Below, one piece after another: positions 1 through 64,000 of a DNA stretch of 64,000 bases. A program made the translations under genes and the position numbers. Source of the DNA: Nakamurella lactea DSM 19367 (lineage in GTDB: Bacteria; Actinomycetota; Actinomycetes; Mycobacteriales; Nakamurellaceae); contig NZ_AUFT01000020.1 of assembly GCF_000426645.1 (NCBI RefSeq), positions 44,585 through 108,584 of the forward strand, given 5' to 3'. The notes under the pieces were generated by a model. That model was not told where the DNA came from and ran no database searches. It was given only the letters and a program-made list of their open reading frames with translations. The stretch's first letter is position 1. Each line of letters opens with the position of its first letter.

Positions 1-1458
1 ACCGCAGGCACCGTTTCCGCGCTCGTCGACTCCGTACCCAAGGGGCTCCACATCGGCGGCGAGTGGGTGCCGACCACCGGCGGGGTCGAGGTGGAGAACC
101 CCGCCACCGGCGAGGTCCTGGCGACCGTCGCCGACGCGACCCCGGAGCAGGGCAAGCAGGCGCTGGATGCCGCCGTCACCGCGCAGAAGGACTGGGCGGC
201 AACGGATCCGCGGGTCCGTGGCGAGATCCTGCGCAAGGCCTTCGAGCTGTTGCAGCAGCGCGCCGACGACTTCGCCCTGCTGATGACGCTGGAGATGGGC
301 AAGCCGCTGGCCGAGGCCAGGGGCGAGGTGACCTACGGCGCCGAGTTCTTCCGCTGGTTCTCCGAGGAGGCCGTGCGGATTGCCGGCCGCTACTCGGTGG
401 CGCCCTCCGGCGGCACCCGGCTGCTCACCATGAAGCAGCCGGTGGGGCCCGCCTTCGCGATCACCCCGTGGAACTTCCCGCTGGCCATGGGCACCCGCAA
501 GATCGGCCCGGCCATCGCCGCCGGCTGCACCATGGTGATCAAACCGGCCGCGCAGACCCCGCTGACGACCCTGCTACTGGCCCAGGTGCTTGTCGAGGCC
601 GGCGTCCCGGCGGGCGTGGTCAACGTGATCACCACGTCCAGCTCCGGCAGGGTTTCCGAGCCGATCATTCGCGACCCGCGGCTGCGCAAGCTCACCTTCA
701 CCGGATCGACCGAAGTGGGCCGCAGGCTGATCGAGCAGTCCGCGCAGCAGGTGCTCAAGGTATCGATGGAACTCGGCGGCAACGCGCCGTTCGTGGTGTT
801 CGGCGATGCGAACCTGGACCGGGCGGTGGACGGCGCGATGTTGGCCAAGATGCGCAACATCGGCGAGGCCTGCACCGCGGCGAACCGGTTCATCGTGCAC
901 GAGTCGGTCGCCGAGGAGTTCGCCGCTCGACTCAGCGAGCGGATGGGCGCGATGAAGGTCGGCCCTGGCATCGACGACGGTGTACAGGTCGGCCCGCTCA
1001 TCGACCAGGCGGCGATCGACAAGGTCACCGAATTGGTGAGCGATGCCACCGACGCCGGCGCCACCGTGCTGACCGGCGGTAAGACGGTGGGGGACAAGGG
1101 ATACTTCTACGCGCCGACCGTGCTCGGCAACGTGCCGGCGTCGGCCAGGGTGTTCTCCGAGGAGATCTTCGGGCCGGTCGCCCCGGTCACCACCTTCACT
1201 ACCGACGACGAGGCGATCGAGCTGGCCAACCGCACCGAGTTCGGCCTGGTCGCCTACGCCTTCACCGAGAACGTCAACCGGGCATTCCGGGTCGCCGAGG
1301 CACTGGAGACCGGCATGGTCGGGCTCAACCAGGGCATCGTGTCCAACCCGGCCGCCCCGTTCGGCGGGGTGAAGGCGTCCGGGATCGGCCGGGAGGGCGG
1401 CGCCGAGGGCATCGAGGAGTACCTGGAGACCAAGTACGTCGGCATCGCCCTGGGCTGA
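1..1458 (+). CDS. gabD: NAD(P)-dependent succinate-semialdehyde dehydrogenase, 5' partial
   Basis: Aldehyde dehydrogenase that would oxidise succinic semialdehyde to succinate in the cytoplasm, the last step of GABA breakdown. The reading frame is open from base 1 with coding-like sequence before the first internal GTG (67), so the true start lies outside the window. Family marks are visible: the NAD-fold substrate motif ITPWNFPL, the general-base glutamate in ELGGNAPF and the catalytic cysteine in GEACTAANR. The C-terminus ends GIGREGG..GIEEYLETKYV, typical of the succinate-semialdehyde branch rather than other aldehyde dehydrogenases. The gene is followed after 79 nt by gabT on the same strand, which supports the substrate assignment. 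Substrate is inferred from subfamily and neighbour; cofactor preference cannot be read with certainty. Confidence 0.9.
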   Translation, partial: TAGTVSALVDSVPKGLHIGGEWVPTTGGVEVENPATGEVLATVADATPEQGKQALDAAVTAQKDWAATDPRVRGEILRKAFELLQQRADDFALLMTLEMGKPLAEARGEVTYGAEFFRWFSEEAVRIAGRYSVAPSGGTRLLTMKQPVGPAFAITPWNFPLAMGTRKIGPAIAAGCTMVIKPAAQTPLTTLLLAQVLVEAGVPAGVVNVITTSSSGRVSEPIIRDPRLRKLTFTGSTEVGRRLIEQSAQQVLKVSMELGGNAPFVVFGDANLDRAVDGAMLAKMRNIGEACTAANRFIVHESVAEEFAARLSERMGAMKVGPGIDDGVQVGPLIDQAAIDKVTELVSDATDAGATVLTGGKTVGDKGYFYAPTVLGNVPASARVFSEEIFGPVAPVTTFTTDDEAIELANRTEFGLVAYAFTENVNRAFRVAEALETGMVGLNQGIVSNPAAPFGGVKASGIGREGGAEGIEEYLETKYVGIALG

Positions 1459-1493
1459 CGAAATCCGGGCTGACGAAATCCGGGTTGACCAAG
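1453..1493 (+). repeat. Short direct repeat over the gabD stop codon
   Basis: The unit GGCTGACGAAATCCG occurs twice back to back, and a third, partial copy (GGTTGACCAA) follows. The first copy contains the gabD stop codon TGA. It looks like a slippage duplication in the gabD-gabT spacer; no hairpin is formed by it and no function is proposed. Confidence 0.6.
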
Positions 1494-1537
1494 CCCACCC
1501 TCATCGAGCACCTGACCGCCCCAACGCAGAGGACGTC

Positions 1538-2890
1538 ATGACCACCGCCGAAACACCCGCGTACCGCAGTGATCTGCCGCAGCAGCGAAAGCTGGTCACC
1601 GCCATCCCCGGACCGAAGTCGACCGCCATTCACCAGCGGCGGTCCGTTGCGGTGAGTGCCGGAGTCGCGTCGACCCTGCCGGTGTACACCGCCGACGCCG
1701 GCGGCGGGGTGATCGTCGACGTCGACGGCAACTCGCTGATCGACCTGGCCTCGGGAATCGCGGTCACCTCGGTCGGCAATGCCGCGCCGAAAGTCGTTGC
1801 CGCGGTGCGGGAATCGGTCGGCCACTTCACCCACAGCTGCTTCATGGTGACGCCCTACGACGGCTACGTCCAGGTCGCCGAGAAGCTCAACGAGCTGACG
1901 CCGGGCAGCCACGCCAAGCGCAGCGCGCTGTTCAACTCCGGCTCGGAGGCGGTGGAGAACGCCGTCAAGATCGCCCGGCTGGCCACCGGCCGTACCGCGG
2001 TGGTGGTGTTCGACCACGCGTACCACGGCCGGACCAATCTCACGATGGCGCTGACGGCCAAGGCGGCGCCGTACAAGAAAGGTTTCGGCCCGTTCGCCGG
2101 CGAGATCTACCGGGTGCCGATGTCGTACCCGTTCCGGGATCCGGACGGGCTGGGCGGCAAAGAGGCTGCGGAGCGGGCGATCTCGATCATCAACACCCAG
2201 ATCGGCGCCGATCAGGTCGCCGCGGTGCTGGTCGAGCCGATCCAGGGCGAGGGCGGTTTCGTCGTTCCCGCCGATGGATTCCTGCCGGCCCTCTCGCAGT
2301 GGTGCACCAGCAGCGGCGCGGTGTTCATCGCCGACGAGATCCAATCCGGCTTCTGTCGCACCGGCGACTGGTTCGCCAGCGACCACGAGGGGGTGGTGCC
2401 GGACCTGGTGACCACGGCGAAGGGAATGGCCGGTGGGTTGCCACTTGCCGGGGTCACCGGACGGGCCGAGTTGATGGACGCCGTGCACGGCGGTGGCCTC
2501 GGGGGCACCTACGGCGGTAACCCGATCGCTTGTGCCGCTGCCCTGGCAGCGATCGAGACGATGGCCGATCTGGATCTGAACGCGGCAGCGAAGCGAATCG
2601 AGGGCACCGCGGTCCCGATCCTGCAGACAGTGGCGGAGCAGACCGGCCGGATCGGCGATGTCCGCGGGCGGGGAGCGATGCTGGCGGCGGAATTCGTCAT
2701 CCCGGGGACCACGGACCCGGATCCGGCGGTCGCCGCTGCGGTGGCCAAGGCCTGCCACGCCCAGGGTGTTGTCGTGCTCACCTGCGGCACCTTCGGCAAT
2801 GTGATCCGGCTGCTGCCGCCCCTGGTGATCGGCGAGCAGCTGCTGGTGGAGGGCCTCGGAGTACTCACCGACGCCGTCCGGGCGATCTGA
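1538..2890 (+). CDS. gabT: 4-aminobutyrate aminotransferase
   Basis: PLP-dependent class III aminotransferase of 450 aa that transfers the amino group of GABA to 2-oxoglutarate, giving succinic semialdehyde and glutamate. The PLP-binding lysine sits in TTAKGMAGGLPL, preceded by the conserved FIADEIQSGFCRTG strand; the substrate loop GSEAVENAVKIAR is also present. An AGAGG ribosome-binding site lies 6 nt before the ATG at 1538. The product would be used directly by the upstream gabD product. Length matches mycobacterial GabT. Class III enzymes overlap in substrate use, so ornithine or 5-aminovalerate activity is possible, but the gabD pairing makes GABA the best call. Confidence 0.92.
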   Translation: MTTAETPAYRSDLPQQRKLVTAIPGPKSTAIHQRRSVAVSAGVASTLPVYTADAGGGVIVDVDGNSLIDLASGIAVTSVGNAAPKVVAAVRESVGHFTHSCFMVTPYDGYVQVAEKLNELTPGSHAKRSALFNSGSEAVENAVKIARLATGRTAVVVFDHAYHGRTNLTMALTAKAAPYKKGFGPFAGEIYRVPMSYPFRDPDGLGGKEAAERAISIINTQIGADQVAAVLVEPIQGEGGFVVPADGFLPALSQWCTSSGAVFIADEIQSGFCRTGDWFASDHEGVVPDLVTTAKGMAGGLPLAGVTGRAELMDAVHGGGLGGTYGGNPIACAAALAAIETMADLDLNAAAKRIEGTAVPILQTVAEQTGRIGDVRGRGAMLAAEFVIPGTTDPDPAVAAAVAKACHAQGVVVLTCGTFGNVIRLLPPLVIGEQLLVEGLGVLTDAVRAI

Positions 2891-2978
2891 GCGGCGTTCG
2901 GACAGTTCACCTGGTGGTCACGCGACCGCTACGCCCGCGGTGCCGCTGTCACCCCGACACCGGTCACCATCGGGATCT

Positions 2979-3827
2979 GTGACGACAACCGAGCTGCTCC
3001 TTGACGCGCCGGATCCCCATCACCCGACCACCGACCGCTACCGACTGTCCCTGGCCGCCGACTCCGGCGACGTCCAGGCCGCACGCCGCCTGCGGGACGA
3101 GGTCTTCTCCGCCGAATTCGGGGCGATCACCCCCGGTCCGGACGGCGTGGACGCCGATGACTTCGACGACCTCTGTGATCACCTGATCGTCTGGCACCGC
3201 AGCGATCGCAACGACCCGGGCCACGACGCCGATCGACTCGACGCCGGCGGTGCGATCGGCAGCCGTCGGGGACAGGCGGTCGCCACCTACCGGCTGTTGC
3301 CGCCGCACAGCAACGACAGCACCCCGCTGGCGTCCGGCCTCTATGCGGCCGGCGAGTTCGATGTGACCCCACTCGAGGGCCTACTCGACAGTTGCGTCGA
3401 GGCCGGCCGTTCGTGCGTGCATGCCGATCACCGCGGCGGTACCGCGGTATCGCTGCTCTGGGGCGGGATCGCCCGTTACATGCATCTGTCCGGCTATCGC
3501 TATCTGGTGGGCTGCGCGTCTGTAGCGCTGGACGACGGCGGCGGCAATGCTGCGGCCTTCGGCGACCTGGCGATGGCCCGGCATGCGGCTCCGGAGAAAT
3601 ATCACTGTCGACCGTACCGGCCGTTCGACCCGACCGGAATCGAAAGGCCCGCCAGGGCAACGATTCCGCCGCTACTCAAGGGATATCTGCGGCTCGGCGC
3701 CGTGGTCTGCGGGCCGGCCGCGCTGGACCCGGAGTTCGGTACCGCGGACTTTCTGGTGCTGCTGGATCTGGAGCGGGCCGACCAGCGTTATCTGCGGTTC
3801 TTTCTGGGTTCGGCGGCCGGGCGATGA
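2979..3827 (+). CDS. GNAT-fold acyltransferase, OlsB-like (ornithine lipid type)
   Basis: About 282 aa of the Acetyltransf_5 / hemolysin-like GNAT group, which includes OlsB, the enzyme that N-acylates ornithine with a 3-hydroxyacyl-ACP. The core is visible: an RxLRxEVF-type N-terminal block (RRLRDEVFSAEFG), then VATYRLLP, the segment SCVHADHRGG that replaces the usual RYRGKG acyl-donor loop, and LLKGYLRLGA..C, the conserved C-terminal substrate block. The GTG at 2979 gives the usual N-terminus; an in-frame GTG at 2940 would add 13 residues without similarity. Its stop overlaps the next gene's ATG by 4 nt (ATGA), so the two are translationally coupled. An adjacent GNAT-PlsC pair matches Rv3027c-Rv3026c upstream of iscS in M. 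tuberculosis. The ornithine-lipid function is inferred. Confidence 0.75.
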   Translation: MTTTELLLDAPDPHHPTTDRYRLSLAADSGDVQAARRLRDEVFSAEFGAITPGPDGVDADDFDDLCDHLIVWHRSDRNDPGHDADRLDAGGAIGSRRGQAVATYRLLPPHSNDSTPLASGLYAAGEFDVTPLEGLLDSCVEAGRSCVHADHRGGTAVSLLWGGIARYMHLSGYRYLVGCASVALDDGGGNAAAFGDLAMARHAAPEKYHCRPYRPFDPTGIERPARATIPPLLKGYLRLGAVVCGPAALDPEFGTADFLVLLDLERADQRYLRFFLGSAAGR

Positions 3828-4804
3828 CCTGCCGGCGCGCCGCCTGCACCCCTGGCTGTCTGGACGATCATCCGACACTGCCGCGCCGGAGCCCTGCCGC
3901 GCGGGCCGCGGTGGCGGCTCGATCGGCGGCCGCGATCGGACTGGCGCTGATCGTCGTCCGGGTGCTCGCCGCCGGATCCGGTCGCACCGCCGGACGTCGC
4001 GGCGCCTGGGCGCTGCATCGCGTCTCCGGCCCGGTGCTGGCCGCCCTCGGCGTCCAGGTACACACGTCCGGAACACCCCGGTCCGGTGCTGCCCTGGTGG
4101 TGGGCAATCACCTGTCTTGGCTGGACATCCTGGTGCTCTCGGCGCAGACACCGATGCGGCAGGTCGCCAAGACCGAGGTCGGCGACTGGCCCCTGGTCTC
4201 CGGCGTCGCCCGGCGAACGGGCACGATCTTCCTCGACCGGTTCCGGCCACGGGCGCTGCCGGAGGTGGTCGAGGCAGCCGCGCTGGCGTTGCGTCAGGGG
4301 CACAAGGTGCAGGTCTTCCCGGAGGCCACCACCCGGTGCGGCGGCGCGGTGGGGGAGTTCTACCGCTGTGTGTTCCAAGCGGCGATCGACGCCGCCGTTG
4401 TGGTCGCGCCGGTCACCCTGAGATACCTCGACATTGACGGACAACCCACCCCGGTGCCGGCTTTCCTCGGCGACGAGACACTGATCGAATCGCTGCGCCG
4501 GGTGCTGGCGGTGCGCGGACTTGTGGTGCAGGTGCACTGGTTGCCGCCCATTCCGGCGGTGGCCGGCACCGGGCATCGGGCGGTGGACCGCAAGCGGCTG
4601 GCCTCGGCTGCCGAACGTGCGGTCGCCCGGGCTCTCACAGTGCCGGTGGTACGGCGACGGGCCGAACGTCCGGCCGAAGCCGGGAGCGCCGCCGGGGTCG
4701 GGGCCCGACGGCGCTCCCTCGCAGGTGTCGGTGCCTACCCCGCACGTCGACCTGCGCCGACGGCCGAACCGTCGGAACTCCAGATTGTGGCACCTGGTTG
4801 TTAG
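3824..4804 (+). CDS. PlsC-family 1-acyl-sn-glycerol-3-phosphate / lyso-ornithine-lipid acyltransferase
   Basis: Membrane-associated acyltransferase of about 326 aa. A hydrophobic stretch near residues 25-45 probably anchors it. The catalytic NHxxxxD block is present as NHLSWLD, the second motif as FLDRF and the third as FPEATTR, in place of the common PEGTR. Start is the ATG at 3824, which overlaps the upstream stop as ATGA. Together with the GNAT gene it forms the two-step OlsB/OlsA arrangement: the first enzyme makes a lyso-lipid, this one adds the second acyl chain. It could instead act on lysophosphatidic acid; another PlsC homologue at 50603 is the better candidate for that task. The last ~60 residues are Arg/Ala/Pro-rich and look disordered. 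Confidence 0.8.
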   Translation: MTCRRAACTPGCLDDHPTLPRRSPAARAAVAARSAAAIGLALIVVRVLAAGSGRTAGRRGAWALHRVSGPVLAALGVQVHTSGTPRSGAALVVGNHLSWLDILVLSAQTPMRQVAKTEVGDWPLVSGVARRTGTIFLDRFRPRALPEVVEAAALALRQGHKVQVFPEATTRCGGAVGEFYRCVFQAAIDAAVVVAPVTLRYLDIDGQPTPVPAFLGDETLIESLRRVLAVRGLVVQVHWLPPIPAVAGTGHRAVDRKRLASAAERAVARALTVPVVRRRAERPAEAGSAAGVGARRRSLAGVGAYPARRPAPTAEPSELQIVAPGC

Positions 4805-4962
4805 TTGAGTGTTCAACGGATGTGCATCGGGTGTGGATCGTCGACGAACCTCGCTGCGGGTCTGGACCAGGCGCGGCCGCGGGACAAGAATGCGCCCGGC
4901 GCCGCGGCCGGGTTAGGTACCTTGGCCGCCGCACGGTCGCCGGGCGATTACCCTGGGGACCG

Positions 4963-6189
4963 ATGGTGTACCTCGATCATGCTGCTACCACCCCGGTTCT
5001 GCCGGCGGTGGTCGAGGCTGTCGCCGAAGCGATGGCCGTGGGCGGCAACCCTTCGTCGGTGCACAGCGCCGGGCGGGCGGCCCGCAGCCGGATCGAGGAA
5101 GCCAGGGAGCTGCTCGCCGCGCTGCTGGACGCCCATCCGAGCGAGGTGCTGTTCACCTCCGGTGGCACCGAATCCGACAACCTGGCCGTCACCGGCCTGT
5201 TCCAGGCCCGTCACCGGGCCGATCCCGCGCGGCGGGAGATCCTGCTCTCGGGTGCCGAGCATCATGCCGTGCTCGATGCGGCCGACCACCTCGCGGCGAC
5301 CGGGGCGGCGCGGATCCGTCGCCTTCCGGTGGACCGCAACGGCCGGGTGACCCGCGATGCGTTCGCTGACGCGGCGGCCGAGCGGCCGGACCGGATCGCA
5401 CTGGCCAGCGTGATGTGGGCCAACAACGAGACCGGCGCCGTCAGCGACATCGCGGCGCTGAGCGCCATCGCCGGCGCGGCTGGGTTCCCGTTGCACACCG
5501 ACGCCGTGCAGGCGGTCGGCACCCTGGATGTGGATTTCGCCCGCTCCAGCGCCGCGGCGCTGTCGATCGCCGGCCACAAGCTCGGCGGCCCCGGTGGGAC
5601 CGGCCTGCTGCTGCTGCGCCGGGATGCGGCGCTGGTGCCGCTGCAGCACGGCGGCGGCCAGGAGCGCGGCCTGCGCTCCGGCACGCTCAACGTGGCCGGC
5701 GCCGTCGGGCTCGCGGTAGCGGTGGAAGAAGCGGTGACGCGTCGCGCGGTGCGCGCGGCCGAGTATGCCCGGCTCGGTCGCCGGCTGATCGACGGTGTCA
5801 GGGCGATCGTGCCCGATGCCGAGCTCACCGGATCGGATCCCGCCGATCAGGCGCAGCTTCCCGGTGTCGTGCACCTACGGTTCCCCGGCTGCGAGTCCGA
5901 GACGCTGCTGATGCTGCTGGATGCCGCCGGGGTGGAGTGCTCGGCCGGGTCGGCCTGCACGGCCGGGGTGACCCGGGCCTCGCATGTACTGCTGGCGATC
6001 GGGTTGGACGAGCCGGCCGCCCGCAGCTCGCTGCGGTTCTCGTTGGGCCACACCAGCTCCGATGCCGACATCGATGCGGTAACCGCCGTCATCGGCGAAG
6101 TGGTTCGGCGGGCGAAGGACGCAAATGCGAAGCGGACGAATGCCCGCGCGCAGCATGTGTCACCACTGCTGACCGGGAGCCCGCGATGA
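4963..6189 (+). CDS. iscS: Cysteine desulfurase
   Basis: Class V PLP-dependent enzyme of 408 aa that removes sulfur from cysteine as an enzyme-bound persulfide. Seen: the N-terminal [21 protein letters not shown], the PLP lysine in [12 protein letters not shown] and the persulfide-forming cysteine in [10 protein letters not shown]. Start is set at the ATG 4963 because the conserved N-terminus begins there; a GGGGAC element lies just upstream. A TACCCT hexamer 8 nt before the ATG could be a -10 box. The stop overlaps the mnmA ATG (ATGA). Adjacency to mnmA indicates that its main partner is tRNA thiolation; no iscU or other scaffold gene lies beside it. Same order as Rv3025c-Rv3024c. Confidence 0.93.
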
Positions 6190-7259
6190 AGGTGCTGGCG
6201 GCGATGAGCGGCGGGGTCGACTCGGCGGTGGCCGCGGCGCTCGCGGTCGACGCCGGGCACGAGGTCACCGGCGTGCATCTGGCGTTGTCCCGTCAGCCCG
6301 GGACGTTGCGCACCGGGTCCAGGGGCTGCTGCACCGTCGAGGACGCGCTGGACGCCCGCCGGGTCGCCGATCTGCTGGGAATTCCGTACTACGTCTGGGA
6401 TTTCAGCGAAGAATTCGCACAGGACGTGGTCGCCGACTTCCTCGCCGAGTACCAGGCCGGACGCACCCCGAACCCCTGTCTGCGCTGCAACGAGACCATC
6501 AAGTTCGCCGCGCTGCTGGACCGGGCGATCTCGCTCGGGTTCGACGCGGTGGCCACCGGGCACCACGTCAAGCTCGCCGACGGCATCCTGCACCGCTCGG
6601 TCGACGAGGGCAAGGACCAGTCGTATGTGTTGGCGGTGCTCACCGCGGAACAGCTGTCGCACACCATGTTCCCGCTCGGCGAGATGACCAAGACGCAGGT
6701 GCGGGCGGAGGCGGCCAGGCGCGGGTTCGCGGTGGCGGCCAAGCCCGACTCCTACGACATCTGCTTCATCCCGGAGGGCGACACCCAGGCCTACCTCGCC
6801 GAGAAGCTCGGCGAGCGGCCAGGTCCGATCGTGGACGCGGAGACCGGCGAGCAGCTCGGCGAGCACACCGGCTACTTCGGCTACACCATCGGGCAGCGCA
6901 AGGGACTGGGTCTGCAGCGGCCGGCCGCGGACGGCAAGCCGCGGTACGTGCTGGGCATCGAGCCGGTGTCCGGCACCGTCACCGTCGGGCCCGCTGCTGG
7001 GCTGCAGGTGACCGAGATCACCGCCGCGCACCGGATCGTCTATTCGACCGGCAAGCAGCCGCGGTTCCCGATGCGGACGGTGGCCCAGGTGCGCGCGCAC
7101 GGCGGAACCGTCGGGGGCACCGCAGATCTGGTCGACGGCGCGATCCGGATCGACCTGGACGCGCCGATCAGTGGCATCGCACCGGGCCAGACCGTGGTGC
7201 TCTACGATGCCGACGACGAGTACGTGATCGGCGCGGCCACCATCACCGGATCCCGATGA
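6186..7259 (+). CDS. mnmA: tRNA 2-thiouridylase
   Basis: 357-aa enzyme that activates uridine-34 of tRNA-Lys/Glu/Gln with ATP and inserts sulfur to give 2-thiouridine. The PP-loop SGGVDSA lies at residues 8-14. The nucleophilic cysteine is in NPCLRCN and the second catalytic cysteine in [20 protein letters not shown], a family signature, follows before the C-terminal beta-barrel. The ATG overlaps the iscS stop by 4 nt and its own stop overlaps the next gene in the same manner, so three genes form a tight operon. IscS probably donates the sulfur. Two of its substrate tRNA species (Gln, Glu) are encoded at 42.8-43.0 kb, although both carry CTG/CTC anticodons. Confidence 0.95.
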
Positions 7260-8260
7260 GCGATACCACCTCCTGGCCCGCCGGCAGTGCGACGGGCCTC
7301 GGACCGTTGCCCGGCACCGATATTGGTGAGGCAGTGCGCGCCGTCGTCGGCGAGCTGCCCGAGCTGCCCTTCGTTCCGGCACTGCCGGCTCGCGGGGTCG
7401 GTGCTGACCCGGTCGGGCGAACCATCGCGCTGCTGGTCGACATCTTCGGCGAGGTGGTCCCGAGCGGGTGGCGGATCAGCCGCCGGCCAGGGATGGACGA
7501 CCGGCGGGCCAAGGACTTTCGTCAGTGGGACCTGGACGCGGTGGGTGAGCACGCCAGGGCTGCCGAGCGACTCAAGATTCACCTGCTCGGTCCCTGGACG
7601 TTGGCCGCCCGACTCGAGCTGCCCTCCGGAAACCTCGCCGTCGGCGACCCCGGTGCGGTCGCGGATCTGGCCGGGTCGCTGTCCGAAGGGCTGACCCAGC
7701 ACCTGGCCGAGCTCGGCCGACGGCTGCCGGGTGTCGAAATAGCCGTACAACTGGAAGAACCGGACCTGGGCGCCGTGTTGGACGGGCCGATCCCGACCGC
7801 CAGCGGTTTCGGCACGCTTCGGCACGTACCGGTCGACACCGTTCGGACCGCCCTGGCCGATTTCGTCGCCGCCCTCGGTGAGCGACCGGTGATCGCCGCC
7901 GGTGTACCTGCCGGGCCATTGTGGGAACTGTTGCGGGCGGCGGGTTTCGGCGCCCTGACCGGAGCAATGGCCGACATCACCGGCCGATCGTCCGCACTGC
8001 TGGACGCCGTGGGGCAGGTCGTGCAGGACGGGATCCGTCTGCAGATCGAACTGCCGCCCGATGCGAAGACCTCGACGGTTGGGCCGGCGCTACTCGCCGG
8101 CTGGCGGCAGATCGGTTATCCGATCGAGGATGTCGCCGGCGCTATCACTCCGACGGCCGCCGGTGGGCAGGCGGACACGATCGCGACGGCGGTGCAGCGG
8201 ATGAAGGTTGCCCGGGACCTCGGGCGTGCCCTGCTGGAACCGCCGGACAGCTGGCTCTGA
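7256..8260 (+). CDS. Methionine-synthase-like (MetE C-terminal fold) protein of unknown role
   Basis: 334 aa with a TIM-barrel resembling the vitamin-B12-independent methionine synthase/UroD superfamily; the syntenic mycobacterial gene is Rv3015c. Seen: [15 protein letters not shown] near the N-terminus, which is the family opening, and [13 protein letters not shown] and [20 protein letters not shown] strands that line the barrel. The classical MetE zinc ligands (His-x-Cys ... Cys) are not apparent, so it is unlikely to be a genuine methionine synthase. ATG overlaps the mnmA stop (ATGA), placing it in the iscS-mnmA operon. A role linked to sulfur or tRNA metabolism is only an inference from that conserved neighbourhood. 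Confidence 0.7.
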
Positions 8261-8310
8261 CGCGCGCCATCGTCCGGCCCCGGCCGGGCGGGACACGAGT
8301 GTGGGATTGA

Positions 8311-8333
8311 ATTACATAGGTAACCTATGTAAT
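8311..8333. promoter_or_regulatory. Perfect 11-bp inverted repeat, probable MarR operator
   Basis: ATTACATAGGT-A-ACCTATGTAAT is an exact palindrome with one central base. It overlaps the first bases of the downstream MarR gene. TAACCT (8321-8326) inside it fits a TANNNT -10 box placed 5 nt before the ATG. Binding of the MarR dimer would therefore cover the core promoter of its own MarR-MFS operon. The A+T-rich palindrome stands out sharply from the surrounding sequence. Confidence 0.8.
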
Positions 8334-8835
8334 GTCGAGGAACGTGAGCGACAGCGCGTCCGACGAGCTCGGATCCGAACTGCTGACGGTGCTGGCGGGT
8401 CTGAACCGCTGGGCAACCGCCAGGGCGGACCTGCCGGTGCCGTATGCGCAGGCCAGGCTGCTCAGCCTGATCGACCTGCACGGGCCGGCCAGGATCTCAG
8501 AGCTGGCCGCCGCCGACCACAGCAGCCAGCCGACGATCACTCAGCAGCTGCGACGGCTGGACGACGCCGGACTGATCTGTCGGACCCCAGATCCGGATGA
8601 CGCCAGGGCAGTGCAGATCAGCCTCAGCGGATCCGGCGTCATCGCCCTGCGGAGCATCAGGCAGGCCAGGACGGACGTTGTCGCCCCGGAGCTGGCTGCT
8701 ATGTCCGCCCTCGAGCGCCGGCGGATCGCCGCGGCCGTCCCCGCCCTGCGTCGGCTGCTGAACAGCCTCGGCGCTCCCCAGTCCGAAACACCCGCCACAG
8801 AAGTACGCAGCGATCAGGAAAGTAGCACCGAATGA
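8332..8835 (+). CDS. MarR-family transcriptional regulator
   Basis: 167-aa winged-helix protein. The recognition helix region reads ISELAAADHSSQPTITQQLRRLDDAGL, followed by the wing R..DPDDARAVQISLS, both typical of MarR. The ATG at 8332 has no ribosome-binding site and begins 5 nt after a TAACCT box, so it may be leaderless; the GTG at 8344 has a GAGGA too close to be convincing. The stop overlaps the ATG of the MFS transporter by 4 nt. A perfect palindrome covers the promoter, so this protein most likely represses itself and the transporter until a ligand, probably an exported compound, binds. The ligand is unknown. Confidence 0.9.
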   Translation: MSRNVSDSASDELGSELLTVLAGLNRWATARADLPVPYAQARLLSLIDLHGPARISELAAADHSSQPTITQQLRRLDDAGLICRTPDPDDARAVQISLSGSGVIALRSIRQARTDVVAPELAAMSALERRRIAAAVPALRRLLNSLGAPQSETPATEVRSDQESSTE

Positions 8836-10106
8836 CACCCACAGCGTCGTCAGCCTCGCTGTCGAAGACCGATCCAACGGATGCGCCGCCGAGCATGTGG
8901 CGTCAGCCGAAAGCGGTGTGGGCGGTGGCTTTCGCCTGCGTGATCGCCTTCATGGGGATCGGCCTGGTGGACCCGATCCTCAAGCCGATCGCCGGGCAAC
9001 TCAACGCCAGCGCCTCGCAGGTGTCGCTGCTGTTCACCAGCTACATGGTGGTGATGGCCGTGGCCATGCTGATCACCGGCTGGGTGTCCAGCCGGCTGGG
9101 CGCCAAGAACACCCTGCTGCTCGGCCTCGCGGTGATCATCGTCGGCTCGGTGCTGGCCGGGGCCAGTGGCTCGATCACCGGCATCATCGGCTGGCGCGGG
9201 CTCTGGGGTCTGGGCAATGCGCTGTTCGTGGCCACCGCGCTGTCCACCATCGTGGCGTCCGCCAAGGGCTCTGTCGGTCAGGCGATCATCCTGTACGAGG
9301 CCGCGTTGGGTGTCGGCATCGCGGTCGGACCGCTGATCGGCGGCCTGCTCGGCAACATCTCCTGGCGCGGCCCGTTCTTCGGCGTCGGGGTGCTGATGGC
9401 GATCGCGCTGGTCGTCACCACCTTCCTGCTCCCGGCGACGCACATCAAGCCGAAACCGATCCGGCTGGGTGATCCGTTCCGGGCGCTCAAGCATCAGGGA
9501 CTGCTCACCGTCGCGATCACCGCGCTGCTGTACAACTTCGGTTTCTTCACCCTGCTCGCCTTCACCCCGTTCGTGCTGAACATGAGCGCGATCAGGATCG
9601 GCCTGATCTTCTGTGGCTGGGGCATCGCGCTGGCCATCACCTCGGTCTTCGTCGCGCCGAGACTGCAGGCACGATTCGGCAGCCTGCCCTCGGTGGTCGG
9701 CGCATTGACCGGGCTCAGCGTGGTGCTGGCGGCGATGGCGATCTTCACCGACAACAACCCGGCACTGATCGTCTGTGTGGTCGTCGGCGGTCTGTTCCTG
9801 GGGATCAACAACACCCTCGTCACCGAGATCGTGATGAAGGTGGCGCCGGTGGAACGCCCGGTCGCGTCGGCGGCCTACAGCTTCGTCCGGTTCGGCGGCG
9901 GGGCGATCGCCCCGTGGCTGGCCGGAAAGCTCGGCGAAGAGGTGAGCCCGCATCTGCCGTTCTGGGTCGGGGCCGGCGCGGTGTTGTTGGGCGCTCTGCT
10001 GTTGGTGGTGCGGCGGCGGCTGTTCGCGAACGTCGACGTCGAGCACATGGTCCCCCCGGCCGATTCTCAGGAAGAGGCCGAGGACCTCACCCTCGCCGAC
10101 TCCTGA
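8832..10106 (+). CDS. MFS drug/metabolite exporter, 12 membrane segments
   Basis: 424-aa inner-membrane antiporter. Twelve hydrophobic segments can be counted, with a central hydrophilic loop around HIKPKPIRLGDPFRALKHQ. The loop 2-3 motif is GWVSSRLGAKNTLLLG, a variant of the MFS G-x-x-x-D-R-x-G-R-R signature with Ser in place of Asp; GVGIAVGPLIGGLLG in segment 5 is the motif C of proton-coupled exporters (DHA1). Coupled to the upstream MarR gene by an ATGA overlap, so expression should be ligand-induced. The cytoplasmic C-tail is acidic. The substrate cannot be read from sequence; a toxic compound or an end product is likely. A strong hairpin ends the operon. Confidence 0.88.
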   Translation: MTPTASSASLSKTDPTDAPPSMWRQPKAVWAVAFACVIAFMGIGLVDPILKPIAGQLNASASQVSLLFTSYMVVMAVAMLITGWVSSRLGAKNTLLLGLAVIIVGSVLAGASGSITGIIGWRGLWGLGNALFVATALSTIVASAKGSVGQAIILYEAALGVGIAVGPLIGGLLGNISWRGPFFGVGVLMAIALVVTTFLLPATHIKPKPIRLGDPFRALKHQGLLTVAITALLYNFGFFTLLAFTPFVLNMSAIRIGLIFCGWGIALAITSVFVAPRLQARFGSLPSVVGALTGLSVVLAAMAIFTDNNPALIVCVVVGGLFLGINNTLVTEIVMKVAPVERPVASAAYSFVRFGGGAIAPWLAGKLGEEVSPHLPFWVGAGAVLLGALLLVVRRRLFANVDVEHMVPPADSQEEAEDLTLADS

Positions 10107-10135
10107 CCGGATCAGGGCGCGGTTGTCCCCCTGGA

Positions 10136-10181
10136 GGCGTAGCGGGGTTGTCCCGCTCGGGCGGGACAACCCCGCTACGCC
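10136..10181. terminator. Bidirectional terminator, 21-bp perfect stem
   Basis: Arms 10136-10156 and 10161-10181 are exact inverted copies with a TCGG loop. No U-tract follows on the + strand, as usual for actinomycete I-type terminators. It sits between the converging MFS (+) and soxR (-) genes and overlaps the last bases of soxR, so it can serve both. Confidence 0.88.
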
Positions 10182-10648
10182 TTGGTGGGGGCGCGGCGCA
10201 ACAGCGCAGGCAGCAGGGTCGCTCCCGGCGCCCGGTCGCTGCCGGCCCCCACATCGTTCGGGTTGGAGAAGGCGCAGCGTTGCAACGACAGGCAACCGCA
10301 GCCGATGCACGAGGTCAACCCGTCACGGAGGCGTTCGAGTGCGGCGATCTGCTGGTCGAGTCGACCCCGCCAGTGCTGCGAGATCCGCTCCCAGTCCGCC
10401 TTGTTCGGGGTGCGGTTGTCGGGCAGCTTGGCCAGTTCGACCCTGATCTCGTCCAGGCTCAGGCCGACGTTGCTGGCCGCCCGGATGAAGGCCAGCCGAC
10501 GTAACACGTTGCGTTCGAACCGGCGCTGGCCACCGGAGTTCCGGACGGCGTGGATCAACCCCTGGCTCTCGTAGTACCGCAGGGCTGACGCGGCGAACCC
10601 GCTGCGGGCCGCCACCTCGCCGACCCCGAGCATGTCCATGGTGTGCAC
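10175..10648 (-). CDS. soxR: SoxR, redox-sensing MerR-family regulator
   Basis: 157-aa activator with an N-terminal MerR helix-turn-helix (LGVGEVAARSGFAASALRYYE), a dimerisation coiled coil and the [2Fe-2S] cluster motif CIGCGCLSLQRC, whose spacing C-x2-C-x-C-x5-C is diagnostic for SoxR. The GTG at 10648 is chosen because GAGGAG lies 6 nt upstream; ATG at 10639 or 10687 are alternatives. Oxidation of the cluster by redox-active small molecules would switch on the divergent SDR-QueA-like operon through the dyad at 10687-10706. In actinomycetes SoxR responds to phenazine- or quinone-like compounds and controls reductases, which fits the adjacent SDR. Confidence 0.93.
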   Translation of the reverse strand: MHTMDMLGVGEVAARSGFAASALRYYESQGLIHAVRNSGGQRRFERNVLRRLAFIRAASNVGLSLDEIRVELAKLPDNRTPNKADWERISQHWRGRLDQQIAALERLRDGLTSCIGCGCLSLQRCAFSNPNDVGAGSDRAPGATLLPALLRRAPTKA

Positions 10649-10680
10649 GAGAAGCTCCTCGAAAGAATGTTGTCCGACCC

Positions 10681-10711
10681 TTGACATGAAGTTGACTTCA
10701 ACTTCAACACT
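10681..10711 (+). promoter_or_regulatory. SoxR-type promoter: TTGACA, 19-bp spacer with dyad, AACACT
   Basis: A -35 box TTGACA (10681-10686) and a -10 box AACACT (10706-10711) are 19 bp apart, the over-long spacing that MerR-family activators correct by twisting DNA. The spacer holds a 9-bp dyad, TGAAGTTGA-CT-TCAACTTCA (10687-10706). The SDR start codon is 7 nt past the -10 box, so the transcript should be leaderless. The dyad is also just upstream of soxR, allowing autoregulation. The half-sites are not identical to those of the enterobacterial SoxR box. Confidence 0.88.
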
Positions 10712-10718
10712 GGCGGAC

Positions 10719-11462
10719 ATGAGTGGAAACGTCAAGCAGGGCAGGAACGGAAACCAACGGGCCGAGGAACCGGTGGCACTGATCACCGGCGGGTCGGCCG
10801 GCCTCGGTCGGGCGTTGGCCACCGGATTGGCGGCCGCGGGCTGGACCGTGGTGACCGACGCCCGCGGCCCGGGCCGGCTGGCCGAGCTGATCGCCACGCA
10901 TCCCGACCGGCTGAACGGCATCGTCGGCGACGTCGGCGACCCCGACCACCGACAGGCCTTGGCCGCCGAGGTCCGCCGGTTGGGCCGGCTAGACCTGCTG
11001 GTCCACAACGCCAGTTCGCTCGGCCCGGTGCCGTTGCGGCCGCTGCGGGAGCTCGGGGCCGACCAGCTGCGGGCGGTCTGGGCCACCAACGTCGACGCCC
11101 CGCTCGCGCTGACCCAGTTGCTGCTCGAACCGCTGCTGGCCTCAGACGGGGTGCTGCTGTCCATCTCGTCTGACGCCGCTCTCGAGCACTACCAGGGCTG
11201 GGGAGGGTACGGCGCGAGCAAGGCGGCCCTGGATCACCTCACCCTGACTTTCGGCACCGAATCGCCGCTCACCGCCTACGCGGTGGATCCGGGTGACATG
11301 CGTACCCAGATGCACCAGGACGCCTTCCTCGGCGAGGACATCTCGGACCGGCCGCTGCCGGAGACGGTGGTACCGCAGCTGCTGGCACTGCTGGCCGCGC
11401 GCCCACCCTCGGGTCGATACCGAGCGGCGGACATCGCGGCGGCACCGGGACGGGTGAGCTGA
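10719..11462 (+). CDS. SDR-family NAD(P)-dependent oxidoreductase, SoxR target
   Basis: 247-aa short-chain dehydrogenase/reductase. Cofactor motif TGGSAGLG at about residues 26-33, the structural HNAS motif near residue 100, and the catalytic Ser plus YxxxK as YGASK. Start is the ATG 10719, which lies 7 nt after a -10 box and has no ribosome-binding site. The gene faces soxR across a MerR-type promoter, so it is likely induced by redox-cycling compounds and may reduce a quinone-like or carbonyl toxicant. Its stop is 1 nt from the ATG of the QueA-like gene, so the two are co-translated. The substrate is unknown. Confidence 0.87.
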   Translation: MSGNVKQGRNGNQRAEEPVALITGGSAGLGRALATGLAAAGWTVVTDARGPGRLAELIATHPDRLNGIVGDVGDPDHRQALAAEVRRLGRLDLLVHNASSLGPVPLRPLRELGADQLRAVWATNVDAPLALTQLLLEPLLASDGVLLSISSDAALEHYQGWGGYGASKAALDHLTLTFGTESPLTAYAVDPGDMRTQMHQDAFLGEDISDRPLPETVVPQLLALLAARPPSGRYRAADIAAAPGRVS

Positions 11463-11463
11463 A

Positions 11464-12549
11464 ATGGCCGCGCTGCTGCTGCCGACGACCCGGTTCGCCG
11501 AGCCCGACGAGCTCACCGCACCCGGCCCGCCGGAGAGCCGCGGGCTGGCCAGGGACGCGGTGCGTATGTTGGTCGCGCGGGGCGGGGATGACGGCCCGGC
11601 TGCAGAACCGGAGATCCGCCACCTGCGGTTCCGGGAGCTACCGGACCAACTCCGGTCCGGAGATCTGTTGGTGGTCAACGACTCGGCGACGATCGCTGCC
11701 GAGGCCGACGGTCTGCTCGCCCGCCACGGACCGATCGTCGTGCACGCCGCCACCGCGTTGGATGACGGCAGTTGGGTGCTCGAGCTGCGCACCGCACCGG
11801 ATGCCGCCGAACCGATCCTGGACGCCCATCGCGGTGAACGGCTGACCGTCGCCGACCTGCAGGCAACCCTGCGGGAGCCCTACCCGCGGCCGGACTCGTC
11901 ACCCACCGGTTCCGGGAACCGGTTGTGGCGCACCGACATCGACGGCGATCTGGGCGCGGCACTGCTCGCCGAGGGCAGACCCATCAGCTACGGCTACCTG
12001 GATCGGCGATATCCGCTGGACGACTACCAGACACTGTTCGGCGACCGTCCCGGGAGCGTCGAGATGCCGTCCGCCGGGCGTCCGTTCACCCGGCGACTGG
12101 TCAACGCGGTGGCAGCGCACGGCATCGGTATCGCCACCATCACCCTGCATACCGGGGTGTCGTCCCAGGACGTCGGCGAAGGACCGCAGGCCGAGCGGTT
12201 CGAGGTTTCGGCCGCCACCGCGCGCCAGGTCGCGGCAACCCGGCGGGACGGTGGACGAGTGGTCGCCGTCGGCACCACCGTCACCCGCGCGCTGGAGTCC
12301 GCGGTCGCCGCGGACGGCCGGATCGGTCCGGCAGGGGGCTGGACCGATCGGGTGATCACCCCGGACGACCCGCCGCGGGTGGTGGACGGACTGATCACCG
12401 GTTGGCACAACCCGCAGGCTTCGCATCTGCTGTTGGTGGAAGCGGTCGCGGGGGCCGCGCTGACCCAGGCCGCCTACGACGCCGCGGTGGCAGGCGGTTA
12501 CCTCTGGCACGAATTCGGTGACTCCGCGCTGCTGTTGCCGACGCGGTGA
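11464..12549 (+). CDS. Divergent QueA-like S-adenosylmethionine ribosyltransferase-isomerase homologue
   Basis: 361-aa protein related to QueA, which transfers the ribosyl part of S-adenosylmethionine to 7-aminomethyl-7-deazaguanine in tRNA to make epoxyqueuosine. Shared blocks are LRSGDLLVVNDSATI, RPISYGYLDRRYPLDDYQTLF and GSV-x-x-P-x-AG. Two conserved QueA blocks differ: the usual AGLHF reads AGRPF (conserved His lost) and the LHVGxGTF block reads LHTGVSSQD. The gene is translationally coupled to the SoxR-controlled SDR. No other queuosine gene (tgt, queF, queG) is in this window. The family is clear, but activity as a true QueA is doubtful; it may be a neofunctionalised paralog acting on another substrate under redox control. 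Confidence 0.78.
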   Translation: MAALLLPTTRFAEPDELTAPGPPESRGLARDAVRMLVARGGDDGPAAEPEIRHLRFRELPDQLRSGDLLVVNDSATIAAEADGLLARHGPIVVHAATALDDGSWVLELRTAPDAAEPILDAHRGERLTVADLQATLREPYPRPDSSPTGSGNRLWRTDIDGDLGAALLAEGRPISYGYLDRRYPLDDYQTLFGDRPGSVEMPSAGRPFTRRLVNAVAAHGIGIATITLHTGVSSQDVGEGPQAERFEVSAATARQVAATRRDGGRVVAVGTTVTRALESAVAADGRIGPAGGWTDRVITPDDPPRVVDGLITGWHNPQASHLLLVEAVAGAALTQAAYDAAVAGGYLWHEFGDSALLLPTR

Positions 12550-12555
12550 CGCTGA

Positions 12556-14751
<2,196 letters not shown>

Positions 14752-14818
14752 AGATTTGCGGACGCCTGGCACAGCCTCTTGAGCGCCCAACGCGTCGACC
14801 GTGAATCGAACGATCGCT

Positions 14819-15382
14819 CTATCGAATCGCGGTGACGGCTCCGTCTCGTACTGTGGCCGTGGCCATGAGCAAAGTGTATTCTTCGTCGGCTCCGACAGTA
14901 ACTCTCAACTTGACTGCGAAATCGTAGTCGCCATTGGTCAAACTCTGCCCGCCGCAGTCGAGTGGGATTGCTCCGACCTCCACAACGCCGACGGTACCCG
15001 GCCGCAGGGTGACGTCAGGCAACTCGATCGCAGGAGTGCCGGCGAAGCCGACGATCCGTGCACCGTTCACGAACGCGGCATCGACGATGCCCGGGGCGGT
15101 GATCGACTGATCCGAGTCGTTGCGCAGATTCATCGCAATGCCGAGCCTGGACAAGGAGTACGTTGCCGACACGTCCAATTCGACAGCCGAGGGAAGCGGG
15201 CCACCGCACATCAGCAGCTCCCCATTCCACGGTTCGCTTGTCGTCGTGGACTGTTGCGGCGAGTTCGCTCGTGTTATGAGGACGACGACGACGGCAGCAA
15301 CGAGTACTGCGGCGCCAATCGGCAACCACATTCGCCGTCCTGTGAATCGAACTCCTGGTTCCTTGTTTGGACTGTCGGTCAT
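14819..15382 (-). CDS. Unknown membrane-anchored protein
   Basis: 187 aa. Residues ~18-38 form one hydrophobic segment (WLPIGAAVLVAAVVVVLI) preceded by Arg residues, so the protein is probably anchored with the rest outside. The exposed part contains two cysteines (LMCGGPLP, PLDCGGQ) that may pair and beta-rich sequence resembling an immunoglobulin-like or DUF4352-like extracellular domain; no family is claimed. ATG 15382 is chosen: GGAGG lies 11 nt upstream; an in-frame GTG at 15391 is too close to it. Base composition is visibly more A+T-rich than in the flanking genes and the mycobacterial gene order has nothing here, so it belongs to an insertion. Confidence 0.6.
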   Translation of the reverse strand: MTDSPNKEPGVRFTGRRMWLPIGAAVLVAAVVVVLITRANSPQQSTTTSEPWNGELLMCGGPLPSAVELDVSATYSLSRLGIAMNLRNDSDQSITAPGIVDAAFVNGARIVGFAGTPAIELPDVTLRPGTVGVVEVGAIPLDCGGQSLTNGDYDFAVKLRVTVGADEEYTLLMATATVRDGAVTAIR

Positions 15383-15532
15383 TCGTATCACATCCTCCCG
15401 GCGTCCTCTGGTATGAAGTGAGAGACTGTTGAAATAATGCTATCCTATGATAGCTTCGTTTACGACGGACACACTCGCCGCCTTCATTATGACTCTGCGA
15501 AACGTGCGACGACGGGTTTCGTGAATTGTCGT

Positions 15533-16352
15533 TTAGTTCAAGTCGACGTGTAATGCTGCAAGGGCTGTGTCGAGTCGCGAACCTACCATATACTGTCCTA
15601 GCTGCCCGGTAACGCAGCCGTTTACTTCATTCACGATGGCTGAAACAACCGCATACCCCGCGCCTGCGATGTACACCGGTCCGCCGCTATCGCCGTGTCA
15701 CGCTTTGAGAGTCCAGTCTGTATAGGCCTTTCCGAATTGTTCGTACCATTTCCCCAAGACGCTGTATTGGTCAGGTGGACGATCCCGTAGTCCTGACCCT
15801 TCGACGGAATATATATCGATTTGTGACTCTTTCCGAGCAGTCGTTGAACAAGATCCGACAACCGTAGACCGTACTTCGAATCAACGTCGCCGGACGTGGT
15901 GCAATGCCCGGCCGAGAGAATGTATGGCATATTGTCAGTCACGCTATGGACCATAAAGCCACCTGAGCAACCAGACATCCAGATGCCGCCCCTGAACGGA
16001 CTGGTACAGGTAAGGTGGCCGAGGGTCGTATTGCACGTCGCGGGTTGAACAGAGACTCCAAGCACTGTGACACTGGGAAAGTCTCCGACAGCGTCCATCG
16101 ACGCCTGCACCTGATCGGGCCGGACGCGGACCTCTAGTTGGTTCGTTTCCTGAAGGAATGCACTGCTGATAGGAGTTATCTGGACGGACTCAAGGGCCGC
16201 ATTCACGAGCGTGCTGTCGCTGGGGCTTCCGCCACTCCCGATTCCAGGCCGGCGGCCTGTGCGTCCGACTGGCTCAGTGCTGCCGTGAGGAGCAGGATCG
16301 CCGCACCCGCGACAACAGTTCGCAACTGCCGCGTTAGAGACAACCTGAACAT
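15533..16352 (-). pseudogene. Secreted trypsin-like serine protease (streptogrisin/S1E type), two frameshifts
   Basis: On the - strand from ATG 16352 (GGAGG 6 nt upstream) a signal peptide is readable: MFRLSLTRQLRTVVAG, a hydrophobic core AAILLLTAAL and AQA. Near 16220-16250 the frame must shift to continue into a propeptide-like stretch (LEVRVRPDQVQASMDAV) and the mature domain. There the catalytic His is in LSAGHC and the Asp in DYGIV. Near 15697-15700 a second single-base shift is needed to reach GDSGGPVYIAGAGYAVVSAI, which holds the catalytic Ser; the rejoined frame stops at 15533. All three catalytic residues survive, but in different frames. Either two assembly errors or a decayed gene; the adjacent transposase remnant and atypical base composition favour decay. 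Confidence 0.75.
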
Positions 16353-16785
16353 GTTGGCCTCCGATACCGATACGGATCAATCGGGCGCGTTCACTGGCAG
16401 TGAATGCGCTGAACACTAGTCTGCTTCGATGATTGCCAACGGCAACTGTTGCAGAATCGTTATGTATTTTGGCCACTCGGAGACAGGCCAGGATGTTGGT
16501 GAGGGTTTCGCGACCCTGCCCTGGTGTAGTGAAAGCGCCTGTCCCGCAACAGATAGTGGACCTTGCGAGGGGTGCCAAGCCGTCGAGGGAACGCAATCGG
16601 CGATTTCTTCGCAGGTCACCGAGGTGTTGGCGGATACCTGGGGCGGGACGTGGGCGCACGAGCTGGCTCGGGTGCTCGCCGATCTGGCGGCGCAGTCCCC
16701 GACGGGACGGATTGTGAGTCCGGGATCGGCCAGTCGGAGGGCTGGTACAGGCCGGTCGCGTCAGTGACTACGACGGGGGCAGCTT
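16353..16785. other. Intergenic stretch without a recognisable gene
   Basis: Short overlapping frames occur on both strands, but none shows a family motif, a ribosome-binding site and codon bias together. The stretch lies between the decayed protease and the transposase remnant and is probably debris of the same insertion. Confidence 0.5.
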
Positions 16786-17064
16786 TTGGATCGCCGCGCG
16801 GCACGGGAGCCTGACGGAACCTTGATGCTGGACGATGGCACCGCGGTGGAAACGGGGGCGGGCAAGCTCCACCTAGACTCCGTGCTGGACATGTCCTCGA
16901 GGCGGATCGTCGGGCTCGCTGTCGGCGAGCACCCCGGCGCCGAGCTGACCTACGGGGCGCCGTTGATGCCGGTAGCGGTACGCGGGGGAAAGAGGCCATC
17001 GCCGGAGTGATCATGCACACCGATCAGGCCATCGGGCTCACCATCGACACAGCCGCCAGAGACC
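16786..17064 (+). pseudogene. IS3-family transposase (OrfB, DDE integrase core) remnant
   Basis: A fragment of the rve/DDE catalytic core is readable: DDGTAVETGAGKLHLDSVLD, SRRIVGLAVGEH, then MPVAVRGGK, and after a one-base deletion near 16990 EAIAGVIMHTDQ. The first Asp and the HTDQ Asp of the catalytic triad are visible; the third acidic residue, the N-terminus and OrfA are missing, and the sequence after HTDQ no longer resembles a transposase. No terminal inverted repeats could be found. It marks an old insertion event in the ligA-ACT interval that is contiguous in mycobacteria. Confidence 0.75.
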
Positions 17065-17250
17065 TGCACTGGTCTATCTCCACCGAGTCCCACATCGAGC
17101 CTGGCCACTCCTCGGACCGCGAGAAGATCACCTACCGCGACTACCTCGCAAACGAACGGACTGCGGGTTGTCAAGATAGGAGCATCCGTCGATTGCGAAG
17201 AGCCCAAACCGCTGGCGACCGCAGGTGTCAATCGCCTGAACGAATATTCC

Positions 17251-18681
17251 TCAACTCCCTCCCGTAGTCTTGCCCAGCTCCGGAGCCTGCGCCTGCAGCT
17301 GAGCCAGCCGCGCCGGGTCCTGAACCTCCATCCAGGCGATCAGATCGCGGAACGGCACGCATTCGGTGTCTGCCTTGCCGCAGGTCTCCTGGACGAACTT
17401 GCCGATGGCGTCGGAGTAGGCGTTATTGTTCCACTGGTTGAAGTGGTTGCCGAGGATCAGCGGCGCCCGGTTGCCGTTGAAGGTGTCGTTGTACATGTCG
17501 TTGTAGGTGGCGACCACCTGGTCCATGTCCTTCTGCGACTGTTCTTTGCTGGGCAGGCCGTCGACGCCGGCCTTCTCCTGGCTGTAATAGAAGTTGTAGT
17601 CCATGGTGATCTGCACGTGCTGGGTGCGCTGACTCGGATCCAGATCCGTGTTGCCGGTGATGGTGCCGTGCATCGGGTATTCGGCCATCCCGATCTGCCA
17701 GATCTTGTTGGTCGGCGACTGGGTGGGCCAGGAGATGCCGCGCCGGGTGAACGACGAGTCGTAGATCATGTTGTGCTGCGCCAGCGCGGGGAACAGGTCC
17801 TCGATGTGGCCCTCCAGGCAGGGCGTCCGCTCGCCGCGGATGTCGTTCTTCGTCACCTTCAGCGTCGGCAGTTGCTGAGTCGGATTGTTCGCCTTGTAGT
17901 TCTTGATGAGCGCGAAGAACTGATCGAGTTCGGTGTTCCAGTCGGCCGCCGTCCAGCTGTCGCCTCCGCCGGCTCCGCAGAAGTGCCCGTTGAAGTGCGT
18001 CCCGACCTCGTTGCCGATGTCCAGCGAATGGTTCAGGTCGTTGATCTCCACCGGCAGATCGGCCGGCAGGTTCCAGTTGATGTCCGAGGCGCCCGGCTGA
18101 TGACCCGGTCCCTGGTAGTGGTCCTTGGTCGCTTCGGTGAGCATGTAAGTGCCGGACAGAAACCCGGTGAATCGGAACGGCACCTTCTTCGCCATGTCGA
18201 ACCAGTACTGCCACTTCTCGTCCCAGCCGACGCCGTCGAAGCTGACGACGATGAACTGCGGCGGCTTCTCGCCCGCCTTGAGCTTCGTCGGCACGAATCC
18301 GTCGGGCAGCGCGACACCGTCCTTCGGGTGGTCGAAACTGCCGGTGCCGGCCGGGCCGGCGGACGATGACGTCGCCGTCGTCGGGCCGGTGGCGCTCGAC
18401 GGTGCCGTCGAGGTGCCGCTCGTCCCAGTACCCGAACTGCTCCCTGCGGTCGAGCTGCCGGCTCCGTCGGCGGAGCCGGAGGTCGCCGACCCGCCCGAGG
18501 CCGACGACGATTGGACGGGTCTGCCGTTGGCGTCCTCGCTGGGTGCCGCGTTCGTCGGCGCGACGGTGACGTTGCTCGTCACGGTCACCGGCGCAGCGCT
18601 GTCCGACGACGAGCAGGCGCCTGCCAACAGTGCGGTCGATACGCCGACCGCGACGGCCAACATCCTGGTGCGAGAACGCAC
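17251..18681 (-). CDS. Secreted lipoprotein with polysaccharide-deacetylase-like domain
   Basis: 476 aa. The GTG at 18681 has GGAG 8 nt upstream and gives a lipoprotein signal peptide: basic MRSRTR, hydrophobic core and lipobox LLAGAC at about residue 23. A ~100-residue Ser/Thr/Gly-rich linker follows, then a globular domain starting at QFIVVSFDGVGWDEK. SFDG resembles the first NodB motif (TFDD) with one acidic residue retained, and EVGTHFNGHFC matches the second (H-x3-H) motif; TRRGISWP and AEYPMHGTI would be later strands. So it is probably an extracytoplasmic deacetylase or an inactive relative tethered to the membrane. Cysteines in HFCGAG, TPCLEG, ETCGK and TECVP suggest disulfides. Substrate, possibly peptidoglycan or a capsule glycan, is unknown. 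Confidence 0.72.
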   Translation of the reverse strand: MRSRTRMLAVAVGVSTALLAGACSSSDSAAPVTVTSNVTVAPTNAAPSEDANGRPVQSSSASGGSATSGSADGAGSSTAGSSSGTGTSGTSTAPSSATGPTTATSSSAGPAGTGSFDHPKDGVALPDGFVPTKLKAGEKPPQFIVVSFDGVGWDEKWQYWFDMAKKVPFRFTGFLSGTYMLTEATKDHYQGPGHQPGASDINWNLPADLPVEINDLNHSLDIGNEVGTHFNGHFCGAGGGDSWTAADWNTELDQFFALIKNYKANNPTQQLPTLKVTKNDIRGERTPCLEGHIEDLFPALAQHNMIYDSSFTRRGISWPTQSPTNKIWQIGMAEYPMHGTITGNTDLDPSQRTQHVQITMDYNFYYSQEKAGVDGLPSKEQSQKDMDQVVATYNDMYNDTFNGNRAPLILGNHFNQWNNNAYSDAIGKFVQETCGKADTECVPFRDLIAWMEVQDPARLAQLQAQAPELGKTTGGS

Positions 18682-18926
18682 GCGATCACTCCTTCTCCCC
18701 GGCCGGGCGATGGCCCGGCCGCGGAATCCTGTGGATTTCCCCGACGGTGACAGGACGTCCCGGGACCGCCCGAGGTTGCCTGCGAAGATCCATCCCGCTC
18801 CGCCCCGCCCGTCCATCTTGCGCCTCCGGCCGGTGGCGGGCCGGTCCCACACGCACAGCAGCCGCACAGACTGCGACCGGCGTCACATCCAGCGGCGCGA
18901 TGAGGCACACCCGGGGGAGCCAGCCG

Positions 18927-19613
18927 TCAGCTGCGGTCCCAGCGGTGCAACGCCGGTGCCCGGCCGGAGATGACCGCGGCCAGCATGCCCAGATGGGCGA
19001 GCTTGGCGATCTCCGTGCGGCGAAGGACCGGCCCGCCGGGCCGGCCGACAATGACGCAGACATCGGCCGACCCGATCGGCGCTGCGGCCAACTCGGTGCC
19101 GACCATTCGCCACGACTCCGGCACCCAGTGATCGTCGGCGTCGAGTTCGGTGGCTCGGGTCAGCGGTGCCCAGCCGGGCACCACGCCCGCGAAGTCCGGC
19201 GCCCCGCCGCCGGTGGCCAGTACCTCGACCTCGCCGGACAGCGGCGCCTTCACCACCGCCGCCCAACCGACCCGCAACACATCGGGCAGCAGCTCGGCGA
19301 GAGTCTCGACGGCGTGGTCCGGATCGGCGGCAATGGCCTCGACCATCTCCCATTCGCGGTGCGAATCGGCAACTCCGGGGTCGGGGCGCACCGAATCGAC
19401 CCGCACCCCGGGGACCGATTCGGCCGCGGTGATCAGCGCATCGGCCGCCCGGCTGCGCGGCAATTCGACCACCAGGTCGTCGACGGCCCGCCCGCCCGCC
19501 CGTTCGACGACGTCCATCGCCAGGATGTCGGCGTCGATGGTGCCCAGCGCGGTCGCGACAGCGCCCAGGGCGCCCGGCCGGTCGGGGAGCTCGACGCGCA
19601 TCAGATAGGACAC
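18927..19613 (-). CDS. ACT-domain protein (Rv3013-like)
   Basis: 228-aa cytoplasmic protein with an N-terminal ACT domain: YLMRVELPDRPGALGAVATALG..DADILAMDVVE, the usual amino-acid-sensing fold. The C-terminal half has a looser GAF-like pattern (VLRVGWAAVVK, VCVIVGRPGGP). The GTG at 19613 has GGGAG 8 nt upstream and starts just before the ACT domain; an upstream in-frame start at 19700 would add an Arg/Ala-rich tail without support. It lies between ligA and gatC as in mycobacteria. No catalytic motif is visible, so a regulatory role sensing an amino acid is the best inference. Confidence 0.8.
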   Translation of the reverse strand: MSYLMRVELPDRPGALGAVATALGTIDADILAMDVVERAGGRAVDDLVVELPRSRAADALITAAESVPGVRVDSVRPDPGVADSHREWEMVEAIAADPDHAVETLAELLPDVLRVGWAAVVKAPLSGEVEVLATGGGAPDFAGVVPGWAPLTRATELDADDHWVPESWRMVGTELAAAPIGSADVCVIVGRPGGPVLRRTEIAKLAHLGMLAAVISGRAPALHRWDRS

Positions 19614-19925
19614 GGTGTGCTCTCCCTTCGACGTTGCCCGGCGGTGCCGCGGCCCGGCGGGGCTCGCCGCCGTGTGCGCTCGTGCTGCGCGTTTACCCAC
19701 ATGCTGCCAGTGAGCCCCGGTCTTCGGGAGTCGCCTGGGTTACCAGCAGATCACACCGGGCACCCGAGCCCGACCGAACCGTGGCGAGCCCGGCGGGAAC
19801 CAGCGCAGGGACGGCTGCCGGCCCGGCACTAGGATCGAGTCGAACGATCGGGGCCCGACGGTCCCGAGACCGCTGACGGGCGGCCGATGATCCGGCCGGC
19901 CCGCGACCGGACACCTGGGAGAGTA

Positions 19926-20240
19926 GTGACCACTGCCGACGAACCCGCGCTGACCAGGGATGACGTGGCTCATCTGGCACACCTGTCGAGGCTGGAACTG
20001 ACCGACGCCGAGCTTGATACCTACCTCGGTCAGCTCGGCGTGATCCTGCACTCGGTGGCCAGGGTCGGTGAGGTGGCCGGCGACGACGTCGAGCCCACCA
20101 CCCACGCCGTGCCGCAGACCAATGTCTTCCGGGACGACGTCGAGGTGCCGTGCCTGCCGCACGCCGCGGCACTGGCGTCCGCGCCCGCCTCCTACGAGGG
20201 CCGGTTCCGCGTCCCGCAGATCCTGGGCGAGGAAGCATGA
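19926..20240 (+). CDS. gatC: Asp/Glu-tRNA(Asn/Gln) amidotransferase subunit C
   Basis: 104-aa small subunit that clamps GatA and GatB together. Conserved block [17 protein letters not shown] and the distal [15 protein letters not shown] with its C-terminal [11 protein letters not shown] 19926 has GGGAG just upstream. Its last four bases overlap the gatA ATG (ATGA). The complex amidates misacylated Glu-tRNA-Gln and Asp-tRNA-Asn. Confidence 0.93.
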
Positions 20241-21760
20241 GCGCCGACCTGACCCGGCGCAGCGCCGCGGAGCTGGCCTCCGCCATCGCGTCCCGTGAGG
20301 TCAGCGCGGTGGAGGTGACTCGGGCGCACCTCGATCGGATCGGTGCCGTCGATCCCGACGTGCATGCCTTCCTGCATGTCTCCGACGAGCTGGCGCTGGC
20401 CCAGGCGGCCGAGGTCGACCGGGCGTTCGACGCGGGGGAGCAGTCGGCGTCGCCGCTGGCCGGAGTCCCGTTGGCGCTCAAGGACATCGTGGTGCAGAAG
20501 GGGGTGCCGACCACCGCCGGGTCGAAGATTCTCGAGGGTTGGCTCCCGCCCTACGACGCGACCATCACCCGGAAGCTGCTGGACGCGGGCATCGTGATCC
20601 TGGGTAAGACGAACATGGACGAGTTCGCCATGGGCAGCTCGACCGAGAACTCGGCCTACGGCCCCACCCGTAACCCTTGGGACCTGTCCAAGATCCCCGG
20701 CGGCTCGGGCGGTGGTTCGTCAGCCGCGCTGGCCGCCTTCGAGGCGCCACTGGCCATCGGTACGGACACCGGTGGCTCGATCCGGCAGCCGGCGTCGGTC
20801 ACCGGCACCGTCGGCGCGAAGCCCACCTACGGCGGCGTGTCCCGCTACGGCGTGATCGCCCTCGCGTCCTCGCTGGACCAGCCGGGTCCGTGCGCACGCA
20901 CCGTGCTGGACACGGCGATGTTGCACGAGGTGATCGCCGGTCACGACCCGATGGACGCCACCTCGATCCCGCAGCCGGTGCCGAACGTGGTGGCCGCGGT
21001 GCGGCGCGGCCAGGCTGACGGCGTCGCAGGGATGAAGATCGGCGTGGTGAAACAGCTCGGCGGCCAGGGCTACCAGCCCGGCGTGCTGAGTTCCTTCCGG
21101 TCTGCGGTCGAGCAACTGCAGGCCGCCGGTGCGGAGATCGTCGAGGTCGACTGCCCGCACTTCGAGTACGGGCTGGCGGCCTACTACCTGATCCTGCCCA
21201 GCGAATGCAGCTCGAACCTGGCCAGGTTCGACGCCATGCGCTACGGGCTACGGATCGGGGATGACGGCACCGCATCGGCCGAGCAGGTGATGTCGCTGAC
21301 CCGCGGCGCCGGCTTCGGCGCCGAGGTGAAGCGGCGGATCATCCTGGGCACTTATGCATTGTCCGCCGGCTACTACGACGCCTACTACGGCTCGGCGCAG
21401 AAGGTTCGCACACTGATCCGGCAGGACTTCGAGAAGGCCTATCAGCAGGCGGATGTGCTGATCTCGCCGGCCTCGCCGACCACCGCTTTCGGCATCGGCG
21501 AGAAGGTCGACGATCCGATGGCTATGTACCTCAACGACCTGGCGACCATTCCCGGTTCGCTGGCCGGCATCCCGGCGATGAGCGTGCCCAGCGGGATCGC
21601 CGCCGACACCGGATTGCCGGTGGGCCTGCAGATCATGGGGCCGGCGCTGGGCGAGGAACGCATGTACCGGGTGGCCGCCGCCTTCGAGGCCGGCTATCTG
21701 GCCGAACACGGAACGACTGTGCCGCAGCAGATTCCGGCGCTGGAGGGGACTGCTCGATGA
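20237..21760 (+). CDS. gatA: Asp/Glu-tRNA(Asn/Gln) amidotransferase subunit A (amidase)
   Basis: 507-aa amidase-signature enzyme that frees ammonia from glutamine and passes it to GatB. The Ser-cisSer-Lys triad is visible: lysine in PLALKDIV, the Gly/Ser-rich [11 protein letters not shown], and the nucleophile region [12 protein letters not shown]. Start ATG 20237 overlaps gatC; its stop overlaps the gatB ATG (ATGA). The three subunits are thus made in equal amounts. Unlike M. tuberculosis, there is no pfkA between gatA and gatB. Confidence 0.95.
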
Positions 21761-23271
21761 GCGAGCTGATGGACAGCGGGTTGATGGATTACGACGAGGC
21801 GCTGGAGAGGTTCGACCCGGTGCTCGGGCTCGAGGTGCACGTCGAGCTGGGCACCGTCACCAAGATGTTCTGCGGGTGCCCGACCGGTTTCGGTGCCGCG
21901 CCGAACACCCAGGTGTGCCCGGTCTGCCTGGCGCTGCCCGGGGCGATGCCGACGGTCAACCGGCAGGCGGTGGAATACGCGATCAAGATCGGCCTGGCGC
22001 TGAACTGCGAGATTGCCGAGCTGTGCCGGTTCTCCCGGAAGAACTACTACTACCCGGACATGCCGAAGAACTACCAGATCTCGCAGTACGACGAACCGAT
22101 CGCGTTCGGCGGCTATCTGGATGTCGATGTCGACGGGGAGACCGTCCGGATCGAGATCGAGCGGGCGCACATGGAGGAGGACACCGGCAAGTCCACCCAC
22201 ATCGGCGGCGCGACCGGTCGCATCCACGGAGCCGAGTACTCGCTGCTGGACTACAACCGAGCCGGCGTGCCGCTGGTCGAGATCGTCACCAAACCGGTGA
22301 CCGGTACCGGGAAGGCGGCGCCGGCAGTGGCCCGTGCCTACGTCGCGGCGTTGCGCGATTTGCTGGCCGCTTTGGACGTCTCGGACGTCAGGATGGACCA
22401 GGGCTCGCTGCGCTGCGATGCAAACCTCTCGCTGATGGAGAAGGGTGCCCCCGAGTTCGGCACCCGCACGGAGACCAAGAACGTGAACTCGCTGCGCAGC
22501 GTCGAACGGGCCGTGCGCTACGAGATCACCCGACAGGCAGCGCGGTTGGCCGCCGGGCAGACGATCAAACAGGAGACCAGGCACTTCGACGAGTCCACCG
22601 GCACCACCGCTGCCGGGCGTTCCAAGGAGACCGCCGAGGACTACCGGTATTTCCCGGAACCCGACCTGGTTCCGGTGACGCCGGAACGGGAATGGGTCGA
22701 GCGGGTGCGGGCCACGCTGCCGGAGCTGCCCTGGCTGCGCCGCGCCCGGCAGCAGGCCGAGTGGGGCTTCACCGACCTGGAGATGCGCGATCTGGTGGCC
22801 GCGGACGGTGTCTCGCTGGTCGAGCAAACGGTCGCTGCCGGTGCCTCGCCGGGCGAGGCCCGGTCCTGGTGGGGTTCGTATCTTGGGCAGCAGGCCAACA
22901 ACCGCGGCGTGACGTTGGCCGAACTGCCGATCAGCCCGACCCAGGTGGCCGCGGTGGTCAGCTTGGTGAACGACGGCAAGCTGACGGCCAAGCTGGCCCG
23001 CCAGGTGGTCGACGGCGTGCTGGCGGGCGAGGGGGAGCCCGACCAGGTGATCGCCGCTCGTGGGCTGGCGGTGGTCAGCGACGATGCGCCGCTGCAGCAG
23101 GCGATCGACGACGCACTGGCCGCGCAACCCGACGTGGCGGAAAAGATTCGCAGCGGCAAGGTGCAGGCGATCGGCGCCATCCTCGGTGCGGTGATGAAGG
23201 CGACCCGCGGTCAGGCCGACGCCGGCCGGGTGCGGGAGCTGGTGCTCAAGACGCTGGGCGTCGATAGCTGA
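21757..23271 (+). CDS. gatB: Asp/Glu-tRNA(Asn/Gln) amidotransferase subunit B
   Basis: 504-aa subunit that phosphorylates the misacylated tRNA and completes amidation. Seen: GLEVHVEL, the zinc-site cysteines in [10 protein letters not shown] and [12 protein letters not shown], the [15 protein letters not shown] block, HMEEDTGKS, and the C-terminal YqeY-like tRNA-binding tail ([19 protein letters not shown]). ATG overlaps the gatA stop. Presence of the whole complex means tRNA-Gln is charged through Glu-tRNA-Gln in this organism, which requires a non-discriminating glutamyl-tRNA synthetase that is not encoded in this window. Confidence 0.95.
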
Positions 23272-23293
23272 CCCGAGCCGGCGGGAACGCTGG

Positions 23294-23334
23294 AGTGCAT
23301 CGAAAGTGGTGTGACGGGCCACTTCCGGTGCATT
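23294..23334. terminator. Hairpin between convergent gatB and the LppZ-like gene
   Basis: Arms 23296-23309 and 23319-23332 pair over 14 positions with one mismatch and one G-U, closing a 9-nt loop; pairing extends by about two bases outside. It lies 25 nt after gatB and 25 nt before the end of the opposing gene, so it can terminate both transcripts. Confidence 0.65.
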
Positions 23335-23358
23335 CGGCGTCGGCAGGCTCTGCGGGGA

Positions 23359-24648
23359 TCAGTCCGGGCCGTTGCTGCCGCCGCCACCGCCGGCCGGGAT
23401 CACGATCACCCGGTCGTCGCTGGCGGTGGGCTTGCCCTTGCCATCCTTGTTCGACGTGGTCGCCCAGAAGATCTCTTCCTTGGTGCCGGCGCCCCCGAGC
23501 GTCAGGGTCAGCAGCCGGCCGTACTTCTTCTCCAGCAGGGTCTCCGGATTTCCGGTGAAGTTGCCCTTCGCATCCGTCCGAATCGCCACCACGCGCTGCG
23601 CGTCCAGCGAGCTGAAGCCGAGCTGGGCGCTCGCCAACGAACAGTCCGCAGCGCCGCCCTGCGACGGCTTCCAGGTCCAGACGGCCTGCCCGGACGGCAC
23701 TTTCGTGTAGCTGCCGCCGGCCTTGACCCCGACCAGGACGTCCTGCCCGGTCCGGTGGTCGAGGGCGCCCATGGTCGAGCCGAGCGCGCACATCCCGGTC
23801 ACGTCGGTGAAGCCGGAGGCGAACACCGGCGACGTCGGATCCGGGTTGCCCTTAGACGGCTTGCCGAACTCGTCGACCCGCAACACCTTGCCGGCCAGGC
23901 TCTTCGGGTCTGCTGCCAGGTCCGGCTTCCCGGCGTCGCCGGTGCCGATGTAGAGCTGACCGTCGGTGCCGAACTCGATCCGCCCGCCGTTGTGGTCGCT
24001 GCCTTTCGGAATGCCGGTCAGGATCGCTTTGGGAGTGTCTCCCGGCGCCAGCCGCAGCACCCGGTTGTCGGTCTTGGTGGTGACGTAGGCGTAGATGAGG
24101 CTGTCCTCGTCGTAGGCCGGGGAGAACGCGATCCCCAGCAGTCCGCCCGATCCGGAGGCGTCGATGCCGTCGACGGTGGCGTACTCGACCGGGTCCTTCT
24201 TCGGCGCGATCCGCAGGATCTTGCCGGTGGTCCGTTCGCCGACCAGTGCCGATTGACCGTCCGCGAACACCGCCAGCCCCCAGGGCGCGTCCAGGCACGC
24301 GGCGATCACCGCCGGGTCGCTGGGGGTGCACGGGTCCAGCTCGGCGCTGCTGCTCGCCGATGACGATGGCTGCGGCTGGCCGGACGAGGGCGTCGTCGGC
24401 GACGAGGGCGAGGACGGGGTCGACGACTGGCCGACCCGCGGCTGGGACGGTTCCACCGGCACCGCCGCCGGTTCGGTCAGCGACGGCTGCGCACCGTAGG
24501 ACGATTGCGGCCCGGAGAAGTCGGCGCAGCCGGCGAGCACCAGCAGCAAGGTCGCGGCCGCGGCGGTGAACGCCCAACGTCGGTGGGCGGACGCGATCCG
24601 ACGCCGATCGGCCGGCCGCCGGTGCGAGGAGTCTGTTGGTCGGGTCAT
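23359..24648 (-). CDS. Lipoprotein with PQQ-dependent glucose/sorbosone dehydrogenase beta-propeller (LppZ-like)
   Basis: 429 aa. Signal peptide with lipobox LVLAGC around residue 40, a ~65-residue Ser/Pro/Thr-rich linker, then a six-bladed GSDH propeller: APWGLAVFADGQSALVGERTTG, GGLLGIAFSP, GSDHNGGRIEFGTDGQLYIGTGDAG and GRLLTLTLG. SDHNGG..F-G-DG is the metal/PQQ-site signature of soluble glucose dehydrogenases. It would act outside the membrane, oxidising a sugar or polyol if PQQ is available, or bind a glycan if not. Position after gatB matches lppZ (Rv3006). A TACCGT box and GGAGG both precede the ATG 24648, so promoter and ribosome-binding site cannot be separated. Upstream AAA gene is on the same strand, 88 nt away. 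Confidence 0.83.
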   Translation of the reverse strand: MTRPTDSSHRRPADRRRIASAHRRWAFTAAAATLLLVLAGCADFSGPQSSYGAQPSLTEPAAVPVEPSQPRVGQSSTPSSPSSPTTPSSGQPQPSSSASSSAELDPCTPSDPAVIAACLDAPWGLAVFADGQSALVGERTTGKILRIAPKKDPVEYATVDGIDASGSGGLLGIAFSPAYDEDSLIYAYVTTKTDNRVLRLAPGDTPKAILTGIPKGSDHNGGRIEFGTDGQLYIGTGDAGKPDLAADPKSLAGKVLRVDEFGKPSKGNPDPTSPVFASGFTDVTGMCALGSTMGALDHRTGQDVLVGVKAGGSYTKVPSGQAVWTWKPSQGGAADCSLASAQLGFSSLDAQRVVAIRTDAKGNFTGNPETLLEKKYGRLLTLTLGGAGTKEEIFWATTSNKDGKGKPTASDDRVIVIPAGGGGGSNGPD

Positions 24649-24736
24649 CGCCCTCCACGGTACGGGCCGGGGCGACCCGGCACGCGCGGATCGTCAACCC
24701 GGAGGTGAACGACACCGCCGGCCGGGTTGACCGTCA

Positions 24737-25915
24737 TCAGCGCTTGCCCCAGTCCCACTGCGGGGTGGTGAGAATGCTCAACGCGGGCACCTTCGTCTCG
24801 CCGAGGTCCTTCACCAGCTCGATCTGTCGAGGATCCGACGGTTCGGGCTCGTCGTCCAGCGCCCGCGCGCCCAGCTGGTCGATCAGCACTCTCGAGTGCG
24901 AGACCACCAGAACCTGGGTACGCCGCGCCGCCTGCGCGATCAGCCGGCCCAGGGGCGGCAACAGGTCAGGATGCAGCGAGGTCTCCGGCTCGTTGAGCAC
25001 CATCAGCCGCGGCGGGTCGACGGTGAGCAACGCCGTCATCCACAGCAGGTAGCGCAGCGTGCCATCGGATAGTTCGGCCGACCGCAGCGGCCGCAACATG
25101 CCGGGCTGCTGCAGCGCAACGTCGAACACCCCGTCGCTGACACTGACCCTCAGCGTTGCGCCGTCGAAGGCGTCGGCGACCGCAGTCGCGAGGTCCCGTC
25201 GCCCGGTCTCGTCGATGGTCTGGACCGCCGCGGCCAGGTCGGCGCCGTCGTCGGCCAGCACCGGCGTCCTGGTGCCGACCCGTGGGCGGCGGGCCGGCGC
25301 AGCGGCGTCCGTCCGGAACCCGTCGTAAAACCGCCACGACCGGATCTGCTCGCGCAGCGCGAACAGCTCGGGAGCCCGCTCCGGGTCGGCGATCTCGGCG
25401 AGCATGCTGCGATGGCCTGCCAGCTGGTCGGTCAGCAGCTGCCAGCCCCGCCCGGCTTCGGCGGTTTCCACCACTTGCCGGGTCCGCCGGACCAAGGTCG
25501 CGGCCGGCCGCATCACCGGCCCGGCGAACACCACCTCGCGCTTGATCGTCGGGTCGAGCGCGAACGCCGACTCGCTCGGGGTCGGCAGTCCCAGGTCCAC
25601 CAGATAGCTGAAATCGTCGGCGCCGAAACCCATCCGCAGGCTCACCGGACCGGACCGCACGGTGCCCTGCACCGGTGCGCCCCGGCGGGCGGCGCCGAGC
25701 GTTGCCGGGCCGGCCCAGAGGGCCGACTGCAGTCCGCCCTCACGGGCCAGCGAGCCGATCACCGCCCCCTGGCTGCAATCGGCCAGCAGGCGCAACGCGC
25801 GGTAGAGCGACGACTTCCCGCTGCCGTTCGCGCCGGTGATCACCGTCAACGGACCCAACGGCACCACCAGGTCCCGCAGCGAGCGGTACCCGGAGACGGC
25901 GAGCGTGCGGATCAT
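24737..25915 (-). CDS. AAA-family ATPase (AAA_21 / OLD-like SMC-type ATPase)
   Basis: 392 aa. N-terminal IRTLAVSGYRSLRDLVVPLGPLTVITGANGSGKSS, in which GANGSGKSS is the Walker A, and C-terminal LSDGTLRYL (signature motif) plus LMVLNEPETSLHPDLLPPLGRLI (Walker B with catalytic Glu) and QVLVVSHS (H-loop). This is the AAA_21 layout of single-gene ABC-like ATPases found in RecF/OLD-type proteins. The ATG 25915 is preceded by TAGGTT with 7 nt between, so the transcript may be leaderless. No nuclease partner lies beside it, so a defence role is not supported; its function is unknown. Related stand-alone ATPases are common in actinomycetes. Confidence 0.8.
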   Translation of the reverse strand: MIRTLAVSGYRSLRDLVVPLGPLTVITGANGSGKSSLYRALRLLADCSQGAVIGSLAREGGLQSALWAGPATLGAARRGAPVQGTVRSGPVSLRMGFGADDFSYLVDLGLPTPSESAFALDPTIKREVVFAGPVMRPAATLVRRTRQVVETAEAGRGWQLLTDQLAGHRSMLAEIADPERAPELFALREQIRSWRFYDGFRTDAAAPARRPRVGTRTPVLADDGADLAAAVQTIDETGRRDLATAVADAFDGATLRVSVSDGVFDVALQQPGMLRPLRSAELSDGTLRYLLWMTALLTVDPPRLMVLNEPETSLHPDLLPPLGRLIAQAARRTQVLVVSHSRVLIDQLGARALDDEPEPSDPRQIELVKDLGETKVPALSILTTPQWDWGKR

Positions 25916-26029
25916 GCGGGTCAACCTACGGCGCCGTTCCGACATCACCACCGTCGCCGTCGATGCTTGTCGCTGGGACGCTAATCTGGGTGCGCTGAGT
26001 CAGCACATCCACCCGATAGGGGCAATGAC

Positions 26030-27022
26030 GTGGTTGACGGTCGACTGCGGTCCGCGATTCGTGGACTGACGGTAGCGGTCGCGGTGGGTGCGGTGCTCGC
26101 GTCCTGTAGTCCGGGGGACCCTTCGGCCGCCGACGGTATGTCATCCCCGAGCCTCGCGGCCGAGTCTGCGCACCCGTCCGCTGCCCCTCCGACGACCGCG
26201 GCCAGCGTGAGTGGCGTGCGATCGACGGTGCCGTCGACAGTCCGATCGACGGTGCGATCGACGGTGCGATCGACGGTGCCGTCGGCAGTGCGATCGACCG
26301 TCGCGGAACCGACCGCACCCAGCCGGTCGACGAGCGATTCCGCCCGCCCGAGCAGCACTGCGCCGCTGTATCCGGTGGCGGGTGTGGTGGACGGCGACAC
26401 CATCAAGGTGCGGATCGACGGGACGTCGCACACCGTGCGGATCATCGGCATCGATACGCCGGAGCTGCACAAACCCGGATACGCGCTGGCGTGCTTCGGG
26501 CAGCAGGCAGCGAGCCGCATGCAGTCGCTGGTGCAGAGCAAACAGGTTCGGCTGCAGGCGGATCCGACCCAGGCAGACGTCGATCGCTATGGCCGGCTGC
26601 TGCGGCACGTGCTGCTGCCGGACGGCAGATCGGTCGCGCTGCTGATGATCCGTGAAGGTTTCGGACGCGAGTACACCTACGACCGTCCGTATACCGGTCA
26701 GGCCGACTATCGCGCCGCGGAAGCCACGGCGCGAGGCGCGCACGCCGGGTTGTGGGGTGCGTGCGGCGGCTTCCCGACGGCCGTCCCGTCGGTCCCGAAG
26801 AGCTCCGTTGTCCAACCGCCCCCGACGACCAAGGTGCCGCAGGCCGAGCAGAGTTCAGCCTGCGACATCAAGGGCAACATCAACAGCAAGGGCGAGAAGA
26901 TCTACCACACACCGGGTTCACGGTCCTACGCGGCGACGAAGATCACCGAGTCCAAGGGCGAGCGCTGGTTCTGCAGCGCCGCCGAGGCGGAGGCCGCCGG
27001 CTGGCGCGCCCCCCTGGGCTGA
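26030..27022 (+). CDS. Thermonuclease-family (SNase) lipoprotein
   Basis: 330 aa. GTG 26030 has AGGGG 7 nt upstream. Signal peptide with lipobox VLASCS near residue 26, then a ~90-residue Ser/Thr/Val-rich spacer with STVR repeats, then an SNase OB fold: VVDGDTIKVRIDG, VRIIGIDTPEL, DRYGRLLRHVLLPDG and IREGFGREY. These contain the catalytic Asp, Arg and Glu positions of staphylococcal nuclease (the metal-site Asp-Gly-Asp and the R..E..R set). The C-terminal ~50 residues (KGNINSKGEKIYHTPGSRSY..W.FCSAAEAEAAGWR) form a separate calcium- or DNA-associated module frequent in secreted actinomycete nucleases. It probably degrades extracellular nucleic acid for nutrition. Confidence 0.85.
   Translation: MVDGRLRSAIRGLTVAVAVGAVLASCSPGDPSAADGMSSPSLAAESAHPSAAPPTTAASVSGVRSTVPSTVRSTVRSTVRSTVPSAVRSTVAEPTAPSRSTSDSARPSSTAPLYPVAGVVDGDTIKVRIDGTSHTVRIIGIDTPELHKPGYALACFGQQAASRMQSLVQSKQVRLQADPTQADVDRYGRLLRHVLLPDGRSVALLMIREGFGREYTYDRPYTGQADYRAAEATARGAHAGLWGACGGFPTAVPSVPKSSVVQPPPTTKVPQAEQSSACDIKGNINSKGEKIYHTPGSRSYAATKITESKGERWFCSAAEAEAAGWRAPLG
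26215..26302 (+). repeat. 12-bp tandem repeats coding the STVR linker
   Basis: Unit GCGATCGACGGT (and variants CCGTCGACAGTC, CCGTCGGCAGT) repeats about seven times in phase with the reading frame, giving the tetrapeptide S-T-V-R/P. It lies in the spacer between lipobox and nuclease fold, where length change by 12-bp slippage would keep the frame. Confidence 0.75.
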
Positions 27023-27040
27023 ACCCGGTCCCGCGAATGC

Positions 27041-28888
27041 TCAGCGGGCCGGCACCTGCCGGACCGCGCCGGTAGAGGCCGAGGTCGCCATCGACGCGTA
27101 CGCCTGCAGGGCCTTGCTGACCACCCGATCGCGATCGGCCGGGTGCCACGGGTTCTCCGAGGCGTCCATCTTTGCCCTGCGGTCGGCCAGCTCTTCGTCG
27201 GACACGTTGACCCGCAACAGTCTGGAGTGCACGTCGATCTCGATCTCGTCGCCGTCGACCACCAGGCCGATGGCGCCGCCGGAGGCGGCCTCGGGGGAGA
27301 TGTGGCCGACCGAGATGCCCGACGAACCGCCGGAGAACCGTCCGTCGGTGATCAGCGCGCAGACCTTGCCCAGCCCCAGCCCCTTGATGAACGACGTCGG
27401 GTGCAGCATCTCCTGCATGCCGGGGCCGCCGGCCGGTCCTTCGTAGCGGACCACCACCACATCGCCGGCCTTCACCCGCTTGGACAGGATGGCGTCGACC
27501 GCGGCCTCCTGGGACTCGACGACAACCGCGGTGCCGACGAAGTGGAACAATTCCTCGTCGATGCCGGCGGTCTTGATCACCGCACCGTCCTGCGCCAGGT
27601 TCCCGAACAGCACCGCCAACCCGCCGTCGACGGTGTAGGCATGTTCTTGGTCCCGGATGCAGCCGTAGACCGGATCGGTGTCCAAACTGTCCCAACGGTT
27701 GTCGGTGGAGAACGCCTGGGTGGTGCGGACCCCGCCCGGGGCGGCGTGGAACAGCTGGTTCGCGGCGTCGGTCGCCTTGCCACCGCGCACGTCCCAGTCG
27801 TCCAGCCAGCCCTGCAGATCGGCCGAGTGCACGCTGTGCACGTCGGTCTCCAGCAGGCCGGACCGGTTGAGCTCGCCGAGCAGCGCCGGGATGCCGCCGG
27901 CGCGGTGCACGTCCTCCATGTGGAAACGCGGGTGGTTCGGCGCCACCTTCGACAGGCACGGCACCCGGCGGGACAGCGCATCGATATCGGCCAGGGTGAA
28001 GTCGACCTCGCCCTCCTGGGCCGCGGCAAGGATGTGCAGCACGGTGTTGGTGGACCCGCCCATCGCCACGTCGAGGGTCATCGCGTTGGCGAACGCCTTC
28101 TCGTCGGCGATCGAGCGGGGCAGCACCGAGTCGTCGTCATTCTCGTAGTAGCGCTTGGCCAGCTCGGTCACCAGCGAGCCGGCGCGCAGGAACAGTTCCT
28201 TACGGGCGACATGGGTGGCCAGGGTGGAGCCGTTGCCGGGCAACGATAATCCGAGCGCCTCGGTGAGGCAGTTCATCGAGTTCGCGGTGAACATCCCCGA
28301 GCAACTGCCGCAGGTCGGGCAGGCCGCCTGCTCCAGTGCGGACAATCCCTCGTCGGACACTTCGGAGGCGGAGGCGTTGATCGCCGAGATCAGGTTGGTC
28401 GGTGGACTGGCCACCCCGTCAACGATGACGGCCTTGCCGGCCTCCATCGGACCGCCGGAGACGAACACCGTCGGGATGTTCAGCCGCAGCGCCGCCATCA
28501 GCATGCCCGGGGTGATCTTGTCGCAGTTGGAGATGCAGACCAGCGCGTCGGCGGTGTGTGCGTTCACCATGTACTCGACCGAGTCGGCGATCAGCTCGCG
28601 GCTGGGCAGCGAGTAGAGCATGCCGGCATGGCCCATCGCGATGCCGTCGTCGACGGCGATGGTGTTGAACTCCTTGGCCACCCCGCCGGCCTCCTTGATC
28701 GCGCCGGCCACCAGATCGCCCATGTCCTTGAGGTGCACGTGGCCAGGCACGAACTGGGTGTAGGAGTTGGCGATCGCGATGATCGGCTTGCCGAAATCGT
28801 CGTCGCCCATGCCGGTGGCCCGCCAGAGGGCGCGGGCGCCGGCCATGTTGCGGCCGTGGGTCGATGTGCGGGAACGATAGGCAGGCAT
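27041..28888 (-). CDS. ilvD: Dihydroxy-acid dehydratase
   Basis: 615-aa Fe-S enzyme that dehydrates dihydroxyisovalerate and dihydroxymethylvalerate, the third step of valine/isoleucine synthesis. Cluster-binding cysteines are visible in [14 protein letters not shown] and in [17 protein letters not shown], and the C-terminal [16 protein letters not shown] and [13 protein letters not shown] blocks are typical. GGAG precedes the ATG 28888 by 9 nt. The gene faces away from ilvB and ends 18 nt from the nuclease gene. In M. tuberculosis ilvD lies elsewhere, so its presence next to ilvBNC is a local difference. The shared 20-bp box seen at ilvB and leuC is not present upstream. Confidence 0.95.
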
Positions 28889-29038
28889 GGGCGGAGAACT
28901 CCTACGGGGGACCGGGTTTCGTTCGACCCGGGATGACGGCGACGTCGGTATCGGGAGGGGCGCACGCCCCTGGGGTGACGGGACGAAAGCAGGTGGCGGG
29001 CTGGGATGACGGCGCCCGCCGGCTGCCGGTGTTCGAGG

Positions 29039-29527
29039 TTACGCCCGCGGCTGCTGGATCGGTGGTGCGGGAGTCGGCTCGCCGTCCGACGCGGTGGCCG
29101 GGTCGATCCCGGTCGATGGGGGGCTCGTCTCGGTTCCGGGAGCCACCAGTTCCGGCGCGGTGAATGCGAAGGCGCCGCCGGAGGCCGCGGCCAGCCGGGG
29201 GAGGTCGCGGGTCAGCACCATCGGCAGCCTGGTCCGCCGGCCGTTCCGCTCGGCGGCCACCACCCATCGCTGGCCGTCGAGCTCGAGCCGATCGATCCGC
29301 TGCCACGGCAGCAGCCGGCGGGTGAGCAGGCCGGACACCCGGACACCGTCCGGCGTGGCCGTGGTCCTGGTGACCAGGATCCAGACCAGGCCGAGGGTGG
29401 GCACCAGGTAGGTCAGATTCCACCAACCGCCGGCGCCGGCCATCGGGATGACGCAGACCAGCAGGAGGGCAGGCACCAGCAGCGCGATGGGCGGCAGGCG
29501 GAACGTCGTGCGGGGAGTGCGGGCCAT
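29039..29527 (-). CDS. Membrane protein with bacterial PH domain (Cfp6-like)
   Basis: 162 aa. Two hydrophobic segments near residues 12-48 (IALLVPALLLVCVIPM, LTYLVPTLGLVWILV) followed by a PH-like domain: TTATPDGVRVSGLLTRRLLPWQRIDRLELDG, the bPH_6 signature around LLPWxxI. A Pro/Thr-rich C-tail ends it. This is the Rv3004/Cfp6 position directly upstream of ilvB. Function is unknown in the whole family; a small membrane-associated scaffold is a guess. Confidence 0.75.
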   Translation of the reverse strand: MARTPRTTFRLPPIALLVPALLLVCVIPMAGAGGWWNLTYLVPTLGLVWILVTRTTATPDGVRVSGLLTRRLLPWQRIDRLELDGQRWVVAAERNGRRTRLPMVLTRDLPRLAAASGGAFAFTAPELVAPGTETSPPSTGIDPATASDGEPTPAPPIQQPRA

Positions 29528-29598
29528 GGCTCCATGGTTCCATCACTGGGACCGGCACCGGCACCGGCGCGGCTGCGGACGCCCACGCCCGGGTCGAG

Positions 29599-29618
29599 TT
29601 CCCGGATGCTGAGATGTC
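29599..29618 (+). promoter_or_regulatory. 20-bp box shared with the IclR-leuC region, upstream of the ilvB promoter
   Basis: TTCCCGGATGCTGAGATGTC ends 12 nt before the ilvB -35 box and is identical, base for base, to 43908-43927 between the IclR regulator and leuC. Flanking bases differ at both sites, so conservation is limited to the box. Position just upstream of -35 would suit an activator. It is most simply read as the operator of the LtbR/NdgR-type IclR regulator encoded at 43192-43893. Confidence 0.78.
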
Positions 29619-29630
29619 GGTCCCGCAGTG

Positions 29631-29659
29631 TTGACACCCGTGCGGCCGCTGCCTACAGT
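29631..29659 (+). promoter_or_regulatory. ilvB promoter, TTGACA-17 bp-TACAGT
   Basis: A consensus -35 (29631-29636) and a good -10 (29654-29659) with 17-bp spacing. Transcription should begin about 7 nt downstream, which is at the ATG of the leader peptide (29667). Confidence 0.85.
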
Positions 29660-29666
29660 CGGGGGC

Positions 29667-29696
29667 ATGCATTCGCAGCTCCTCGTAATCACCTAG
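29667..29696 (+). CDS. ilvB leader peptide MHSQLLVIT
   Basis: Nine codons ATG to TAG containing Leu-Leu-Val-Ile in a row, all end products of the downstream pathway. Its ATG coincides with the predicted transcription start, so it would be translated without a ribosome-binding site. Ribosome stalling at CTC-CTC-GTA-ATC when charged branched-chain tRNAs are scarce would alter folding of the following hairpins and prevent termination before ilvB. This is classical attenuation, similar to ilvB leaders in other actinomycetes. It is too short for ordinary gene finding. Confidence 0.85.
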
Positions 29697-29728
29697 CGCG
29701 CCTCGCGGCACTCATCGCGACGGCGCGC
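29696..29728 (+). promoter_or_regulatory. Leader hairpin preceding the ilvB attenuator
   Basis: GCGCGCC-TCGCG (29696-29707) pairs with CGCGA-C-GGCGCGC (29716-29728) around an 8-nt loop with one bulged C. It begins at the leader stop codon, so a ribosome parked at the stop or at the Leu/Val/Ile codons would disturb it differently. It is the expected competitor or pause hairpin. Confidence 0.7.
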
Positions 29729-29765
29729 AACCCCTTGGCCACCGAAAGGTGACGGGGGGTTTTTT
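29729..29765 (+). terminator. ilvB attenuator (intrinsic terminator)
   Basis: AACCCC pairs with GGGGTT and CACC with GGTG around a GAAA tetraloop, with wobble pairs between, followed by six T residues (29760-29765). This is one of the few terminators with a real U-tract in the window. It lies 35 nt before the ilvB ATG and after the leader peptide, so it controls read-through into ilvBNC. Confidence 0.87.
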
Positions 29766-29799
29766 GTTGCCCGATCCGGCAGTTCAGGAAGGCCCAGCA

Positions 29800-31620
29800 A
29801 TGACGTCACCAGCAGCACCCTCATCGGCCTCGGCCCGACCGGCCGTCGTGCCGCCGGCCGCGCAGTCGCGCCCCACCGTCGAACAGGTCACCGGCGCCCA
29901 GTCCGTGGTGCGCAGCCTGGAAGAGCTCGGCGTCGACATCGTGTTCGGAATCCCAGGTGGCGCAGTGCTTCCGCTCTACGACCCGCTGCTGGACAGCACC
30001 AAGGTGCGGCACATCCTGGTCCGGCACGAACAGGGCGCCGGCCACGCGGCAACCGGCTACGCCCAGGCCACCGGCCGGGTCGGTGTCTGCATGGCAACCT
30101 CGGGGCCGGGAGCGACCAACCTGGTGACGCCCATCGCCGACGCGCACATGGATTCGGTGCCGCTGGTGGCGATCACCGGGCAGGTCGGCTCGCCGCTGAT
30201 CGGCACCGACGGCTTCCAGGAGGCCGACATCTGCGGCATCACCATGCCGATCACCAAGCACAACTTCATGGTGACCGATGCGGCGGAGATCCCGTCCGTC
30301 ATCGCGTCCGCGTTCCACATCGCATCCACGGGCCGACCCGGCCCGGTGCTGGTGGACATCCCCAAGGACATTCTGCAGGCCGCCACCACCTTCAGTTGGC
30401 CGGCAGAGATCCACCTGCCCGGATACCGGCCCACCGCCCGGCCGCACTCCGGCCAGATCTCCGCCGCCGCCAAATTGATCGTCGCCGCTCGCCGACCGGT
30501 GTTGTACATCGGCGGCGGCGTCATCAAGGCGGAGGCAACGGAGCAGCTGCTGCGCCTCGCCGAGCTCACCGGGATTCCGGTCGTCACCACTTTGATGGCC
30601 CGTGGCGCCTTCCCGGATTCCCATATCCAGCACCTGGGGATGCCGGGCATGCACGGCACGGTGGCAGCGGTCGCAGCAATGCAGAAGGCCGATCTGCTGG
30701 TCGCCATCGGTACCCGCTTCGACGATCGGGTGACCGGCCAGCTCGATTCCTTCGCCCCGGGCGCGACGGTGATCCACGCCGATATCGACCCGGCCGAGAT
30801 CGGCAAGAACCGCACCGCGGACGTGCCGATCGTCGGCGATGCCAAGGACGTCATCAACGAATTGATCGGCGCGGTGACGGCCGAGCAGGGCTCCGGCGTC
30901 GTCACCGACCTGTTCGCCTGGTGGGCCGAGCTCGACGAGATCCGGGAGACCTTCCCGACCGGTTTCGAGGAGCCGCACGACGGCACCCTTGCGCCGCAGT
31001 ACGTCATCAAGCGACTCGGCGAGATCTCCGGCCCGGACACGGTTTTCACCTCCGGGGTGGGGCAGCACCAGATGTGGGCGGCGCAGTTCATCAAGTACGA
31101 ACACCCACGCACCTGGCTCAACTCGGGCGGCCTTGGCACCATGGGCTACTCGGTGCCGGCCGCGATGGGCGCGAAGGCCGGCCGGCCGGACGCCACCGTC
31201 TGGTCGATCGACGGCGACGGCTGCTTTCAGATGACCAACCAGGAGCTGGCCACCTGCGCCATCGAAGGGATTCCGATCAAGGTGGCGGTGATCAACAACG
31301 GCAACCTCGGGATGGTCCGGCAGTGGCAGACGCTGTTCTACGGCGAGCGCTACTCCAACACCGACCTCGGCACCCACAAGCTGCGGATCCCTGACTTCAA
31401 ACTGCTGGCCGAGGCGATGGGTTGCGCCGGCCTGCGGTGCGAGTCGAAAGAGGACGTGGACGCCACCATCGAGGCGGCGATGGCGATCAACGACCGTCCG
31501 GTGGTGGTCGACTTCACCGTGGGCAAGGACGCGCAGGTGTGGCCGATGGTCGCCTCCGGTACCGGCAACGACCAGATCATGGCAGCCAGGGACATCCGCC
31601 CGCTGTTCGAAGAGGAGTGA
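29800..31620 (+). CDS. ilvB: Acetolactate synthase large (catalytic) subunit
   Basis: 606-aa TPP enzyme condensing pyruvate with pyruvate or 2-oxobutyrate, the first common step of branched-chain synthesis. Seen: the catalytic glutamate in [15 protein letters not shown], the FAD-binding middle domain ([10 protein letters not shown]) and the TPP/Mg motif [15 protein letters not shown] ending [12 protein letters not shown]. An Ala/Pro-rich N-terminal extension of ~30 residues precedes the core. Start ATG 29800 has GGAAGG upstream. The ilvN GTG starts 2 nt after the stop. Control is through the leader attenuator and the upstream box. Confidence 0.96.
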
Positions 31621-31622
31621 GC

Positions 31623-32135
31623 GTGAGCCGTCATACGCTGTCCGTCCTGGTCGAGAACAAACCCGGTGTGCTGGCACGGGTCTCGGCGTTGTTCTCCCGC
31701 CGCGGGTTCAACATCCACTCGCTCGCGGTCGGACCGACCGAGGACCCGGACGTCTCTCGGATGACCATCGTCGTCTCCGTCGAGGGACCCGCCCTCGAGC
31801 AGGTCACCAAGCAGCTCAACAAGCTGATCAACGTGCTCAAGATCGTCGAGTTGACGCCGTCGGCCGCCGTCCAACGCGAGCTGCTGCTGCTGAAGGTGCG
31901 GGCCGACGCGACCACCAGGGAGCAGATCGTCACCGTGGTGGAGATGTTCCGGGCGCACATCGTCGACCTGGCGCCGGAATCACTGACGATCGAGGCCACC
32001 GGTACCACCGACAAGCTCGAGGCCCTTTTCCGGATGCTGGAGCCGTTCGGGATCAGGGAGATGGTGCAGTCGGGGATGGTGGCGCTCGGTCGCGGACCTC
32101 GGTCGATCAGCTCTTCGGGGGGTCGACAAGAATAG
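31623..32135 (+). CDS. ilvN: Acetolactate synthase small (regulatory) subunit
   Basis: 170-aa subunit with an N-terminal ACT domain (LSVLVENKPGVLARVSALFSRRGFNI) that binds valine and an IlvH-type C-terminal domain. It activates IlvB and gives feedback inhibition. GTG 31623 lies 2 nt after the ilvB stop, so translation is coupled. The conserved C-terminal TGTTDKLEALFRMLEPFGI..MVQSG is intact. Confidence 0.95.
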   Translation: MSRHTLSVLVENKPGVLARVSALFSRRGFNIHSLAVGPTEDPDVSRMTIVVSVEGPALEQVTKQLNKLINVLKIVELTPSAAVQRELLLLKVRADATTREQIVTVVEMFRAHIVDLAPESLTIEATGTTDKLEALFRMLEPFGIREMVQSGMVALGRGPRSISSSGGRQE

Positions 32136-32155
32136 ATTCACCCACCGCAGGATGA

Positions 32156-33301
<1,146 letters not shown>

Positions 33302-33307
33302 GTCGAT

Positions 33308-33392
33308 CGGCACCGCAACATCATCAGCACCGCAACATCATCAGCACCGCTGCGGCATCGGTACCGCCGCAGCATCGGTACCGCAGGATCGT
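33308..33392 (+). repeat. Five 17-bp imperfect tandem repeats after ilvC
   Basis: Units of exactly 17 bp (33308, 33325, 33342, 33359, 33376), consensus C-R-G-Y-A-C-C-G-C-N-N-C-A-T-C-A-T-like; units 1 and 2 differ at one base, later ones drift to CGGTACCGCCGCAGCAT. A 17-bp period is not a codon multiple, so it is non-coding. The array begins 6 nt after the ilvC stop. Confidence 0.8.
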
Positions 33393-33543
33393 CGCCGCCG
33401 TCGTCCGGATCGGGATCGCCCCGGGATCGGATGACGGCGGCGCCGCCATTTCGTCGGCGACTACGATTCAGCGCGGGCAACGTCGCCCCGTCCGGCGGCA
33501 CCCGTCCGTCGGATCCCCAGAACTCCGGACGGAGCCCGTCACC

Positions 33544-35148
33544 GTGTCGTCCCCCACGTCCAACCCCGTCGTCCTGATCGCCGAGAAGCTCGCCCAGTCC
33601 GCCATCGACGTACTCGGCGACGAGTTCGACATCCGGCACGTGGACGGCGCCGATCGGGCCGCACTGTTGCCCGCACTGGCCGACGCCGATGCGGTGCTGA
33701 TCCGGTCCGCCACCACGATGGACGCCGAGGCGCTGGCCGCCGCGCCGAAACTCAAGGTGATCGCCAGGGCCGGCATCGGCCTGGACAACGTGGACGTCGC
33801 CGCCGCCACCGAACGTGGCGTGCTGGTGGTCAACGCGCCCCAGTCGAACGTCATCTCGGCGGCCGAACATGCGCTGGCGCTGCTGTTCTCGGTCGCCAGG
33901 CAGATCCCCGCGGCGCACGCCTCGATGATCGCGGGGGAGTGGAAGCGCAGCTCGTTCTCCGGCGTCGAGATCGCCGACAAGATCGTCGGGGTGGTCGGCC
34001 TGGGCCGGATCGGGCAGCTGGTCGCGGCCCGGCTCGCCGCCTTCGGCAGCACGGTGATCGCCTATGACCCCTATCTGCAGCCGGCCAGGGCAGCCTCGTT
34101 GGGCGTCACCCTGGTCGATCTGCCCACTCTGCTGCGGCAGGCCGACATCATCACGATCCATCTGCCCAAGACGCCGGAGACGGTCGGCCTGATCGGCCGG
34201 GAAGAACTCGCGACGGTCAAGCCCACCCTGATCGTGATCAACGCCGCCCGCGGCGGCCTGATCGACGAGGCCGCCCTCGCCGAGGCGCTCACCGACGGGC
34301 GGGTCGCCGCCGCCGGCATCGACGTCTACTCGGCCGAGCCGGCCGCCGCCGACAATCCACTGCGCACTGCACCGAACGTGGTCCTCACCCCGCACCTGGG
34401 TGCCTCCACCGCCGAGGCACAGGACAAGGCAGGTACGGCCGTGGCGAAGTCGGTGAAGCTGGCGCTGCGCGGTGATTTCGTGCCGGACGCCGTCAACGTG
34501 CAGGCCGCCGGTCCGGTCGGCGACGATGTGCAGCCCTGGATCCCGTTGGTCACCAGGCTCGGGACGATCCTCACCGCGGTCGGCGGCGGGGTGCCGAGTG
34601 AGGTCACCGTCGAGGTCCGCGGCGACCTGGCGCATTCGGACACCTCGATCCTGCAACTGGCCGCGGTGCGCGGGATCTTCGGCCCGGTGATCGCCGAGGC
34701 CGTCACCTTCGTCAATGCCCCGACCCTGGCCGCCGAGCACGGCCTGACCCTGACCGGGAGCGCGACCGAGGAGACCGGGGACTACCGCTCGGCCGTCACG
34801 CTGCGCGCGGCCATGCCGGACGGCGCCCTGCGCACCGTTTCCGGGACGCTGTCCGGCGAACACCTGGTGCCGAAGCTGGTGGAGATCAACGGCCGGCACT
34901 TCGATCTGCGGGCTGCCGGTGATCTGCTGGTGCTCGCCTACGACGATCGGCCTGGCGTGATGGGCACCGTCGGCACCCTGCTCGGCGCGGCCGGCGTCAA
35001 CATTCTGGCCGCGCAGCTGTCGCAGGAGATCTCCGGACACGCCGCGATCATGGTGCTGCGGCTCGACGCCGCGCCGCCGGCCGAGCTGCTGGAGTCGGTC
35101 GCGGCCGAGGTCGGCGCCCGATCGATCCGGGCGATTGCCGCCGGCTGA
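33544..35148 (+). CDS. serA: D-3-phosphoglycerate dehydrogenase
   Basis: 534-aa type I enzyme that commits 3-phosphoglycerate to serine. NAD-binding GVVGLGRIGQLVAARLAAFG, the catalytic Arg/Glu/His set with the signature LGASTAEAQDKAG, an intervening allosteric-substrate-binding domain, then a C-terminal ACT domain (LVLAYDDRPGVMGTVGTLLGAAGVNI) for serine feedback. GTG 33544 has a weak GGAG 11 nt upstream. It follows the repeat array after ilvC as in the Rv3001c-Rv2996c neighbourhood but without the genes between them there. Confidence 0.95.
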   Translation: MSSPTSNPVVLIAEKLAQSAIDVLGDEFDIRHVDGADRAALLPALADADAVLIRSATTMDAEALAAAPKLKVIARAGIGLDNVDVAAATERGVLVVNAPQSNVISAAEHALALLFSVARQIPAAHASMIAGEWKRSSFSGVEIADKIVGVVGLGRIGQLVAARLAAFGSTVIAYDPYLQPARAASLGVTLVDLPTLLRQADIITIHLPKTPETVGLIGREELATVKPTLIVINAARGGLIDEAALAEALTDGRVAAAGIDVYSAEPAAADNPLRTAPNVVLTPHLGASTAEAQDKAGTAVAKSVKLALRGDFVPDAVNVQAAGPVGDDVQPWIPLVTRLGTILTAVGGGVPSEVTVEVRGDLAHSDTSILQLAAVRGIFGPVIAEAVTFVNAPTLAAEHGLTLTGSATEETGDYRSAVTLRAAMPDGALRTVSGTLSGEHLVPKLVEINGRHFDLRAAGDLLVLAYDDRPGVMGTVGTLLGAAGVNILAAQLSQEISGHAAIMVLRLDAAPPAELLESVAAEVGARSIRAIAAG

Positions 35149-35404
35149 CGACGTCAGCGACGTTCTTCCGGGTTTGTACCGAAATCAACCCGCTCCGAAA
35201 TCAGTACATTCGGGTCAATTGACCCCCCGAATGGTGGCGACTTTGCGCCGCGGGCTGGTCACGGGCCGCACTGACCTCTAGCGTCTGATGTGCGATGCCT
35301 CACGATTGTCTCGTGCGGCGATGAGCGGCGGGTCGAGACCCGATCCGCATCACGCAAGTCCGATCAGGGCGCGAGGCCCTGGTCCGTGAAAGGGGACGGT
35401 GTTC
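35149..35404 (+). promoter_or_regulatory. Promoter and long leader of the secreted subtilase
   Basis: The gap holds an exact 14-bp palindrome GGGTCAATTGACCC (35212-35225), with ATTCGGG and CCCGAAT around it; a possible -10 TAGCGT at 35279-35284; and then ~110 nt of leader with two small hairpins (35329-35342, 35365-35381) before AGGGG and the start codon. The palindrome lies upstream of the presumed promoter and could be an operator. No known riboswitch class could be recognised in the leader. Confidence 0.5.
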
Positions 35405-38400
35405 ATGGCGTTGCCGAGAAGGTCGGTTGCCAGGAGATGGGGCGTGGCGGTAGCCGCCGCGGGACTGGTATCCAGTTTCGTCGCGACGGTACCGGCGGCC
35501 TCAGCTGCTCCGGCCGACAACGGCGGTTACACCCCCGCTGATCCAGCGGTTGCGGCGCACGGATCGGCGCCCGTCGGCGACAGTGCGAAGCTGGCCGACG
35601 GCTTGGATCGGAAGCCGGCCGGCACCTACAAGGTGTTCGTCCAGTTCGCCGGTTCGGGTGCCGCCGCCGCCGGCGCCTCGGTCGCGCCGAAGGGCAAGGC
35701 CGCCGAGAAGAAGGCGGTCAAGGACAAGCGAGCGGCGATCGACCGGACCGCGAATGCGGTTGTCGGTACCGCCACCGCACAGGACGCCAAGACGAAGAAG
35801 GCCAATCGTTCCGCGAAGGCCGTGACCAAACGGCTGTACGCCACCACGAACACCGTCCCGGGTGTCGCCATCTCGGCCGACCTCGCCTCGATCAAGGCGG
35901 TGGCCGCGCGCAGCGACGTGGTCAAGATCAGCCAGATCGTTCCTAAGACGCTGAACAACGCCGGCGCCGCCCAGTTCACCAAGGTGCTCAATGCCTGGCA
36001 GGACACCGGCTTGCTCGGCAACGGCGTCAGGGTCGGCATCATCGACACCGGCATCGACTACACCCACGCCGACTTCGGCGGCCCCGGCACGGTGGCGGCC
36101 TGGGATGCCGCGCACGCGGATTCGGCCGGCGCCTGGACCCCGACCGCCAAGGTGGTCGGCGGCTACGACTTCTCCGGCGACGACTACAACGCGGATCCGA
36201 CGGCCGCCGACTACCAGCCGGTCCCGCATCCTGATTCGAACCCGCTGGACTGCTACGGACACGGCACCCATGTGGCCGGCACCGTTGCCGGCTCCGGAGT
36301 GAGCGCCGACGGCAGCACCTTCACCGGCGACTACAGCAAGCTCACCGGCGACGACCTTTACGCCATGAAGGTCGGCCCGGGAATGGCGCCGAAGGCCAGC
36401 CTGTACGCGTTGAAGGTGTTCGGCTGCACCGGTTCCACCGATCTGGTCGGTCAGGCGCTGGACTGGGCGCTTGATCCGAACGGTGACGGCGACTTCTCCG
36501 ACAAGCTGGACATCGTCAACCTCTCGCTGGGCAGCGATTACGGCACCGAGGACGATCCCGAGAACGCCATCATCGACGTGCTCGCCCAGTACGGCGTGCT
36601 GCCGGTGATCGCGATGGGCAATGCCAACGACGTCACCGACGCCGGCGGAACGCCGGGTAACGCGGTCCGCTCGCTGGCCGTCGCCGCGGTGGTGGATCCG
36701 TACCAGGTACTGGACGGCATTCGGGTCGACGCTCCGGCCGACGCCGCCGGCATCGCCGCCGGGCAGGTGTCCGTCGCCTACGACTGGGCCGGCAAAGCCC
36801 CGGTCAGCGGTGACGTGGTTGCCATCGGCGGCGCCAACGCCGACGGCTGCAGCCCGCTGAGTGCCGAGGACGCCGCAAAGGTCGCTGGCAAGGTCGCCTG
36901 GCTGGAGTGGGACGACAACGACGCCACCCGTCGTTGTGGTTCGGCCGCACGAGCTACGAACATCGACAACGCCGGTGGGCTCGGGTCGATCTTCACCTCG
37001 CAGCTCAACGCCTTCAACGCCGGCATCACCGGCTCGGCGAAGACGCCGGTCTTCCAGATCACCGCCGACGAGACCACCAAGCTGCGTCCGGCAGTGGATG
37101 CCGGGACGCTCAAGGTGACGTTCGACGGTTCGCTGGTCGGCACCATCCAGACCGTCACGCCCGCCCTCGGCGACACGATCAGTTCGTTCTCGTCCCGTGG
37201 CACCCACGGCACCCAGAACCCGGTCAAACCGGACGTCGCGGCGCCGGGCAGCTCCATCTCGTCGGCCGGGATCGGCTCGGGCAACAAGTCCGCCCTCAAT
37301 TCCGGCACGTCGATGGCGACCCCGCACATCGCCGGTATCTCGGCACTGCTCAAGCAGGAGCACCCGACCTGGAGCACCGAGCAGCTCAAGGCCGCCATCA
37401 TGAACACGGCCAACCACGACGTGTTCACCGAGCTCGGCCAGACCGGTGATCGGTACGGCCCGGCCCGAGTGGGCTCCGGCCGGGTGGATGCGCTGCAGGC
37501 CGTCACCACGGACGTGCTCGCCTACAACACCGACACCCCGGGCGGCGTCTCCGCCACCTTCGGTGTCGTTTGGCAGGCCGCGAACAAGGCGAAGTCGACC
37601 CAGACCCGCACCATCAAGGTGCAGAACACGGCAAAGACCGGCGCGACGTTCAAGGTGTCGTACGAGGGTCTGGTGACCTCGCCCGGCATCCAGTACACGG
37701 TCAAGCCGGCGTCGATCTACTTGCCGCCCAAGGGCTCCGCGAATGTGACCGTCACCATGACCGTCACCACCGCGAAGCTGGATCACACCATCGACCCGAC
37801 CATGGACAGCACCACCCCGAACCCCTACACCGGGCTGGACGAACCGCGTCAGTACGAGACCGACGCCTCGGGCCGGGTGCTGCTCAAGGCCACCGGCAAG
37901 CCGACCCTGCGGGTGCCGGTGTTCGGCGTCGCCAAGCCGTACTCGACCACCAAGCCGACCCTGGTCGGAAAGGGCAAGAACACCTCGATCGGCCTCAAGG
38001 GTGGCAAGGGTGTGGCCGGCGGCTACACCTCGCTGGTGTCGGTGCTGCAGGCCGGCGTCAGCAGCTCGAAGCTGCCCAAGTGCACCAAGTGGATCACCAA
38101 CGGGTGCGCCTCGACGCCGTCCGACAAGGCGGCGGACATCCAGTACGTGGGTGCCGGTAGCGCCAAGGGCGACAGCGGGACCTACGCGGACGGATTCCTC
38201 TGGTTCGGCGTCAGCACCTACGGCGACTGGGCGACCATCGGCCACTCGGTGGTGCCGTACGTCGACTTCGACGTCAACGGTGACGGCGATGCCGACTACG
38301 AGGTCTATGCGCAGTCGATCGAGGACGGCACGGGTGAGCCGACCGACCTGATCTCGGCCTTCCTGGTCGACCTGAACGCCGACGAGCTGATCAGCATCAG

Positions 38401-38746
38401 CCCGGTCAACTTCAACTACGGCGACACCGACACCAACGTGTTCGACGGCAACGCGATCCTGCTGCCCGTCGACCCGGCGGCGATCGGCGTCACCGCGGCC
38501 ACGAAGTCGCTGCCGATCAGCTACACCGTCGGCACCTACTCGACCTTCACCGGCGAGGACGTCGACACGGTGACCGGGTCGACGTACAACGTGACCAAGC
38601 CGCAGCTGACGGTGGAAGCACCGCTGTACATCGACGCCGCCAAGTCGGCCGTGCCGTACCAGGCGACCGGCAAGAACGTCTCGGCGTTGGTCCTGCAGCT
38701 GAACGGCAAGCCGAAGCACCGGGCGACGGTGCTGCGCATCCAGTAA
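35405..38746 (+). CDS. Large secreted S8 (subtilisin-like) serine protease
   Basis: About 1113 aa. ATG 35405 has AGGGG 9 nt upstream; the GTG at 35399 is too close. Signal peptide MALPRRSVARRWG with hydrophobic core ending ASA, then an I9-like propeptide region. Catalytic Asp near residue 214 (GIIDTGIDYTHADFGG), His near 286 (GHGTHVAGT) and Ser near 636 (NSGTSMATPHIAG). The wide gap between His and Ser holds a PA-type insert domain. Fn3-like beta domains follow (KAKSTQTRTIKVQNT), then a C-terminal domain. No LPxTG or membrane anchor is seen, so it is released. It lies between serA and leuB, an interruption of the biosynthetic block; two hairpins isolate it from leuB. Confidence 0.9.
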   Translation: MALPRRSVARRWGVAVAAAGLVSSFVATVPAASAAPADNGGYTPADPAVAAHGSAPVGDSAKLADGLDRKPAGTYKVFVQFAGSGAAAAGASVAPKGKAAEKKAVKDKRAAIDRTANAVVGTATAQDAKTKKANRSAKAVTKRLYATTNTVPGVAISADLASIKAVAARSDVVKISQIVPKTLNNAGAAQFTKVLNAWQDTGLLGNGVRVGIIDTGIDYTHADFGGPGTVAAWDAAHADSAGAWTPTAKVVGGYDFSGDDYNADPTAADYQPVPHPDSNPLDCYGHGTHVAGTVAGSGVSADGSTFTGDYSKLTGDDLYAMKVGPGMAPKASLYALKVFGCTGSTDLVGQALDWALDPNGDGDFSDKLDIVNLSLGSDYGTEDDPENAIIDVLAQYGVLPVIAMGNANDVTDAGGTPGNAVRSLAVAAVVDPYQVLDGIRVDAPADAAGIAAGQVSVAYDWAGKAPVSGDVVAIGGANADGCSPLSAEDAAKVAGKVAWLEWDDNDATRRCGSAARATNIDNAGGLGSIFTSQLNAFNAGITGSAKTPVFQITADETTKLRPAVDAGTLKVTFDGSLVGTIQTVTPALGDTISSFSSRGTHGTQNPVKPDVAAPGSSISSAGIGSGNKSALNSGTSMATPHIAGISALLKQEHPTWSTEQLKAAIMNTANHDVFTELGQTGDRYGPARVGSGRVDALQAVTTDVLAYNTDTPGGVSATFGVVWQAANKAKSTQTRTIKVQNTAKTGATFKVSYEGLVTSPGIQYTVKPASIYLPPKGSANVTVTMTVTTAKLDHTIDPTMDSTTPNPYTGLDEPRQYETDASGRVLLKATGKPTLRVPVFGVAKPYSTTKPTLVGKGKNTSIGLKGGKGVAGGYTSLVSVLQAGVSSSKLPKCTKWITNGCASTPSDKAADIQYVGAGSAKGDSGTYADGFLWFGVSTYGDWATIGHSVVPYVDFDVNGDGDADYEVYAQSIEDGTGEPTDLISAFLVDLNADELISISPVNFNYGDTDTNVFDGNAILLPVDPAAIGVTAATKSLPISYTVGTYSTFTGEDVDTVTGSTYNVTKPQLTVEAPLYIDAAKSAVPYQATGKNVSALVLQLNGKPKHRATVLRIQ

Positions 38747-38756
38747 CACGGTGCGC

Positions 38757-38784
38757 GGTGGACACCCGATGACGGGTGCCCACC
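38757..38784 (+). terminator. First hairpin after the subtilase gene
   Basis: GGTGG-A-CACCCG pairs with CGGGTG-C-CCACC around an ATGA loop, with one mismatch. It begins 10 nt after the stop codon and lacks a U-tract. Confidence 0.65.
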
Positions 38785-38809
38785 GGTCGGCACCTAGCAG
38801 TGGGAATTC

Positions 38810-38846
38810 GGACGGCCCGGTAGGAGATCCTCCTGCCGGGCCGTCC
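38810..38846 (+). terminator. Second, stronger hairpin after the subtilase gene
   Basis: A 17-bp stem: GGACGGCCCGG (38810-38820), a T-G wobble, then AGGAG pairing with CTCCT around ATC, closing to CCGGGCCGTCC (38836-38846). Tandem terminators here separate the subtilase from leuB. Confidence 0.85.
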
Positions 38847-38980
38847 GCCGTTCCATCTGCTGGTACGACTAGGCTCTGCACCAGCGTTGACGCGCTGTGT
38901 TCGATCTGCGCAGCGGTCGGCCACGGCGGTCCCGTTGCGCAGTGTTCGTTGGTCTCCTCCGTGTGGTGAAAGAGAAAGTG

Positions 38981-40009
38981 ATGTCGATGAAGCTGGCGGT
39001 CATTCCTGGTGACGGAATCGGTCCCGAGGTCGTTGCCGAGGGACTGAAGGTCCTGACCGGAGTCGTGCCCGATGTCGATGCCACCAGCTACGACCTGGGC
39101 GCCAGTCGCTGGCACCGCACCGGAGAGCTGTTGCCGGACTCGGTGTTGCGCGAGTTGCGCGAACACGACGCGATCCTGCTGGGTGCGGTCGGCGACCCGA
39201 CGGTGCCCTCCGGCATCCTGGAACGTGGTCTGCTGCTGCGGATCCGCTTCGAACTCGACCACCACGTGAACCTGCGCCCGGCGAGGCTCTACCCCGGCGT
39301 GCCAGGCCCGCTGGCCGGCGACAAGGCCGTCGACCTGGTCGTGCTGCGGGAAGGTACCGAGGGTCCGTACGCCGGCAACGGTGGCCTGCTCCGCAAGGAC
39401 ACCCCGCAGGAGATCGCCACCGAGGTGTCGCTGAACACCTATTTCGGGGTGGAGCGGGTGGTCAGGGATGCCTTCGAGCGCGCGTCCCGCCGGCCCCGCA
39501 AGCATCTGACGCTGGTGCACAAGACCAACGTCCTGGTGCACGCCGGGCAGTTGTGGAGCCGGGTGGTCGAGGAGATCTCGATGGAGTACCCGGACGTGAC
39601 GGTGGCGTACACCCACATGGACGCGGCGATGATCTACCTGGTGACCGATCCCGCCAGATTCGACGTGGTGGTCACCGACAACCTCTTCGGCGACATCTTC
39701 ACCGACCTGGCCGCGGCCGTCTCCGGTGGTATCGGGCTGGCCGCGTCCGGCAACCTCGATGTCTCCCGGACCAACCCGAGCATGTTCGAGCCGGTACACG
39801 GTTCGGCGCCGGACATCGCCGGTACCGGCACCGCCGACCCGACGGCTACCGTGCTCAGCGTCGCGCTGCTGCTCGACCACATCGGCCACACCGATGCCGC
39901 CCGCCGGGTGGAGGCCGCCGTCGCCTTCGATCTGGCCACCCGACAGACCGGTGCACCGGGTCGCACCTCGGCGATCGGGGACCGGCTGGCCGCGTTGGCG
40001 TCCGGCTGA
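38981..40009 (+). CDS. leuB: 3-isopropylmalate dehydrogenase
   Basis: 342-aa NAD-dependent decarboxylating dehydrogenase of leucine synthesis; with citramalate present it also serves isoleucine synthesis through 3-methylmalate. Seen: [17 protein letters not shown], the substrate loop with [32 protein letters not shown], and the metal site [18 protein letters not shown], followed by [15 protein letters not shown] 38981 is preceded by AAGAGA; ATG 38987 is a close alternative. A 14-nt gap separates it from cimA, so they are one unit. Confidence 0.95.
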
Positions 40010-40023
40010 CCGGGGTTTCCAGA

Positions 40024-41688
40024 ATGACCACACCGGACGCCTCGGCGGCACCGCCGCTCGGTGACGCGTTCCACGTCTTCGACACCACCCTTCGGGACGG
40101 TGCCCAACGTGAGGGCATCAGCTACTCGGTGGCCGACAAACTGGCGGTCGCCACTCTGCTCGACGAGCTCGGCGTCGGCTTCATCGAGGGTGGCTGGCCC
40201 GGTGCGATGCCCAAGGACACCGAGTTCTTCGCCAGGGCCGCGGCCGGTGAGCTGAAGCTGCGGACGGCACAGCTGGTCGCCTTCGGTGCCACTCGCAAGG
40301 CGGGGACCACCGCCGCCGCCGACCCCCAGGTTCTGGCGCTGCTCGACTCGGGTGCCCCTGTCGTCACCCTGGTGGCCAAATCCGATGTGCGCCATGTGGA
40401 ACGGGCGCTGCGCACCACCCAGGAGGAAAACCTGGCGATGGTGCGCGACACGGTGGAGTTCCTGGTCGGGCACGGGCGCCGGGTGTTCCTGGACTGCGAA
40501 CACTTCTTCGACGGCTACGCCGTGGATCCCGATTACGGGTTGCGGGTCGGCGAGGCGGCCATCGGCGCCGGCGCCGACGTGATGGTGCTGTGCGACACGA
40601 ACGGCGGCCAGTTGCCCGGCACCCTGGGCGAGACAGTGGCCGAGGTACTGCAGCGCACCGGATTCCGGCTCGGCATTCACTGCCAGGACGACACCGGCTG
40701 CGCGGTCGCCAACACCGTCTCCGCGGTCAGGGCCGGTGCCAGCCACGTGCAGTGCACGGCGAACGGTTACGGCGAGCGTGCCGGCAACGCCGATCTGTTC
40801 GCGGTGCTCGGCAACCTGGTCACCAAACTCGACCTGCCGGTGCTGCCGGACGGCCGGCTGGCCGAACTGGTCAGGGTCTCGCACGCGATCGCCGAATTGG
40901 CCAACATCGCACCGAACACCCACCAGGCCTACGTCGGCGCCTCGGCGTTCTCGCACAAGGCGGGGCTGCATGCCTCGGCGATCAAGGTGGATCCCGAGCT
41001 GTACAACCACCTCGATCCCGAAGTGGTCGGCAACGACATGCACATCCTGATCACCGAGATGGCCGGCCGGGCCTCCGTCGAGCTGAAGGCCAGGGAACTC
41101 GGCGTCGAACTGGCCCGCCGCCCAGATGTCGTCTCGCGGGTCGTTGACGAGGTGAAAACCCGTGAGGCGCAGGGCTTCTCGTACGAAGCGGCGGACGCAT
41201 CCTTCGAGCTGCTGCTGCGCGACGAGTTGGCGTCGGCCGACGGCCGTGGCGTCCCGGTGCCGTTCCGGCTGGAGTCGTACCGGGTGATCGTGGAGAACCC
41301 CCCTCGCCCTGGCAGCGGCGCGGTGTCCAGCGAGGCCACGGTGAAAGTGATGATCGGCGATCGCCGGGTGATCGTCACCGCCGAGGGCAACGGCCCGGTG
41401 AACGCGCTGGACTCGGCGCTCCGCTCGGCGCTCGAGGACGAGTTCACCGAACTGCGGCACGTGTCATTGACCGACTACAAGGTGCGCATCCTGGCCGGCA
41501 ACGCCGGGACCGACTCGATCACCAGGGTGCTGGTCACCTCCTCCGACCGGCACCGGGACTGGACGACCGTCGGCGTGCACCCGAACGTGGTCGAGGCGTC
41601 CTGGCAGGCGTTGGTCGACTCGCTGATCTTCGCGCTCGACTTCGTTCAGGGGCCGGAGCCGATCGAGCCCCAGGCGCCCGCTCGTTAG
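40024..41688 (+). CDS. cimA: Citramalate synthase
   Basis: 554-aa DRE-TIM enzyme that condenses acetyl-CoA with pyruvate to citramalate, giving 2-oxobutyrate for isoleucine without threonine deaminase. Seen: the metal/substrate signature FDTTLRDGAQREGISYS, HCQDDTGCAVANT and QCTANGYGERAGNADL, HKAGLHASAI, and a C-terminal LeuA-dimer regulatory domain (SEATVKVMIGDRRVIVTAEGNGPVNALDSAL). The DGAQREG form and overall length separate it from leuA. LeuC, LeuD and LeuB in this window can process its product. ATG 40024 starts just before the barrel. Confidence 0.93.
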   Translation: MTTPDASAAPPLGDAFHVFDTTLRDGAQREGISYSVADKLAVATLLDELGVGFIEGGWPGAMPKDTEFFARAAAGELKLRTAQLVAFGATRKAGTTAAADPQVLALLDSGAPVVTLVAKSDVRHVERALRTTQEENLAMVRDTVEFLVGHGRRVFLDCEHFFDGYAVDPDYGLRVGEAAIGAGADVMVLCDTNGGQLPGTLGETVAEVLQRTGFRLGIHCQDDTGCAVANTVSAVRAGASHVQCTANGYGERAGNADLFAVLGNLVTKLDLPVLPDGRLAELVRVSHAIAELANIAPNTHQAYVGASAFSHKAGLHASAIKVDPELYNHLDPEVVGNDMHILITEMAGRASVELKARELGVELARRPDVVSRVVDEVKTREAQGFSYEAADASFELLLRDELASADGRGVPVPFRLESYRVIVENPPRPGSGAVSSEATVKVMIGDRRVIVTAEGNGPVNALDSALRSALEDEFTELRHVSLTDYKVRILAGNAGTDSITRVLVTSSDRHRDWTTVGVHPNVVEASWQALVDSLIFALDFVQGPEPIEPQAPAR

Positions 41689-41752
41689 GCTCGGGGCGCA
41701 CTCGCCCACACCGGGGAACCGGCTCGTTCCACCGACACCCACAGGAGATGCC

Positions 41753-42550
41753 ATGCGTCTGGCCAGGATCGCCCACCCCACCGGTGGCGTGATGTTCGTG
41801 TCCATCGACGGTGACGTCGTCCTCGACGCCGCGACCGGTGCGCCGACCGGCGACGCGCAGACCAGGGAGATCCTGGCGCACCCGTTCGGCACCCCCGAGT
41901 ACTCCGGCCGCACCTTCCCGCTGGCGCAGGCCAGGTTGCTGGCACCGATCCTGCCGTCCAAGGTGGTCGCCTTCGGCCGCACCTACGCCGACCACGCGGC
42001 CGAGCTGGGCAACGCCGTTCCGGACGAGCCGCTCTGCTTCCTCAAACCGTCCACCTCGGTGGTCGGTCCCGGAGCGCCGATCGTGCTGCCGCCGCAGAGC
42101 ACGCAGGTGAGTTTCGAGGGGGAGCTGGCCGTGGTGATAGGCCGGCCGTGCAAGGACGTGCGGGCCGAGGATGCCTCATCGGTGATCCTCGGCTACTCGG
42201 TTGCCAACGACGTCACCGCCCGGGATCTGCAGAAGACCGACGGACAGTGGGCCAGGGCCAAGGGCTTCGATTCGTTCTGCCCGCTCGGCCCGTGGATCGA
42301 GACCGAGCTGGACCCGCAGGGCCTGTCCATCCGCACCGAGGTGGACGGCGAGGTGCGCCAGGACGGCAACACCTCGGACCTGGTGTTCACCATCGGTGAG
42401 CTGATCGAGTGGATCTCGGCGGCGATGACGCTGCTGCCCGGCGATGTGATCCTCACCGGTACCCCCGAAGGGGTCGGGCTGCTGGAGAGCGGGCAGCGGG
42501 TGTCGATCGAGGTCGAGGGCATCGGCACCCTGGTCAACCCGGTCGCCTAG
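41753..42550 (+). CDS. Fumarylacetoacetate-hydrolase-family protein
   Basis: 265-aa enzyme of the FAH/2-hydroxyhepta-2,4-diene-1,7-dioate isomerase group. The core LPSKVVAFGRTYADHAAELG, the metal-binding EGELAVVIG (E-x-E-L), VANDVTARDLQ and GDVILTGTPEGVG are complete. AGGAG lies 6 nt before the ATG. The mycobacterial counterpart is Rv2993c, situated between leuB and gltX. It may hydrolyse or decarboxylate an acylpyruvate; substrates vary widely in this family and its link to leucine or glutamyl-tRNA genes is unexplained. Confidence 0.87.
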   Translation: MRLARIAHPTGGVMFVSIDGDVVLDAATGAPTGDAQTREILAHPFGTPEYSGRTFPLAQARLLAPILPSKVVAFGRTYADHAAELGNAVPDEPLCFLKPSTSVVGPGAPIVLPPQSTQVSFEGELAVVIGRPCKDVRAEDASSVILGYSVANDVTARDLQKTDGQWARAKGFDSFCPLGPWIETELDPQGLSIRTEVDGEVRQDGNTSDLVFTIGELIEWISAAMTLLPGDVILTGTPEGVGLLESGQRVSIEVEGIGTLVNPVA

Positions 42551-42821
42551 TTCTTCTGGTTCGCCGCCGCGCTGTGTCTTTTTGGCTCGCCGCCGCGCTC
42601 GCTGCGGTCGCGGGATCATCGCTCCTTCGTCGCGCGATCCCGCGTCCTCGCTTCGCTGTGCGGCTCACGAGGTGACGTCCGGGTCCTCGCTTCGCTGTGC
42701 GGCTCACGCAGGTGTTCGCCCGGACGTTCCGGCGAGCCTGCGGGGCGCCGACCTGCGAATTGGGAACTGCGCTGGTGGGCCTGTAGTATTGGTCCTCGTG
42801 CCCGGCTTCCCGCCGGTGCCT
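42551..42821 (+). repeat. Repeat-rich gap with 26-bp direct repeat; gltX absent
   Basis: The 26-bp sequence beginning GTCCTCGCTTCGCTGTGCGG is found at 42643-42668 and 42682-42707, 39 bp apart. Just before it CGCGGGATC (42608-42616) and GATCCCGCG (42635-42643) form an inverted pair. GCCGCCGCGCT also recurs at 42563 and 42583. No coding potential is seen. In mycobacteria this is where gltX would be, so the stretch may be a scar of its loss or translocation, or a dispersed REP-like element. Confidence 0.6.
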
Positions 42822-42893
42822 TGGGGTATGGTGTAATTGGCAACACTAGGGATTCTGATTCCCTCATTCTAGGTTCGAGTCCTAGTACCCCAG
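42822..42893 (+). tRNA. tRNA-Gln (anticodon CTG)
   Basis: 72 nt. Acceptor stem TGGGGTA/TACCCCA with G discriminator, anticodon stem AGGGA/TCCCT with loop TTCTGAT, so CTG reads CAG codons; T-loop GGTTCGAGTCC is present. CCA is not encoded. In this organism it would be charged with glutamate and then amidated by GatCAB. Confidence 0.93.
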
Positions 42894-42931
42894 CGGTCAC
42901 CCGAAGTTCGGGTACCATATGTGAAGTTCCG

Positions 42932-43004
42932 GCCCCCGTCGTCTAGCGGCCTAGGACGCCGCCCTCTCACGGCGGTAGCGTGGGTTCGAATCCCATCGGG
43001 GGTA
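42932..43004 (+). tRNA. tRNA-Glu (anticodon CTC)
   Basis: 73 nt. Acceptor GCCCCCG/CGGGGGT (G-U first pair) with A discriminator, anticodon stem CCGCC/GGCGG with loop CTCTCAC giving CTC for GAG codons, T-arm GGGTTCGAATCCC. CCA is not encoded. It lies 38 nt after tRNA-Gln, so the two are likely co-transcribed; a hairpin follows. Confidence 0.93.
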
Positions 43005-43010
43005 CGTGTG

Positions 43011-43041
43011 AAATCCCGGTCGCCATCGGCGACCGGGATTT
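43011..43041 (+). terminator. Terminator of the tRNA-Gln/Glu unit
   Basis: AAATCCCGGTCGCC and GGCGACCGGGATTT form a perfect 14-bp stem with an ATC loop, ending in TTTGTCGTTT. It starts 6 nt after tRNA-Glu. Confidence 0.9.
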
Positions 43042-43065
43042 GTCGTTTCGGGTCCCTGCGGCGGA

Positions 43066-43133
43066 GGTTCGCAACGCCAGCAGTGGTTCGCAACGCGGAT
43101 GACGGTTGCGAACCACTAGGACGGTTGCGAACC
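43066..43133. repeat. Four copies of GGTTCGCAAC, two direct then two inverted
   Basis: GGTTCGCAAC at 43066 and 43085, then its reverse complement GTTGCGAACC at 43105 and 43124; spacings are 19, 20 and 19 bp. The two inner copies extend to an exact 13-bp inverted repeat (43082-43094 / 43105-43117). The array lies between the tRNA terminator and the end of the convergent IclR gene. It could be a cooperative protein-binding site or fold into alternative hairpins that end transcription from the right. Confidence 0.75.
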
Positions 43134-43191
43134 CTCAGGCGCGGAACCGCAGCCGGGCGCAGCGGCGCACGCCAGTGTTCGCACGCCAGTG

Positions 43192-43893
43192 TTACAGCCT
43201 TGCGGTGAGGGCCTCGCTGGCCTGGAGCAGGTCGCCGGCCCAGCGCACTCCTGGGCGGCGGCCGATCCGGTCGATCGGGCCGGATACCGACACCGCGGCG
43301 ATCACCGCGCCATCCTTGTCCTTGATCGGCGCCGACACCGAGGCGACACCGGGTTCGCGCTCAGCGACCGACTGGGCCCAGCCGCGCCGGCGCACCTCCG
43401 CGAGCATCCGTTCGGTGATCAGGCCGTCTGCGAGCACCGGGCGTTGCACGGTGGCATCGCCCCAGGCCGCCAGCACCTTGGCGGCCGAGCCCGCCGTCAT
43501 CGGCAACCGGGCGCCCAGTGGGACCGTGTCGCGCAGCCCGGCCGCGGGCTCGGACACCGCGATACAGATCCGGTTGCTGCCATCGATCCGGTAGATCTGC
43601 ACGCTCTCGCCGGTGCGGTCGCGCAGCCTGGGCAGCACATCCGCGGAGGCGGCCAGCAATGGATCCGGCGCACCAGCGGCCATCACCGCGAGCATCGGTC
43701 CGGGGCGCCAGCGACCGTGCTCGTCCCTGGCCAGCAGTCCGTGCACTTCGAGCCCGACGGCCAGCCGGTGCGCGGTCGCCCTCGGCAGGCCGGTGACGGT
43801 GCACAGATCTGCCAGCCCGATCGGCGTGCCCATCGTCGCGTGCAAGACCTGGACGGCTTTGTCGAGAACTCCGATGCCGCTAGACTGTCCCAT
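43192..43893 (-). CDS. IclR-family regulator of branched-chain amino acid genes (LtbR/NdgR type)
   Basis: 233 aa: N-terminal winged helix (IGLADLCTVTGLPRATAHRLAVGLEVHGLL) and an IclR ligand domain (PLLAASADVLPRLRDRTGESVQIYR, SAAKVLAAWGD, VASVSAPIKDKDGAVIAAVSVSGP). It is divergent from leuCD, the conserved position of LtbR in Corynebacterium, NdgR in Streptomyces and Rv2989 in M. tuberculosis, which control leucine genes. A TAGTAT -10 box lies 6 nt before the ATG with no ribosome-binding site, so it should be leaderless. The 20-bp box at 43908-43927 overlaps the likely -35 and recurs at ilvB, so it probably represses itself while controlling leuCD and ilvBNC. Confidence 0.88.
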   Translation of the reverse strand: MGQSSGIGVLDKAVQVLHATMGTPIGLADLCTVTGLPRATAHRLAVGLEVHGLLARDEHGRWRPGPMLAVMAAGAPDPLLAASADVLPRLRDRTGESVQIYRIDGSNRICIAVSEPAAGLRDTVPLGARLPMTAGSAAKVLAAWGDATVQRPVLADGLITERMLAEVRRRGWAQSVAEREPGVASVSAPIKDKDGAVIAAVSVSGPIDRIGRRPGVRWAGDLLQASEALTARL

Positions 43894-43899
43894 GAAGCG

Positions 43900-43929
43900 A
43901 TACTAGATTCCCGGATGCTGAGATGTCCA
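43900..43929 (-). promoter_or_regulatory. Leaderless promoter of the IclR regulator with overlapping 20-bp box
   Basis: On the - strand TAGTAT (43905-43900) and a possible -35 TGGACA (43929-43924) are 18 bp apart. The box TTCCCGGATGCTGAGATGTC (+ strand 43908-43927), identical to 29599-29618, fills the spacer and part of -35. Binding there would block this promoter; the same site is about 140 bp upstream of the leuC ATG. Confidence 0.75.
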
Positions 43930-44064
43930 CCCGTAATGCCCGCCTGCGACGGTCCCTGACTGACGTCCGCCCGGCATCTGCCCGGTCGGCACCCGCGCCG
44001 GGTGTCCAGCAGGGACCATCAGCTCCGGGTCGGTATCCGACCGAGCGGAACGAAAGGTTGTGCC

Positions 44065-45498
44065 ATGGGACGCACGATGGCCGAGAAGGTCTGGGAAGCA
44101 CACGTGGTCCGGCGTGAGGCCGGCGAACCCGACCTGTTGTTCATCGATCTGCACCTGGTGCACGAGGTGACCAGCCCGCAGGCGTTCGACGGTCTACGAC
44201 AGACCGGCCGAGGCGTCCGACGGCCGGACCTGACGCTGGCCACCGAGGACCACAACGTGCCGACCATCGACGTGAATCTGCCGATCGCGGACGAGGTCTC
44301 GCGGTTGCAGGTGCAGACGCTGCGGGACAACTGCGCCGAGTTCGGCGTGCCGCTGTATTCGATGGGGAACGCCGAACAGGGCATCGTGCACGTCGTCGGC
44401 CCGCAACTCGGGCTGACCCAGCCGGGAATGACGATCGTCTGCGGCGACTCGCACACGTCGACGCACGGTGCGTTCGGCGCCCTCGCCTTCGGTATCGGCA
44501 CCAGCGAGGTCGAGCACGTGCTGGCCACTCAGACCTTGCCGCTCAAGCCGTTCCGGACGATGGCGATCACCATCGAGGGCGAACTGCCGGACGGGGTCAG
44601 TGCCAAGGACGTGATCCTGGCGGTGATCGCGAAGATCGGCACCGGCGGCGGTCAGGGATACGTCCTGGAGTACCGGGGGTCTGCGATCCGCGGCCTGTCC
44701 ATGGAAGCCCGGATGACGATCGCCAACATGTCCATCGAGGCCGGAGCGCGGGCGGGAATGATTGCCCCGGACCAGACCACCTTCGACTACATGGCGGGGC
44801 GCCCGCACGCCCCGGCCGGCGAGCAGTGGGATGCCGCGGTCGAATACTGGCAATCGCTGGCCACCGACGACGACGCGGTCTTCGACGCCGAGGTGGTGAT
44901 CGATGCCGCCGAGCTGTCACCGTTCGTCACCTGGGGCACCAATCCCGGGCAGGGCCTGCCGCTGTCCGGCGAGATCCCCGACCCGGCACTCATCTCCGAC
45001 GACGGTGCGCGCAGCGCGGCCGAGAGGGCGCTGGAGTACATGGATCTGGTCCCCGGCACCCCGCTGCGCGACATCCGGGTGGACACCGTCTTTCTCGGCT
45101 CCTGCACCAATGGCCGGATCGAGGATCTGCGGGTGGCGGCCGAGATCATCGGCGGCCGCACGGTGGCCGACGGGGTGCGGATGCTGGTGGTGCCCGGGTC
45201 GATGCGGGTCAAGCTGCAGGCCGAGCAGGAGGGCCTGGACGAGGTATTCACCGCGGCCGGGGCCGAGTGGCGCAGCGCCGGCTGTTCGATGTGTCTGGGC
45301 ATGAACCCCGATCAACTGGCGCCGGGGGAGCGCAGCGCGTCCACCTCCAACCGGAACTTCGAAGGCCGGCAGGGCAAAGGTGGCCGGACACATCTGGTCT
45401 CGCCGCAGGTGGCCGCCGCCACCGCTGTCCGCGGCACGCTCAGCTCGCCGGCCGACCTGCAGCCGCTCGGTGCCGACCGGGCCGTCGCCACCCACTGA
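44065..45498 (+). CDS. leuC: 3-isopropylmalate dehydratase large subunit
   Basis: 477-aa aconitase-family subunit with a [4Fe-4S] cluster. Cluster cysteines appear in [13 protein letters not shown] and in [12 protein letters not shown]; the N-terminal [21 protein letters not shown] and [32 protein letters not shown] are diagnostic. ATG 44065 has AAAGG 7 nt upstream; in-frame GTGs upstream add nothing conserved. The leuD ATG follows after 24 nt. With LeuD it isomerises 2-isopropylmalate and probably citramalate. Confidence 0.95.
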
Positions 45499-45522
45499 TC
45501 CGCCAACTCGGGAGAAGTCATC

Positions 45523-46116
45523 ATGGAAGCGTTCGTCACCCACACCGGCGTCGGGATCCCGCTGCGTCGCAGCAATGTGGACACCGACCAGATCATCCCG
45601 GCCGTCTATCTGAAGCGGATCACCCGTACGGGGTTCGAGGACGGGCTGTTCGCGGCCTGGCGCAGCGATCCCTCGTTCATCCTGAACCAGCCGGTGTTCG
45701 CCGGCGGCTCGGTGTTGGTCGCCGGCTCCGACTTCGGCACCGGATCCTCCCGGGAGCACGCGGTCTGGGCGCTGATGGACTACGGGATCAGGGTGGTCAT
45801 CTCCTCGCGCTTCGCCGACATCTTCCGCGGGAACGCCGGTAAGGGCGGGCTTCTCGCCGCCCAGGTCGCCCAGGACGACGTCGAGCTGATCTGGAAGGTG
45901 CTCGAGAACGCGCCGGGGACCGAGGTGACGGTCGATCTCACCGAGCAGACGGTTACGGCCGGTGCCCTGACGGTCCGGTTCGACGTCGACCAGTCCACCC
46001 GCTGGCGTCTGCTGGAGGGTTGGGACGACATCTCCCTGACCCTGCGAAACGCCGATGAGATCGGTGAATTCGAGAGTCGTCGGCCACAATTTCTGCCGGT
46101 CACCACGACGTCCTGA
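45523..46116 (+). CDS. leuD: 3-isopropylmalate dehydratase small subunit
   Basis: 197-aa swivel domain. Seen: [53 protein letters not shown] and [16 protein letters not shown], which form the substrate pocket completed by LeuC. GGAGA is 6 nt before the ATG. No terminator is obvious downstream, where a 331-nt gap leads to hup. Confidence 0.95.
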
Positions 46117-46447
46117 ACGGGCCTCCGCGAGGCCGGGATCCGGGCCCGTCGGGCGCCATGTCCGGTCCCGATCGGCCCACCTGCCTGCCGCGTTCGACTG
46201 CCGATATACGATGTGCCGCAACGATTTTCGATTCCGCCATCGGGCGTTCATCAGCTCCCCGGGGTGCCCTGGATCGGCGCCTGGAACCGGGTCATCGGTG
46301 CCGTTCGGGGAGTTCGCCGGGCGCCGAGATCGGTTGGAACACTAGGCGTTGCGCCGCGTGGCGATTGGCGTTGTGGCGATTTCGCGCCTACCCTGTCGCC
46401 CAGTCGGCCCAATGATCCCCGGGGCCGGGAATGTCCTGGGAGGGACC
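46117..46447 (+). promoter_or_regulatory. leuD-hup intergenic region with probable hup promoter
   Basis: No gene is seen. TTGGCG (46365-46370) and TACCCT (46389-46394) with an 18-bp spacer would start transcription about 50 nt before hup. A second A+T-rich spot, GATATACGATG near 46204, may hold another promoter. GGGAGGGA precedes the hup start. Confidence 0.5.
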
Positions 46448-47164
46448 GTGAACAAGACCGATCTGATCAACAAGCTCGCGGAACGGCTGGACGGCGACAA
46501 GAAAGCCGCCTCAGCCGCTGTCGAGGGTTTCATCGACCTGGTGGAGCGCGAGGTGCATCGTGGTGGCAGCGTCTCGCTGTCCGGCTTCGGCGTCTTCGAA
46601 AAGCGGGCCCGTGCGGCCCGCACGGCCCGGAACCCCCGGACCGGCGAAGCGGTGCGGGTGAAGAAGACCACCGTGCCGGCATTCCGCCCCGGAAAGTACT
46701 TCAAGGACGTGCTTTCCGGCGCCGAGAAGCTGCCCAAGGCGCCGGCTGCCACCACCCGGACCGCCGCTGCCAAGCCGGCTGCGACCCGGACCGCCGCTGC
46801 CAAGCCGGCCGCGACCCGGACCACCCGGACCGTTGCCGCCAAGCCGGCTGCGACCCGGACCGCTGCCGCCAAGCCGGCCGCGACCCGGACCACCCGGACC
46901 GCTGCCGCCAAGCCGGCCGCGACCCGGACCACCCGGACCGCTGCCGCCAAGCCGGCTGCGACCCGGACCGCTGCGGCCAAGCCGGCCGCCACCCGGACCG
47001 CTGCCGCCACCAAGCCGGCCGCGACCCGCAAGGCTGCCCCGGCACCGAAGAAGGCCGCGCCGAAGGCTGCTCCGAAGGCCGCGGTCAAGGCTGCTCCGAA
47101 GGCCGCCCCGAAGGCTGCCGCCAAGAAGGCGCCGGCGAAGAAGGCTGCCGCCAAGAAGAAGTGA
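46448..47164 (+). CDS. hup: HU-family nucleoid protein with Lys/Ala/Arg/Thr repeat tail
   Basis: 238 aa. Residues 1-90 are a normal HU fold: NKTDLINKLAERL, AAVEGFIDLVEREV, GGSVSLSGFGVFEKR and the DNA-binding arm ARTARNPRTGEAVRV, ending VPAFRPGKYFKDVLSG. The rest is a basic disordered tail, first eight copies of KPAATR separated by TAAA or TTRTAAA, then a PKAA/KKA tail resembling H1 histones. Similar tails occur in mycobacterial HupB and streptomycete HupS, but those are mostly PAKKA/KAAK repeats; the Arg/Thr-rich block is distinctive. GTG 46448 has a good ribosome-binding site. It compacts and protects DNA. It follows leuD as in Rv2987c-Rv2986c. Confidence 0.95.
   Translation: MNKTDLINKLAERLDGDKKAASAAVEGFIDLVEREVHRGGSVSLSGFGVFEKRARAARTARNPRTGEAVRVKKTTVPAFRPGKYFKDVLSGAEKLPKAPAATTRTAAAKPAATRTAAAKPAATRTTRTVAAKPAATRTAAAKPAATRTTRTAAAKPAATRTTRTAAAKPAATRTAAAKPAATRTAAATKPAATRKAAPAPKKAAPKAAPKAAVKAAPKAAPKAAAKKAPAKKAAAKKK
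46743..47031 (+). repeat. In-frame 30/39-bp tandem repeats of the HU tail
   Basis: Repeating DNA built from GCTGCCAAGCCGGCYGCGAC and CCGGACC segments gives alternate 30-bp and 39-bp units, eight copies. Copies are nearly identical, so length polymorphism between strains is expected. Confidence 0.85.
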
Positions 47165-47196
47165 CGTCCGGCGCGGCAGCGCGTCGGAGGTGATCG

Positions 47197-47227
47197 AGGG
47201 CCCGGCATCCATTGTGGTGCCGGGCCT
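47197..47227. terminator. Hairpin between hup and the nudix gene
   Basis: GGCCCGGCA pairs with TGCCGGGCC (9 bp), and CCA with TGG above a single bulged base, around a TTG loop. It lies 32 nt after hup and 23 nt from the end of the convergent nudix gene. Confidence 0.7.
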
Positions 47228-47250
47228 TCGACCTGCCCGGCCGGCCCGAC

Positions 47251-48150
47251 TCAGATCGAGGGCGCGGGATACGGGTCGGCCTGGACCAGGTGGTCGCCGT
47301 CGAACGAGAGCACCCAGAAGGAGGCCTTCGGGGTGCTGGCGTCCGGCACCGTGATGTCCGACCTGGCCGCCAACGACTTCACCACCCCCGGGATCACCCC
47401 ACCCTGACTGGCCGCCACCACGCAGCCGGGTCCGGTCGCATCCTTGGCCAGTTCCAGCACCCGGCGGCGGGCGGCGGCCGGATCATCGCGGTAGATGTCC
47501 TCGCTCAGTGAAGGTTCGACGCCGATCGGCAGGCCGAGGGACGTCGCCAGCGGCATCACCGTCTGCCGGCAGCGGGTACTGGGCGCACTGACGATCCGGG
47601 CCGGGGCGAACGGTCGGAGCAGCCGGTCGAGGGCCTGAGCCTGCTTGCGGCCCTTGGCGTCCAGCCGCCGACGGGCATCGTCGCCGTCGAAGGACTCCCG
47701 GTGGCCCGCCTTCGCGTGGCGCAGCAGGATCACCGTGTGCAGCGCTGCGGGGTGCACGCCGAAGGTGGACAGCACGGCTCGGTCGAAGTCGTAGGTCAGT
47801 TGCTCGGCGGCCGCCTCGATCGGCATCCAGCGGACCTCGTCGACCTCCTTGTTGGGCGTGAAGGATCCATTCAGTCTGCGGGCCGAGAAGTACTGCACGT
47901 TCTTCAGTCCGGCCGGCACGGTATAGCTCACACTGGTCAGCGCCCGGCCGATCGCCGAGCAGTAGCCGGTCTCCTCGGCGACCTCCCGGTGCGCGGTCTG
48001 CGCCGGGGTCTCGTCACCGTCGGCCTTCCCCTTCGGCAGCGACCAGTCGTCGTAGCTCGGCCGGTGCACAAGGGCAACCCGGATCCCGTGCCGTCGTGAG
48101 GGTTTCCAGAGCACGCCGCCGGCCGCCCGGACGTCGGGATCACTCCCCAC
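47251..48150 (-). CDS. Nudix hydrolase fused to histidine phosphatase (MutT1-like)
   Basis: 299 aa in two domains. Residues ~1-140 are a nudix hydrolase with the box G-x5-E-x7-R-E-V-A-E-E-T-G (GKADGDE...REVAEETG). Residues ~145-299 are a histidine phosphatase beginning [10 protein letters not shown] and containing [10 protein letters not shown]. This is the MutT1 (Rv2985) architecture, which removes 8-oxo-dGTP/8-oxo-GTP and diadenosine polyphosphates in two steps. GTG 48150 overlaps the ppk stop by 11 nt with GGGAG upstream, so it is translated from the ppk transcript. Substrate is by family. Confidence 0.88.
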
Positions 48151-50437
48151 CGGCGCTCCCGCGACGCAGCAGCAGGTCCTGCAGGTCGATACCGGCCCGG
48201 TACGACCAGCCGTCCGGCCCGAGGAGCCAGGCCCGGATGTCGTCGCGCACCAACAGATCCAGGATGCGTTGCAGACGGGCTGTGGTCCTGGCGCCGGTCA
48301 GCTGCACCAGTGCCTCCACCCGGCGGTCGAGGTTGCGGTGCATCATGTCCGCGCTGCCGATCCAGTACTCCGGCGACCCGCCACCACCGAAGTAGAAGAC
48401 CCGCGAGTGCTCGAGGAACCGTCCGACGATCGAGCGCACCGTGATGTTCTCGCTCAGCCCCGGTACCCCGGCCCGGAGTGCGCAGATTCCCCGGACGGTG
48501 AGATCGATGCTGACACCCGCCATCGACGCCCGGTACAGCGCATCGATCACCTGTTCGTCGACGATCGAGTTCATCTTCAGCTGGATCCGGCCGCCCTGGC
48601 CGGTCTGCTGGTGGGCGATCTCGGCCTCGATCCGCTCGACGATACCCGAGCGCACGGAATGTGGTGCCACCAACAGGCTCCGGTATTCGGTCTGCCGGGA
48701 ATAACCGGTGAGCACGTTGAACAGGTCGGTCAGGTCGGCGCCGACCTCCGGGTCGGCGGTCAACAGGCCGAGGTCCTCGTAGATCCGCGCCGTCTTCGGG
48801 TTGTAGTTGCCCGTTCCGATGTGGCAGTAGCGACGGATGGTCGGACCCTCCTGCCGCACCACCAGGGCGACCTTGCAGTGCGTCTTGAGACCGACCAGCC
48901 CGTAGACCACGTGCACGCCGGCGCGTTCCAACGCCTTGGCCCAGGTGATGTTCGCCTGTTCGTCGAAGCGCGCCTTGATCTCGACCAGGGCGACCACCTG
49001 TTTGCCGGCCGCCGCCGCCTCGATCAGCGCATCCACGATCGGTGAATCGCCGGACGTGCGGTACAGGGTCTGCTTGATGGCCAACACATTCGGGTCGGCC
49101 GCTGCCTGTTCGATGAATCGCTGCACCGTGGTGGCGAACGACTCGTAGGGATGGTGCAGCAGCACATCGGTGTCCCGCAGCCGGGAGAACACGCTCTTGG
49201 GTGTCTCGCCCTCGACGAACGCCGGATTGGTTGCCGGTACGAAGGTCCGGTCCTTGAGCTCAGCGCGGTCCAGCCCGTGCAGCTGCCAGAGGCTGGACAG
49301 GTCGAGCAGTCCGGGGACCTCGACAACGTCGCCGGGATCGACATCGAGTTCGCCGACCAGCAGTTCGAGGACCCGTGGGCTGGAGGTATCGGTGATCTCC
49401 AGTCGAACCGGTGGGCCGAACCGGCGACGGGCGAGCTCGCGTTCCAGGGCCTGCAGCAGGTCCTCGTCGCGATCTTCCTCGACCTCCAGGTCGGCGTTGC
49501 GGGTGACCCGGAACGTCTGCTGTTCCACCACTTCCATCCCGGGGAACAGCTCCCGCAGATGTGCGGCGAGCAGTTCCTCCAGTGGCAGGTAGGTGTCGAC
49601 TCCGGAGCGGACCCGGACGAACCGATCGACGTTGTTGGGCACCTTGACCCTGGCGAACCGTTCGGCGCCCGAGTCCGGATCCCGGACGATGACCGCCATG
49701 TTCAGGCTGAGCCCGGAGATGTACGGGAACGGGTGCGCGGGGTCGACGGCCAGCGGGGTGAGCACCGGGAAGATCTGCGAGGTGAAGTAGTCGTCCAGTC
49801 GGACCCGGTCCCGATCGGCGACGGAATCCCAGTGCACGATGTGGATTCCGGCGTCGTCGAGCCGCGGCAGGATGTCGTCGACGAAGCAGCGGCCCTGCCG
49901 CTCCACCAGCTCCTGGGTTCGTTCGGAGATCAGCTTCAGCTGCTCGCCGGCGGTCAGCCCGTCGGCGCTGCTGATCGACAGTCCCATGTCGAGCCGCCGT
50001 TTCAACCCGGCCACCCGCACCATGTAGAACTCGTCGAGGTTGGAGGCGAAGATCGCCAGGAACTTCGCCCGCTCCAGCAGCGGCTCGTCGGCACTTTCGG
50101 CGAGGGCGAGCACACGTTCGTTGAAATCCAGCCAGCTCAGTTCGCGGTTGTAGAACCGATCATCGGGCAGCGGACCGGTGTCCAGGTTGACCGGTCGGCG
50201 CTCCTCGCGCGCGACACCGTCCCGCGGGGCGTGGAACGGCTCGAACACCGCGGTGCCACCCGGTTCGGCGGCGTCCGGCTCGGTGCCTTCGGAATCCGTC
50301 GGCCGGTTGCGGTCGATGTCCGTCCCGGGGTCGTCGAGGTCCGTCACCGCGGTGTTCGTCGCATCGATCCCCGCTGTGGGGGCGACGGCGGCGTCGCCGC
50401 CGGAGGAATCCGTCTGCTGCTGATTGGTTGCGGTCAC
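48140..50437 (-). CDS. ppk: Polyphosphate kinase 1
   Basis: About 765 aa. Reversibly transfers the gamma-phosphate of ATP to polyphosphate. A 75-residue acidic, low-complexity N-terminal extension precedes the conserved [19 protein letters not shown]. The N domain, H domain and two PLD-like catalytic domains follow: [20 protein letters not shown], the autophosphorylated-histidine region [32 protein letters not shown] and [10 protein letters not shown]. The start is uncertain: two adjacent GTGs (50440, 50437) without a ribosome-binding site. A GTTCACC element lies ~45 nt upstream and may be part of a PhoP box. Downstream nudix gene overlaps by 11 nt. Confidence 0.94.
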
Positions 50438-50482
50438 CACTGCATTGTGATGCGTGACGGTGGCCCAGCGCCAACAGGTGTC

Positions 50483-50489
50483 GGTGAAC
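50483..50489 (-). promoter_or_regulatory. Possible PHO-box half-site upstream of ppk
   Basis: On the - strand GTTCACC is an exact match to the repeat unit of streptomycete PHO boxes, about 45 nt before the start. The following 11 bases do not repeat it well (CCTGTTGGCGC), so only one good unit is seen. PhoP control of ppk is known in Streptomyces, which makes the match worth noting but not secure. Confidence 0.35.
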
Positions 50490-50602
50490 TTCTGCTCACG
50501 CGGTTGCGGGCGCCTTCGGCTGCCCGCATGCCGGGACCGTCGCCCACTACGCTGGGACGACGCGCGACAACGCGAGCGGACCGGCGGAGAAGGGACGATC
50601 AG

Positions 50603-51400
50603 GTGCCACGATTCAAGGCGCTCGACCACAGCAACCTGTGGATCCGGGTCTGCCAGTCCGTGCTGTACCCGCTCACCAGGGTGGTCGGCAAACGCGACTA
50701 CCGGGGAATGGAGCGGTTCAACCGGCCCGGCGGGATGCTGGTGGTCGGCAACCACATCTCGCACCTCGACCCGATGTACGACGTGGTGATGATCCACAAG
50801 GCCGGCCGGGTTCCGCACGTGCTGGCCAAGGCCAGCCTGTGGAAGATCCCGGTGGTCGGCCGGGCCCTGCGCGGCACCGGTCAGATCCCGGTCGAGCGCG
50901 CCGCCGGCGCCGGTCAGTCGGCGGTCGAGACGGCCCGGCAGACTCTGGACGACGGCGGCCTGGTGCTCATCTATCCGGAAGGCACCGTCACCAAGGAACC
51001 CGACTTCTGGCCGATGCGGCCGCGGCCGGGGGTCGCGGTGCTCGCCATGGCCAGTGACGCCGCCGTGGTACCGATCGTGCATTGGGGCACCCAGGACGTC
51101 TACAACTCCTACGCCGAGGGCAGCAAGCTCAAGCTGGTCCCGCGGCAGCGCGTCATCGTCGCAGTCGGCCCGGACATCGACGTCTCCGCCTATCGCGGCC
51201 GGCAGAGCGACCCGCGGGCGATCATGGAGGTTTCGATGCTCATCATGAACACCATCGCCGACCTGCTCGCTGAGATCCGGGGTGAGCAGCGCCCGGCGCA
51301 GCTGTTCGATCCGAAGAAGGCGGAGCGGCAGGCCAGAAAGGGCCCCACTTCCGGTGATTCGCCCGGCACCTCCGCAGGCCCGGAAGACGGCGGCCGTTGA
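50603..51400 (+). CDS. 1-acyl-sn-glycerol-3-phosphate acyltransferase (PlsC family)
   Basis: 265 aa. Motif I NHISHLDP, motif [13 protein letters not shown], motif [18 protein letters not shown] and motif [11 protein letters not shown] are all intact, as in true PlsC. GTG 50603 has AAGGGA 8 nt upstream. Its stop overlaps the TTG start of gpsA by 4 nt. With GpsA supplying glycerol-3-phosphate, this fits phosphatidic acid synthesis. Divergent from ppk. The Pro/Ser-rich C-tail is disordered. In M. tuberculosis a different gene (Rv2983) occupies this slot. Confidence 0.9.
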
Positions 51401-52428
51401 CCACAGCTGCGGTGCCGGTGGGTGATGGCAGCCTGCAGCGGATCACCGTGCTGGGCGCGGGTGCCTGGGGCACCACGTTCGCCAAGGTGTTGGCGGATGC
51501 CGGCCGCGACGTCACCTTGTGGGCCAGGCGGGAGGCGATCGTCAGCGCCGTCAACGGAACCCAGCGGAACCCCGCCTACCTGGGTGAGATCCCGCTGCCG
51601 GCGGGCATCGTTGCCACCGGTGCGCTGGAGGAGTCGCTGGACGGCGCGCAAGCGGTCGTGCTGGCGGTGCCGAGCCAGACCCTGCGGGAGAACCTGGTGG
51701 TGTTCCGCGACCTGCTGCCGCCCGAGGTGCCCATCGTGTCGTTGGCCAAGGGCGTGGAGATCGGCACCGGCCTGCGGATGAGCGAGGTCATCACGTCGGT
51801 CGGGCATGTCCGGCAGGACCGGATCGTGGTGCTGTCCGGTCCGAACCTGGCCAAGGAGATCGCCTGTGGGCAACCCACTGCCACCGTGATGGCCTGCACC
51901 GACCACGAGACCGCCGTCCGGGTCCAGATCGCCTCGGCCGGCGGCTACTTCCGCCCGTACACCATCACCGACGTGATCGGCACCGAGATCGCCGGCACCA
52001 CCAAGAACATCATTGCGTTGTCCACCGGCATCGCCGAGGGCCTCGGCTTCGGGATGAACACCTCGGCGTCCTTGATCACCCGTGGCCTGAACGAGATGAC
52101 CAGGCTCGGGGTCGCACTCGGCGCGCAGGCGCCCACCTTCGCCGGCCTGGCCGGCCTCGGCGACCTGGTAGCCACCTGCTCGTCGCCGTTGTCCCGCAAC
52201 CGCCGGCTCGGGGTGCAGTTGGGCAGGGGGATGACGGTGGAGCAGGCCCTCGAGCACAACGGCGAGCTGGCCGAAGGGGTGGTCAGCTGCCGGTCGACCA
52301 GGGACCTGGCGCACCGGCACGACATCGAGATGCCGATCACCGAGGCGGTCTACCAGGTGTGCCATCGGCAGGCCCCGCCGGAACAGATGATCAGATCGTT
52401 GATGGACCGGCCGCCCACCCCGGAATGA
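51397..52428 (+). CDS. gpsA: NAD(P)H-dependent glycerol-3-phosphate dehydrogenase
   Basis: 343 aa. Reduces dihydroxyacetone phosphate to glycerol-3-phosphate for phospholipid synthesis. N-terminal Rossmann [21 protein letters not shown], then [27 protein letters not shown] and the catalytic lysine region [24 protein letters not shown], with [23 protein letters not shown]. The likely start is TTG 51397, whose bases overlap the upstream TGA; GTG 51412 or 51418 are possible but would leave almost no residues before the Rossmann strand. It is followed by ddl, as in Rv2982c-Rv2981c. Confidence 0.94.
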
Positions 52429-52457
52429 TCACCCCGGCCGCACTTTAGGGTGGTCCC

Positions 52458-53627
52458 ATGACTTCCGCAGCTGATCTTGATCCACCGACCGGGCCGACGA
52501 CGGCGTCGACCGCTGCCGGACGGACCGCTGCCGGGCGGATCTCCGTCGCGGTGGTCTTCGGCGGCCGCAGCGGCGAGCACTCGGTGTCGTGCATCTCGGC
52601 CGGCGCGGTGATCGGGCACCTGGACCCGGCGAAGTTCGACGTCACCGCGATCGGTGTCACCCCGGCCGGGAACTGGCTGCAGGTGGACCCGTCGACGGTG
52701 GCCGCGGTGGAGGGCGACCGGCTGCCCGAGGTGACCGACGGGCGGCCGGTGGTGCTGCCGCCGGATCCGACGAGCCGCTCACTGCGGGCGCTGACCGGCC
52801 CTGACGGGGTGGCCCCGGAACCGATCCGCTCGGGGATCGCTGTCGACGTGGTCTTTCCGGTGCTGCACGGTCCGCAGGGCGAGGACGGCACCATTCAGGG
52901 ACTGCTGGAACTCTCCGGCATCCCGTACGTCGGTCCGGGCGTGCTGGCCTCGGCGGCCGGGATGGACAAGGAGTTCACCAAGAAGCTGCTGGCCGCCGAG
53001 GGACTGCCGGTCGGCGACTATGCCGTGCTGCGGGCCGGTGTGACGACGTTGCCGCTGGACGACCGGGAACGCCTCGGCCTTCCGGTGTTCGTCAAACCGG
53101 CCAGGGCCGGCTCGTCGCTGGGCGTCACCAGGGTCGACGATTGGTCGGAACTGGACGCGGCGATCCATCAGGCCAGGCAGTCCGACCCCAAGGTGCTGGT
53201 CGAAGCCGCGGTGATCGGCCGGGAGATCGAGTGCGGTGTGCTCGAGCTGCCGGACGGCACCCTGCGGGCCTCGCCGCCGGCCGAGATCCACCTGGCCGCC
53301 GAGCAGCAGTTCTACGACTTCGACGCGAAGTACCTGGACGACGCGGCCACCTTCGACATCCCGGCGCGGTTGCCGGAGGGGATCACCGAGCAGATCGGCG
53401 AGATGGCGATCGCCGCGTTCCGGGCCCTGGACGCCCAGGGCCTGGCCCGGGTGGATTTCTTCGTCCGGGAGACCGGCGAGGTAGTGGTCAACGAGGTGAA
53501 CACCATGCCCGGCTTCACCCCGATCTCGATGTACCCCAGGATGTTCCAGGCGGCCGGCATCGAGTTCGGCGAGCTGCTGGAGACGTTGATCGCCACCGCC
53601 GTCGCCAGGGGCACCGGCCTGCGCTGA
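52458..53627 (+). CDS. ddl: D-alanine--D-alanine ligase
   Basis: 389-aa ATP-grasp ligase that makes the D-Ala-D-Ala end of the peptidoglycan stem. Seen: [41 protein letters not shown]-grasp lysines in [17 protein letters not shown], and the metal-site [20 protein letters not shown]. The residue after GF..T is the Ddl rather than VanA form. TAGGGT lies 6 nt before the ATG without a ribosome-binding site, so a separate leaderless transcript is likely in addition to read-through from gpsA. Confidence 0.95.
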
Positions 53628-53651
53628 GAGAGTGTGCGGCGCTACCTGGCG

Positions 53652-54254
53652 CTAACCGTCGACGGTCGGGTGCAAGGTGCCGTCGGTGCAGATGTGTCCC
53701 TGGGCGTCAGCGGTCGACGGGAGCACGCCGCTGATCACCGACGACAGCTCCTGGATCGGCCCGGTCCCGGCGTTGTCCGGCAGCGTGACGGCGATCCGCA
53801 CCGGTCGGTCGGCCGCCAGGTAGGTGGTCTGCCCGCCCTCGCTCTGCTGCAGCCACAGCACCCCGGGCTGGCCGTTGGCGTTGGACAGCTGGACCAGTCC
53901 GGCCGAGCAGGTCAGTTCCTGCGGGGTGGGCAGCCCGCAGCGCAGCGTGATGGCCGGATCGCCCCAGGCGGCGACGCCGGTCGGCGAGCCGATCACCTCG
54001 CGTCGGGCCGAGCCGGCCAGCTGCGCAGGCAGCGCCGTCATCAGCGCGGTGCAGTTCTTGCCGCCGGCCCCGGGGGCCGGGGCGGCACCTACCGCCACCG
54101 GTCCGGTGTCGCCGGCCGGCTGTGAGTGTGACCAGATGACGCCGCCGACGATCACCGCGACCACCACCACGATGACGAACGACAACACGCCGATCAGCCG
54201 GTTCCTGGTGCCGCCCGCGGCACGGGCGGCCGGGGAAGTGGGGCGTTCGGTCAC
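53652..54254 (-). CDS. DUF3515 membrane-anchored protein
   Basis: 200 aa. One transmembrane helix near residues 22-45 (LIGVLSFVIVVVVAVIVGGVIW), then an exported domain with paired cysteines (GKNCTALM, LRCGLP, LTCSAG, GHICTDG). This is the DUF3515 layout found between ddl and thiL in actinomycetes (Rv2980). Its GTG immediately follows the stop of the Lrp-domain gene (TAA|GTG), so both are co-translated. Function is unknown; conserved synteny with ddl suggests an envelope role. Confidence 0.8.
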   Translation of the reverse strand: MTERPTSPAARAAGGTRNRLIGVLSFVIVVVVAVIVGGVIWSHSQPAGDTGPVAVGAAPAPGAGGKNCTALMTALPAQLAGSARREVIGSPTGVAAWGDPAITLRCGLPTPQELTCSAGLVQLSNANGQPGVLWLQQSEGGQTTYLAADRPVRIAVTLPDNAGTGPIQELSSVISGVLPSTADAQGHICTDGTLHPTVDG

Positions 54255-54488
54255 TTAGAGGTGCACGACCGGGCAGGTCAGGGTCCTGGTGATGCCGGAG
54301 ACGCCCTGCACCTTGGCGACGACCAGTTTGCCGAGCTCATCGACGGTGTTCGCCTCGGCGCGGACGATCACGTCGTAGGGGCCGGTGACGTCTTCGGCGC
54401 TGGTGACGCCGGCGATGTCGGAGATCGCGGCGGCCACCGAAGCGGCCTGCCCGACCTCCGTCTGGATGAGGATGAAGGCTTGCACCAC
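54255..54488 (-). CDS. Stand-alone Lrp/AsnC ligand-binding (RAM) domain protein
   Basis: 77 aa: AFILIQTEVGQAASVAAAISDIAGVTSAEDVTGPYDVIVRAEANTVDELGKLVV, a complete RAM/Lrp C-terminal domain with no helix-turn-helix. GTG 54488 has AAGGGG 6 nt upstream. Such small proteins oligomerise and bind amino acids, and may modulate full-length Lrp regulators. It is followed directly by DUF3515 and is divergent from thiL. The pairing is conserved in related actinomycetes. Confidence 0.85.
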   Translation of the reverse strand: MVQAFILIQTEVGQAASVAAAISDIAGVTSAEDVTGPYDVIVRAEANTVDELGKLVVAKVQGVSGITRTLTCPVVHL

Positions 54489-54670
54489 GGTGTGCCCCTT
54501 TCGTCGGTCGCGCCGGGTCGACATGTGCGCTGTGTGCTGCGAGCGTAACCACTGCACGCGGCGGCACGCCCGGCGGGGACGGATCTGACGCCAGGGCTCC
54601 GCGGGATGCGGCACCATGGTGGACGGCCGATTCCGCACGGCTGCCAGCTGCCTCACCCGAAGGAGTCCTC

Positions 54671-55651
54671 ATCAACGTTCCGTCTTCGTCCCAGAGCGCC
54701 GACACCCTTGCCGCCACCGGCGAGTTCGCCGTCATCGCGGCGGTGACGGCCGAGCTCGAACAGCCGGCCACCACCGTGCTCGGCCCCGGTGACGACGCGG
54801 CCATTGTGGCCGCGCCGGACGGTCGGCAGTTGGCCAGCGTCGACATGCTGGTGGACGGCGTGCACTTCCGCAGCGACTGGGCCTCGGCCGAGCAGATCGG
54901 CCGGCGGGCGGCGCTGGCCGCGATGGCGGATGTCGCGGCCATGGGCGGCCGGCCGACCGCTCTGCTGGTCGCCATATCGGCGCCCGGCAGCACCACGATG
55001 CCGGTGGTCACCGGCATCGCCGCGGGTCTGCGGCAGGCGGCCGCGGAGAACGGCGCCGGAGTGGTGGGCGGCGACCTGACCTCGTCGGACGTGCTGACCC
55101 TGTCCGTCACCGTGCTCGGTGATCTGGCCGGCGCCGCGCCGGTGCTGCGGTCCGGCGCACGACCCGGCGACATCGTCGCGGTGACCGGTCGGCTGGGCTG
55201 GGCGGCAGCCGGATTGGCGGTGCTGAGCCGGGGATTCCGCTCGCCTGCCGTGGCCGTGAACGCCTACCGGGTGCCCGAACCGCCGCTGTCGCAGGGCCCG
55301 CTGGCAGCGGCGTCGGGGGCCACCTCGATGATCGACGTGTCCGACGGCCTGCTCGCCGACCTCGGGCACATCGCGGCGGCCTCCGGGGTGTCCGTCGATG
55401 TCCGCAGCGCCGCCATCGAGGTGCCCGCCCGGCTCGCCGAGGTCGCCTCGGCACTCGGCAAGAATGCCCGCACCTGGGTGCTGACCGGCGGTGACGACCA
55501 CGCCCTGGCGGCCACCTTCCCGAGCGGGTCGGCGCTGTTGCCCGGCTGGGTGAAGATCGGCCAGGTCGGTCAGGGAACCGGGGTGACGGTGGACGGCGCC
55601 GACTACGAGGCCGACCCGGGCTGGGACCACTTCGGCGGACCGGGACGCTGA
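54671..55651 (+). CDS. thiL: Thiamine-monophosphate kinase, apparent ATC start
   Basis: About 326 aa, phosphorylates thiamine monophosphate to the cofactor. Conserved [10 protein letters not shown], the ATP/Mg motif [35 protein letters not shown] and the C-terminal [12 protein letters not shown] and LTGGDDH. GEF-x-x-I is an essential N-terminal part of ThiL, but no ATG, GTG or TTG occurs upstream of it in frame; the first standard start (GTG 54743) would delete it. GAAGGAG ends 5 nt before an in-frame ATC at 54671, so ATC initiation is the best reading, unless a base is wrong. The stop overlaps the ung ATG by 1 nt (TGATG). Confidence 0.85.
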
Positions 55652-56322
55652 TGCCCAAGCCGCTGGCGGAGGTGATCGATCCGGGCTGGGCCGAGGCCCT
55701 GGCGCCGGTCGCCGAGCGGATCGCCGGCATGGGCGATTTCCTGCGTGCCGAGATCGCCGCCGGACGCAGCTACCTGCCGGCCGGTGAGCACGTGCTGCGG
55801 GCCTTCACCCGGCCGATGGCGGACGTCAAGGTGCTGATCGTCGGCCAGGACCCGTACCCGACGCCCGGCCATCCGATCGGATTGTCGTTCGCCGTCGACG
55901 CGGCGGTCCGCCCGCTGCCCAGATCGCTGCAGAACATCTATCGGGAACTGACCGCCGACCTCGGAGGGCCGGCACCGGCCACCGGCGACCTTTCGGCCTG
56001 GGCGGATCGCGGGGTCCTGCTGCTGAACCGCGTCCTGACGGTGGCGCCCGGAGCGCCGGCCTCACACCGCGGCAAGGGCTGGGAGCCGGTGACCCAGCGG
56101 GCGATCGAGGCGTTGGTCGGCCGCGGTGGGCCGCTGGTGGCGATTCTCTGGGGCAGGGACGCGCAGACCCTGCGACCGATGCTGGGCGGGGTGCCGGTGA
56201 TCGCCTCGGCTCACCCGTCGCCGATGTCCGCCGATCGGGGGTTCTTCGGCTCCCGGCCGTTCTCCCGGACCAATGACCTACTCCGGGAGCAGGGCGCCGG
56301 GCCGATCGACTGGTCGTTCTGA
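55651..56322 (+). CDS. ung: Uracil-DNA glycosylase
   Basis: 223-aa family 1 enzyme. Water-activating motif [17 protein letters not shown], uracil-binding LLNRVLTV, and the Leu-loop [25 protein letters not shown] are complete. ATG overlaps the thiL stop by one base. Its last 45 nt overlap the 3' end of the converging MFS gene, with no terminator between them. Order thiL-ung equals Rv2977c-Rv2976c. Confidence 0.96.
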
Positions 56323-57783
56323 ACGGTCCCGACCGGCGGGGTTGGCGTCAGCGGGATTGCCCTCGGCGCGGTGGTGCCGGCCGCCCGGCCGGCGGGTGAG
56401 CAGCACGACCGCAGCCGCGCCGGCCAGCGAGACCAGGCCGGCGACGGCGGCCGCGTGATCCCAGCCGGCGATCATTCCGGCGGCGGTGCCGCGCGGGTCG
56501 GTCGCGATGATGCCGACCACCGTCACCCCGATCGAGGAGCCCAGGTACCTGGCGGTGTTGTTCGCACCGCTGCCCAGCCCGGCCCGATCGGCGGGCACCG
56601 AAGCCACCGCTTCCCGACCCAGCCCGGCGTTCAGCACGCCGCTGGCCACCCCGGCGATCACCAGGCCGGGCAGCAGGTCCCAGGGTGAGGCCCCCGGTGC
56701 CAGCCCGATCATCGTCAGCAGACCGACGCCGACGCCGGCCAGCCCGATCGCCAGCTGCCGGCTGCCGGTCAGCGCCGCCGGCAGCCGGCGGGCCAGCAAT
56801 GCGGCGACCACGCTCAGCCCCGACCAGATGGCGAGCAGGCCGGCCGCCTGCAGGGTGCTCATCCGCAGGGTGGTCACCAGGAACGTGCAGGCGAACGACA
56901 TCAATCCGATGACGCCGATTCCGGTGGCCAGCGCGGCGATCGTCGCGGCGGTGAACCGGGGTCGGCGGAACAGCGCCAGGTCCAGCATCGGCGCGCGCCG
57001 GCGCAGTTCGATCGAGATGAACCCGGCGATCAGCACGGCGGCGGCGATGCCGGTGACCAGCACCACCCCGGCGTCGCGCTGGCGGCCGGCGACCATGGCC
57101 AGCAGCAGCGCCACCATTGCGGCGCTCAGCGTGATCGCCCCCGGCAGGTCGATCGGGCGGGGAGCCTCGGCCTTCGACTCGGCGACGCGGGCCCGGGTGA
57201 CGAGAATGAGCACGGCGCCGATCGGCAGCAGCGCCCAGTAGAACCAGCGCCAGAGCCCGCCCAGATCCAGCAGGCCTGCCAGCAGCGGGCCGACCGTGAT
57301 GCCGGCGCCGACCGCCGCTCCCCAGACTCCGGTGGCCGCCGCCCGCTGGGCCGGGACGACGAACGCCTGCGCGATCAGACCCAGGCCGGCCGCGATCACC
57401 CCGGCCGCGCCGATGCCCTGCAGCACCCGGCCGGCGATGAACAGCGCCGGCCCGCCGGCGACCGCACAGGCCAGCGAACCTGCCACCAGCGCGCCGATCC
57501 CGATGACGAACACCCGGCGCCGACCGTGGTCGTCGGCGAGCGCGCCGACGGTCAGCAGCACCGCCGCCAGCCCGATACTCATCGAGCTGAGGATCCAGGT
57601 GCGGGCGATCGGCCCGGCCGACAACGCCGCCGCGATGGTCGGCAGGTTCCCGAGCGGCGCGCAGTACACGGCCAGGGCCAGGAAGGTGCCGGCGGCGGCG
57701 ATCAGCAGGGTGGCTCGGGGTCGCGCGGCCGGGGTTTCGGTGCGGCCGGAGTTCTCCGGCAGTGCGGTTGGCAGTCTGGTCAT
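56278..57783 (-). CDS. MFS efflux transporter (DHA2, about 14 membrane segments)
   Basis: 501 aa. Signature loop [16 protein letters not shown] (motif A variant), [31 protein letters not shown] (motif C, exporters) and 13-14 hydrophobic segments, so the drug:H+ antiporter-2 group (EmrB/QacA type). The ATG 57783 is 6 nt after TAGTTT with no ribosome-binding site, suggesting a leaderless transcript. It is divergent from an HxlR regulator with an inverted repeat between them. The C-terminal ~30 residues, charged and Pro-rich, run antisense into ung. Substrate unknown. Confidence 0.87.
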
Positions 57784-57800
57784 CAGACCAAACTAGCAGC

Positions 57801-57823
57801 TTCAGTCTCGTCAGCAGACTGAA
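57801..57823. promoter_or_regulatory. Inverted repeat between MFS and HxlR genes
   Basis: TTCAGTCT (57801-57808) and AGACTGAA (57816-57823), 8-bp arms with a 7-bp spacer. It lies upstream of both -10 boxes (TAGTTT for the MFS gene, TACCAT at 57830-57835 for HxlR), so one dimer could control both directions. Confidence 0.75.
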
Positions 57824-57841
57824 TTTCGATACCATGCGGGG

Positions 57842-58366
57842 ATGGCACTCGGAACCGGATACGCCCAGCAGAACTGCTCCATCGCCCGCGCGCTGGAGAT
57901 CGTCGGCGAGCGCTGGACCATGCTGGTGCTGCGGGACTGCTTCTACGGCGTCCGCAGGTTCAGCGATCTGTTGGGGCACCTTGACATCTCCCGGGCGGTG
58001 CTCACCGAGCGGCTGGCCAGCCTGACCGATGCCGGATTGCTGGAGCGGCGCTCGGCGGGCGGCCATCCGGAATATCTGCTCACCGCCGCCGGGATCGCGT
58101 TCTGGCCGACCCTGTACAGCCTGAGCAGGTGGGGCGAGCGGTACGCCGGCGACGGCGGGCGGACCCGGACGTTCAGCCATGCCGGGTGCGGCGGGGAGGT
58201 CGACGATCTCGGCCAGTGTCCGGTCTGCGGAACGACGCCGGGTCCGGCCGATCTGATCGTCACCCTCGTCGAGGGCTCGTCCGGGCACCGCCGATCGGAT
58301 CCGGTGAGTCTGGCACTGCGTCGCCCGCATCGGCTGCTGCAGCCGGTGACGCCGGTGGCCGGCTAG
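57842..58366 (+). CDS. HxlR-family regulator with C-terminal zinc-ribbon-like module
   Basis: 174 aa. Residues 1-105 are the HxlR winged helix: NCSIARALEIVGERWTMLVLRDCFYGVRRFSDLL and SRAVLTERLASLTDAGLLERR. The remainder has SHAGCGGEVDDLGQCPVCGTTPG, a C-x9-C-x2-C spacing that could bind zinc. The cysteine in QNCSI is the redox/electrophile sensor position of this family. TACCAT is 6 nt before the ATG, no ribosome-binding site, hence leaderless. It probably regulates the divergent MFS exporter. Confidence 0.87.
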   Translation: MALGTGYAQQNCSIARALEIVGERWTMLVLRDCFYGVRRFSDLLGHLDISRAVLTERLASLTDAGLLERRSAGGHPEYLLTAAGIAFWPTLYSLSRWGERYAGDGGRTRTFSHAGCGGEVDDLGQCPVCGTTPGPADLIVTLVEGSSGHRRSDPVSLALRRPHRLLQPVTPVAG

Positions 58367-59433
58367 AGCAGTTCGGCGTCCCAGTCATCGATCGCCCACG
58401 GCGCCCGGTCGCCGGGCGCCGCGGCCGGCGCCGCGTCAACCGCCGCGGTCGCCGCGGCCAGCAACGGGACCATCAGCAGTGACGGCCCGGCGATGCCACC
58501 GCCCAGCCGCAGCCCGGTGAGCGGCTCCGTCCGCAACAGTTCCAGCAGCCTGCGGTGCAGCACCCCGGGCACGGGTGCGGGGACCAGTACGTATCGCTCG
58601 GCGCCCGGCGCGAACCGATGGGCCAGCACGGCGGCAACGGCGCCCGGAATGTCGTCCACCAGCACGGGAATGCCGCGCAGGGCCGACTCCAACACGAAGC
58701 CGGTGAGCGCGGCCAGATCGGCGCCGCCGGCGACCCGGAGCTGGGTGGCCGCGTCCGGGTTGCCGACGGTCAACCGGTAGCGGGCGTCGCGTACGGCGGT
58801 GGCTCGGCGGATCCAGGCGTCGTCGTCCACCCCGGTTCCGCGACCGGCCGCGTCCACCGGCTCGAGCCCGGTCAGGAACGCGCCGATGGCCGCTGCGGCG
58901 ACGCCGGCGCCGACCCCGCAGACCGAGCCGATCAACATTTCGGCGCCGGCGTCGAGGTCGGCGGTGGCCGCGTCCCGACCGGCCTGGATGGCCCTGGCCA
59001 CCTCCTGGGCGGTCAATGCGTCCTCGATGTCGATGCGACCGGACCCCCGGCGGACCCGGTTCCTGCGCACCCCGCCGATCTCGTCGTCGCTGTCGATGGC
59101 CAGGTCGATCACCGTCACACCGACCGCCGCCCGGTGCGCCAGCAGTGCGGTGTAGCCCGTACCGGACGCCAGGTCGGCCGCCCGCCGGCGGGTGGCCTCC
59201 GGCAGATCGGCCGAAACGTCCTGGGCGGCGATCCCGTGATCGCCGGCGAACACCGTCAGCCGCACCGATGCCGGCGTGATCGGCGGCACCGCGGCGCCGC
59301 GAAGGGCGGCGAGAGTGTCGGCGACCGCTGCGAATTCACCGAGCGCGCCGGCCGGCAACAGACCGCGCCGTTCGGCGCTGGCGGCGGCCGCTCCGAGGTC
59401 GGGCGCTGGCACCTGCAAGGGGTCGCTGGTCAC
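58363..59433 (-). CDS. cobT: Nicotinate-nucleotide-dimethylbenzimidazole phosphoribosyltransferase-like protein
   Basis: 356 aa. CobT makes alpha-ribazole phosphate for the lower ligand of cobalamin. Seen: VFAGDHGIAAQDVSADLPE, the signature catalytic loop; EMLIGSVCGVGAGVAAAAIGAFLTG; VRDARYRLTVGNPDAATQLRVAGGADLAALTGFVLESA; and VLVDDIPGAVAAVLAHRFAPG, VPAPVPGVLHRRLLELL. The C-terminal glutamate region (GLRLGGGIAG) has the Gly-rich form with Gly instead of the usual GEGTG Glu, which needs checking. GTG 59433 is 7 nt after TAGCGT, so leaderless. No cobS, cobU or cobC is next to it. Confidence 0.85.
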   Translation of the reverse strand: MTSDPLQVPAPDLGAAAASAERRGLLPAGALGEFAAVADTLAALRGAAVPPITPASVRLTVFAGDHGIAAQDVSADLPEATRRRAADLASGTGYTALLAHRAAVGVTVIDLAIDSDDEIGGVRRNRVRRGSGRIDIEDALTAQEVARAIQAGRDAATADLDAGAEMLIGSVCGVGAGVAAAAIGAFLTGLEPVDAAGRGTGVDDDAWIRRATAVRDARYRLTVGNPDAATQLRVAGGADLAALTGFVLESALRGIPVLVDDIPGAVAAVLAHRFAPGAERYVLVPAPVPGVLHRRLLELLRTEPLTGLRLGGGIAGPSLLMVPLLAAATAAVDAAPAAAPGDRAPWAIDDWDAELL

Positions 59434-59493
59434 AGGCAGCACGCTACCGTCGCGCGCCGATGGCACCGACACCCCAAACCCGACCGCCAGTTT

Positions 59494-59509
59494 GTTAACC
59501 GCCGTTAAC
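59494..59509. promoter_or_regulatory. GTTAAC-cgcc-GTTAAC dyad between cobT and acyl-CoA dehydrogenase genes
   Basis: Two copies of the self-complementary GTTAAC separated by 4 bp, in the 116-bp divergent gap. A+T-rich against its surroundings. It could be a TetR- or FadR-type operator for the dehydrogenase gene; no regulator is adjacent. Confidence 0.55.
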
Positions 59510-59549
59510 TTCAGGCACACTGACGGCACCGACCCAGTGGGGAGCCACC

Positions 59550-60722
59550 ATGCCCGACAGTTTGAATTTCGCCGAACCGGCCGAGTACGCGGAGATCCGG
59601 GCCGCGGTCCGGCAGATCTCGGCCGCCCACGGGCTGCGGGAGTACGCCGAGCGCGGCAAGCACTCCGAGCCACAGACCGAACTGTGGGAAGAGCTGGGGG
59701 ACGCCGGCTTCATCGGGATCAACGTTCCGGCGGAGTTCGGCGGCGGTGGCGCCGGGATGAGTGAACTGGCGGTGGTCGCCGAGGCGTCCGCGTCGGTCGG
59801 GTGCCCGCTGTTGCTGTTGCTGGTCTCCAGCGCGATCAGCGTGGAGATCCTGGCCCGCTACGGGTCCGCGGAACAGCAGCAGCAGTGGCTGACGCCGCTG
59901 GCCGGTGGCCGGACGAAGATGGCGTTCGCCATCACCGAACCGGACGCCGGCAGCAACTCGCACCGGATCACCACCACGGCCCGGCCGGCCGACGACGGCA
60001 GCGGCGACTGGTTGATCTCCGGGCAGAAGTACTACATCTCCGGCGTCGAGGAGTCGGCGGCGATCCTCACGGTCACCAGGACCGGAACCGATGACCGGGG
60101 TCGAGCGCAGGTGTCCCTGTTCATCGTCCCGACCGACGCCGCGGGACTGACGGCGACCAGATTGCCGGTAGCCGCGCAGATCCCGGACAAGCAGTACACG
60201 CTCTTCTTCGACGACGTCCGGGTGCCGGCGGCCGCGCTGGTCGGCACGGCCGGCGAGGGTTTCAAGCCGTTGTTCGACGGGCTCAACCCGGAGCGGATCG
60301 CCTCCGCGGCGCTGTGCGTCGGCATCGGCCGGTTCGCCCTGGACCAGGCGGCCGAATACGCCAGGACCCGCTCGGTCTGGGGTGCCCCGATCGGCACCCA
60401 CCAGGGGGTGTCGCATCCGTTGGCGCAGGCCAAGATCAACGTCGAGCTGGCGGCCCTGATGCTGGCCAAGGCGGCCTGGTTGCACGACCGTGGTGAAGAA
60501 GCCGGCGAGACCGCGAACATGGCCAAGGCCGCCGCCGCCGACGCTGCGGTTGCCGCCGTCGACGCCGCGATCCAGGCGCACGGCGGCAACGGCCTGTCGG
60601 AGGAGTACGGCCTGCTGCCGCTGTACGGGATGGCCAGGCTGCTGCGGATCGCGCCGGTCAGCAAGGAAATGGTGCTCAACTACGTCGCCCAGCACACCCT
60701 GAAGCTGCCGCGCTCGTACTGA
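59550..60722 (+). CDS. Acyl-CoA dehydrogenase family protein
   Basis: 390-aa FAD enzyme. Seen: WEELGDAGFIGINVPAEFGGGGAG, MAFAITEPDAGSNSHRITTTA (FAD/substrate signature 1), ISGQKYYISGVEESAAILTVTRT, the C-terminal four-helix part VWGAPIGTHQGVSHPLAQAKINVE and IQAHGGNGLSEEYGLLPLYGMARL. The usual C-terminal Y-E-G-T catalytic-base motif is replaced by IAPVSKEMVLN, so the catalytic Glu may lie elsewhere (as in isovaleryl-type enzymes) or be absent. GGGGAG is 5 nt before the ATG. No electron-transfer or CoA-ligase gene is adjacent, so the substrate is unclear. Confidence 0.87.
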   Translation: MPDSLNFAEPAEYAEIRAAVRQISAAHGLREYAERGKHSEPQTELWEELGDAGFIGINVPAEFGGGGAGMSELAVVAEASASVGCPLLLLLVSSAISVEILARYGSAEQQQQWLTPLAGGRTKMAFAITEPDAGSNSHRITTTARPADDGSGDWLISGQKYYISGVEESAAILTVTRTGTDDRGRAQVSLFIVPTDAAGLTATRLPVAAQIPDKQYTLFFDDVRVPAAALVGTAGEGFKPLFDGLNPERIASAALCVGIGRFALDQAAEYARTRSVWGAPIGTHQGVSHPLAQAKINVELAALMLAKAAWLHDRGEEAGETANMAKAAAADAAVAAVDAAIQAHGGNGLSEEYGLLPLYGMARLLRIAPVSKEMVLNYVAQHTLKLPRSY

Positions 60723-60787
60723 GCTCGGGTTGCCGGCGGGACCTGGTGCCCAGCCGACCGGGCGGCCGGCGTCGTGCCTGCTCGCGA

Positions 60788-61264
60788 TCAATCGTCGATC
60801 GTTGCCTGCAGGATGGCTCTGATCTTCGCCAGCTTCTCGACGAAGGTCGCGCGGTCGTCACGGCCGAACAGGGCGTCGAACCGACTCTCGATGGCCAGCG
60901 TTGTGCGGTCCGCCGTGGTGGCCAGCCGGCGACCGGCGGCGGTGGCCGTGCAGACCAGCACACCGCTGTGCACGGGCGACGGCGCCCGGACGATCAGTCC
61001 GCGATCGGCCAGATTCGCCAGCACCGCGCCGATCGTCTGCGGGGTGACCAGGCAGGCCCTGGCCACCTGCGCCGCCGAGATCCCGTTGCCGGCAGCGATA
61101 GTGCTCAGCGCGGCGTACTGCGGAACGGTGAGGTGCAACGGTTTGAGTACCTTGGTCTTCGCGGCGATGAGCAGCTGCTCGGTCTGTTTGAGGTGCACGC
61201 CGAGCCGATCGCCGGTGGCGGCGCTCGGCCCGTCGGCCCGCCGAATTCCGTTGCTGCTTCCCAT
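60788..61264 (-). CDS. MarR-family transcriptional regulator
   Basis: 158 aa. Helix-turn-helix and wing: LTVPQYAALSTIAAGNGISAAQVARACLVTPQTIGAVLANLADRGLIVR. The ATG 61264 is exactly 7 nt after TACACT (61277-61272 on the - strand) with no ribosome-binding site, so it is leaderless; an upstream ATG at 61294 lies within the promoter. It is divergent from the aldo/keto reductase operon; a TAAGG-GG-CCTTA dyad lies between. It probably represses itself and that operon. Confidence 0.88.
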   Translation of the reverse strand: MGSSNGIRRADGPSAATGDRLGVHLKQTEQLLIAAKTKVLKPLHLTVPQYAALSTIAAGNGISAAQVARACLVTPQTIGAVLANLADRGLIVRAPSPVHSGVLVCTATAAGRRLATTADRTTLAIESRFDALFGRDDRATFVEKLAKIRAILQATIDD

Positions 61265-61293
61265 ACCCACGAGTGTACGGTGGCTGATGAGCA

Positions 61294-61305
61294 TAAGGGG
61301 CCTTA
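61294..61305. promoter_or_regulatory. TAAGG-GG-CCTTA dyad, possible MarR site
   Basis: 5-bp arms with a 2-bp centre in the gap between the MarR gene and the aldo/keto reductase. It lies about 17-22 bp upstream of the MarR -10 box, in the -35 region. Short, so modest confidence. Confidence 0.45.
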
Positions 61306-61359
61306 CTCGGCTCTGCGGGTCTCGAGCCGATGGCGAACCTCGAACTGAAGGAGAACACA

Positions 61360-62397
61360 GTGCAGCAGCGGAGTCTGGGACAGGGCGGACCGAGCGTCAG
61401 CGCCATTGGCCTGGGATGCATGGGCATGAGCTGGGCGTACGGGCAGGCCGAGCAGGACGACGCGGCCAGCGCCGCACTGCTCGCCGAAGCGGTCGAGTCG
61501 GGCGTGAGTTTCTTCGACACGGCCGACGTCTACGGGCTGGGAGCGAACGAGGAGCTCGTCGGCGCGGCTCTGGCGCCGTTCGCCGATCGGATCACACTGG
61601 CCACCAAGGCCGGCCTGGCTTCACCGGACCGGCAGGCCGGGTCGCTGGTCCCTGACGGCCGGCCGGAACACTTGCGGGAGGCGGTTGACGCCAGTCTGCG
61701 CCGGTTGGGCCGCGAGGTGATCGATCTGTACTACCTGCACCGGGTCGATCCGGCGGTCCCGCTGGAGGAATCGTGGTCGACGATGGCCGAGTTCGTCCGC
61801 TCCGGGAAAGTGAAGGCGATCGGCTTGTCGGAGGTGACGGTGGCGCAACTGGATGCGGCGCAGGCAATTCATCCGGTGGCGGCCGTGCAGTCCGAGTTCT
61901 CGCTGTGGACCAGGGGGCCGGCCGGCGCCGGAGCTCCCGCGGTCGCTTCGGCCGCCGGTACCCCGCGGGACGTCGGGATCGGCGGGCTGAGTGCGGGTGC
62001 TCCCGGCGACGTGATCAGTTGGACGGCAGCCAGCGGTGCAGCCTTCGTGCCCTTCGCCCCGCTCGGTCGTGGGTTCCTGACCGGTGCGTTCGACGCCGGA
62101 ACCACCTTCGCCGAGGGTGACTTCCGGGCCCGCAACCCGCGGTTCGCGGCCGAGGCACTCGCGGCGAATCAGCGCATCGTCGACGAGGTGAAGGCGGTGG
62201 CCGAACAGGCCGGCGCCACCCCGGCCCAGGTGGCGATCGCCTGGGTGCTGGCGCAGGGGGAGCACGTCGTGCCGATCCCCGGAACGAAGCGGAGCAAGTA
62301 CCTGCAGGAGAACATCGGGGCGGCCGCACTGCGACTCGACGCCGAGCAGTTGGACCGGCTGAGCAACCTGCCGGCACCCGAAGGGGAGCGTTACTGA
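61360..62397 (+). CDS. Aldo/keto reductase with an extra internal loop
   Basis: 345 aa, NADPH-dependent (beta/alpha)8 barrel of the YccK/AKR13-like group. N-term LGQGGPSVSAIGLGCMGMSWAYG, catalytic Asp/Tyr in FFDTADVYGLGANEELVG, Lys in LATKAG, His in YYLHRVDP, and VPIPGTKRSKYLQEN for NADPH. GTG 61360 has AAGGAG 6 nt upstream; ATG 61330 would add ten residues. Between SLWTRGP and the strand FVPFAPLGRGFLTG a ~35-residue Gly/Ala-rich stretch (PAVASAAGTPRDVGIGGLSAG) replaces the usual short helix, suggesting a changed substrate pocket. The stop overlaps the next ATG (TGATG). Confidence 0.88.
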   Translation: MQQRSLGQGGPSVSAIGLGCMGMSWAYGQAEQDDAASAALLAEAVESGVSFFDTADVYGLGANEELVGAALAPFADRITLATKAGLASPDRQAGSLVPDGRPEHLREAVDASLRRLGREVIDLYYLHRVDPAVPLEESWSTMAEFVRSGKVKAIGLSEVTVAQLDAAQAIHPVAAVQSEFSLWTRGPAGAGAPAVASAAGTPRDVGIGGLSAGAPGDVISWTAASGAAFVPFAPLGRGFLTGAFDAGTTFAEGDFRARNPRFAAEALAANQRIVDEVKAVAEQAGATPAQVAIAWVLAQGEHVVPIPGTKRSKYLQENIGAAALRLDAEQLDRLSNLPAPEGERY

Positions 62398-62954
62398 TGC
62401 GAGAAGCATTGTTGCTGATGGACTTCCAGCACTATCCGGTGCAGGCAGTGCCCGGCTCAGGCGCGGCGGTCGGCGCGGCCCGGCGCGCGCTGGCCGCGGC
62501 ACGTCGGGCCGGGCTGACGGTGATTCACATCCGGGTCGCGTTCCGGCCCGGTCACCCCGAGATCCCGACCCGGATCCACGCCTTCGACGGCCTGTTGGGC
62601 ACGGAGGTGTTCAGCGAGACGAATACGCACACGCGTTTCGAGATCGAACCGATCGAGGGCGAAGTAGTGGTCACCAAACGCTTCTACTCGGGGTTCGGGC
62701 ACAGCGACCTGGACATCGTGCTGCGGGCGGCCGGGGCCGAGCAGGTGACGATGGCGGGACTGGCCACCTCCGGCGTGGTGCTCTCGACGGTGCGCGACGC
62801 TCTCGAGCGCGGTTACCGGACGACCGTGCTGGCCGATGCCTGCGCCGATCCGGACCCCGAGGTGCACCGGGTGCTGATGGACAAGGTGATCGCGCCCAAC
62901 GCCGACGTGTTGACCGTCGATGCCTGGACCCGGACGCTGCCGGTCGCCGCCTGA
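62397..62954 (+). CDS. Isochorismatase-fold hydrolase lacking the catalytic cysteine
   Basis: 185 aa. Catalytic Asp in LLLMDFQ and Lys in VVTKRFYSGF are present. The nucleophile loop, usually T-x-x-C-V-x-x-T, reads GLATSGVVLSTVRDA, with Val in place of Cys. So it is not a standard cysteine amidohydrolase; like EntB/PhzD-type isochorismatases it may act without a cysteine, or bind only. Coupled to the aldo/keto reductase by 1-nt overlap and presumably controlled by the divergent MarR. The two enzymes may act in sequence on one imported compound. Confidence 0.85.
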   Translation: MREALLLMDFQHYPVQAVPGSGAAVGAARRALAAARRAGLTVIHIRVAFRPGHPEIPTRIHAFDGLLGTEVFSETNTHTRFEIEPIEGEVVVTKRFYSGFGHSDLDIVLRAAGAEQVTMAGLATSGVVLSTVRDALERGYRTTVLADACADPDPEVHRVLMDKVIAPNADVLTVDAWTRTLPVAA

Positions 62955-63477
62955 CGAGCATCGGCAGATCGGCGACGCGGCGAAGCCCGCCGGCCGCGCG
63001 ACCTTGAATTGTCCGTTGTCACCTGCGCGGCTGCCGAGCGCCCGCAGCATCCGTGGCCGTTCGTCTTGCACGTCAAAAGCGTCGATGGCCGGTTACGGGT
63101 GGGTTTGACCGGTAGTGATCCGGACCTGGTGGCGCACCATGCCGTGTTGAATGCGTGTCGCGCCAGCGCTTACCGCGCCACCCGGAGACTCCTGTCCAAG
63201 ATCGACGGTGCGCCCTGGCGGGCCCTGCAGGGCGGGCCAGGCGGCGCTGAGCAGGACGGTGCCGCAGGGCCCCACTGTCGGTGCCGGCTTCTACCGTTGT
63301 CTATGCCGACCTGGCCGGGCTGGACGACGGTCGGCAGGAGCGGCCTGTCCGGCGCTGCCGTTTGCGATCGGATGCGGCTTCGCGGATCGCGTCCGTTTGG
63401 GTGAAATCCCTTGCGGTGTCGACGATTCGGAGTAGACTAGTACAAACGTACGAGTGGCTTTGCTGGGGGTGGAACGG
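62955..63477 (+). other. Intergenic stretch with hairpin and promoter, no confident gene
   Basis: Open frames here (for example 63009-63404) have no family match, ribosome-binding site or plausible protein composition. A G+C-rich imperfect hairpin lies at 63210-63246 (CCTGGC...GCCAGG around CCCTGCAGGG). TTGCGG (63411-63416) and TAGACT (63433-63438), 16 bp apart, make a plausible promoter for the DUF222 gene; that spot is unusually A+T-rich. Confidence 0.5.
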
Positions 63478-64000
63478 GTGACGGTCATGGGATCGATAAT
63501 GAACGCTGCCCGCCCGGACGGGATGGAGATGAGGTTCCCCGGGGCGCAGCGGGGCGGGCTCGAGGTCGAGTTGGCCGGACTGCTCGCCGACATGGGGGAC
63601 GAAGTGGCTCAGTCGGTGAAGGCGTTCACCGCGATCTTGCGTACCTCGGCCCCGGCTGCCGACCCGGCCGCCCGGATCGAGCGGATCGCCGCGTTGGAGC
63701 AGGCCCGAGCCGTGTTGGCGGCGGCGCAGTTGGCGGAGGAGGTGGCGTTCGCCGAGCAGCAACGCGCCGAGCAACTCGCATCCGGTGTTCCGGCGTCGAA
63801 GTTGGGCCGCGGCATCGCCGAGCAGATCGGGTTCGCCCGGCGGATCTCCCCGGTCGCCGCGTCCCGGCACGTCGGCCTGGCGGTCACCCTGCGGGACCGG
63901 CTCCCCGAAGCGTTCAAACAGCTGTGGGCGGGTGCGGTGTCCGAGGACCAGTGCGCGATCCTGGCGAACCGCACCTCGCACCTCACGGACACCGACGCGA
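63478..64000 (+). CDS. DUF222-domain protein, probable HNH endonuclease (13E12-like), 3' partial
   Basis: An open frame from GTG 63478 runs off the end (174 codons read). AARIERIAALEQARAVLAAAQLAEEVAFAEQQ, then LGRGIAEQIGFARRISPVAASRHVGLAVTLRDRLPEAFKQLWAGAVSEDQCAILA, is the DUF222 pattern; these proteins normally end in an HNH nuclease domain, which would lie beyond the window. They are highly multicopy in some actinomycetes (M. tuberculosis 13E12 repeats, Nakamurella-like genomes). The opposite-strand open frame here is a shadow. Role uncertain; a mobile or nuclease-type element is likely. Confidence 0.85.
   Translation, partial: MTVMGSIMNAARPDGMEMRFPGAQRGGLEVELAGLLADMGDEVAQSVKAFTAILRTSAPAADPAARIERIAALEQARAVLAAAQLAEEVAFAEQQRAEQLASGVPASKLGRGIAEQIGFARRISPVAASRHVGLAVTLRDRLPEAFKQLWAGAVSEDQCAILANRTSHLTDTDA

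Follow-up and report, generated by a model that had tools for sequence, protein, structure and literature searches.

The locus examined here, part of a 64-kb stretch of the Nakamurella lactea DSM 19367 genome (hereafter the window, meaning the whole stretch of DNA that was analysed), raises the question of what a QueA-like protein does when its gene follows an SDR gene and a divergent soxR. Sources that name such proteins call them queuosine enzymes, and the initial annotation had proposed a ribosyl-transfer enzyme, acting on tRNA or on a small molecule, that is switched on by redox stress. The features concerned are as follows.

10175..10639, minus strand: soxR, MerR-family redox sensor gene (TIGR01950; C-x2-C-x-C-x5-C cluster motif)
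10681..10711, plus strand: predicted promoter of the SDR-QueAL operon (TTGACA, 19-bp spacer, AACACT)
10687..10700, plus strand: predicted SoxR box TGAAGTTGACTTCA (exact match to the pattern TNAAGTTNACTTNA)
10719..11462, plus strand: SDR reductase gene (N124, S151, Y164, K168)
11464..12549, plus strand: QueA-like gene (QueAL; 361 aa; PF02547)

Layout of the soxR, SDR and QueAL locus

A letter-by-letter check bore out the positions originally given for soxR, the promoter, and the SDR and QueA-like genes. The promoter is composed of TTGACA (10681-10686), a 19-bp spacer (10687-10705) and AACACT (10706-10711), and the SoxR box lies within a 9-bp dyad, TGAAGTTGA-CT-TCAACTTCA (10687-10706); the dyad is real, but it runs one base beyond the spacer in which it had been placed. 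For soxR, the ATG at 10639 is the likelier start (154 codons), and the cysteine motif is present in its product as CIGCGCLSLQRC. The SDR ATG at 10719 is located 7 nt past the -10 element, and hence the SDR-QueAL mRNA may be leaderless. The SDR stop codon ends at 11462 and the QueAL ATG begins at 11464, which confirms the gap of 1 nt between the two genes, and the AGRPF and LHTGVSSQD stretches of the QueA-like protein were both found, at residues 204 and 228.

The sensor was assigned to SoxR by its family score and [2Fe-2S] cysteine motif, with 189.8 bits against NCBIfam TIGR01950 (cut-off, 116.9) and an E value of 2.7e-36 against E. coli SoxR (2zhg), and the promoter was of the SoxR type, having a SoxR box within a 19-bp-spacer promoter. 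The SDR showed the Rossmann fold, the TGxxxGxG motif and the catalytic N-S-Y-K of a classical SDR; its solved structural relatives are named ketoreductases, sepiapterin reductases and similar.

On the other side of soxR, and tail-to-tail with it, lie genes for a MarR regulator and an MFS pump (8332-10106), which overlap by 4 nt; no match to the pump was found among the 80 relative loci from the genome-contig scan described below. A perfect 21-bp inverted repeat (10136-10181) separates the convergent MFS and soxR genes and also spans the last soxR bases. The RNA fold of this region (10130-10190) gave -55 kcal/mol (z, -9.4), and the repeat, of which no further copy within 3 mismatches was found in the window, looks like a two-way terminator.

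The SDR-QueAL pair and its regulators across genomes

A genome-contig scan returned at least 571 QueAL relatives, of which the best 80 were taken; together with 66 loci from a class sample and 35 from a phylum sample, these gave a set of 181 loci that includes five repeats (L103, L113, L131, L204 and L212). An SDR gene was found upstream of QueAL on the same strand in 179 of the 181 loci, with a 4-nt overlap between the SDR stop and the QueAL start in 111 of these 179 (script-chosen starts). The two loci without it were L061, whose contig begins inside the SDR gene, and L220, where none was seen. A divergent soxR was present in 74 loci (70 without the repeats), a divergent histidine kinase gene in 38, neither in 69 (including 8 with less than 1.2 kb upstream or no SDR, in which a regulator could be missed), and both in none. 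The linkage to soxR, which had been taken as the key feature of the locus, is real, but at 74 loci against 179 the SDR partner is the deeper constant.

The histidine kinases of the 38 kinase-linked loci resemble that of L133 (GAF, HisKA_3), which is followed by a NarL-type response regulator. In these Streptomyces-type loci, the sensor kinase stands at soxR's place and the SoxR box is absent from all 38; the regulator is swapped on the same SDR-QueAL pair. Since soxR occurs at only 74 of the 181 loci and the Streptomyces-type loci carry the kinase, redox control is not universal.

A SoxR box with at most one mismatch was observed upstream of the SDR gene in 66 of the 74 soxR-linked loci (62 without the repeats), including 51 exact matches. 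The agreement is partly by construction, because the upstream regions searched for the pattern TNAAGTTNACTTNA were also its source. As controls for this group, none of 1480 shuffles and none of 1303 stretches from other parts of these loci had the box. The kinase-linked loci (0 of 38) and a scan of the window's own genome are the more independent tests; the remaining loci had the box in 10 of 67 cases, and in the controls for the unlinked group it turned up in one of 2100 shuffles and none of 1888 stretches. TTGAC stood at most 9 nt ahead of the box in 53 of the 66 box-bearing relatives. The core of TGAAGTTGACTTCA agrees with the E. coli soxS box. Within the window, a 16-base box probe allowing three mismatches gave four matches, of which two were the promoter site itself, matched on both strands; shuffles gave 0.09 on average.

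A longer box pattern, run against the window's own genome with up to two mismatches allowed, gave five sites, among which the window site alone was perfect, and the reversed pattern gave no site in the same scan. The other four (L224, L225, L226 and L227) directly precede gene starts, the genes being an ABC exporter (ABC_membrane, ABC_tran), a zinc-type dehydrogenase (ADH_N, ADH_zinc_N) that may be read as quinone oxidoreductase-like, a PNPOx-type protein and an MFS transporter. These genes look like efflux and detoxification functions, and these four further sites are predicted to mark a small SoxR regulon. The conserved box between -35 and -10, together with four further boxes ahead of genes typical of SoxR control, strongly suggested that SoxR controls the SDR-QueAL promoter, as the initial annotation had supposed; redox control of the pair is likely.

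QueAL was found in 2 of 17 genomes of the window's genus, which makes it an accessory trait there. In 12 of the 80 scan loci, mostly from Nocardia (L029, L036, L039, L055, L057, L058, L062, L066, L068, L070, L078 and L080), a series of mnmA, metE-like and ligA genes precedes the SDR-QueAL pair. The same three genes also flank the module in the window, though its QueAL is not the nearest kin of theirs.

QueAL, canonical QueA and the occurrence of TGT

The window QueAL has the PF02547 domain and fold of the QueA family, and it scored below the cut-offs of the NCBIfam QueA models (172.1 vs 324, 127.1 vs 267.45 and 82.9 vs 588). It keeps the shared core of the family, including G270-T271-T272, R275, E278, H315 and G352-D353, which we infer to handle SAM; its use of SAM is presumed from homology. 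In place of the A, A, L, H, N, L and S of canonical QueA, for which 30 sequences of the phylum served as the reference, it has E200, M201, R206, P207, G313, H321 and E350. P207 was found in 164 of 178 QueAL rows, and the other six were invariant in all 178; a further residue, H349, falls where canonical QueA is variable. In a tree of 110 proteins, whose bootstrap was not fully settled, QueAL formed a clade of its own, separate from canonical QueA (100/100). Every one of the 45 soxR-linked rows fell within a single clade of 68 rows (100/99), in which case the linkage could have arisen once and then been lost in parts. The suggested link between soxR and a QueA-like gene recurs throughout one large QueAL clade. 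The window protein grouped with Flexivirga (90/91) among mostly Nocardioides-like kin.

Among 296 genomes of the class, 68 had a PF02547 match (one of them, in G071, a 29-column contig-end fragment below the cut-off) and 88 had TGT, the enzyme that inserts queuosine, and only the window's genome had both, against 20.2 genomes expected; 67 of the 68 genomes with a QueA-family match were without TGT. The PF02547 scores in this sample did not exceed 256.5 bits among the matches listed. Among the matches listed for 198 genomes of the phylum, the PF02547 score separated canonical QueA (297-471 bits; 106 genomes) from QueAL (277 bits or less; 44 genomes), the split being drawn at 297 and 277 bits. 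All 106 genomes with canonical QueA among the matches listed had TGT, whereas 32 of the 33 with QueAL only lacked it, the exception again being the window's genome. Relatedness of the genomes inflates such statistics, and the exclusion of QueAL and TGT is partly phylogeny, as TGT in the class is largely confined to a few other families; the weight is on the all-or-none pattern rather than on a p-value.

At least 11 phylum genomes, all of family f52, had both kinds of QueA, a count that is a minimum since second matches are possible in G389, G400, G429, G437 and others. The presence of both kinds in one genome argues, within this one lineage, for separate jobs of the two proteins. In these eleven genomes the canonical QueA occurred with TGT and the QueAL with an SDR gene in every case. 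These genomes (G333, G373, G383 and eight more; loci L188-L198) are a natural setting in which to compare the two enzymes directly.

The proposal that the QueA-like enzyme works on tRNA did not fare well: QueAL is almost never found with TGT unless a canonical QueA is present, and a different invariant set has taken over at positions that canonical QueA keeps fixed. The evidence thus disfavours the tRNA reading. As the sampled QueAL genomes without a canonical QueA nearly all lack TGT, the queuosine label is very probably wrong for this large family of at least 571 relatives.

Proposed function and comparison with known systems

From these sequence comparisons, we lean modestly towards an SDR-QueAL operon whose products would transfer the ribose portion of SAM to a small molecule and not to preQ1-tRNA, and that would be turned on when SoxR is oxidised by redox-active compounds. 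Its most likely role would be to tailor a redox-active small molecule, or to detoxify it, by means of the SAM ribose. By analogy with other MerR-family activators, oxidised SoxR bound at about 10687-10706 would activate the 19-bp-spacer promoter; the SDR would act, with a nicotinamide cofactor, at a carbonyl of either substrate or product; and QueAL would split SAM into adenine, methionine and a C5 sugar unit and pass this unit to a new acceptor, which would most likely be a redox-active aromatic compound, such as a phenazine or a quinone, or else a metabolite produced in response to such a compound. More tentatively, as a real possibility rather than an expectation, Actinomycetota may hold a second, tRNA-independent branch of QueA chemistry, in which an SDR and an altered QueA, linked to SoxR or a sensor kinase, would attach the ribose of SAM, or an epoxycyclopentane derived from it, to a redox-active small molecule as a cap. 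No example of SAM as a sugar donor outside queuosine was found in the literature searched. Should the acceptor prove to be a small molecule, sugar donation would become a second role for SAM, and actinobacteria would have a new way of dealing with redox-active antibiotics. Because the pair is compact and self-contained, this can be tested directly.

A related possibility, which we regard as unlikely, is that the two enzymes serve biosynthesis instead of disarming an incoming compound: their product would be a small signal, cofactor or antibiotic bearing a cyclopentane or ribose, and the regulators would only time its production. The constancy of the enzyme pair under a varying regulator (soxR, the kinase system or neither) would fit such a role, whereas no larger cluster was evident among 146 loci, where the most-shared other families (counted apart from QueAL, the SDR, genes at soxR's place and the kinase pair, and identified in part) occurred in at most 41 loci and mostly in varying or lineage-specific places. 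The resemblance of the other SoxR-box genes of this genome to efflux and detoxification functions also speaks against it.

It is rather improbable that the target of QueAL under redox stress is another nucleic acid (a different base in tRNA, or one in DNA) whose modification the SDR would complete. In its favour, QueAL has the fold and shared core of a tRNA enzyme, effects of metals and oxidative stress are seen in E. coli deficient in queuosine according to the cited part of PMC9508795, and the tRNA gene mnmA lies near the pair in the 12 scan loci and in the window; the mnmA neighbours are, however, restricted to one lineage type. The replacement of the canonical fixed residues throughout QueAL argues against this reading, as do the constant SDR partner, whose solved relatives are of the ketoreductase and sepiapterin-reductase type, and the position of the other SoxR sites of this genome before pumps and redox-type enzymes.

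The window's genome itself has TGT and no PF02547 gene besides QueAL, and QueAL might for this reason be thought to replace the missing QueA there, so that queuosine would be made with the resident TGT. We consider this very improbable. The check for tgt and queG that had been suggested gave a split answer, with TGT present and QueG not found, and there was no sign of a complete queuosine pathway served by this gene as its normal queA: QueG (TIGR00276) and QueH (PF02677) had no match in this genome, which is 98% complete, and QueC had a marginal one (22.9 bits, covering 56 of the 210 columns, within a frame of 840 residues). In the class sample, a further 87 genomes with TGT had no PF02547 match at all. 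The loop of the window-genome TGT reads GGALEKE, as against GG[LF]SVGE in 19 of 30 canonical-QueA loci, the other 11 giving no match to the pattern used. This loop is the one that holds Val233 (Z. mobilis numbering). Val233 bears on queuine binding, as stated in the cited part of PMC3660597.

This TGT gene, on another contig (L002, 1432-4164), adjoins a Vut_1 (YhhQ) gene and a tRNA-synt_1c gene that may be read as GluQRS-like. In this it resembles queuine salvage as set out in the cited part of PMC5372724, where bacteria with TGT only are predicted to be queuine salvagers; unlike a member of such a cluster, QueAL lies on a different contig, outside the TGT/YhhQ group. The TGT locus probably serves queuine salvage and may still make glutamyl-queuosine, and with salvage no QueA would be needed in this genome.

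It is also highly unlikely that QueAL cleaves SAM, or is non-catalytic, without a transfer acceptor (for example as a sensor or a SAM-lowering partner of the SDR): several canonical fixed positions are changed and its activity is putative, whereas the invariance of other residues, including the charged E200, R206 and E350, in all 178 rows suggests that a specific catalytic site is kept.

The known QueA (PF02547; 1WDI, 1VKY and 1YY3) is the tRNA preQ1(34) S-adenosylmethionine ribosyltransferase-isomerase, for which no substrate-bound structure is recorded in the cited part of a 2023 review (PMC10491745); QueAL differs from it in its own clade, its own residues, its SDR pairing and its occurrence in genomes without TGT. 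The nearest known reductases compared with the SDR were the classical YciK, yeast YIR035C and KRED1-Pglu, from which the QueAL-linked SDR differs by a conserved stretch of its own, DPGDMRT-MHQ--FPGEDISDRP, and by a gene that mostly overlaps QueAL.

The closest regulatory parallel is the SoxR regulon of Streptomyces coelicolor, in which, according to the cited part of PMC4146615, an ABC transporter, oxidoreductases, a monooxygenase, an epimerase/dehydratase and a quinone oxidoreductase are under SoxR control, with ecaA-ecaD, SCO2478 and SCO0320ext among the members. Both systems have the box at the promoter and transporters and redox enzymes as targets, and the box-bearing ABC exporter and quinone-oxidoreductase-like dehydrogenase found here belong to classes similar to those of that regulon (PMC4146615). 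The members given in that part of the paper include no QueA-type gene and so not the SDR-QueAL pair, and unlike in the S. coelicolor regulon as described there (PMC4146615), soxR in the present locus is divergent from, and directly adjoins, its likely target.
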